From: a virus
Virus record (IMG/VR): IMGVR_UViG_3300005514_000008
Span: 1-27,668 of that record
DNA length: 27,668 bases
Direction: 5' to 3' (one strand)
Part shown: piece by piece, positions 1 to 27,668 of the stretch
Layout of the letters: each line of letters starts with the position of its first letter
Numbering within the stretch: the stretch's first letter is position 1
Notes under the pieces: model-generated
The model's input: only the letters and a program-made list of their open reading frames with translations
Told to the model about the DNA's origin: nothing
The model's database searches: none
Position numbers and translations under genes: made by a program

Positions 1-20
1 AAACAATTAATGGAGAGAGA

Positions 21-308
21 ATGCCTGCGGTTACGAGGATAGGAGACGCTGATGTTACCCATTGTTCTGGTATGACTAGAGCAGTAGGTAGTGCAAATGT
101 ATTTTGCAACGGTATTGCTGTTAGTAGACAAGGTGATGTTAATACAGGACACAAATATCCAGGTGTACCTTGTCCATCACACGCTCAACCAATAGCAGTA
201 GGTTCAACTACCGTATTTGTTAATGGTGTAGGTTGTGGAAGAATAGGTGACGCAATATCAGGATGTACTTCTGTGGCAGCAGGAAGTCCTAATGTGTTTG
301 CTGGTTAG
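21..308 (+). CDS. PAAR-repeat baseplate spike tip protein (T4 gp5.4-like)
   Basis: A 95-residue PAAR protein, expected to form the sharp cone that caps the central tail spike and pierces the host envelope. The polypeptide has three R-x-G-D turns (residues 6-9, 36-39, 74-77), regularly spaced Gly/Val-rich strands and PAAR-like G-S-x-x-V-F segments near residues 23, 61 and 89. H14, H44, H54 and C82, with further cysteines at 15, 29, 51 and 72, are candidates for the metal site that staples the tip in PAAR proteins. Its length is close to T4 gp5.4 (about 97 aa). A strong GGAGAGAG ribosome site at 12-19 supports this ATG. It is followed directly by gp25, consistent with a baseplate cluster. The 20 bases before it hold only this ribosome site and perhaps the end of an upstream gene. 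Confidence 0.9.
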   Translation: MPAVTRIGDADVTHCSGMTRAVGSANVFCNGIAVSRQGDVNTGHKYPGVPCPSHAQPIAVGSTTVFVNGVGCGRIGDAISGCTSVAAGSPNVFAG

Positions 309-310
309 TG

Positions 311-318
311 TATAAATA
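311..318 (+). promoter_or_regulatory. T4-like late promoter TATAAATA upstream of gp25
   Basis: Exact TATAAATA octamer lying three bases after the PAAR stop codon and nine bases before the gp25 start. It matches the late promoter -10 element of T4 and T4-like cyanophages. If transcription starts about 6-8 bases downstream as in T4, the gp25 message would be nearly leaderless, and no Shine-Dalgarno sequence is visible before this ATG. Confidence 0.65.
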
Positions 319-326
319 TAAGTGTT

Positions 327-752
327 ATGGCATTTTACGATTCAACTAGTTTAAAAAATAAAGATAGAGTAAATCGGTTATATTCTGATTTAGACTTGGA
401 TTTTACCCGAAATCCTGTTACCTCGGATATAGTTAAATTGCAAGATGTGGATGCTGTAAAAAGAAGTGTAAAGAATTTAATACAAACTAATCATTATGAG
501 AGACCATTTCATCCAGAAATAGGTAGTGATGTAAGAGGATTGTTATTTGAAAATATGACACCTCTAACTGCGTTAAACTTGGAAAGAAAAGTTATAGAAG
601 TTTTAACTAACTTTGAACCAAGAGCAAAGATAGTAAATGTTATTGCTCAACCACAAGAAGACGCAAACAGATACCATATACAAATCAGTTTCTATGTTAT
701 TGGTATTTCAACTCCAGTAGTAGTAGAAACATATTTACAAAGGTTAAGATAA
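327..752 (+). CDS. 25: Baseplate wedge subunit gp25
   Basis: A 141-residue gp25 homologue (gp25/lysozyme-like family), the small core wedge protein that nucleates sheath assembly on the baseplate in contractile tails. The family signature is clear: an N-terminal D-x-D-x-x-F segment near residues 22-26, a V-K-x-S-V-K-N-L-I helix around residues 45-53, and the hallmark E-R-P-F-H-P-E-I-G-S segment at about residues 58-67, followed by G-L-L-F-E. Length equals the usual 130-140 aa. The start codon follows a late promoter with almost no leader and no visible ribosome site, so translation may depend on leaderless initiation or on coupling to read-through transcripts from the PAAR gene. It is followed with a one-base gap by the 75-aa gene. 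Confidence 0.93.
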   Translation: MAFYDSTSLKNKDRVNRLYSDLDLDFTRNPVTSDIVKLQDVDAVKRSVKNLIQTNHYERPFHPEIGSDVRGLLFENMTPLTALNLERKVIEVLTNFEPRAKIVNVIAQPQEDANRYHIQISFYVIGISTPVVVETYLQRLR

Positions 753-753
753 T

Positions 754-981
754 ATGGCGTGGGTAGATGTACCAGGAAGTAATTCAATATGGCAATATGA
801 AAATACTGCTACGGCAGCAAATACATATCCAGATTCAGCAGATGGCGCTAATTCAGTAATCGCTAGTGGAATTAGAACATATACTAAACCAGGTGGTGGT
901 ACGGTACAAGTTTATATAAGATGTAGAAAAAAAGGCACAACGGTAGAACGAGGTGAGTTATCAAAAACTTACTTTGATTAA
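754..981 (+). CDS. Small conserved virion-associated protein, function unknown
   Basis: A 75-residue protein starting one base after the gp25 stop, so very probably translationally coupled to it. It is rich in Thr, Ala, Gly and Tyr, with a central G-I-R-T-Y-T-K-P-G-G-G-T segment (residues 39-50) and a basic R-C-R-K-K patch (residues 56-60), and no membrane segment or signal peptide. I recall near-identical small proteins beginning M-A-W-V-D-V-P-G-S in marine T4-like phages, between gp25 and gp6, but no assigned function. Position suggests a small baseplate or tail component; this is inference from neighbours only. Confidence 0.75.
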   Translation: MAWVDVPGSNSIWQYENTATAANTYPDSADGANSVIASGIRTYTKPGGGTVQVYIRCRKKGTTVERGELSKTYFD

Positions 982-997
982 TAATTAGGAAAGAATA

Positions 998-2851
998 ATG
1001 GCAAGCACCAAACTAGATATTTCGGAATTAGATTTTGACCAGATAAAAGCAAACTTAAAAGTATTTTTACAAAATCAAGCAGAATTTTCAGATTATAATT
1101 TTGAAGGTTCTGGTTTTTCTGTACTATTAGATACACTAGCATACAATACACACTATCTAGGTTTCAATGCTAATATGTTAGCAAATGAAATGTATTTAGA
1201 TTCTGCTGATGTAAGAGCTAATGTAGTTTCACTTGCTAAAATGTTAGGTTATACTCCTTCTTCAGCAAAAGCTCCAACTGCTTCAGTTGACATTACCGTT
1301 AATGACGCAACAGGAACAACTTTGACAATGAATAAAGGTCAAACCTTTACAACTGCTGTTGATGGTACTGCTTACAACTATATTACTAATGATGAAATTA
1401 CAATTACACCTGTTGATGGTGTATTTAAGTTTTCAAATGTAACCTTATATGAAGGAACACCAATTACATATAGATATACGGTTGATACGCAAGATCCCGA
1501 CCAAAAGTTTTTAATACCTAGTGTTAATGCTGATACAACAACACTAAAAATAAAAGTTCAAACAAGTTTAACAGAAACAACTCAAACAACATATACTTCG
1601 GTTACAGGTTTAACAAAATTAACTGATACTTCTACCGTTTACTTTTTAAATGAAACAGAAACAGGTAAGTATTGTGTAACCTTTGGTGATGGTGTACTTG
1701 GTAAAAAATTATCAACAGGTAATATTGTTATAATGGAATATATTGTTACCAATAAAGCAGAATCAAATGGTGCTAAGACATTTTCACCAGCAGGTAACAT
1801 TGGAATGTTTTCAAACATATCAGTTTCAACTACTTCTGTATCGCAAGGTGGTAGTGAATCAGAAACAAAAGAGAGTATTAGATTTAATGCTCCTTTACAA
1901 TACTCAGCGCAAGATAGAGCAGTAACCACTTCTGATTATGAAACAAAAGTACAATCTTTATATCCAAATGCTATTGCTGTAAGTGCTTGGGGTGGTGAAG
2001 ATGATGAAACACCAATTTATGGTGTTGTTAAAATTGCAATTAAGGCAGCTAGTGGTTCTACTTTAACTACTCAAACAAAAGCAGACATTGTTAATAAACT
2101 AAAAGAATATAATGTTGCTTCGGTTACTCCACAAATAGTTGATCCTGAAACAACAAGTATAATATTATCTACAACTGCAAAATTTAATTCTTCAGCAACT
2201 ACTAAAGACGCTGAAACATTAAAAGCAAATATTACAAGCAACTTAATTGCTTATAATGCTTCTACACTTCAAAAATTTGATAGTGTATTCAGACATAGTA
2301 AAGTTTCTACATTAATTGATAATGTTGATAGTTCAATATTGTCAAACATAACAACTTTAAAGATAAGAAAAGATTTAACACCTTCTATTGGTAGTTCATT
2401 AAAGTATAATGTATATTTTAGAAACGCATTATACAATCCACATATGGGACATAACGCAACAGCAGGTGGTATACTATCTTCAACAGGTTTTAAAGTAAAT
2501 GGTTATAGTGAAGAACAATTTTTAGATGATGATGGTAATGGAATAGTAAGAAGATATTATTTGTCAGGTGCAACAAGAGTTTATTCAAACTCAACGCAAG
2601 GTACAATAGATTATACGACAGGTGCTATAACAATTAATTCATTACAGGTGACATCAATTTCAAATATAAGAGGAAGTGCTTCAAGTGTTATAGAATTAAC
2701 CGTGCAACCTGATTCCAAAGACATAGTACCAGTAAGAGACCAAATAATAGAAATAGATATTGCTAATTCTAATATTGCGGTTGAAAAAGATACTTTTGTT
2801 GCTGGAAGTTCAGACGCTGGAGTTGGTTACACTACAACAAGCTCTTACTAA
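998..2851 (+). CDS. 6: Baseplate wedge subunit gp6 (baseplate J-like)
   Basis: A 617-residue protein close in size to T4 gp6 (660 aa), which forms the inner baseplate ring and belongs to the baseplate-J-like family. The N-terminal region (residues 1-100), with L-D-x-x-x-I-K-x-N-L-K and then G-F-S-V-L-L-D-T-L-A-Y-N-T, a run of N-x-x-x-N-E-M-Y-L-D-S-A and the R-x-N-V-V-S-L-A-K-x-L-G-Y motif, is the standard gp6 start in cyanophage and pelagiphage homologues. The middle (about residues 300-420) has the Y-x-x-x-V-Q-S-L-Y-P and wedge-ring beta pattern of gpJ proteins. An AGGAAAG ribosome site at 988-994 supports the ATG. It lies directly before the 851-aa baseplate protein, matching the gp6-gp7 order. 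Confidence 0.92.
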   Translation: MASTKLDISELDFDQIKANLKVFLQNQAEFSDYNFEGSGFSVLLDTLAYNTHYLGFNANMLANEMYLDSADVRANVVSLAKMLGYTPSSAKAPTASVDITVNDATGTTLTMNKGQTFTTAVDGTAYNYITNDEITITPVDGVFKFSNVTLYEGTPITYRYTVDTQDPDQKFLIPSVNADTTTLKIKVQTSLTETTQTTYTSVTGLTKLTDTSTVYFLNETETGKYCVTFGDGVLGKKLSTGNIVIMEYIVTNKAESNGAKTFSPAGNIGMFSNISVSTTSVSQGGSESETKESIRFNAPLQYSAQDRAVTTSDYETKVQSLYPNAIAVSAWGGEDDETPIYGVVKIAIKAASGSTLTTQTKADIVNKLKEYNVASVTPQIVDPETTSIILSTTAKFNSSATTKDAETLKANITSNLIAYNASTLQKFDSVFRHSKVSTLIDNVDSSILSNITTLKIRKDLTPSIGSSLKYNVYFRNALYNPHMGHNATAGGILSSTGFKVNGYSEEQFLDDDGNGIVRRYYLSGATRVYSNSTQGTIDYTTGAITINSLQVTSISNIRGSASSVIELTVQPDSKDIVPVRDQIIEIDIANSNIAVEKDTFVAGSSDAGVGYTTTSSY

Positions 2852-2854
2852 TAA

Positions 2855-5410
2855 ATGGCAAAGTTTACTAAAAAGATTACCAGTCTTATTCAAGGTCAGG
2901 TACCTGAATTTGTAATATCAGACCATCCTCAATTTGTAGAATTTCTAAAAGCATATTTTACATTTATGGAATGTGCTGAATTAGGTATTACTGAATCTCA
3001 ATCAACAGAAGGTATCTTATTAGAAACAGAAACAGGTCAATCTAACAAATTATTGTTGGACGCAAGTAGACTTGGTTCAGAAGCAACTCAAATAGACGCT
3101 GGCGATAAAGTTTTACAAGAAACTTCCACTTATGGAAAATTTACTTTCGGCGAAATCATAAAAGGTCAAACTTCTAATGCTCAAACTGCTATATTAGCAG
3201 AAGATTTAAAAAATAATAGATTATTCATAAATGCAAATGATAAATTTATAGATGGTGAGACAATTGTTGGTTTAACTTCTGGTGCTTCAGGTATTGCAGG
3301 AAGTTATAGACCAAATCCAGTAAAATCAATCCAAGAATTATTAAACTTTAGGGATCCCGATAAAGTTATACAACATTTCTTATCTCAATTTAGAAACGAA
3401 GTCTTAAATACAATTCCAGAAGACTTACACGGTGATATTAACAAAAGAGAATTAATTAAAAGAGTAAAAACTTTATATCGTACTAAAGGGACTGCAAAAG
3501 GACACGAATTATTTTTTAGATTGTTATTTGGTGAGAATTCAGAAATATTTTATCCAAAAGAACAAATGTTAAGAGTATCAGATGGAGAGTTTACTTCTAA
3601 CCAAGTTTTAAGAACAATTAATAGTGTAGGTAACACAGGAGATTTAGTTGGTAGACAAATTACAGGTTTAACTTCTGGTGCAACTGCAATTATAGAAAAT
3701 TTAAATAGATTCCAAATTGGAGACAAACTTGTATCAGAATTATTATTAAACCAAGATAGTATTGTTGGAACTTTTCAAGTTAATGAAATAGTTAGAGGAA
3801 CAAAAACAGATACCGATGATGTTTACATTAAAGCTGAGGTTACTGGTGTTCCTGGAACATTTACAATAACAAATGATGGTGCAAACTATATTAAAGGAGA
3901 CCAAGTTAAACTTTCAGGTGGTGGACAAGGTTCAATCTGTCAAGTTGGAGAAGTTGGTGGTTCTGGAATAACAAATTTCTATATTAACGCTTCTGGTACA
4001 CAATATCAAATAGGTGACCAATTAGTTTTTGATAATGCAAATACAAATGGTGGTGGAGCTGTTGCTGAAGTTGCTGTTGCTAATGGAGCAATTGGTAATG
4101 AAACAGGTGACGATGGACATATACTTTTTGAAACTGCAACAAGCAGATATGATATTAACCCAGGCAGTAAAATAGTTTTAGAAAATGGAGTAGGTGATAT
4201 TACAGATATAAGATTAATTAATAGTGGTTCTGGTTATACAAAAACACCTTTGGTTACTATTAATAGTTTAAATGGAGTTAACGCTGAAGTACTTTCATAT
4301 GGAGACGAAATTGGAAAATTATTAGGAATTGATATAATAGAAAGTGGTCGTTCACACGAACAAGCGTCAACACCTCCAGCAGTTCAGTTTATAGAATCAA
4401 TTATTGCGTTAAGTACAAATGGAAACTATGTAGTTGGCGAAACAATTACTGGTTCTTCTTCTAGTGCAACTGGTGTTGTAGTAAGTTGGGATGCTAATAG
4501 AAAATTATTAAGATTAAAAGATAGAAATGCTAATTCCTTTTCTGTAGATGAAACTATAACAGGTGGTCTTTCAGGTACAACTGGTTTAATGGGAAAAACA
4601 GACCCAGCAGTTGCAACGATTGATGTTGTTGGATTAGCAACAAGTGAAGGTAGATATGTTTCAGAAGACGGACACTTATCAGAAACAACAATGAAGATAC
4701 AAGATAGTTTATACTATCAGGACTTCTCATATGTTGTTAAAGTAGGTCGTACTATTAATGAATGGCGAGACGCATTTAAAAAGACAATGCACCCTGCTGG
4801 TTTCTACTTTACAGGACAAGTTAATATTGAATTAAAATTAGATAACAGAATTAAAATGCCTGTTGTTGGTAGGGTTACTGGTATTACTTCAAGTCCTTGG
4901 ATTACATTAATGAACACATTGTTTGGTAGTGTATTTGGTAGAAGATTAGGAACAAAAACTGATGGTTCAACTTTAAGAAGTAATCCACTTGAAGGAAAAG
5001 CTGCTGATGTTGCCCAAGGAGGTAAATCTCCTTTCTCAACAACAACTAGGGATGTTACCTTAACACAAACTCCAATATCGTATTCTTTTCAATTTAAACC
5101 ATTTTATTATTTCAGAACAATCAATACAAACTTCGGTTCTGTATATGCTGGACCAAGATTAAGAGAATTTGATAGAAGATTCCAAGGTATGATTAATACA
5201 AGTGCTATGAATTGGGCAAGAGTAAAAGATTTGAGAGTAATAGGTTCTAATACGCCTGCTGATGGAACAGAAGTTCAATTTGGCGATTTAGCAACTATAG
5301 CAAAGACTTATATTACTTTGCCTGTTGAGGTTTTAGTGCCTCAAGGCAAGTTTAGTAATACAAGTAAGAAATTTAGTAGTGGTACTGCTACTTTTGACGC
5401 AAGCTCATAA
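2855..5410 (+). CDS. Large baseplate structural protein in the gp7 position
   Basis: An 851-residue virion protein three bases after the gp6 stop. The N-terminus (residues 10-45), with P-E-F-V-I-S-D-H-P-Q-F-V-E-F-L-K-A-Y-F, is shared by many cyanophage and pelagiphage structural proteins. Residues about 170-240 contain a conserved helical region with R-T-K-G-T-A-K-G-H-E-L-F-F-R. At least four copies of a short beta module of the form G-E-x-I-x-G-x-x-S-G-A-x-G start near residues 132, 265, 526 and 563. The C-terminal 200 residues include D-F-S-Y-V-V-K-V-G and W-R-D-A-F-K-K-T-x-H-P-A-G-F, typical of this family. Between gp6 and gp8, it occupies the place of T4 gp7 (1032 aa), but I cannot demonstrate homology to gp7 itself, so no symbol is given. 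Confidence 0.75.
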   Translation: MAKFTKKITSLIQGQVPEFVISDHPQFVEFLKAYFTFMECAELGITESQSTEGILLETETGQSNKLLLDASRLGSEATQIDAGDKVLQETSTYGKFTFGEIIKGQTSNAQTAILAEDLKNNRLFINANDKFIDGETIVGLTSGASGIAGSYRPNPVKSIQELLNFRDPDKVIQHFLSQFRNEVLNTIPEDLHGDINKRELIKRVKTLYRTKGTAKGHELFFRLLFGENSEIFYPKEQMLRVSDGEFTSNQVLRTINSVGNTGDLVGRQITGLTSGATAIIENLNRFQIGDKLVSELLLNQDSIVGTFQVNEIVRGTKTDTDDVYIKAEVTGVPGTFTITNDGANYIKGDQVKLSGGGQGSICQVGEVGGSGITNFYINASGTQYQIGDQLVFDNANTNGGGAVAEVAVANGAIGNETGDDGHILFETATSRYDINPGSKIVLENGVGDITDIRLINSGSGYTKTPLVTINSLNGVNAEVLSYGDEIGKLLGIDIIESGRSHEQASTPPAVQFIESIIALSTNGNYVVGETITGSSSSATGVVVSWDANRKLLRLKDRNANSFSVDETITGGLSGTTGLMGKTDPAVATIDVVGLATSEGRYVSEDGHLSETTMKIQDSLYYQDFSYVVKVGRTINEWRDAFKKTMHPAGFYFTGQVNIELKLDNRIKMPVVGRVTGITSSPWITLMNTLFGSVFGRRLGTKTDGSTLRSNPLEGKAADVAQGGKSPFSTTTRDVTLTQTPISYSFQFKPFYYFRTINTNFGSVYAGPRLREFDRRFQGMINTSAMNWARVKDLRVIGSNTPADGTEVQFGDLATIAKTYITLPVEVLVPQGKFSNTSKKFSSGTATFDASS

Positions 5411-5418
5411 AGATGGCG

Positions 5419-5426
5419 TATAAATA
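5419..5426 (+). promoter_or_regulatory. T4-like late promoter TATAAATA
   Basis: Exact TATAAATA in the 38-base gap between the 851-aa gene and the next fibre-like gene, 22 bases before its ATG. Predicted transcription start is near 5432, giving a short leader that still contains the AGGAAAAGAG ribosome site at 5437-5446. The spacing is what is expected of T4-type late promoters. Confidence 0.7.
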
Positions 5427-5448
5427 TTAGAATAATAGGAAAAGAGAT

Positions 5449-7086
5449 ATGGCAAAGCAAACAATAAATCTAGGTAGTTCTCCAAATGACGGAACAGGTG
5501 ATAATCTTCGTGTCGGTGGTGATAAAATTAATGATAATATAAATGAATTATATACAGCACTAGGAGACGGTTCAGATTTAAAAATTGTAGTATCAGGAGC
5601 TTCTTCAAACCAAATTTTACAATGGTCTACGACTAATAGTAGATTTGAACCAACAAACTCGGCAGCTGCTGGAGACATATCAGTTGACTTAACTCCACAA
5701 CTTGGTGGTGATTTAGATGTAAACGGAAACAAAATTGTTTCTGCTTCAAATGGAGATATTGAATTAATCCCACACGGTACAGGAAAAATTAAATTAGATA
5801 CACTAACATTTCCAACTTCTGCTGGAACATCAAACTATGTACTTGCAACAGACGGCGCAAGTGCAATGTTTTGGAAACAAGTAGGAAGTACAATTACTCT
5901 TTCTGCTGATATTGGTACTAATGATACATTTACGGTAGGCGATACACTTAACTTTGGTGGTGGTAGTGGAATATCAACAACCGTATCAGACGACAATATT
6001 TCAATTGCAATTAATAACACGGTTGCTACATTAACAGATTCACAAACACTTTCAAACAAAACTTATGATGACCCAGCTTTAACTGGAGTGTCAACAGGAA
6101 ATATTAAATTAAGATGTGCTACACTAGGTTCATTTATTGCTCAAGGTGCTAATGCTCTTGCAAGTTTTGAAGCTGCTAGTGCTTACCCAGGTGCTTTTGC
6201 TGTTGATACATCAACTCACAAAGGTTACCTTGCTTCTAATAATGCTTGGAACGAAATCGCAACTACATTATCATCAATTGATATTTTTGCTGATGTAAAT
6301 ACGACAACTGCAACTCCAACAAACGGACAAGTACTTACTTGGGTTTCTGGAAGTTCAGATTGGAGACCTACATCTATTGTTTCAGAATTATCAGATGACG
6401 CAAGTCCAGTACTAGGTGCTGGTTTAGATACTGCTGGATTTACAATTTCAGGAACAGGTAAATTAGATTTAACTGGTTCTGGTTCAAAAGCAAGATACGA
6501 TTTTACAAATACTGCTGGTTTACCAACGGCAGCTACTTATACTGGTATGTTCGCTGTAACCACAAGTGATAGTAAAGCTCACTTTGCTACAGGTTCTGGT
6601 TGGATAAACATTATAACAGAAAACGATAGTGTTGATAGACTATCAGATGTTGATACTACTACGGTTACTCCAGTTTATGGACAAGTATTAGTATATGAAA
6701 ATGTTAGTGGTACTGGAAGATGGAGACCTAATGATTATGTCCCTGCTTCTAAAGTAGCAGCTAATTTTAATGTATCTAATAACGGTTCAACAGACTTTAC
6801 ATTTACAGGTGATGGATTTACTACTCATAATAGTGGTGGTTCGCAAAATGATCCTGTACTTTATTTAAAGAAAGGACATACATACACTTTTACGGTATCT
6901 AGTGGTGCTTCACATCCGTTTGAAATAAGAACGGCAAGTGGTGGAAGTGCATATGGATTTGGTGTAGATAATAACTCAACAGGTAGTGGAACAATAACTT
7001 TCTGCGTACCAATGAATGCTCCATCAACATTATATTACCAATGTACAAATCATAGTGGAATGGGAAATACAATAAACATATCTTAA
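5449..7086 (+). CDS. Tail-fibre-like virion protein with C-terminal cupredoxin-like domain
   Basis: A 545-residue structural protein. The N-terminus (residues 1-40, I-N-L-G-S-x-P-N-D-G-T-G-D-x-L-R and I-N-x-N-I-N-E-L-Y) is the common attachment end of marine T4-like fibre proteins. The middle consists of Gly/Ser/Thr-rich repeats including two similar units ending in L-S-D-V-D/F-A-D-V-N-T-T-T-x-T-P and G-x-W-R-P (near residues 281-305 and 400-430). From about residue 436 to the end there is a separate beta-sandwich-like domain with P-V-L-Y-L-K-K-G-H-T-Y-T-F, S-H-P-F-E-I and Y-Y-Q-C-T-N-H-S-G-M-G. H489, C532, H535 and M538 match the four ligands of type-1 (blue) copper sites. It is driven by its own late promoter. 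The fibre role is inferred; the copper site is a motif-level call. Confidence 0.75.
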   Translation: MAKQTINLGSSPNDGTGDNLRVGGDKINDNINELYTALGDGSDLKIVVSGASSNQILQWSTTNSRFEPTNSAAAGDISVDLTPQLGGDLDVNGNKIVSASNGDIELIPHGTGKIKLDTLTFPTSAGTSNYVLATDGASAMFWKQVGSTITLSADIGTNDTFTVGDTLNFGGGSGISTTVSDDNISIAINNTVATLTDSQTLSNKTYDDPALTGVSTGNIKLRCATLGSFIAQGANALASFEAASAYPGAFAVDTSTHKGYLASNNAWNEIATTLSSIDIFADVNTTTATPTNGQVLTWVSGSSDWRPTSIVSELSDDASPVLGAGLDTAGFTISGTGKLDLTGSGSKARYDFTNTAGLPTAATYTGMFAVTTSDSKAHFATGSGWINIITENDSVDRLSDVDTTTVTPVYGQVLVYENVSGTGRWRPNDYVPASKVAANFNVSNNGSTDFTFTGDGFTTHNSGGSQNDPVLYLKKGHTYTFTVSSGASHPFEIRTASGGSAYGFGVDNNSTGSGTITFCVPMNAPSTLYYQCTNHSGMGNTINIS

Positions 7087-7096
7087 TGGGAAGATG

Positions 7097-7104
7097 TATA
7101 AATA
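7097..7104 (+). promoter_or_regulatory. T4-like late promoter TATAAATA upstream of gp8
   Basis: Exact TATAAATA ten bases after the stop of the fibre/cupredoxin gene and 24 bases before the gp8 ATG. The expected transcript start near 7110 leaves the AGGAAA ribosome site (7117-7122) in the leader. Confidence 0.7.
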
Positions 7105-7128
7105 GTACAAAGAAACAGGAAACAAACA

Positions 7129-8592
7129 ATGCCAGCGATTATAACAAGTAAATTTAGACGAAATAATGCTCAACAATTTGAGGAATCTTTTGGTGAAGCA
7201 AGTCCAAATGTCTATTACCTAGGAATAGGAAAACCTTCTGCTTTTGGAACTAAAGATAGAGCAGATGGAAGAACAGATAACATAGGAACTGATTCAGCTC
7301 CTATTACACCAGCCGATTCAGTACAAGATGAGTATGATACTTTTGATGATTTACTGGCTGCTAAAAAAATTACTGCTTCAGATGTAGCTTTTGCTGCTCC
7401 AAGAATAAATTGGACATCTGGAACAACTTACGATATTTACAGACACGACTATGGAAACAGAATAACAGGAACTACTAATGTTCAAACTGCTAATAGTGGT
7501 GCAACGAATTTATATGACGCAAATTTCTATGCGATGAATTCAAACTTTAAAGTCTATAAATGTTTAGACAACGATAACAATTCTGCTTCAACGGTTGAAC
7601 CAACAGGAGAAAGTGTTAATATATTAGAAACTTCAGATAACTACAAGTGGAAATATATGTTCACTTTATCTGCAAGTGCTCAAGCTAATTTCTTATCAAC
7701 AGACTTTATGGGAGTTTCAACAAACTCAGCGGTAACAAGTGCTGCTGTAGATGGAGATTTATCAATTTTAAAAATTAAATCAGCAGGTACAGGTGGTACT
7801 GATGGTACACATACAGGTATCGCAATTAGAGGAGATGGTACTGGCGGAACTTGTTCAATAACTATTGCTTCAGGTGCGGTTACAAATGCTGTGGTTACTG
7901 GAACACCAGTTAACTATTCTTTTGGATATGTTAGAATGGCAGATATAAATGCTGCTGGTGGTGGAAGTTTATCTGGTGCTGAAATAGATGTAATAGCAGA
8001 ACCAAAAGGTGGACACGGTTCAGACCCATTTGAAGAATTAGGTGCTTACTTTATAATACTTAATACTTCTTTTGAAGGTGCTGAAACTGCAAACTCTGGA
8101 GACTTTGCTACACAAAACGATTTTAGAAGAGTTGCTTTAATTAGAGACCCTAAATCTGGTGGTTCAGCTGCTAGTACAACAACTTTAAGAGGAACTAAAG
8201 CAATTAGATTTAATTCAGGTGCAGGAACTTTTACTGCTGATGAAAAAATTACACAAACAAATACAGGTGCTATTGGTAAAGTTGTTCAATGGGATGCTGC
8301 TAATTTAATTTTATTTTATACACAAACAAGATATACTAACGAAGGTGTTGACGCAAATGGCAATATGACTGCTTTTTCAGGAACCAATGTGGTTACTGGA
8401 GATAGTGCAAGTACACCAACAGGAACTCCAACAGGCACAACTGAAACGGTTAACAATGTTTCTTTAGTTTCAGGTTATTCTGCTTCTGAATTAGACGCTG
8501 ACTCTGGCGATGTAATGTACATTGAAAATAGAGCACCAGTAACCAGAAGTGTTGACCAAACGGAGAATGTTAAGTTAATCATAGAATTTTAA
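7129..8592 (+). CDS. 8: Baseplate wedge subunit gp8-like protein
   Basis: A 487-residue protein resembling the cyanophage/pelagiphage gp8 baseplate wedge family. The N-terminus I-I-T-S-K-F-R-x-N-N-A-x-Q-F, followed by Y-L-G-I-G-K-P (residues 29-35), D-x-x-x-A-x-K-K-I-T-x-S-D-V-A-F (about 75-90), W-T-S-G-T-x-Y-D-x-Y, F-K-V-Y-K-C-L-D-N-D and the Y-K-W-K-Y-M-F-T-L segment near residue 173, is the diagnostic order. It is longer than T4 gp8 (334 aa). The extra C-terminal half contains one copy of the Gly/Thr-rich E-K-I-x-x-x-x-x-G-A-x-G-x-V module near residue 369 that also occurs in the 851-aa and 2034-aa proteins. Own late promoter and an AGGAAA ribosome site support the start. Confidence 0.82.
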   Translation: MPAIITSKFRRNNAQQFEESFGEASPNVYYLGIGKPSAFGTKDRADGRTDNIGTDSAPITPADSVQDEYDTFDDLLAAKKITASDVAFAAPRINWTSGTTYDIYRHDYGNRITGTTNVQTANSGATNLYDANFYAMNSNFKVYKCLDNDNNSASTVEPTGESVNILETSDNYKWKYMFTLSASAQANFLSTDFMGVSTNSAVTSAAVDGDLSILKIKSAGTGGTDGTHTGIAIRGDGTGGTCSITIASGAVTNAVVTGTPVNYSFGYVRMADINAAGGGSLSGAEIDVIAEPKGGHGSDPFEELGAYFIILNTSFEGAETANSGDFATQNDFRRVALIRDPKSGGSAASTTTLRGTKAIRFNSGAGTFTADEKITQTNTGAIGKVVQWDAANLILFYTQTRYTNEGVDANGNMTAFSGTNVVTGDSASTPTGTPTGTTETVNNVSLVSGYSASELDADSGDVMYIENRAPVTRSVDQTENVKLIIEF

Positions 8593-8604
8593 CGAGGGAA
8601 ATAA

Positions 8605-11600
8605 ATGCCAAGTCCAACTGACTTTAATCTCTCGCCTTATTATGATGATTTCTCGGAAAGCAAAAGCTTTCATAGAATATTATTCAGACCAGCTTTCGCT
8701 GTACAGGCAAGAGAGTTAACACAATCACAATCTATACTACAAAACCAGATTGAAAAATTTGGAGACCACATATTTAAGAGTGGTGCTCAAATGATACCTG
8801 GTGAGATTACTTATGACTTACAATACTATTCAGTTAAGTTAACTTCATTTACAGGAACAACTACACTTTCAGATTTTGAAGGATTAACTTTAGTAGGACA
8901 AACTTCTGCTGTTGAAGCTAAAGTTATGGCAAGTGATATTGCAACTTCAACTGACCCAAATACTTTATACATCAAATATACAAAAACTGGTGTAGGTAAT
9001 ACTACAAAAGATTTTGTTGCTGGTGAATCAATGGTTGCAACACACGGTACTTTAGGTAATCTAACTGCTGTATGTACATCTTCACATATTGGTTCAGCTG
9101 CTTCAGTTGCTTCTGGAACTTATTACATTAATGGTTTTGCTGTTGGTGTTGACCAACAAACAATCGTATTAGACAAATATACAAACACTCCAAGTTATAG
9201 AATTGGATTATCTATAGCTGAAAGTTTTGTAACCCCAAACAATGACGCTTCACTTGTAGATAATGCTCAAGGTTCTTCAAACGCAAACGCTCCAGGTGCT
9301 CACAGATTTAAAATTTCATTAACACTTGCTAAACTTGCTTTAACTTCTATTGAAGATTCAAACTTTATAGAATTATTAAGATTAAGTGATGGTGCTTTAC
9401 AAAATAAAGTTAGAAGTTCAGAATACGGAGTATTAGAAGATACTTTTGCTCGTAGAACATATGACGAAAGTGGTGACTATACCGTAAGACCTTTTGATTT
9501 AGATGTTAGAGAACATTTAATTTCTGGAGATAATAGAGGTATCTATACTTCTGCAAATGGTGGTGACGCTACTAAACTTGCACTAGGATTATCTCCTGGA
9601 AAAGCATATGTTAAAGGATACGAAATAGATAAAGTAGGAACAGAATTTATTACAATAGATAAGGCAAGAACATTTGGAAGTGAAAATGGTTTCCCTACAA
9701 AATTTGATGTAGGAAATTTTGTTAATGTATCTAATGTTTATGGTTCTCCAGATGTAAATTTTATAACAGGAAAAGTAGAAGCTTATAAAGCATTACAATT
9801 AAAACTTTCTTCACCTTCTTATACAGCAGGAACAATTACTGCAAACAACGAAAATTTAGTATTAGATATTGGTCGTGCTAAATCTAAAGGATTTGAATAT
9901 AACGCAAGTACAAGTTCAGCAATATCTGGTGCAGGAGCTGTAGCTCCACAAACAACTGAAATTTTTAAACACTTCTTATTTGATATAGAAATGTTTAGTC
10001 ATATAGGTATCACAACTAACACAGCATTTACAACTGGAGAGAAACTAACTGGTTCAACTTCTGGTGCAACTGGTGTTGTAGAAAATGTATCTACTGGAAC
10101 AACTGCTACAATCGCTTCATCTACAGCAGCTAATCCTGTTGTTATAACAATGACTGCTGATTTAGATATTAGAAATGGTGACGCAATAAAAATTACTGGT
10201 GTTACCACACAAACAGAATTAAATAACAATACTTACTATGTTCAACAAAAAATAGGTGGTACTGCAAAAAGAGATTTCCAATTACTTGATAGTACAGGTA
10301 CTCTTGTTGACGGAACTGCTCACACAGGTGCTGGTACAGGTGGTTCAGCTCAAACTGGAAAAGTAGTTATATCAAATGTACAAGGAGAATTTTCTGATGG
10401 CGAAACAATTACAGGTGGCACTTCTTCTAATACTGCTATCGTAAAAACAAGTGTAATTGGTAATAGAGGATTTACAAGTTATGGTTCTAGTGATATAAAA
10501 GAAATTACAATGGCAGGAACTCCAAACTATACTGCTCAAACAGAATTATCAACTGCTTATGGAGACAATCAACAACTATCTGGTTCAATTTCAGTATCAG
10601 GTGGTGGACAAGATGTAGTAGGTTTCAGTACTAAATTTGATACAGAATTAAAAGTTGGAGATTCACTTCAATTTGCTGATACAGGCGGAACAATTACAAC
10701 AAGAGAAGTTTTAGAAATTAAAACTTCTTCATCATTAACACTTGCAAGTGCTATTGGTGGAACTGCTGTATCAAACTCAATCGCTATAAGACGAAGAGCA
10801 AAATTACAAGAAGCTGATAAAAATATTGCTATCTTTGAATTACCTTATAGTACAATTAAAACATTAAAAACAGAAACAAACTCTGGTATTGCTGATACCT
10901 TATTTACGGTTAGAAAAACTTTTGTTGGAACATTAACTTCAACAGGAGATATTACTATTACAGCAAATACAGGAGAGACTTTCCTTTCTCAATCAGAAAG
11001 AGACTATTCAGTAACCATAATGTCAAAAGGTGGTTCTTCTTCTGCTGGTAATGTTGGAGATAAATTATCTACAACTGGAAACCAACACGAAGGTGACGCT
11101 GCTTTTACTTTATCTGGTTCACCTGTTGGTCGTACATTAACTTTAGATTTTGGAGCTAACCATCAAGGACACGAAGTAAAAATTATTGGAACATTAAGTA
11201 AATCAGCACAAAACGAAAAAACAAAAACATTAACTTCAAATGCTACTACAACTATTACAACTCAAGCGGCGTGTGAGGCAAATGTTATTGGTTTAGGTAA
11301 GGCAGATATTTACTCACTTGCTTCTGTACATATGGCAGCTGATTTCAGTACAACTCCAACAACTAGTGATACAGATATTACAAGTAGATTTACTTTAGAT
11401 AATGGTCAAAGAGATAACTACTATGATATTGGAAGATTAAAAAGAGTTGATGGAAGTTTAAATCCAACAGGACAATTATTAATTACATTTAACTATTTCA
11501 CACACGGTAATGGAGATTTCTTTAGTGTAGATAGTTATTCAGGACAAATAGATTACGAAAACATTCCAAATTATACTTCTGACACAACTGGTGCTGAATA

Positions 11601-14600
11601 TAAGTTAAGTGATGTATTAGATTTCAGACCAAGAGTAGATGACGCTTCAACTATAGACTCTGGTTCACAAAATAGAAGTTATGACGGTACTGGTGCTTCA
11701 ACGGTTGATGTTGTTAAATTTGGAACAAATGTAACCACAGACCACGAATTTTATAAAGGAAGAATAGATAAATTATTCTTAACAAGAGAAGGTGAATTCC
11801 AAGTACTTAAAGGAGCTCCTGATGTTAAACCACAGGCGCCAGATAAGATTGATAACGCAATGCACCTTTACACAATTTCTTTACCTGCGTATAACTTATC
11901 AACCGAAGATGTAGTTTTTGAAACGGTTGACAATAGAAGATATACAATGAGAGATATTGGAGCTATTGAAAAGAAAATTGATAGAGTTGAATATTATACT
12001 CAATTATCTTTACTAGAAAGTGCTGCTCAATCTTTACAAATACAAGACGCTGATGGTTTTGATAGATTTAAAAATGGAATTATTGTAGATAACTTTAAAG
12101 GTCACGGAATTGGTCAGGTTACAAGTGGTGATTACAGATGTTCAGTAGATATGTCTAAAGGAGAATTAAGACCTCACTTTAACCAACAAGCTGTTGAGGT
12201 AGAAGAAATAGATAACGATGGAACGGTTTTAGTTGACGCTGATAGAACAGCAGCTAACTACATAAAGACTGGTGATTGTTTAACATTACCATATACAGAA
12301 ACAGATTTAATTAATCAACCTTTTGCTTCTAAAGCAATTAATATTAACCCTTTCGCTATTTTCAGTTGGATGGGAACACTAGAATTAACTCCTTCAAGTG
12401 ATGAATGGAGAGAAACACAAAGAACACCTGAATTAGTAGTTAACTCTACAACAGGTGCTTGGGATCAATTATTAAGACAAGGAAATGTACCTAATCAAAA
12501 TCAAATAGCTATGGGTACGGTTTGGAACGAATGGCAAACAAACTGGACTGGCGCACCAACGCAAGTTTCTTCAACAAGAGTAGGTGGTAGATGGAGAAAT
12601 GGTAGAGCAATCCAACAACTAACTAATATTACTTCTATCAATCAAGTTAACCAAAGTAGAACAGGAATTACAACAACTGCAATACCTCAAACGGTTAGAA
12701 CAAGTATGGGAGATAGAGTAGTTGATGTTGCCTTTGTAGCATTTATTAGAAGTAGGGATGTTGCCTTTTCTGGTACAAGAATGAAACCAAATGCTAGAGT
12801 TTATCCTTTCTTTGATAATGTAGATATTACTTCTTATGTAACCCCAACAGGTGGTTCACTTGGAGGAAATTTGGTTACAGACGCAAATGGTTCCGTATCA
12901 GGAACTTTTGCAATACCTGATCCAACTAACAATTCTAATCCAAGATGGAGAACAGGTGATAGAACATTTAGATTAACTTCATCAAGTACTAACTCTATGG
13001 ATGCCGCTGCTGTTGATACGGCCGCAAACGCTGAATATGTTGCAAGAGGATTATTGAATACGGTTAGAGATACAATTGTTTCAACTAGAGAATTTTCAAA
13101 TGTGATGACAACGGTAACAGACCAACAAACGGTTAATAGAACAAGTACAAGACAAGTAGTACAAACGGTTGGTTGGCACGACCCATTATCACAAACATTT
13201 TTAACAGATGAGAAAGGTGGTGTTTCTTTAACATCAATAGATTTATATTTCTCAACTAAAGACGCAAACATTCCTGTAACCGTACAAATTAGAAATACGG
13301 TTAACGGTTATCCAGGAAGTAAAATACTTCCATTTGGAGAGGTTACTTTAAATCCAAGTCAAGTTAATACAAGTTCAGACGCTTCAGTAAAAACAACATT
13401 TACTTTCCCTAGTCCTGTTTATATACAAGACCAAGTAGAGTATGCTTTTGTTGTAATGTCAAACTCAAACGATTATCAAACTTATGTTGCTAGATTAGGT
13501 GAAACTGCGATAGGTTCTAGTAGAACAATATCAGAACAACCATACGCTGGCGTTATGTTTAAATCTCAAAACGGTTCAACTTGGACTTCTGAACCAAATG
13601 AAGATATTAAATTTACAATTAAAAGAGCTGAATATTCAAATGTAGTTGGAACGGTACATTTAGCTAATAAAGAATTACCTGCTTCAGCTTTAGAACAAAA
13701 TCCAATTAGAACAACAAATAGTTCTGCTGTAATTAGAGTATTCCATAAAAATCATAACTTACACGATACGAATTCGTGTATAACTATTGCTGGAGTTCCA
13801 GCTGGTATTCATAATGGAATTAATGCAACAGATATTAATGGAACATATACTTCTATATCAAATATAACTTTAGATAGTTATGATATAACAACTAGTGGAA
13901 CTGCAAACGCAACTGGAGATATTGGTGGCACAGCGGTTACTGCTACACAAAATAGACAATTTGATGTATTGAATTTAGCTGGTCTACAAACATTAGCAGT
14001 ACCAGGAACTTCAATTGTTCCTTATGTAAGAACAACAACATCTAAAGCAATTCACGGTTCACAAAGTCCGTATGCTTTAACAACCGAAGTTAATAAACAA
14101 TCGGTTACTATGGCAGATGATATTTACTTTACTCAACCACAGGCAGTTATGTCTCAACCAAATGAGACAACTCGTATGTCAGGTAAAAAATCTTTTTATG
14201 TTATAATAGAAATGTCAACTACAAATACAAAACTAACTCCTGTTATTGACTTAGCAAGAAATAGTGTATTCTGTATTTCAAACAGATTAAATAGTCCAAC
14301 TTCAAGTAATACACCAGACTTTGTTCCTGAAACAGCTGCTAGTGATACTTCAGGTGCTTCAAAATATATTATTAAACCTGTTGTATTGGCAAACAACTCA
14401 ACGGCGTTAGATATTAGATTGACACAATCAGTTAGAGCTAGTGCTGAAGTAGAAGTTTATTACAGAACAACGAGTGCTGATGAAGTTAGAAATATAAATG
14501 ATATTAACTGGACAGCATTTAACGGAGATGGTAGTGCTGATAAAGCGGTTACTTCTTCTGAAGCTGATGATGACTTTAGAGAGTATCAATATTCTGTAAG

Positions 14601-14709
14601 TGGTGTAAATACCTTTACTGCATTCCAATTAAAAATAGTACTAAAAGGAACTAACTCTAGTTATCCTCCAATAGTACGAGATATGAGAGGAATTGCATTG
14701 GCAATATAA
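8605..14709 (+). CDS. Giant DUF4815-type virion structural protein
   Basis: A 2034-residue protein, the largest in the window. The first 80 residues carry the DUF4815 signature: P-Y-Y-D-D-F, F-H-R-I-L-F-R-P-x-F-A-V-Q-A-R-E-L, then Q-x-I-L-Q-N-Q-I and F-G-D-H-I-F-K. Residues about 470-650 hold inserted beta modules (near 477 and 597) shared with neighbouring baseplate proteins. The region around 1080-1300 (F-R-P-R-V-D-D, Y-T-M-R-D-I-G-A-I-E-K-K-I-D-R-V-E-Y-Y-T, then I-N-P-F-A-I-F-S-W-M-G) matches the conserved core of marine myophage homologues. The C-terminal part is Thr/Ser/Asn-rich with fibre-like beta sequence. A CGAGGGAAA ribosome site (8593-8601) supports the start. Likely a peripheral baseplate or long tail-associated protein; the exact role is unknown. 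Confidence 0.8.
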   Translation: MPSPTDFNLSPYYDDFSESKSFHRILFRPAFAVQARELTQSQSILQNQIEKFGDHIFKSGAQMIPGEITYDLQYYSVKLTSFTGTTTLSDFEGLTLVGQTSAVEAKVMASDIATSTDPNTLYIKYTKTGVGNTTKDFVAGESMVATHGTLGNLTAVCTSSHIGSAASVASGTYYINGFAVGVDQQTIVLDKYTNTPSYRIGLSIAESFVTPNNDASLVDNAQGSSNANAPGAHRFKISLTLAKLALTSIEDSNFIELLRLSDGALQNKVRSSEYGVLEDTFARRTYDESGDYTVRPFDLDVREHLISGDNRGIYTSANGGDATKLALGLSPGKAYVKGYEIDKVGTEFITIDKARTFGSENGFPTKFDVGNFVNVSNVYGSPDVNFITGKVEAYKALQLKLSSPSYTAGTITANNENLVLDIGRAKSKGFEYNASTSSAISGAGAVAPQTTEIFKHFLFDIEMFSHIGITTNTAFTTGEKLTGSTSGATGVVENVSTGTTATIASSTAANPVVITMTADLDIRNGDAIKITGVTTQTELNNNTYYVQQKIGGTAKRDFQLLDSTGTLVDGTAHTGAGTGGSAQTGKVVISNVQGEFSDGETITGGTSSNTAIVKTSVIGNRGFTSYGSSDIKEITMAGTPNYTAQTELSTAYGDNQQLSGSISVSGGGQDVVGFSTKFDTELKVGDSLQFADTGGTITTREVLEIKTSSSLTLASAIGGTAVSNSIAIRRRAKLQEADKNIAIFELPYSTIKTLKTETNSGIADTLFTVRKTFVGTLTSTGDITITANTGETFLSQSERDYSVTIMSKGGSSSAGNVGDKLSTTGNQHEGDAAFTLSGSPVGRTLTLDFGANHQGHEVKIIGTLSKSAQNEKTKTLTSNATTTITTQAACEANVIGLGKADIYSLASVHMAADFSTTPTTSDTDITSRFTLDNGQRDNYYDIGRLKRVDGSLNPTGQLLITFNYFTHGNGDFFSVDSYSGQIDYENIPNYTSDTTGAEYKLSDVLDFRPRVDDASTIDSGSQNRSYDGTGASTVDVVKFGTNVTTDHEFYKGRIDKLFLTREGEFQVLKGAPDVKPQAPDKIDNAMHLYTISLPAYNLSTEDVVFETVDNRRYTMRDIGAIEKKIDRVEYYTQLSLLESAAQSLQIQDADGFDRFKNGIIVDNFKGHGIGQVTSGDYRCSVDMSKGELRPHFNQQAVEVEEIDNDGTVLVDADRTAANYIKTGDCLTLPYTETDLINQPFASKAININPFAIFSWMGTLELTPSSDEWRETQRTPELVVNSTTGAWDQLLRQGNVPNQNQIAMGTVWNEWQTNWTGAPTQVSSTRVGGRWRNGRAIQQLTNITSINQVNQSRTGITTTAIPQTVRTSMGDRVVDVAFVAFIRSRDVAFSGTRMKPNARVYPFFDNVDITSYVTPTGGSLGGNLVTDANGSVSGTFAIPDPTNNSNPRWRTGDRTFRLTSSSTNSMDAAAVDTAANAEYVARGLLNTVRDTIVSTREFSNVMTTVTDQQTVNRTSTRQVVQTVGWHDPLSQTFLTDEKGGVSLTSIDLYFSTKDANIPVTVQIRNTVNGYPGSKILPFGEVTLNPSQVNTSSDASVKTTFTFPSPVYIQDQVEYAFVVMSNSNDYQTYVARLGETAIGSSRTISEQPYAGVMFKSQNGSTWTSEPNEDIKFTIKRAEYSNVVGTVHLANKELPASALEQNPIRTTNSSAVIRVFHKNHNLHDTNSCITIAGVPAGIHNGINATDINGTYTSISNITLDSYDITTSGTANATGDIGGTAVTATQNRQFDVLNLAGLQTLAVPGTSIVPYVRTTTSKAIHGSQSPYALTTEVNKQSVTMADDIYFTQPQAVMSQPNETTRMSGKKSFYVIIEMSTTNTKLTPVIDLARNSVFCISNRLNSPTSSNTPDFVPETAASDTSGASKYIIKPVVLANNSTALDIRLTQSVRASAEVEVYYRTTSADEVRNINDINWTAFNGDGSADKAVTSSEADDDFREYQYSVSGVNTFTAFQLKIVLKGTNSSYPPIVRDMRGIALAI

Positions 14710-14713
14710 TTTA

Positions 14714-14938
14714 ATGAGTTCTACAATGATTAAAGTAATGAATTTTGACCATTTACAAAGAGATTTAAAATCTAATGCTATTGTAAATACTAGTTCAACT
14801 GAATATGAGATATATATTGCTAGAAAACAACAAAGAGAATTAGATAAAAATAAAATGCAAGATATGTGTAGAGAAATAAATACTTTAAAGGCAGAATTAA
14901 TAGAAATTAAAAGGATGATAAAATCAAATGGCAGTTAG
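14714..14938 (+). CDS. Small coiled-coil phage protein, function unknown
   Basis: A 74-residue protein from ATG 14714; starts at ATG 14726 or 14738, or an upstream TTG at 14693 that overlaps the 2034-aa gene, are possible and none has an ideal ribosome site. The N-terminal part contains F-D-H-L-x-R-D-L-K-S-N-A-I-V-N-T, followed by Y-I-A-R-K. The last 40 residues form a clear Leu/Ile heptad pattern rich in Lys and Glu (R-E-L, I-N-T-L-K-A-E-L-I-E-I-K), expected to be a coiled coil. Its 3-prime end overlaps the next fibre gene by 11 bases. I recall similar small proteins of unknown function near fibre genes in cyanophages; an assembly or trimerisation aid is a guess. Confidence 0.7.
   Translation: MSSTMIKVMNFDHLQRDLKSNAIVNTSSTEYEIYIARKQQRELDKNKMQDMCREINTLKAELIEIKRMIKSNGS
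14875..14882 (+). promoter_or_regulatory. Possible late promoter AATAAATA upstream of fibre gene
   Basis: The octamer AATAAATA fits the relaxed NATAAATA late motif described for T4-like cyanophages and lies 45 bases before the fibre start at 14928. It is inside the coiled-coil gene and could be chance in AT-rich DNA. Confidence 0.25.
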
Positions 14939-16229
14939 ACAAGTCGCAACGACAGATAGTTTAGATAAATTAAGAACGGAATTTAACGCTCTTGCTTTAT
15001 CTGATTTTGGAGACATTGCAACACTAGATAGTTCATTGTCAGCAACTACGGTTATAGGTGCTGTAAATGAAATTAACGCAATCGCAATTGCCGCTGCTGG
15101 TTTTACACTAACAGACGGTACAAACAATCAGGCGGTTGCTTCTGGTAACACATTGACCGTAAGTACTGGTACAGGTTTAGAAGCTATCGTATCATCACCA
15201 GATACATTAACAATTAACTTGGATACTAATTTAACAGGTTTAACAACTATAGATGTTAATACTTCTGCTGATATTGGAAATATAACTATTTCAAATGGTT
15301 CAATTGTATCTTCAAGTGGTACAATAGATTTCGGAAACGAACAATTAAATACAAGTGGTGGAATAACTGCTGGTGGAACGGTAGTAGGTGCTGGTGTAAC
15401 CATTAATGGTGCTTCAATGAAATTTGAAGGTGCAACTGCTAACTCTTTTGAAACTACATTAAGAGTTGATGACCCAGGACAAGATAATACAATTACTTTA
15501 CCAGATAGAAGTGGAACCGTAATCACAACAGGTGATACAGCTACGGTTACTCAAACAATGATAGCTAATGACGCTGTTAGTACAGACCAAGTTGCTGACA
15601 CTTCAATAACGGTTGCTAAATTAAAAGATTTTCCAACTTCAACATTAACCGTAGATACTTTAATTGCAAATAATATTACAGGTACCGCTTCACAATCAAA
15701 TGCTGTTGCTATTACTGCTGACAACACAGCAAACGCAACAAGATATATTACTTTTGCTGACGCAACTTCTGGTAACCAAGGATTAAAAACAGATACAGAT
15801 TTATATTACAATCCTTCAACAAATACATTAACAACAACTGCTACAAAAGCAAACTATGCTGACTTGGCAGAAAAATATTTAACTGATAAAGAATATCCAG
15901 TAGGTACCGTCTTATGTATAGGTGGTGTTGCTGAGGTAACTTCTTGTAAACAAAATCATTGTACAAAAGTTGTAGGTGTTGTATCAGAAAAACCTGCTTT
16001 CATAATGAATGGAAGTTTAGAAGGAATGTCTGTCGCTGTTGCATTAACAGGAAGAGTTCCTTGTAGAGTATGTGGACCTGTAAGAAAAGGCGATATGATT
16101 GTTAGTTGTGAAAAAGAAGGTTGTGGAAGAGCAGAAGCAGAACCTAGAACAGGTGCATTAATTGGAAAATCTTTAGTCAATGATGACTCAACAGGAGAAA
16201 GAATTGTTGAAATAGTTGTTGGTAAGTAG
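14928..16229 (+). CDS. Tail-fibre-like protein with Cys-rich C-terminal domain
   Basis: A 433-residue fibre-like protein. The N-terminal part (A-T-T-D-S-L-D-K-L-R-T-E-F-N, V-I-G-A-V-N-E-I-N) is the usual attachment segment. Residues about 60-300 are Thr/Ser/Asn/Gly-rich beta repeats including N-T-I-T-L-P-D-R-S-G-T-V-I-T, seen in many phage fibres. From residue 311 (A-D-L-A-E-K-Y, then Y-P-V-G-T-V-L) comes a conserved fibre-end domain with G-V-V-S-E-K-P-A-F-I-M-N and G-R-V-P-x-R-V-x-G-P-V-x-K-G-D. In this copy the domain carries seven cysteines (330, 340, 345, 379, 382, 394, 399) including a C-x-x-C, suggesting disulphides or metal binding. The start overlaps the previous gene by 11 bases, with an AAAGGATGA ribosome site at 14909-14917. 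It lies immediately before the modification cassette. Confidence 0.8.
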   Translation: MAVRQVATTDSLDKLRTEFNALALSDFGDIATLDSSLSATTVIGAVNEINAIAIAAAGFTLTDGTNNQAVASGNTLTVSTGTGLEAIVSSPDTLTINLDTNLTGLTTIDVNTSADIGNITISNGSIVSSSGTIDFGNEQLNTSGGITAGGTVVGAGVTINGASMKFEGATANSFETTLRVDDPGQDNTITLPDRSGTVITTGDTATVTQTMIANDAVSTDQVADTSITVAKLKDFPTSTLTVDTLIANNITGTASQSNAVAITADNTANATRYITFADATSGNQGLKTDTDLYYNPSTNTLTTTATKANYADLAEKYLTDKEYPVGTVLCIGGVAEVTSCKQNHCTKVVGVVSEKPAFIMNGSLEGMSVAVALTGRVPCRVCGPVRKGDMIVSCEKEGCGRAEAEPRTGALIGKSLVNDDSTGERIVEIVVGK

Positions 16230-16238
16230 GAGTATATA

Positions 16239-16718
16239 ATGGACGAACAAACTCAATTGTGGATTAAACGATTAAAAGACGAAATCCAAAATCATAACAG
16301 ATACGAAGCAAGACAACTATTTTACATAGATGATAATGGACTTGACCGAGAGGTTAAAGAACATATGACTTATGGAGAATGGTTAAGAGAATTTAATAGA
16401 TTTAAAGTTATTAAGGTGGAAGGTTTAGAAGATGTCTCTTGGTTAAGAGAAGTTTTAGATGAAGTAGTAAAGAATATCACAGGTAAGACTAGACAAGATA
16501 TTCATTTATTTGTGAATCAAAAACCAGGTGTTAGTTTCAAATCTCATAAAGACGACAAAGATGTTTACTTATATGTTGTAAAAGGCAAAAAGAAAGTAAA
16601 TATGAATAATGAGGTTAAACCGATATATGATGATGAAGGAATTATCATTAAACAAGGTGTTGAACACTTTGTTGAAAGTGAAGCTGATACTTGGGGGTTA
16701 AGTATTGGAGTTATATAA
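16239..16718 (+). CDS. Cupin/JmjC-like protein with HxD...H metal site
   Basis: A 159-residue protein. The N-terminal half is a charged helical region (residues 1-85). The C-terminal half looks like a small double-stranded beta-helix: F-V-N-Q-K-P-G-V-S-F, then H103-K-D105, a strand L-Y-V-V-K-G-K-K-K-V (111-120), and G-V-E-H143-F-V. This HxD...H arrangement is the Fe(II) triad of JmjC/cupin-type 2-oxoglutarate oxygenases, though the protein is shorter than most enzymes and no clear 2OG-binding basic residue can be assigned. It could equally be a metal-binding cupin without oxygenase activity. An AGGAG ribosome site at 16228-16232 precedes the ATG. It is the first gene of the accessory cassette and sits two bases before the first radical SAM gene, so the two are probably co-translated. 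Confidence 0.6.
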   Translation: MDEQTQLWIKRLKDEIQNHNRYEARQLFYIDDNGLDREVKEHMTYGEWLREFNRFKVIKVEGLEDVSWLREVLDEVVKNITGKTRQDIHLFVNQKPGVSFKSHKDDKDVYLYVVKGKKKVNMNNEVKPIYDDEGIIIKQGVEHFVESEADTWGLSIGVI

Positions 16719-16720
16719 TA

Positions 16721-17755
16721 ATGAATTGGATGTTTTATGTCAAAACAACCGAAACCTGTAATCTAAATTGTAAACATTGTTTTACTTCAGGTACATCTGG
16801 ACCTAAAGTATATTGGGACACAACAAAGATTATTAAATGGTTCAAAGCATTTCGCAAATTTAACTATCACAAAAACGACACAGCACATTTAGAATTTCAC
16901 GGTGGTGAACCATTTTTGGTTCCTGTATCTGAAATGGATTATGTGTATGACGCAACTAAAGGATTGTGGGACAATCAATCTTATGGTGTAACCACTAATC
17001 TTTGTTTCAAATTAAAACAAGAACACATAGATTTTATGAAAGGTCCTCTTGGTGGCAGATGTGGAACATCTTGGGATCCGAAGATTCGTTTTGAGAATGA
17101 AAAACAATTAAACTTATGGAGACGAAATGTTGCTACTTTAGTTGATGAAGGTATAACGGTTAAACTTTTTATATCAGTAACCAAAGATACAATAGCAATT
17201 GAGCCAATTGAATTATTGAAATGGGTAAAGGATTTAGGTGTTAAAGAAATGGCACTTGAAAGATTGACAGGTAATGGTAATGCAAACTTACATCCAGAAA
17301 TATTCCCACGAAACATAGACCAAGATAAATGGTTTTTAAAAATGCACGAGCAGATGATACAATACAATGCTAGAAAGTGGTTTGAAAATGAATTTTTTGA
17401 AACTATTTACTCAAAATTTACTGCTGGAGACAATACGCAAGGAACTTTCTGTAGAGATTGTGAACAAAAACTATTTACACTAAACGCAACTGGCACAATA
17501 GGTGGTTGCCCTAATGCTGCTCCTGAATTTACTTTTGGAACGCTAGATGACCCTTTGGATGGTCTTATAAATAGTCCTAAGCGATTACACAATATAGCGT
17601 GTGAAGTGGCAAGAAACCCATTGTGTTGGGAATGTCCAGTTTTCAAGTATTGTGGTGGAGATTGTCACCAATTAGGATGGCAAGGTGATATATGTGGCGC
17701 TCCGAAATCACTTATGAAACATTTGGCGCAAAATAGAAGTGAGGCAATATGGTAA
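16721..17755 (+). CDS. Radical SAM/SPASM peptide-maturase-like enzyme (rSAM 1)
   Basis: A 344-residue radical SAM protein. The cluster motif C13-x3-C17-x2-C20 (C-N-L-N-C-K-H-C) binds the SAM [4Fe-4S] cluster, followed by the SAM-contacting G-G-E-P at about residues 60-63. The C-terminus has a full SPASM layout: C244, C247, C263 and C294, then C302-x2-C305-x5-C311-x3-C315 and C325, able to hold two auxiliary clusters. SPASM proteins of this size typically modify ribosomal peptides or proteins (sactipeptide and cyclophane maturases, anSMEs). ATG 16721 was chosen with GGAG at 16707-16710; a TTG at 16691 would only add ten residues inside the previous gene. Its last seven bases overlap the start of the CHxS-tailed protein, making that protein the prime substrate candidate. 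Confidence 0.92.
   Translation: MNWMFYVKTTETCNLNCKHCFTSGTSGPKVYWDTTKIIKWFKAFRKFNYHKNDTAHLEFHGGEPFLVPVSEMDYVYDATKGLWDNQSYGVTTNLCFKLKQEHIDFMKGPLGGRCGTSWDPKIRFENEKQLNLWRRNVATLVDEGITVKLFISVTKDTIAIEPIELLKWVKDLGVKEMALERLTGNGNANLHPEIFPRNIDQDKWFLKMHEQMIQYNARKWFENEFFETIYSKFTAGDNTQGTFCRDCEQKLFTLNATGTIGGCPNAAPEFTFGTLDDPLDGLINSPKRLHNIACEVARNPLCWECPVFKYCGGDCHQLGWQGDICGAPKSLMKHLAQNRSEAIW
17566..17573 (+). promoter_or_regulatory. Possible internal late promoter ahead of CHxS-tailed protein
   Basis: Exact TATAAATA inside the SPASM region of rSAM 1, about 175 bases before the 17749 start. It could give the putative substrate its own late, high-level transcript. Being inside coding sequence (Leu-Ile-Asn-Ser codons) it may be fortuitous. 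Confidence 0.3.
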
Positions 17756-18522
17756 CATTAACAAGTCCGATAACGGCACAGAACATTGTAGATAGATTTA
17801 AAGAATTGGTAACAGATGTAGCTGATACTCAAATAGTATGGGGTACAGATAGTTTACCAGGACACTCAGCGTTTGCTGCTTCAGATTTTGGTGGAGTAGT
17901 AGATGGTATGTCTTTAGTATTAACTAGTGCTAGTGGAACTTTTACAGCAAGCGAAACGGTTACAGGTTCTATTTCAGGTACGGTAGGTACGGTTGTAGAT
18001 TATTCTAGTAATACATTAAAAGTTAGAAATATAGTAGCAGGTTCTGGACAAACAAATTTTTTACAAAATGATGTTTTAACTGGTTCTAATTCTGGTGCAA
18101 GTGGAACTATTTCAACAATGACAGAAGTATCAGCAGTTAGTCTTGGTATATCAGGAACTAATATTGGTACGGTGGGAAGTAATATTAACGCTTTCAACAT
18201 ATACAATACATTAAAAACAGAAATGTTGCTTTACACTAATATTAAAAATACAAATGCTGTGGTTACAATGACAGGTGCTGGTCAACAATATTCAGATACA
18301 CAAATTGCACACTTACCAACAGGACAAAGAACAAATCCCACAATTTCTCAACCAGGTACATTAACGCAAGGACAAGTTGTTAGTTCAACAAGTATAGAGA
18401 GCTTTATGTCATCACTTGCAAGTACATATAATACTGAAAGAGGAACAACTTATACATTGACAAAAACTATTTGCCATTCAAGTTGCCACTCTAGTTGCCA
18501 CGGAAGTAGGAGCAGAAGATAA
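17749..18522 (+). CDS. Virion-like protein with C-terminal Cys-His-x-Ser repeat tail (candidate rSAM substrate)
   Basis: A 257-residue protein whose ATG overlaps the rSAM 1 stop (ATGGTAA). Residues 1-50 resemble a fibre or tail attachment end. Residues 62-125 hold two Gly/Ser/Thr-rich modules (E-T-V-T-G-S-I-S-G-T-V-G-T-V near 69-82 and D-V-L-T-G-S-N-S-G-A-S-G-T near 108-120) of the same kind as in the baseplate and 2034-aa proteins. A helical segment follows (148-165), then an extended Thr/Gln-rich stretch. The only cysteines are in the last 16 residues: C242-H-S-S, C246-H-S-S, C250-H-G-S, then R-S-R-R. The domain order (virion-type body plus a Cys/His/Ser repeat end) resembles a precursor protein with a modifiable C-terminal core. 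Function and modification are inferred; the alternative is an unmodified metal-binding or adhesive tail. Confidence 0.85.
   Translation: MVTLTSPITAQNIVDRFKELVTDVADTQIVWGTDSLPGHSAFAASDFGGVVDGMSLVLTSASGTFTASETVTGSISGTVGTVVDYSSNTLKVRNIVAGSGQTNFLQNDVLTGSNSGASGTISTMTEVSAVSLGISGTNIGTVGSNINAFNIYNTLKTEMLLYTNIKNTNAVVTMTGAGQQYSDTQIAHLPTGQRTNPTISQPGTLTQGQVVSSTSIESFMSSLASTYNTERGTTYTLTKTICHSSCHSSCHGSRSRR
18472..18507 (+). repeat. Three tandem Cys-His-x-Ser coding repeats
   Basis: Three consecutive 12-base units encode C-H-S-S, C-H-S-S and C-H-G-S. The units are not identical at DNA level: the His codon is CAT or CAC and the third codon is TCA, TCT or GGA, while TGC and AGT are constant. This fits conservation of the peptide rather than a very recent DNA duplication. 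The tail R-S-R-R follows immediately before the stop. Confidence 0.9.
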
Positions 18523-19214
18523 TGATTGAAACTATAGTACCAATTGATTTAAAGAATTTAAAAAAATATTTTGAAGATAAATCTGAAAGTTATATGATAG
18601 ATTATGAAAAGAGTAAATTAAAAGGTGCTCAATTCTTAACTTATATAAGCAATTTAGATATACCTTGCGATATATTAAACTATGATGATGAATTACTATT
18701 ATCATATTTTGAAACACAAATGTTAGTAAGTATACCGATGTTAGAAAGAGTTGCTATGCAAGTTCTTTTTGAACATAAAGGTTTAGAGAAAAATGTACTT
18801 CACGGTGCTTTTATTTCTCAAAATTTAGAGATAATAGAAGAATGGGCAAACAAATTAGAAAGTCTGCCTTTATACAATATGTCTATTGTAGGAGAAGGTG
18901 CTTTTAAAGATTTTGTTGAGACTTATCCTAAAGATGAGACTAATGATGTAAAAGGTATTAATTTTGTTAGTCTATTGAAACATACAGATTTTTATTCTTA
19001 TTATAATAAAACTAACGAAAAGAATGTTAAGTATTATACTAAATACTTTACAGAATATATGTTTAAAGGCAAAAGTCTATTTGATTATTGGGGTGTAAAA
19101 GAAAACCCTATGTTTTTAATGACTTGGGCAGTTGCTGAAGGAAAGTTTGATACTAAAAAATATAACGAAGCTAAAAAAGCTGATATAGGAAGATTAAATG
19201 CTACACCTGTTTAA
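18522..19214 (+). CDS. Unknown helical protein of the rSAM cassette
   Basis: A 230-residue protein that I do not recognise. Its ATG shares one base with the stop of the CHxS-tailed gene (TAATG), so translation is coupled. The sequence is rich in Leu, Lys, Glu, Tyr and Phe with predicted alpha-helical character throughout. It has no membrane segment, only one cysteine (C49) and no nucleotide-binding or metal motif that I can see. Aromatic-rich stretches (D-F-Y-S-Y-Y-N-K at about 163-170, K-Y-Y-T-K-Y-F at 177-183) and F-D-Y-W-G near 194 stand out. Because it follows the putative substrate immediately, a role as its chaperone, recognition partner or assembly factor is possible, but this is context only. 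Confidence 0.75.
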   Translation: MIETIVPIDLKNLKKYFEDKSESYMIDYEKSKLKGAQFLTYISNLDIPCDILNYDDELLLSYFETQMLVSIPMLERVAMQVLFEHKGLEKNVLHGAFISQNLEIIEEWANKLESLPLYNMSIVGEGAFKDFVETYPKDETNDVKGINFVSLLKHTDFYSYYNKTNEKNVKYYTKYFTEYMFKGKSLFDYWGVKENPMFLMTWAVAEGKFDTKKYNEAKKADIGRLNATPV

Positions 19215-20313
19215 TAAAGTTTATTTACAATTTGATGACTCAATAGATTGTCATACAAATAGATATGTTATTTCCGAAGAAAAAGGAAATCCAATGCTAT
19301 CAGAATTAGGTAGTGCTTATAGAGGCACACTAATTAACTATGCTAAAAATAGAAATGAAATGCAAGGTAAGTTTGACGACTTAACTGGTTTCTTTGAAGA
19401 TGTATGTACTAAACAAAAATCATTAAATAGTAAAGTTGTTATATATTGCGACACACAAGCATTTTTAGAATTATCTGTTATCTGGTTAAAAACTATCTTA
19501 CCTTTTGGTGATAGTGATAGTATTGTTAAATACCTAGACATACATTTACACAACGAAAGAATTATTACAAATACACAATGTCAACCAACACATATTTTAG
19601 ACTTAACTAAACTGAATGCAGGTTTAGGAGATGTTAAAGGATATGCTGATGTTTTACCTACTTTAGAATTAGATAGAATTAAAGCGCTTAATTTAAATTT
19701 CTCAATTGAATTATTGCTTGGAGAGTATTTTGCTGGTGCTGATACACACGAAGACAATTTACTTTCCTCTTATCATATGTTCTTAAAAAGATTTTATAAA
19801 GAGATATTAACAGATGTTAGAGAAGATACATTATTAAATCTTTTAAATAAATCGCAACAAACTGCTGTAGGTTATTCTGATAGTGATGTTGTAATAAATG
19901 CTGATAACCCTTTTGAAGGAATTACAGAATTGGCTGCCTTTGCTGATACGGATGTCTTTACGGCGAAACCTGTTGCAAATGCTGGATATGTGAATACAAT
20001 AACTATAGATAATTTGTCAAGTGAAAAACAAACTGCATTAAAAACTATAATTAACACAATACAAACACTACAAAATATTCCAAATCCAGATTACTCAATG
20101 GCAAATTTTGATAAAGCGTGTCAGACATCTTTATCTAAAAGTGATTTTGATACAATAATTAATGAAGCGGTGGCGAATAGTCCATCTTTGGCGTATATTC
20201 CAAGATTTGATATTGGTAATGTTAATTACTCTTTTATTCAATATCTACTTTCTTTAAAGAAAGATAACGATTCAAGTACGCTAGGGAAATACAGACTATT
20301 CGCAAACTCGTAG
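19198..20313 (+). CDS. Unknown phage protein in the rSAM cassette
   Basis: A 371-residue protein of unknown function overlapping the previous gene by 17 bases, with AGGAAG (19187-19192) in front of its ATG. The N-terminal segment (L-F-N-K-V-Y-L-Q-F-D-D) and a hydrophobic strand K-V-V-I-Y-C-D near residue 79 followed by a Leu/Ile-rich helix suggest an alpha/beta N-terminal domain (about residues 1-135). This is followed by a mainly helical half with Asn/Asp/Thr-rich linkers (about 230-300). I vaguely recall similar proteins starting M-L-x-L-F-N-K-V-Y-L in marine T4-like phages near radical SAM genes, without an assigned role. No metal or nucleotide motif is evident. It may act with the 230-aa protein, as the pair are tightly coupled downstream of the CHxS protein. 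Confidence 0.75.
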   Translation: MLHLFNKVYLQFDDSIDCHTNRYVISEEKGNPMLSELGSAYRGTLINYAKNRNEMQGKFDDLTGFFEDVCTKQKSLNSKVVIYCDTQAFLELSVIWLKTILPFGDSDSIVKYLDIHLHNERIITNTQCQPTHILDLTKLNAGLGDVKGYADVLPTLELDRIKALNLNFSIELLLGEYFAGADTHEDNLLSSYHMFLKRFYKEILTDVREDTLLNLLNKSQQTAVGYSDSDVVINADNPFEGITELAAFADTDVFTAKPVANAGYVNTITIDNLSSEKQTALKTIINTIQTLQNIPNPDYSMANFDKACQTSLSKSDFDTIINEAVANSPSLAYIPRFDIGNVNYSFIQYLLSLKKDNDSSTLGKYRLFANS

Positions 20314-20321
20314 GAGTTTAA

Positions 20322-21374
20322 ATGCGTGAGTTTTTAATAGACCCCAAAAGAGACCCCGAGCAGGAGTACACAATTCATTTATTTGAATTTTGTAATTTAA
20401 GATGTGCTTTCTGTTGGCAAAACCACGAAGACACGGTTGGAATAGATACCGTAATCAATAAATTAATTCCCGTAGAAAAATTTATCAAACACGAATTGAT
20501 GATGAGTGTTGTATTTAATATTATGGGTGGCGAAGTCTTTGCACCTGCCATCTACAATAAAGAATTAAATCACGCTTATAAAACTTTATCAAAAGGCATA
20601 CAAAAGATATGTGAACGATATGATAAGAAAGTTAGAATTAATTGGGTTACTAATTTGATTATGAGTGATGAAGGTAATGAGTTATTAAGAGATTTATTAA
20701 GTTGGTCTGAACACGAAGGTATTGAAGCAACAATTACTACAAGTTATGATCCTAGAGGAAGATTTAGTAAAACAGATTTAGAACGATTTAAACAACAAGT
20801 AATCTATTGGGGAAAAGAAATAAAATCTTTTTCAATGTTAATAACTAAACCAATGATAAAGTATCATTTAGAACAAGGTGACCCATACTTTAAACACTTA
20901 TATGACCAAGGTTATGAAATTTATTTTGATTACTATACACCAGACCAACACGCAAAATTTTTTATGCCAAGTGATACAGAATTATTAAAGTTCTTTAAGT
21001 ATATAATAGATAACTATCCAAATTGTTCTCCTGTAAGAGAATGGATATTTAAGAAAAGAAATTATGCTAGTTGTAGAACAAGTAAATTGATATTACAAGA
21101 TAATACATTATGTCAATGTGGTAATCTTGTACAGGACCCAAAAGATTTAGTAATGTATAGTTCTCCTATAAAGAAAAAAGACAACTCAATTATTGAAAAT
21201 AAATTTTTAGAAAAATATAATTGTGCTAGTTGTGAATTTTTAGATAGATGTACTTTAGGTTGCTTTATGAACCACGATTATAAATGGAGGGAAGAATTGG
21301 ATGAATGTGTTTACAAACTTACGCACAGATATATTGAAAATGTACGAGTACAAAGAAACTTTATCGCAACCTGA
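20322..21374 (+). CDS. Radical SAM/SPASM protein (rSAM 2)
   Basis: A 350-residue radical SAM protein. C24-x3-C28-x2-C31 (C-N-L-R-C-A-F-C) is the SAM-cluster site, preceded by a strand H-L-F-E-F; M-G-G-E-V near residue 69 corresponds to the GGE motif. A SPASM-type C-terminus shows C251, C264, C266, then C301-x2-C304-x5-C310-x3-C314 and C329. It differs from rSAM 1 in nearly all non-motif positions, so the two are not recent duplicates. The ATG follows an AGGAG ribosome site (20312-20316) after an eight-base gap, and the 3-prime end overlaps the next gene by 74 bases. Likely a peptide or protein modifying enzyme; the substrate is unknown, with the CHxS-tailed protein the nearest candidate. Confidence 0.9.
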   Translation: MREFLIDPKRDPEQEYTIHLFEFCNLRCAFCWQNHEDTVGIDTVINKLIPVEKFIKHELMMSVVFNIMGGEVFAPAIYNKELNHAYKTLSKGIQKICERYDKKVRINWVTNLIMSDEGNELLRDLLSWSEHEGIEATITTSYDPRGRFSKTDLERFKQQVIYWGKEIKSFSMLITKPMIKYHLEQGDPYFKHLYDQGYEIYFDYYTPDQHAKFFMPSDTELLKFFKYIIDNYPNCSPVREWIFKKRNYASCRTSKLILQDNTLCQCGNLVQDPKDLVMYSSPIKKKDNSIIENKFLEKYNCASCEFLDRCTLGCFMNHDYKWREELDECVYKLTHRYIENVRVQRNFIAT

Positions 21375-21936
21375 TATTTCAAAACTTAAAATTAACAATA
21401 CAGACATTGAAATACAATTAGATAAATTTCCAGTTCAGAAACCATTTATACCTAGAATAGATGGTAGACAAGCACATTTATTTTTATGGTTAGGTAAGAA
21501 AGAAGATGATATTGAAACTTACAATCTAGCAGAAAAGAATATAGGTGAAAAGATGTGGGTACATAATAAAACACCTAATACTTTTATAAAAGGTGTAGGT
21601 ATGTTTCATATCTATGATGAGTATGTTATAGTAGGGTCTTTAAAGTATCCTGGTTATATGCGAAGTAAAAGTCCAGTAGAAAGAAGAAGATTGATAAGAA
21701 CAATGTGGTGTGAAACAATTAATATATTTAAAGATAGAAGAATATTATGTCCTACAGGAACTTATTTTGATTATTTACATTTATCTATGAATCAAATGAA
21801 GGCACAAAAAGAACCTTATCATAGAGAGATAATGCAACAATTTGGTTTTGAAAAAGATGTTATATATGACCACTTTTGGATTAGAGATAAAGATACAAAA
21901 ACTGGTTTAAATTGGATTGAATTATATGGAGATTAA
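21301..21936 (+). CDS. Unknown protein between rSAM and oxygenase genes
   Basis: A 211-residue protein that I do not recognise. The start at 21301 has a good GGAGGG ribosome site (21285-21290) but forces a 74-base overlap with rSAM 2; an alternative ATG at 21340 shortens the protein by 13 residues and has no visible ribosome site. The sequence includes F-I-P-R-I-D-G-R-Q-A-H-L-F-L-W-L-G-K near residues 46-63, R-R-R-L-I-R-T-M-W-C near residue 130 and a His/Tyr/Phe-rich end (Y-D-H-F-W-I-R-D). It appears to be a compact alpha/beta protein with no signal peptide. Position suggests an accessory factor of the modification cassette, but nothing in the sequence names a reaction. Confidence 0.7.
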   Translation: MNVFTNLRTDILKMYEYKETLSQPDISKLKINNTDIEIQLDKFPVQKPFIPRIDGRQAHLFLWLGKKEDDIETYNLAEKNIGEKMWVHNKTPNTFIKGVGMFHIYDEYVIVGSLKYPGYMRSKSPVERRRLIRTMWCETINIFKDRRILCPTGTYFDYLHLSMNQMKAQKEPYHREIMQQFGFEKDVIYDHFWIRDKDTKTGLNWIELYGD

Positions 21937-22504
21937 ATTTACAGATACGATAAATGTTTTTGACGATTTCTTAACTGATAAAGTGTTAATTAATAAGTTA
22001 AAAAAAGAAAGTAAAATTGATACTACAATTAAAGGACAAGATACATTTAATTTTACGCCTTGTCAAAAAGAATTTTCTAAAATTGCAAATGCAACATTGA
22101 TAAACTATTGTCTATCAAATAATATAGATTATAATAATTTAGAGTTATCTAATTTTCAAAAAGGTAGATTAAAGAAGTATGATAAGTCTAGTGTGACCAA
22201 TCATTTATATGAACCACACCACGACCAAGTTGAAGGTGCTTTTATTTCTGCAATCTATTATATAGATAGTGATTATACACCTGAAAAATGGGTAGGTGGT
22301 GAATTAAGTATATACAAAAATTTAACCTTTGCTGAATACCCAAATAACACCATAAACATAGAACCTATACCTAATAGACTGATAATGTTTCCTGGGTTTC
22401 TAGTACATAGAGTTAAACCATACTTCGGAGAAAATCCTAGAACATCTTTAGTATTAGGATGGGAAGTAAAAGACCAACCAAAAACTGAACCGATATGGAT
22501 TTAA
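21926..22504 (+). CDS. 2-oxoglutarate/Fe(II)-dependent oxygenase (first)
   Basis: A 192-residue protein with the complete prolyl-hydroxylase-like 2OG/Fe(II) signature: H98-x-D100 (in E-P-H-H-D) followed by strands A-F-I-S-A-I-Y-Y-I, a G-G-E-L-S-I-Y strand at 124-130, then F-P-G-F-L-V-H161-R and R172-T-S, the basic residue that binds 2-oxoglutarate. These enzymes hydroxylate protein side chains or small molecules and are frequent in T4-like marine phages near structural genes. ATG 21926 is preferred over a TTG at 21917; it overlaps the previous stop by 11 bases. Followed by rSAM 3 with a 10-base overlap, indicating one polycistronic unit. The target is unknown. Confidence 0.88.
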   Translation: MEIKFTDTINVFDDFLTDKVLINKLKKESKIDTTIKGQDTFNFTPCQKEFSKIANATLINYCLSNNIDYNNLELSNFQKGRLKKYDKSSVTNHLYEPHHDQVEGAFISAIYYIDSDYTPEKWVGGELSIYKNLTFAEYPNNTINIEPIPNRLIMFPGFLVHRVKPYFGENPRTSLVLGWEVKDQPKTEPIWI

Positions 22505-23583
22505 TAATTAAACCAACTGAATTATGTAATTTCAAATGTACATTTTGTTCAAGTACTCAACTAACAAAAGAGAAAAAGAATTGGTTGAAACACGAACAAA
22601 TATTTGAGTTCTTAACAAGATTTCCTCATACTAAAACTATTATAGTAAATGGTGGGGATCCTTTGATGATGGAACCTGAATACTATTGGAAGATTATTAG
22701 ATGGTTAGATGAAAGAGATTATGCAACATCAATTTCTCTAACAACAAACTTATGGCCGTTCTTAAAGAAACCTAGTTTGTGGGTAGACTTATTTAATGAT
22801 AAAAGAATAGGAGTAACCACTTCTTTTCAATATGGTGGTGGAAGATTAAAAGGAGACTTTACAGAATTTACGGAAGACGACTTTTGGCAATGTTCAGACG
22901 CAATGTTAAAGTATTGTGATTATAGACCAGACTTTATTTCTGTTATAACAAAAGAAAACAAACACAATGCAATTAAAAATGTTGAGTTAGCAAAGTTTAT
23001 GTCAGAAGATAGAGAACCAGAAGGTACTTTACATAATTTATATAGAGAAGAAAAAACTGGTGTTGAATGTAAATTAAATTATGCAATGGCAAGTGGTGAC
23101 CAAAAAGAACCATTTTTATTATCAGATATATATGAGATATATACTAAAATATATAATCAAGGTTTAGCACCTTGGGAATTTAATACGAAACAAATGATGT
23201 TGACTATTAAAGATTGTAGTACTACTTGTCCTTTAAGTAGAAAGTGTGATGAAGGTATAAGATGTTTACAACCCGATGGAGACTATTATAGTTGTGGTGC
23301 TTTTGGTGATGATAGAGATAAAGAAATAGATTTTAAAAGAGAAATGAAAGGTGAGTTTTTTACACCTTTACAAGATGACCTTTCATTAAATAGTATGAAA
23401 AAATCTTGTTATATTTGTCCAATGTTTAATATATGTAATGGTTGTAGAAAAACAATAAAAGATTATCAACACGCTGGAGTAATAGAGAAACATTGTGAGA
23501 AGATGAAACGAATAGGACCTGATATACTAAAAGCAAATGGCAGTACTTTACAAATGACACCATATATAAGTGAGGCACAATGA
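22495..23583 (+). CDS. Radical SAM protein with extended Cys-rich C-terminus (rSAM 3)
   Basis: A 362-residue radical SAM protein. The cluster motif is C11-x3-C15-x2-C18 (C-N-F-K-C-T-F-C), with N-G-G-D-P near residue 52 as the GGE-equivalent. The C-terminus is the richest in cysteine of the four: C241, C245, C251, C257, C267, then C305-x2-C308-x5-C314-x2-C317 and C334. The SPASM block has x2 instead of the usual x3 between its last two cysteines, so its auxiliary-cluster ligation may differ. The start lies within the previous gene's last ten bases; the end overlaps the next oxygenase by four (ATGA). Sandwiched between two 2OG oxygenase genes, it may act in series with them. Confidence 0.9.
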   Translation: MDLIIKPTELCNFKCTFCSSTQLTKEKKNWLKHEQIFEFLTRFPHTKTIIVNGGDPLMMEPEYYWKIIRWLDERDYATSISLTTNLWPFLKKPSLWVDLFNDKRIGVTTSFQYGGGRLKGDFTEFTEDDFWQCSDAMLKYCDYRPDFISVITKENKHNAIKNVELAKFMSEDREPEGTLHNLYREEKTGVECKLNYAMASGDQKEPFLLSDIYEIYTKIYNQGLAPWEFNTKQMMLTIKDCSTTCPLSRKCDEGIRCLQPDGDYYSCGAFGDDRDKEIDFKREMKGEFFTPLQDDLSLNSMKKSCYICPMFNICNGCRKTIKDYQHAGVIEKHCEKMKRIGPDILKANGSTLQMTPYISEAQ

Positions 23584-24101
23584 TAAAAACTAGTAATAAT
23601 ATAGAAAATGTTTTAATCAATGGAGTTTGGCCTACAGCAGACCCATTGCCGTTTAGATTTTTTGAAGGTGTTGAAATACCATTTAAAAGTTTAGAAGGTT
23701 ATAAAGTAGCAGTACATACTCCAGAAGTTGAGAATGCTCTCAAAATGTGCCATACTTATTTGGGTAATAAATATATTAAACAATTGTCTAATAAGTATAA
23801 CTTATATGGTCAACCAGAAATAGTTAACGGAGTAGACAAAGGTTCGTTGAATTGGCATAATGATAATAAAGAAGGAGCAAATATTGCTGCTATTATCTAT
23901 TTCACTTCAGCAAGTAATCCTGATACAGGAGGACAATTAGAAGTAAGAAGTAAGGACAACAAAAGTTTATCTGCATACTTGTACCCAGGCAAGACAGATG
24001 TAGTATTATTAAACCACGCTAAACAATGGGAACATAGAGTTGGAGAATTTAAACCAATAGGTGTTGAACGAATAGCAGGATATTTTGACTATAATATATG
24101 A
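23580..24101 (+). CDS. 2-oxoglutarate/Fe(II)-dependent oxygenase (second)
   Basis: A 173-residue protein with the 2OG/Fe(II) oxygenase core: L-N-W-H93-N-D95, strand I-A-A-I-I-Y-F, G-G-Q-L-E-V-R at 117-123, then H152 in W-E-H-R-V and R164 in E-R-I-A-G-Y-F. It resembles the short prolyl 4-hydroxylase-like proteins of cyanophages. Sequence similarity to the other oxygenase in the cassette is confined to the motifs, so it probably has a different target. The start overlaps the rSAM 3 stop as ATGA, and the stop overlaps a 34-aa ORF in the same manner. Protein-side-chain hydroxylation of a virion protein is plausible but inferred. Confidence 0.88.
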   Translation: MIKTSNNIENVLINGVWPTADPLPFRFFEGVEIPFKSLEGYKVAVHTPEVENALKMCHTYLGNKYIKQLSNKYNLYGQPEIVNGVDKGSLNWHNDNKEGANIAAIIYFTSASNPDTGGQLEVRSKDNKSLSAYLYPGKTDVVLLNHAKQWEHRVGEFKPIGVERIAGYFDYNI

Positions 24102-24202
24102 GTGAATTAGAATTTTTTAAATTTATACAACAAATGGAAAAAGAAGTATACGGTATTACTCCATTCTTTGAGGAATTAGATTATGACGAAACAGAAAATT
24201 AA
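24098..24202 (+). CDS. 34-residue acidic small protein, unknown
   Basis: A short frame (ATG 24098, TAA 24200-24202) that exactly bridges the space between the second oxygenase and rSAM 4. Its ATG overlaps the oxygenase stop as ATGA, and its end overlaps the rSAM 4 start by 20 bases, the same packing used by the annotated genes. The peptide is acidic (ten Glu/Asp against three Lys) with M-S-E-L-E-F-F-K-F-I-Q-Q at its start and F-F-E-E-L-D-Y-D-E-T-E-N at its end. It contains no Cys and no Arg. It could be a leader-like or recognition peptide, a small subunit, or just a spacer frame that keeps ribosomes loaded for rSAM 4. Confidence 0.5.
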   Translation: MSELEFFKFIQQMEKEVYGITPFFEELDYDETEN

Positions 24203-25157
24203 TTTATCAATTAATCCATCTTATCATTGTAATTTTAGATGTTCTTGGTGTTATCTTACACCTAAACAATTAGGTGACACTAAAACTATAAGTGATGAAA
24301 GATTAAATGAATTACTAGCAGAAGTTTCTGCTCATAGAGAAATTAATCATATTGATTTATATGGTGGTGAGATTGGTCTATTAAAGAAAGAACAATTAAA
24401 GAACATCACAGAAGTTATTAGATTATATTATAAAGATAAAATCAATATCAATACAAACCTTTCCGTATTAAGAGAAGAATTTTTTTATCCTGAATATTAT
24501 TTAAGTGTATCTTGGGATTTAGAAACTAGACAAGACTTTATTAAAGTTAGAGAGAATATGGCGAAACTGCCAGTTGACTTTTCTCTATTATGTTTAGCAA
24601 CAAAAGAAGTAATGCACCATTCCGTAGAACACTTTTGGTCTATGATTAATAGAATTAACTTTGAATCTGAAAAAGCAAATCGTGGTAAATCTCATTTAAA
24701 AAGTGTAGAAGTAAAACCTTATAGTGCTAATCAAGCAAATGACCAAGAAGTAACCCACGCACAATACGAAGACTATATTTTAAAATTACTAGAAATGGAA
24801 AGTTCATTGAAAAAAGGTAAATATGAATTTGTAAATAAAAAGAAAGTAATTGCTTCTTTAAATAAAGAATATAACGCATTTAGCGATGACCATTTATATA
24901 TTACACCAAACGGTAAGTTCGCTGTATTAGAATTTGATAAAGATAATAGAGAATACTTTTTAGAATTAAATAGTTTTGAAGAATATGAAAATTGGTGTAA
25001 AAAAGAAAAAGAGAAAACAATATCACCTATATGTAAGAGTTGTGAATATCTAGGAGGTTGTTTAACAGAACATTATCAATATGTCAAAGATTTAGATAAT
25101 GGTTGTAATGGATATAGGTATCTATTGGATACTTATGAAATGAGATATGGCAAATAG
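24183..25157 (+). CDS. Radical SAM protein with twitch-like single auxiliary site (rSAM 4)
   Basis: A 324-residue radical SAM protein with C16-x3-C20-x2-C23 (C-N-F-R-C-S-W-C) and Y-G-G-E-I near residue 61. The C-terminal cysteine set is reduced compared with the other three: C272, then C284-x2-C287-x5-C293, with H297 where a SPASM protein has its fourth cysteine, and C308. This suggests one auxiliary cluster (twitch-like), perhaps with a His ligand. The middle contains a long Lys/Glu-rich helical region (about 165-230). Start ATG 24183 lies inside the 34-aa frame; the end overlaps the next gene by 11 bases. Likely a distinct reaction or substrate from rSAM 1-3. Confidence 0.88.
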   Translation: MTKQKINLSINPSYHCNFRCSWCYLTPKQLGDTKTISDERLNELLAEVSAHREINHIDLYGGEIGLLKKEQLKNITEVIRLYYKDKININTNLSVLREEFFYPEYYLSVSWDLETRQDFIKVRENMAKLPVDFSLLCLATKEVMHHSVEHFWSMINRINFESEKANRGKSHLKSVEVKPYSANQANDQEVTHAQYEDYILKLLEMESSLKKGKYEFVNKKKVIASLNKEYNAFSDDHLYITPNGKFAVLEFDKDNREYFLELNSFEEYENWCKKEKEKTISPICKSCEYLGGCLTEHYQYVKDLDNGCNGYRYLLDTYEMRYGK

Positions 25158-25941
25158 AGCATTTTGTATAGGTAATGGAAGAAGTAGAAAAGGTTTTAAT
25201 TTAAACTCATTAAAATCTCGTGGAGTAATATTAGGTTGTAATAATCTATATAAAGATTTTGCGCCAGATATATTAGTTTCAGTTGACCATCCACTTATGC
25301 ACAACATTTATAATTCTGGTTATTGTTATACTTCTAAATGTTATTTTAGAGATTGGATAAAAATACCACAAGAGAATTATGAAAATATGTTGGCAGGTTT
25401 CTTTCCTGATTATAGACATATAAGAGCAATAAGAAAGTCAGGTCATTTAGTAGAAAACAATAGAGCAGGTTCAAATGAATTTGTATTGCACGGATATAAT
25501 GACAAACAAACTGGAAAGAATATGGTGACGGTAAGTTGGTGTACAAAAGATTATGTTTATAATATGACGGATATAATAAAAGATCCAGAGCAAACAATGT
25601 GGTCTGCTGGTCCTTCAAGTGGTTATATTGCTTGTAAGACTATTAATAATATGAAAGAAGTATATTTAATTGGACACGATTTATATAGTTCTAATAAATC
25701 ATTTAATAATGTCTATGCAGGACAACCTTACTATGTATCAGATACACACCCTAGTAATTATTATGTACAGAATTGGATAATGCAATGGAAGAAGTTGTTT
25801 AGATGGTATCATCATATTAAGTTTTATAAAGTCAATAGAAGAAATTTTTTAAATATAAATGTTCCTGAATGGAATGATTGTAAGAATTTGGAGTATATAA
25901 GCTATGAAAGAATGGAAAATCAAACAAGAAGTCTACCATAG
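25147..25941 (+). CDS. Rossmann-like MptE/DUF115-type phage protein
   Basis: A 264-residue protein. The N-terminus has a nucleotide-binding-like turn, C-I-G-N-G-R-S-R-K-G (residues 7-16), followed by G-V-I-L-G-C-N-N-L-Y and P-D-I-L-V-S-V-D-H-P. A second half carries S-A-G-P-S-S-G-Y-I-A and E-V-Y-L-I-G-H-D-L-Y. This pattern is shared with phage proteins I recall as related to the MptE-like/DUF115 family, which includes 6-hydroxymethylpterin pyrophosphokinase-like and flagellin-associated sugar-transfer proteins. A role in adding a sugar or other activated group is therefore possible but not shown. It overlaps rSAM 4 by 11 bases and the following gene by 38 bases, so it belongs to the same polycistron. 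Confidence 0.6.
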   Translation: MANRAFCIGNGRSRKGFNLNSLKSRGVILGCNNLYKDFAPDILVSVDHPLMHNIYNSGYCYTSKCYFRDWIKIPQENYENMLAGFFPDYRHIRAIRKSGHLVENNRAGSNEFVLHGYNDKQTGKNMVTVSWCTKDYVYNMTDIIKDPEQTMWSAGPSSGYIACKTINNMKEVYLIGHDLYSSNKSFNNVYAGQPYYVSDTHPSNYYVQNWIMQWKKLFRWYHHIKFYKVNRRNFLNINVPEWNDCKNLEYISYERMENQTRSLP

Positions 25942-26341
25942 ACTAAATCCTACTCACTCGGATATGTTAATGGATAAAGAAATATCCTTAATATGGGATG
26001 AACAGGATATAGTACGATATGCCATTAAACATTGGCACGAAAGAGTAGATAAGTTTATATATCCAGCAAAGAGTTATTGTGTAGCAATATGTTATGCAAA
26101 GTGGATAGAGAGAGATTATGGAGATAATTTTTGGGACTTATTAAATGACCCAAAATTATTGTATAGTAATGACCCTTACTTTGAAGTATACAAAGATAAG
26201 AAACACATATACAATCCTATTATATCAACTTTCCCTGAAGATGAAACTCAAGGAATGATACCAGATATAAGGGATTGGTATGAAAAAGAAATAAAGTACG
26301 ATACTGGAATTAGTATAAATAGTAAATATAAGGAGAAATAA
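25904..26341 (+). CDS. Unknown 145-aa phage protein
   Basis: A 145-residue protein, not recognised. It begins inside the previous gene, with GGAG at 25890-25893 about 10 bases before its ATG. The sequence is rich in Trp, Tyr, Asp and Lys: H-W-H-E-R-V-D-K-F-I-Y-P near residue 43, C-V-A-I-C-Y-A-K-W-I-E-R near residue 59, and an acidic P-E-D-E-T-Q-G-M-I-P-D-I-R-D-W-Y segment around residue 111. Mostly helical, with no membrane segment. It is the last gene of the accessory cassette; a late promoter for the next virion-region gene is embedded in its final codons. Confidence 0.7.
   Translation: MKEWKIKQEVYHRLNPTHSDMLMDKEISLIWDEQDIVRYAIKHWHERVDKFIYPAKSYCVAICYAKWIERDYGDNFWDLLNDPKLLYSNDPYFEVYKDKKHIYNPIISTFPEDETQGMIPDIRDWYEKEIKYDTGISINSKYKEK
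26314..26321 (+). promoter_or_regulatory. T4-like late promoter TATAAATA
   Basis: Exact TATAAATA within the final codons of the 145-aa gene, 22 bases before the ATG at 26344. The AAGGAG ribosome site (26330-26335) follows at the distance expected for a short late leader, so expression switches here from the accessory cassette back to virion-region genes. Confidence 0.65.
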
Positions 26342-26343
26342 TT

Positions 26344-26580
26344 ATGGCTATTAAGATAAATGGTAAAGAGTACGATGAAACGAAGTTTGACGACAAGACT
26401 AAAAATTATGTGATTGCTCGTCAGGAACTTGTTCAAAATCGTGCTAGACTGGAGATTGAATCGGAAAAGATTGAGGTATTGATAAGATTTTACAATGCTA
26501 AGATTTGTGAATTCCTAGGAATTGACCCCAATGCTCCTAAAACAAATACCGAAGAAACAAAAACAGAAATAAAAGAGTAA
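26344..26580 (+). CDS. Small DUF6447-like phage protein
   Basis: A 78-residue protein beginning M-A-I-K-I-N-G-K-E-Y-D, followed by an amphipathic helix of about 45 residues (Y-V-I-A-R-Q-E-L-V-Q-N-R, then I-E-S-E-K-I-E-V-L-I) and a Thr/Glu/Lys-rich end. It matches my memory of small conserved proteins (DUF6447 type) in T4-like cyanophages and pelagiphages, whose function is not established. Start is supported by the AAGGAG ribosome site and by the late promoter directly upstream. It is followed after four bases by a virion-type protein, which suggests a tail or assembly role. Confidence 0.7.
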   Translation: MAIKINGKEYDETKFDDKTKNYVIARQELVQNRARLEIESEKIEVLIRFYNAKICEFLGIDPNAPKTNTEETKTEIKE

Positions 26581-26584
26581 TTAG

Positions 26585-26926
26585 ATGGCAGCAATTGCTA
26601 ACCTACGAATCGACCAAGGCACTACATTTTCTAGTAATATAACATTAGCGGGAAATGATGGAGCAGCTTGGGACTTGACTGGACATACCGTAGAAGCCAA
26701 AATGGCTAAAGGGTATGAAAGCACAAAGACACGGACTACAATGACAACTGCTGTAGCGAATCCGACTACAGGAATTATCACACTATCATTAACTTCAGCA
26801 CAAACGGCTGCTTTGGACGCACCTAGCAGATATGTTTATGATGTAGAGGTCACTAGAACAAGTGATAGTGTAGTAACCAGAGTAATTGAAGGTATAATAA
26901 CCATCCGTCCTAATGTGACCGTATAA
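26585..26926 (+). CDS. Small beta-rich virion-type protein (Ig-like/BppU-like)
   Basis: A 113-residue protein with an all-beta pattern: R-I-D-Q-G-T-T-F-S-S-N-I-T-L (8-21), W-D-L-T-G-H-T-V-E-A-K-M (29-40), then G-I-I-T-L-S-L-T-S-A-Q-T-A (about 63-75), Y-V-Y-D-V-E-V and V-I-E-G-I-I-T-I. This resembles the small immunoglobulin-like domain at the N-terminus of BppU-type baseplate proteins and similar one-domain proteins of marine T4-like phages. Likely a minor virion or fibre-attachment component. It starts four bases after the preceding stop with no strong ribosome site, so it is probably coupled. Confidence 0.7.
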   Translation: MAAIANLRIDQGTTFSSNITLAGNDGAAWDLTGHTVEAKMAKGYESTKTRTTMTTAVANPTTGIITLSLTSAQTAALDAPSRYVYDVEVTRTSDSVVTRVIEGIITIRPNVTV

Positions 26927-26963
26927 TTTCTTCAAAATTGTATATTTTTGAGTTACCGTTTGG

Positions 26964-26971
26964 TATAAATA
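26964..26971 (+). promoter_or_regulatory. T4-like late promoter TATAAATA
   Basis: Exact TATAAATA in the 68-base intergenic gap, 23 bases before the GTG start of the next gene, with AGGGGAG (26981-26987) between them. This is one of the clearest promoters in the window because it is fully intergenic. Confidence 0.75.
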
Positions 26972-26994
26972 TTAACAAATAGGGGAGAAAACAA

Positions 26995-27252
26995 GTGTCT
27001 CAAATAAAAGCTAGAATAGATTCAACAATTAGTAGACCTCAACAAGTATCGGTTACTATGCCTGCTGGAGCAGCGTCTCAAACTGCTGTTACCAACTCAA
27101 CATTAAAATTAAGACTTCTATCCGATGTAGACGCAAGTACCCTGGCTGATGGTTCAATGATTCAGTATTCTTCAACAAGTGATAAGTTTGTTGTAAGAGA
27201 CGAAATCTCAACTACAACAGGTTCTATCACTTTAAATGGTGGTTCATTTTAA
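26995..27252 (+). CDS. Small virion-type structural protein
   Basis: An 85-residue protein starting with GTG at 26995, justified by the AGGGGAG ribosome site seven bases upstream and the late promoter. The sequence (S-Q-I-K-A-R-I-D-S-T near the start, then L-R-L-L-S-D-V-D-A-S-T-L and M-I-Q-Y-S-S-T-S-D-K-F-V-V) resembles the N-terminal segment of marine phage fibre proteins such as the L-S-D-V-D repeats in the 545-aa protein here. It ends in a Thr/Gly-rich strand. Possibly a truncated fibre-like subunit or small attachment protein; no enzyme motif. Confidence 0.7.
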   Translation: MSQIKARIDSTISRPQQVSVTMPAGAASQTAVTNSTLKLRLLSDVDASTLADGSMIQYSSTSDKFVVRDEISTTTGSITLNGGSF

Positions 27253-27268
27253 ATAGAGAGAAAAGAAT

Positions 27269-27668
27269 ATGGCAACAATAATACGAATAAAAAGAAGTGC
27301 TAACACAACTGCTCCTAGTACATTAAAACTTGGAGAATTAGCTTTAACTTATGGAACTGGTACTGCAGGAAATAATGGAGATAGATTATTTGCTGGAACA
27401 GGTGGGGTTGATGGAAATGGTGACGCAAACGATATTGATGTAATTGGTGGTAAGTATTTTACAAGTTTATTTCCTACTACAAACGGCGTAGTTGGTTCAG
27501 AAAAATTAATAACAACAGATTCAAATAACAGAATTGACCAAATGGTGTTTGGTAACTCAAATACTGATTCAGGTCAAATCACATTTAACGAAGCATTAAA
27601 CAACGGTTCAAACAATGTTGTTTTAAAAGCTCCGTTATCATTAACAAACTCATCTACACTTTTATTAC
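27269..27668 (+). CDS. Virion structural / fibre-like protein, truncated by window end
   Basis: An open frame from ATG 27269 that continues without a stop to the last base; 133 residues are visible. An AGAGAGAAAAG ribosome-like stretch lies at 27255-27265. The N-terminus I-I-R-I-K-R-S-A-N-T-T-A-P-S-T-L-K-L-G-E-L-A (residues 4-25), followed by G-D-R-L-F-A-G-T-G-G-V-D-G-N-G, is the standard beginning of a large structural protein family in cyanophages and pelagiphages. The following part is Asn/Thr/Ser-rich beta sequence. The 3-prime end is outside the window, so full length and C-terminal domains are unknown. Confidence 0.8.
   Translation, partial: MATIIRIKRSANTTAPSTLKLGELALTYGTGTAGNNGDRLFAGTGGVDGNGDANDIDVIGGKYFTSLFPTTNGVVGSEKLITTDSNNRIDQMVFGNSNTDSGQITFNEALNNGSNNVVLKAPLSLTNSSTLLL

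Follow-up and report, generated by a model that had tools for sequence, protein, structure and literature searches.

A radical SAM enzyme paired with proteins ending in a repeated Cys-His-x-Ser tail in a phage gene cassette points to modification of a probable virion protein

We analysed a 27,668-nucleotide stretch of viral DNA (IMG/VR record IMGVR_UViG_3300005514_000008, positions 1 to 27,668; hereafter the window), in which the gene of a radical SAM/SPASM enzyme, rSAM1, leads directly into that of a 257-aa protein ending in a repeated C-H-x-S tail (the CHxS protein). The reading that we favour, and consider somewhat probable, is that rSAM1 modifies the C-terminal tail of a folded, probably virion-borne CHxS protein within a protein-modification cassette. 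The DNA of the window comes from the tail/baseplate region of a T4-like marine myovirus related to the Pelagibacter phages Mosig and HTVC008M, Mosig being the nearest phage (65% in the baseplate wedge). The cassette genes come after PAAR, gp25-like, gp6-like and fibre-type genes, with the PAAR-like protein at 21-308. The central features are listed here.

16239-16718, + strand: cupin-fold protein, 159 aa, first gene of the module (Pfam Cupin_2, E 2.2e-5, score slightly under the cut-off)
16721-17755, + strand: rSAM1, radical SAM/SPASM enzyme, presumed to modify the tail (phrog_1802, E 3.7e-65)
17749-17755, + strand: overlap ATGGTAA, 7 bases, read from the sequence
17749-18522, + strand: CHxS protein, 257 aa, folded body plus C-terminal repeat tail, presumed substrate
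17902-18132, + strand: inserted beta domain, about residues 52-128 of the CHxS protein, missing from the ~190-aa homologues
18472-18519, + strand: tail CHSSCHSSCHGSRSRR, three C-H-x-S units plus R-x-R-R at the exact C-terminus, with 12-base direct repeats

The rSAM1 gene encodes 344 aa (ATG 16721 to TAA 17755); the span 16721-17761 given in a preliminary description of this DNA corresponds to rSAM1 plus the initial codons of the CHxS gene. Indeed, the full SPASM spacing claimed there is present (C302-x2-C305-x5-C311-x3-C315, followed by C325), and the NCBIfam SPASM model TIGR04085 scored 28.3 bits, passing its cut-off of 27. The N-terminal CX3CX2C [4Fe-4S] motif is formed by C13, C17 and C20. 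In an alignment of 76 sequences that takes in Bdellovibrionota, these three residues and the other core cysteines (247, 263, 302, 305, 311, 315 and 325) were conserved in all 76. Although rSAM1 is a member of phrog_1802, that family is labelled merely "radical SAM domain-containing protein", with neither substrate nor function.

The 7-base overlap is real, bases 17749-17755 being common to the rSAM1 gene and the CHxS gene (ATG 17749 to TAA 18522). The preliminary description took it to fix the translation ratio of the two genes, an idea that did not hold: the junction in relatives ranges from -29 to +46 nt (modes -17, -7 and +29), with only the closest relatives showing the 7-base form, and the CHxS gene has a GAGG for its own start. 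Because the junction varies in this way and other neighbouring genes of the window overlap as well (by 1, 17, 10 and 4 bases), the overlap is an ordinary one. The proposed fixed gene order fared no better; in a tandem-pair arrangement described below, the substrates come before the enzymes or lie apart from them.

To define the tail independently of the body, we ran a DNA pattern for CHxxCHxxCHxxRxRR-stop, containing no body sequence, on IMG/VR, and it retrieved at least 119 stretches. At least 183 distinct proteins end exactly in the motif, 157 of them assessed first and the remainder taken from later loci, compared with 0 of 92,740 shuffled proteins; the motif is not a product of chance. Among the 157 distinct tail proteins of the first loci, no motif was found at an internal position. 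The pattern had left the x3 positions free, and serine nevertheless occupies the three of them in 91, 82 and 90% of cases, otherwise mostly asparagine, with both AGY and TCN serine codons in use. Glycine, at another free position, precedes RR in 88% of tail proteins. In the CHxS protein itself, the tail ICHSSCHSSCHGSRSRR shows H-x-S in every repeat.

The motif ends a main body family of ~190-260 aa and a second family of ~127-aa proteins that occur in tandem pairs, and profile comparison with hhalign detected no relation between the two (probability 10%). Since the tail caps at least two unrelated bodies, it is the tail, not the body, that follows the enzyme. At four loci (L054:7016-8384, and also L055, L056 and L059), a body-like protein after rSAM1 lacks the CHxS tail, which sits on a second, 140-aa protein instead, and the tail has therefore moved between adjacent genes. 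Another subtype may be represented by a 231-kb phage record (L142:8105-8878), in which the tail has four units, WCHSNCHSNCHSNCHTNRSRR, and the rSAM1 is only distantly related (31%).

The preliminary description overlooked the folded body and the wider cassette. An AlphaFold2 model of the CHxS protein, built with 71 relatives, had a mean pLDDT of 92, with a predicted folded domain up to about residue 241; the body scored above 90, and pLDDT fell to 65 and 55 in the last blocks, which comprise the tail. Foldseek matched the inserted domain to cyanophage structural, fibre and baseplate proteins, and the best-scoring PDB chain is a phage baseplate protein (Z 7.6, rmsd 2.1, 71 aligned). The insert also resembles window 4373-4630, part of an 851-aa baseplate-region protein (26% identity, E 2e-5, an E value from a one-genome search). 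For the core, no convincing solved relative emerged (no Foldseek match below 1e-3; VIA Z ≤7.6). In tblastn searches of 50,697 phage records, neither the CHxS protein nor a pair-type tail protein returned a match, because the body diverges fast; queries with rSAM1, rSAM3 and p230 did retrieve seven of the same records.

We then asked how strictly tail and enzyme occur together. The pairing is well supported by co-occurrence, but rSAM1 is not directly upstream of every tail gene, a check that the preliminary description had suggested. Among the matches listed, it lies directly upstream of 94 of 157 distinct tail proteins and within 1.5 kb of 8 more. Where a tail-bearing record lacked an adjacent rSAM1, a homologue was encoded elsewhere in 18 of 24 cases; the remaining six records are fragments; four break off within ~6 kb downstream of the tail gene, and the others are 24 and 33 kb long. 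Conversely, 54 rSAM1 loci were gathered with rSAM1 peptides and not with the tail motif; 43 have an exact tail within 2 kb, while the other 11 show the tandem-pair arrangement, in which rSAM1 lies kilobases from the tails and sometimes on the opposite strand. Whole-record scans of tandem-pair contigs located tails kilobases off in several of the longer ones. Only 7 of the 50,697 phage records carry rSAM1, the same seven carry rSAM3 and p230, and in all seven of these phage-isolate records the tail gene directly follows rSAM1 (two are Atu_ph07 and represent one phage; the FLC6 and FLC8 tails come from tblastn matches).

Agreement between the gene trees was partial. The rSAM1 distances are correlated with those of the CHxS body (Mantel r 0.76, reached in 0 of 500 permutations), and so are the p230 distances (0.88), but 11-14 of the ~30 supported splits per tree conflict and 13 are common to the rSAM1 and body trees; parts of the cassette have therefore been exchanged. 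One 151-kb phage record (G014, the record of L186) encodes two rSAM1 homologues (63% and 46%), and thus two versions of the system can coexist.

The pair belongs to a larger cassette, whose usual order is cupin, rSAM1, CHxS, p230, p371, rSAM2, (2OG), rSAM3, (2OG), rSAM4, p145. Downstream of the CHxS gene, the window encodes the following members.

18522-19214, + strand: p230 (phrog_20767), conserved partner 3' of the substrate gene, 74 of 80 loci
19198-20313, + strand: p371, cassette member, 57 of 80 loci
20322-21374, + strand: rSAM2, second radical SAM enzyme (phrog_1802, E 5.7e-41), 78 of 80 loci
21301-21936, + strand: p211, 22 of 80 loci
21917-22504, + strand: 2OG-Fe(II) oxygenase a (Pfam PF13640, E 1.5e-8)
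22495-23583, + strand: rSAM3, third radical SAM enzyme, in the same seven phage records as rSAM1
23580-24101, + strand: 2OG-Fe(II) oxygenase b (Pfam PF13640, E 1.3e-6)
24183-25157, + strand: rSAM4, fourth radical SAM enzyme (Pfam PF04055, E 2.7e-7)
25904-26341, + strand: p145 (phrog_20737, E 3e-38), small conserved cassette protein

The counts refer to 80 distinct loci with at least 5.5 kb of downstream DNA, in which the tail (73), cupin (70) and rSAM3 (62) were also frequent; the p371 count was reached despite limited flank. Of 90 distinct rSAM1-tail pairs, 79 have a cupin homologue upstream of rSAM1, and at least 700 nt of upstream DNA is available for 83; the cupin is annotated in phages S13 and FLC6. 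In the tandem-pair type (L153 and L177), a long structural gene lies before the tail pair, which can in turn be followed by p230, cupin, rSAM1, rSAM3, rSAM4, p145 and rSAM2. The p230 model (pLDDT 88.5) showed no clear known fold (no Foldseek match below 1e-3; VIA Z ≤3.5), and NCBIfam searches with p230, p371, p211 and p145 gave nothing useful. A further gene, p264 (window 25147-25941), had no family match and occurs in only two of the fetched loci, perhaps as a recent insertion in the cassette.

Evidence on the location of the CHxS protein comes from Agrobacterium phage Atu_ph07, where the CHxS protein is gp170, with a C-terminal peptide ending ...DFCHSSCHASCHNSR, and rSAM1 is gp171. In the published description of that phage, the virion proteins detected by mass spectrometry (MS) are concentrated in CDS 31-76, 170-215 and 284-329 (PMC6102473). 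As gp215 is the major head protein and is numbered in the same way as gp170, the cluster CDS 170-215 begins at the CHxS gene. From the boundary of this MS-supported cluster, gp170 itself was presumably detected, and the CHxS protein is probably a virion protein of the tail tip, fibre or baseplate. In the window, TATAAATA, the T4 late-promoter core, occurs on the + strand only, at 311, 5419, 7097, 17566, 26314 and 26964; four of the six sites lie shortly before gene starts (327, 5449, 7129 and 26995) and another falls within the rSAM1 gene, ahead of the CHxS gene. Their number is at chance level, and we discarded them as a signal.

Jumbo phages and Bdellovibrionota chromosomes carry the cassette as well. 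The 19 matches in the genome collection were mostly Bdellovibrionota or phage contigs in MAGs; those in Frankia, Pseudoalteromonas and Bordetella genomes had no ORF with the motif and were rejected as chance. Among the Bdellovibrionota loci, L286 adjoins ribosomal protein S20, L288 adjoins an ABC-F-type ATPase, and L304 lies on a 4.15-Mb contig. A phage sheath gene was absent from nine of the ten genomes tested; the tenth, a Bacteroidetes MAG, has one on the same contig, which is therefore phage. The Bdellovibrionota homologues of the window genes are ~53% (rSAM3), ~43% (rSAM4) and ~40% (rSAM1) identical, and these loci also encode homologues of rSAM2, p230, 2OG-b and p145. Across 290 Bdellovibrionota genomes, rSAM1 occurred in 16 and the exact tail in 8, all within those 16.

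We also considered whether the tail might be an assembly or sorting tag, with cassette and tail co-travelling only as linked late tail genes. The constant RxRR at the very end, the position of the genes in the tail region and the recombination seen within the cassette are in keeping with a tag. On the other hand, cassettes with tails reside on bacterial chromosomes that have no phage sheath gene, and linkage alone does not explain co-occurrence with genes kilobases apart. We judge a tag very unlikely.

Of the other eight Bdellovibrionota genomes with rSAM1, seven carry variant tails in the same locus, all ending in R-x-R-R: YCHGNFPPPCHGSRGRR (three genomes), YCHTNVPTPPPCHASRGRR, YWCHSSHSSHSSHSSRGRR, YCHSNHCSHSNHGSRGRR and CNSNFICHSNCYTPPPKSRSRR. 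At the eighth locus, L302, the 10 kb that were read showed no tail. Most variant tails keep H-x-S/N, with cysteine number and spacing free, and the variant WCHSSHSSHSSHSSRGRR retains both H-x-S and RGRR. At L305 the tail is a pure HSS repeat of four H-x-S units with a single cysteine, and at L306 the H-x-S units are kept with two cysteines; yet the L299 tail, CNSNFICHSNCYTPPPKSRSRR, has three cysteines and only one histidine.

These variants bear on a reading in which the tail, left unmodified, forms a tip that binds metal (Zn, Fe or Cu) through its Cys and His residues, with the radical SAM enzymes acting on another component of the phage tail or on a host molecule. Alternating Cys and His suit metal binding, the window has its PAAR-like protein, and adjacency alone does not prove a substrate. 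However, rSAM1 accompanies the tail on unrelated bodies and in unrelated hosts, the x3 residue is Ser or Asn and not a ligand, and variants such as CHGNFPPPCHGSRGRR lose the Cys/His arrangement while RGRR stays. A purely metal-binding role thus appears unlikely.

Bdellovibrionota cassettes are flanked by a conserved trio (L303:426-2558, L300:8000-10143, L301:8235-10370, L304:9118-11299 and L287:13573-15705), consisting of a prepilin-like protein, a ~195-aa protein ending GRHWVK and a ~122-aa protein that starts MNRR in most loci; it is possibly a pilus-type adhesive fibre. The L303 prepilin-like protein, the sole one tested, has a Peptidase_S74 domain (E 1.4e-17), and such a neighbour points to adhesive fibres. 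MAT fibres with an S74 chaperone are a known adhesive fibre class in Bdellovibrio (PMC10769870); that paper makes no mention of radical SAM, and the likeness is a gene-neighbourhood link only.

If the tail is modified by rSAM1, the sequence offers two kinds of chemistry. Modification through the cysteines would give thioethers to neighbouring residues, as in sactipeptides and ranthipeptides, whose maturases share the SPASM architecture and a Cys-rich target with the rSAM1 system. The strict 4-residue period of Cys in nearly all members is compatible with this, SPASM enzymes of this type make thioethers, and rSAM1 weakly matches the PapB and SCIFF maturase models. However, thioethers leave Ser/Asn at x3 unexplained, and the four H-x-S units of L305 have a single cysteine and the L306 tail two. 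In addition, no leader was recognised, unlike in sactipeptides and ranthipeptides, and the otherwise nearly invariant Cys is reduced to one in L305. Thioether formation is possible, though doubtful. Ser or Asn two residues after His in a repeated unit fits a His-x-Ser crosslink, the product that we prefer.

Among known systems, the His-Xaa-Ser system (HxsA, HxsB, HxsC and HxsD; TIGR03976-TIGR03979), proposed by Haft and Basu in 2011 as cited in PMC9062424, likewise combines C-terminal H-x-S repeats with more than one radical SAM enzyme. The matches of rSAM1 to HxsB (E 4.4e-9, 35.6 bits) and of rSAM3 to HxsC (E 6.9e-8, 31.7 bits) stay far below the cut-offs of 370 and 267.9 bits. The target has no HxsA profile match, though its H-x-S repeats are present, and the small cassette proteins scanned had no NCBIfam match to HxsD. 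The present system differs from Hxs in having Cys before His in most units, an RxRR terminus, a phage-borne location and a folded body of ~100-350 aa.

The tail unit presumably also fits the triceptide motif class, aromatic-x-x3 with Ser or Asn at x3. Among triceptide-type cyclophane-forming enzymes, rSAM1 weakly matches the YhhB, FxsB and DynA maturase models, far under every characterised one (best, DynA, 38 bits against 450), and the substrate here is probably a structural protein instead of a short precursor. Nor does the target resemble RiPP precursors, which are short and have a leader cleaved from the core; it is a 257-aa predicted folded protein, and neither a leader peptide nor a RiPP recognition domain was identified, nor a protease gene in the cassette. 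The superfamilies are known, and we regard their arrangement as a variation on radical-SAM peptide maturation. In the papers on FLC6 and S13, the cupin, radical SAM and 2OG genes are listed one by one, and a literature search covering few subscription papers found no description of the system.

We propose that the CHxS protein would present a flexible C-terminus, made up of three C-H-x-S units followed by R-x-R-R, which rSAM1 would bind and modify unit by unit through SAM-derived radical chemistry. That rSAM1 acts on the tail we infer, and as the cassette contains four radical SAM enzymes, the assignment rests on adjacency. The modification would most likely be a crosslink within each unit, preferably a three-residue His-to-Ser ring, as His-Xaa-Ser proteins suggest, or alternatively a Cys thioether. 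The cupin, p230, rSAM2-4 and the two oxygenases may help in this step or have the same or adjacent tail proteins as their targets. The resulting tip might be rigid, stable or metal-binding; that it serves in adsorption or tail function is guessed from the neighbouring genes.

More broadly, and only tentatively, tailed phages and Bdellovibrionota may share a mobile cassette of about ten genes that places radical crosslinks on the C-terminal tip of phage-tail or pilus-type adhesins. If true, this would be a protein-scale, uncleaved counterpart of RiPP maturation, yielding a covalently hardened or metal-binding tip for attachment to bacterial cells. Most of what is known of radical-SAM crosslinking concerns small secreted peptides; in the present case, the chemistry seems to be linked to a probable virion protein, within a multi-enzyme cassette whose conservation extends over marine phages, jumbo phages and the chromosomes of predatory-type bacteria. 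Phage radical SAM, 2OG-oxygenase and cupin genes, so far listed singly without a role, thereby gain a candidate function, and since cultured phages with the system exist, chemical modification of tail proteins by phages becomes testable.

Follow-up and report, generated by a model that had tools for sequence, protein, structure and literature searches.

Parts of the locus described here resemble several known systems. Hxs peptide systems have His-x-Ser repeats near the C-terminus of the peptide and two neighbouring radical SAM (rSAM) maturases, whilst the maturases of ranthipeptides/SCIFF, cyclophanes and darobactin/dynobactin are SPASM rSAM enzymes acting on ribosomal peptides. The rSAM enzyme anSME acts on a Cys or Ser of a folded protein, with no peptide being released, and in the T4 gp37 needle HxH repeats bind iron. 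Where marine and jumbo phages carry genes for radical SAM proteins, cupins and 2OG oxygenases, these are usually catalogued as accessory or auxiliary (e.g. PMC7029224, PMC11898562). PHROGs 1802, 20767 and 35144 already hold, respectively, the rSAM enzymes, the partner protein P and the tag end reported below, but they are annotated separately, as 'radical SAM' or with function unassigned, and are not joined as one system. A search of the open-licence literature found no description of the motif, or of a phage rSAM/RiPP system of this kind, and the gene cluster is apparently undescribed.

The window, that is the whole 27,668-nucleotide stretch of viral DNA analysed here, contains a plus-strand ORF (17749-18522) encoding a 257-residue protein, termed the TAG protein, which ends in TKTICHSSCHSSCHGSRSRR followed by the stop codon (18520-18522). 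Its last 16 residues, CHSSCHSSCHGSRSRR (codons 18472-18519), are the candidate modified core, hereafter the tag, which is kept in 112 diverged representatives. Several features that a sequence-only reading of the window had picked out hold: the protein is free of cysteine before the tag (the only cysteines are residues 242, 246 and 250), residue 3 is the sole position that differs between the units CHSS, CHSS and CHGS, and synonymous codons vary among these units (CAT or CAC for His and TCA or TCT for Ser, in TGC CAT TCA AGT, TGC CAC TCT AGT and TGC CAC GGA AGT). The same reading placed the start of the gene over the stop of a radical SAM/SPASM gene, and indeed the ATG (17749) lies in a 7-nt overlap with the TAA (17753-17755) of rSAM-A (16721-17755). 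At its other end the TAA of the ORF overlaps by 1 nt the ATG (18522) of the downstream gene P.

An AF2 model of the TAG protein (pLDDT 84 overall, with the tag residues of low confidence at ~58-67), considered together with BFVD matches and with phrog_35144, which is matched by the last 28 residues, gives an architecture of an N-terminal domain, an inserted beta-domain at about residues 53-130, a conserved helix and the tag. The inserted domain resembles many cyanophage structural, fibre and baseplate proteins among the BFVD models. Compared with the PDB the modelled fold gave zero matches, so that TAG has no named fold, and neither TAG nor P has a close relative among PDB sequences; searches of phages with the whole protein (tblastn) and with a 24-residue tail query, which is short, found nothing. 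The BFVD matches include a 296-residue protein of phage Atu_ph07, the same length as gp170 of that phage, and gp170 is the Atu_ph07 tag protein (numbering checked). The Atu_ph07 virion proteins detected by ESI-MS/MS cluster in CDS 170-215 (PMC6102473). Because the three clusters reported are equal in length (46 CDS each), the edge at gp170 may reflect how the clusters were drawn, and the placing of the tag protein in the virion is suggestive only.

In order to follow the tag beyond the window, IMG/VR was searched with a degenerate DNA pattern for CHxSCHxSCHGS, which returned 103 stretches. In nearly all of these the motif is in frame, exactly 16 residues before a stop codon, and is followed by R[GSA]RR, an ending that lay outside the search pattern. 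A looser pattern, CHxxCHxxCHxxRxRR, gave a larger number among the matches listed. The consensus, CHx[S/N]CHx[S/N]CHx[S/N]R[G/S]RR followed by the stop codon, forms the last 16 residues of ~110 diverged proteins. Among 112 TAG representatives less than 70% identical to each other, C1, H2, C5, H6, C9, H10, R13, R15 and R16 are invariant, all nine having been required by the filter applied; Ser or Asn predominates at residues 4, 8 and 12, whilst residues 3, 7 and 11 are free. These nine positions, and the RxRR end that the first pattern did not contain, argue that the repeat did not arise by chance. Averaged over pairs, identity reaches 0.81 within the tag and 0.13 (ungapped) over the 40 residues before it, and across the family the Cys, His and Arg codons of the tag vary freely and Ser alternates between TCN and AGY. 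A near-invariant peptide on a diverged body, written with differing codons, is under purifying selection, and selection on the peptide was first suggested from the codons of the window. Amongst 40 whole virus records, chosen for holding the tag so that the count is partly one of construction, 39 have it in one gene or in a few genes at most, and a reversed-pattern control scored 0 in all. The exception is a 504-kb record (G138, locus L024), in which a five-unit tag, CHTNCHSSCHSSCHSSCHGS, ends in SGGW in place of RxRR. Tag-end variants in the six INPHARED phages named below are CHNSRSRR, CHSSRSRR and CHSARGRR.

The TAG gene lies within a fixed operon, directly upstream of which the window encodes homologues of PAAR, gp25, gp6, a gp9-type connector and gp8, and then a tail-fibre-like protein (14928-16229, plus strand; phrog_19602 tail fiber protein, E=2e-7), which we treat as context and not as an established substrate. 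The C-terminal domain of this fibre-like protein is Cys-rich (TSCKQNHCTK, CRVCG, SCEKEGCG), and it is possibly a second substrate. The operon, whose genes are all on the plus strand, opens with a cupin-like protein (16239-16718; Cupin_2, E=2e-5, under the gathering score), found in the same position in 55 loci, and continues with rSAM-A (16721-17755; phrog_1802, E=3.7e-65), a radical SAM/SPASM protein with its CxxxCxxC motif and SPASM cysteines intact, and with the TAG gene. Next come P (18522-19214; phrog_20767, a family without assigned function), which is the constant partner, Q (19198-20313; 63 loci), a conserved protein also without assigned function, rSAM-B (20322-21374; phrog_1802, E=5.7e-41) and R (21301-21936; 24 loci), a small conserved protein of no assigned function that is found in part of the phage loci only. 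A 2OG-Fe(II) oxygenase-like protein (21917-22504; phrog_81, E=2.8e-10), rSAM-C (22495-23583; phrog_1802, E=2.1e-54), a second protein of a 2OG-oxygenase-like family (23580-24101), recognised by a family HMM and with a weak PHROG match (phrog_19592 only), and rSAM-D (24183-25157; phrog_1802, E=1.3e-34) complete the set. The order cupin, rSAM-A, TAG, P, Q, rSAM-B, (R), 2OG, rSAM-C, 2OG, rSAM-D recurs in ~85 loci, and a second set of loci agrees. In one lineage there are two tandem short TAG genes, with P ~1-2 kb off and the rSAM genes farther away. Directly 3' of rSAM-D the window also encodes a conserved protein of unassigned function (25147-25941; phrog_30607).

The association of tag and enzymes was then read in the opposite direction, from searches that did not start from the tag, the first two of which covered the closest relatives of the query. 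Relatives of P in IMG/VR, sought with an alignment of closer P sequences, have a tag gene just upstream in 79/79 testable loci, with one more locus cut by a contig end; the tag was looked for as C[HY]xxC[HY] only, and all loci nonetheless had the full form. The closest relatives of rSAM-A have the tag gene downstream in 75/75 testable loci, five others being cut within 300 bp. In INPHARED (50,697 phage records) P and rSAM-A each match seven records, the same seven, representing six phages (Burkholderia FLC6, FLC8 and SURPRISE13, Agrobacterium Atu_ph07, Sinorhizobium Phosso and Pseudomonas pPa_SNUABM_DT01), and in all six the tag is located between rSAM-A and the following genes, the tag protein being gp72 in both FLC6 and SURPRISE13. 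Conversely, 38 of the 40 tag-bearing virus records searched whole have phrog_1802 rSAM proteins, most of them exactly four, and the two that lack them are fragments of 36-37 kb. The sequence-only reading had named a tail kept in genomes without a radical SAM gene as one result that would count against it, and this check did not refute it. Its proposal of a candidate core at the C-terminus of a virion-type protein is supported, and that core is genetically locked to rSAM/SPASM enzymes. As in a RiPP cluster, the gene of a ribosomal candidate precursor stands beside those of tailoring enzymes, in a fixed operon and in every testable locus of both searches.

All copies of the operon may descend from one cluster, so the co-occurrence counts are not independent of one another. 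Single-cluster descent is also what would be invoked if these were functionally unlinked auxiliary metabolic genes, the tag an inherited structural end and the neighbourhood a product of descent, and such genes are commonly reported as accessory (PMC11898562). Nevertheless, the segment before the tag has fallen to ~13% identity and yet the tag and its operon are retained in T4-like phages, in jumbo phages and in Bdellovibrionota, and we regard the absence of any functional link as very improbable.

The rSAM enzymes themselves form four orthologous clades. In a quick FastTree phylogeny (midpoint-rooted) of 100 rSAM sequences from 26 loci, every sequence was placed in one of four clades with support of 0.96-1.0, each comprising one paralogue from the window and nearly one member per marine phage, jumbo phage or Bdellovibrionota locus, rSAM-B, -C and -D each having a clade of their own. 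With about one copy of each per genome, the set looks like a single inherited multi-step pathway. An alignment of 20 diverged rSAM-A sequences showed CxxxCxxC, HGGEP and the SPASM cysteines to be invariant, and the SPASM domain (TIGR04085) scored above its cut-off (28.3 bits against 27). The closest solved relatives of rSAM-A are anSME (4k36/4k37) and others, mostly peptide- or protein-modifying rSAM enzymes, and the nearest solved or named relatives of the operon rSAM proteins in general are likewise largely of this type.

Profile scores separate the system from the known rSAM systems. The sequence-only reading had noted that the H-x-S triplets recall the Hxs systems, with the difference that each unit also starts with Cys, and membership is not borne out: the window rSAM proteins reached 35.6 bits for HxsB (cut-off 370) and 31.7 for HxsC (cut-off 267.9), and the HxsA precursor model TIGR03979 did not match the window TAG protein. 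The Hxs systems have two rSAM enzymes as against four clades here, whilst the tag system in its common form has a Cys in every unit and a folded, virion-type substrate ending in RxRR. A likeness remains in one Bdellovibrionota locus (L377), where the tag reads CHSSHSSHSSHSSRGRR and the protein gives a weak HxsA match, 16.1 bits against a cut-off of 121.65. Ranthipeptide and SCIFF maturases were rejected on the same grounds (PapB 32.7 against 340; SCIFF maturase 19 against 425); rSAM-A and -C show weak profile similarity to these and to the cyclophane and darobactin/dynobactin maturases, but no curated cut-off is reached and substrate, partners and gene set differ. The relationship of rSAM-A to anSME extends over its full length, but the score is far under the cut-off, the tag lacks a CxPxR motif and there are four rSAM enzymes in place of one. 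The system as a whole matches no named family among those compared by profile scores, and the known kind to which it would belong is radical SAM peptide maturation.

From the operon and its neighbours we infer, with more confidence than doubt, a RiPP-like pathway in which four rSAM enzymes and the cupin and 2OG proteins modify the tag of a baseplate or fibre protein. The substrate would be the folded TAG protein, encoded beside T4-like baseplate genes, and the part modified its C-terminal tag, CHx[S/N] three times and then RxRR, on which rSAM-A to -D, together with the cupin and 2OG-Fe(II)-type enzymes, would act in several steps. P, and also Q, may assist by binding the substrate, presenting it or assembling it; P has no fold match in the PDB, which leaves its reading as a PqqD-like RRE without fold support. 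What results would be a tip, hardened or functionalised by this chemistry, at the end of a protein associated with the baseplate or fibre, and this protein may help the particle to engage the envelope of its target cell or to get across it. For the tag itself the sequence-only reading had offered thioethers, His-based cyclophanes or metal coordination, each of which may be the outcome. A C-terminal core served by a multi-enzyme cluster would equally suit a strict RiPP precursor, whose tag is modified, cleaved and released as a small diffusible product. Not every RiPP needs a leader peptidase and export, but a scan with Pfam, PHROGs and NCBIfam recognised no peptidase or exporter among the operon genes of the window, the protein begins with a folded domain of virion type that exceeds the usual size of a leader, and the cluster sits in a phage baseplate region; to a released peptide we accordingly attach hardly any weight.

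Evenly spaced Cys and His residues at the extreme C-terminus of a baseplate-neighbourhood protein, with a PAAR protein in the same module, also fit a metal-binding tip, in which a trimer would bind iron or zinc through its Cys and His residues and the rSAM and 2OG enzymes would act elsewhere or only help. In the T4 gp37 needle, too, a His motif is repeated at the tip of a phage fibre, but the needle has no rSAM operon, and its likeness to the tag is drawn from the sequence pattern. Metal binding would not explain why four rSAM clades and P constantly accompany the tag, the conserved RxRR end is no ligand set, and the same enzymes are kept where a PPP spacer separates two CH units or where only the first unit has a Cys, all of which makes this explanation unlikely. 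The single-Cys variants further argue that a Cys in each unit is not essential to the system, and suggest that the important feature may be the His, the H-x-S unit or the first Cys.

These variants come from the Bdellovibrionota. Our GTDB scan gave 88 pattern matches, most of which were dropped as chance (not C-terminal, often in GC-rich frames), and left genuine tags in several Bdellovibrionota MAGs; P was found in 17/369 Bdellovibrionota genomes as against 0/369 and 0/396 in two control groups. Several of the loci sit, by eye, among chromosomal genes (e.g. ribosomal-protein S20-like and cytochrome-complex-like), and no tail sheath scored over the cut-off in nine tag-bearing genomes, which argues against an obvious prophage or contractile system. 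Besides the common form, tags there read YCHGNFPPPCHGSRGRR, YCHTNVPTPPPCHASRGRR, YCHSNHCSHSNHGSRGRR, WCHSSHSSHSSHSSRGRR and FICHSNCYTPPPKSRSRR, and the first CH and a basic SRxRR end are constant across the variants. At loci L371-L377 and L461, P adjoins tags that have been re-shaped, with PPP spacers or with His repeats of period 3, and the PPP-type loci have about three extra rSAM-like genes (e.g. FLEKMSKTNVDNIENMDFVLNLDILNGC), with Q not found.

Few parts change as little from variant to variant as the basic SRxRR end, P is the constant neighbour and a fibre-like gene adjoins. This would suit a tag that serves P or the rSAM enzymes as a signal for docking or recognition, with the modification elsewhere on TAG or on a fibre protein; the rSAM and 2OG enzymes could indeed act on another protein. 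Three Cys-His repeats would be superfluous for docking, however, and in the Bdellovibrionota the form of the tag and the enzyme set differ together, which fits the tag as substrate better than as signal, and we therefore hold a docking role to be rather improbable. Modification of the tag itself remains the reading that we prefer, and the Bdellovibrionota would use the same pathway beside S74/prepilin fibre genes. A Peptidase_S74 protein lies within a few kb of the operon in 7/7 Bdellovibrionota loci examined, and in 3/7 a prepilin N-methylation motif in these proteins scores above the cut-off. In seven loci (L360-L362, L371, L373, L375 and L376) short proteins with the S74 chaperone domain of phage fibres stand beside the tag operon, several with prepilin-like N-termini, and near them is a protein ending in [VI]xxRHWVK. 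The MAT adhesins of Bdellovibrio are S74 fibre proteins (PMC10769870) and so provide a precedent for phage-like S74 fibres in a predatory bacterium, but the text of that paper does not mention radical SAM, and the S74 neighbours found here differ from MAT proteins in being short and, in some cases, having a prepilin-like start.

The tag-bearing MAG lineages are, judging by taxonomy, predators. An operon present in very different tailed phages and in Bdellovibrionota suggests that both chemically finish a protein tip for meeting or entering cells. A more speculative extension, which we would sooner doubt than accept, is that one ancient four-rSAM pathway of tailed phages and predatory bacteria equips an appendage, used to contact or break through the envelope of the cell to be invaded, with a Cys-His tip reshaped by covalent chemistry. 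This would be a new virion or surface-fibre modification and, if so, a molecular tool shared by two kinds of bacterial invader. Their grouping in a single conserved operon, centred on a tag that hardly varies, suggests that phage radical SAM, cupin and 2OG genes of this type finish a structural protein instead of being accessory. Phages would then carry multi-step radical chemistry for building a part of the virion, Bdellovibrionota would apply the same chemistry beside fibre and prepilin genes, and there would be a new class of modified peptide end to characterise. In phages FLC6 (L105) and SURPRISE13 (L109), two genes annotated as dihydrofolate reductase (gp77-78 in each) lie between rSAM-B and rSAM-C, at the position that R and 2OG occupy in marine phages, and these genes may serve the pathway rather than nucleotide metabolism.
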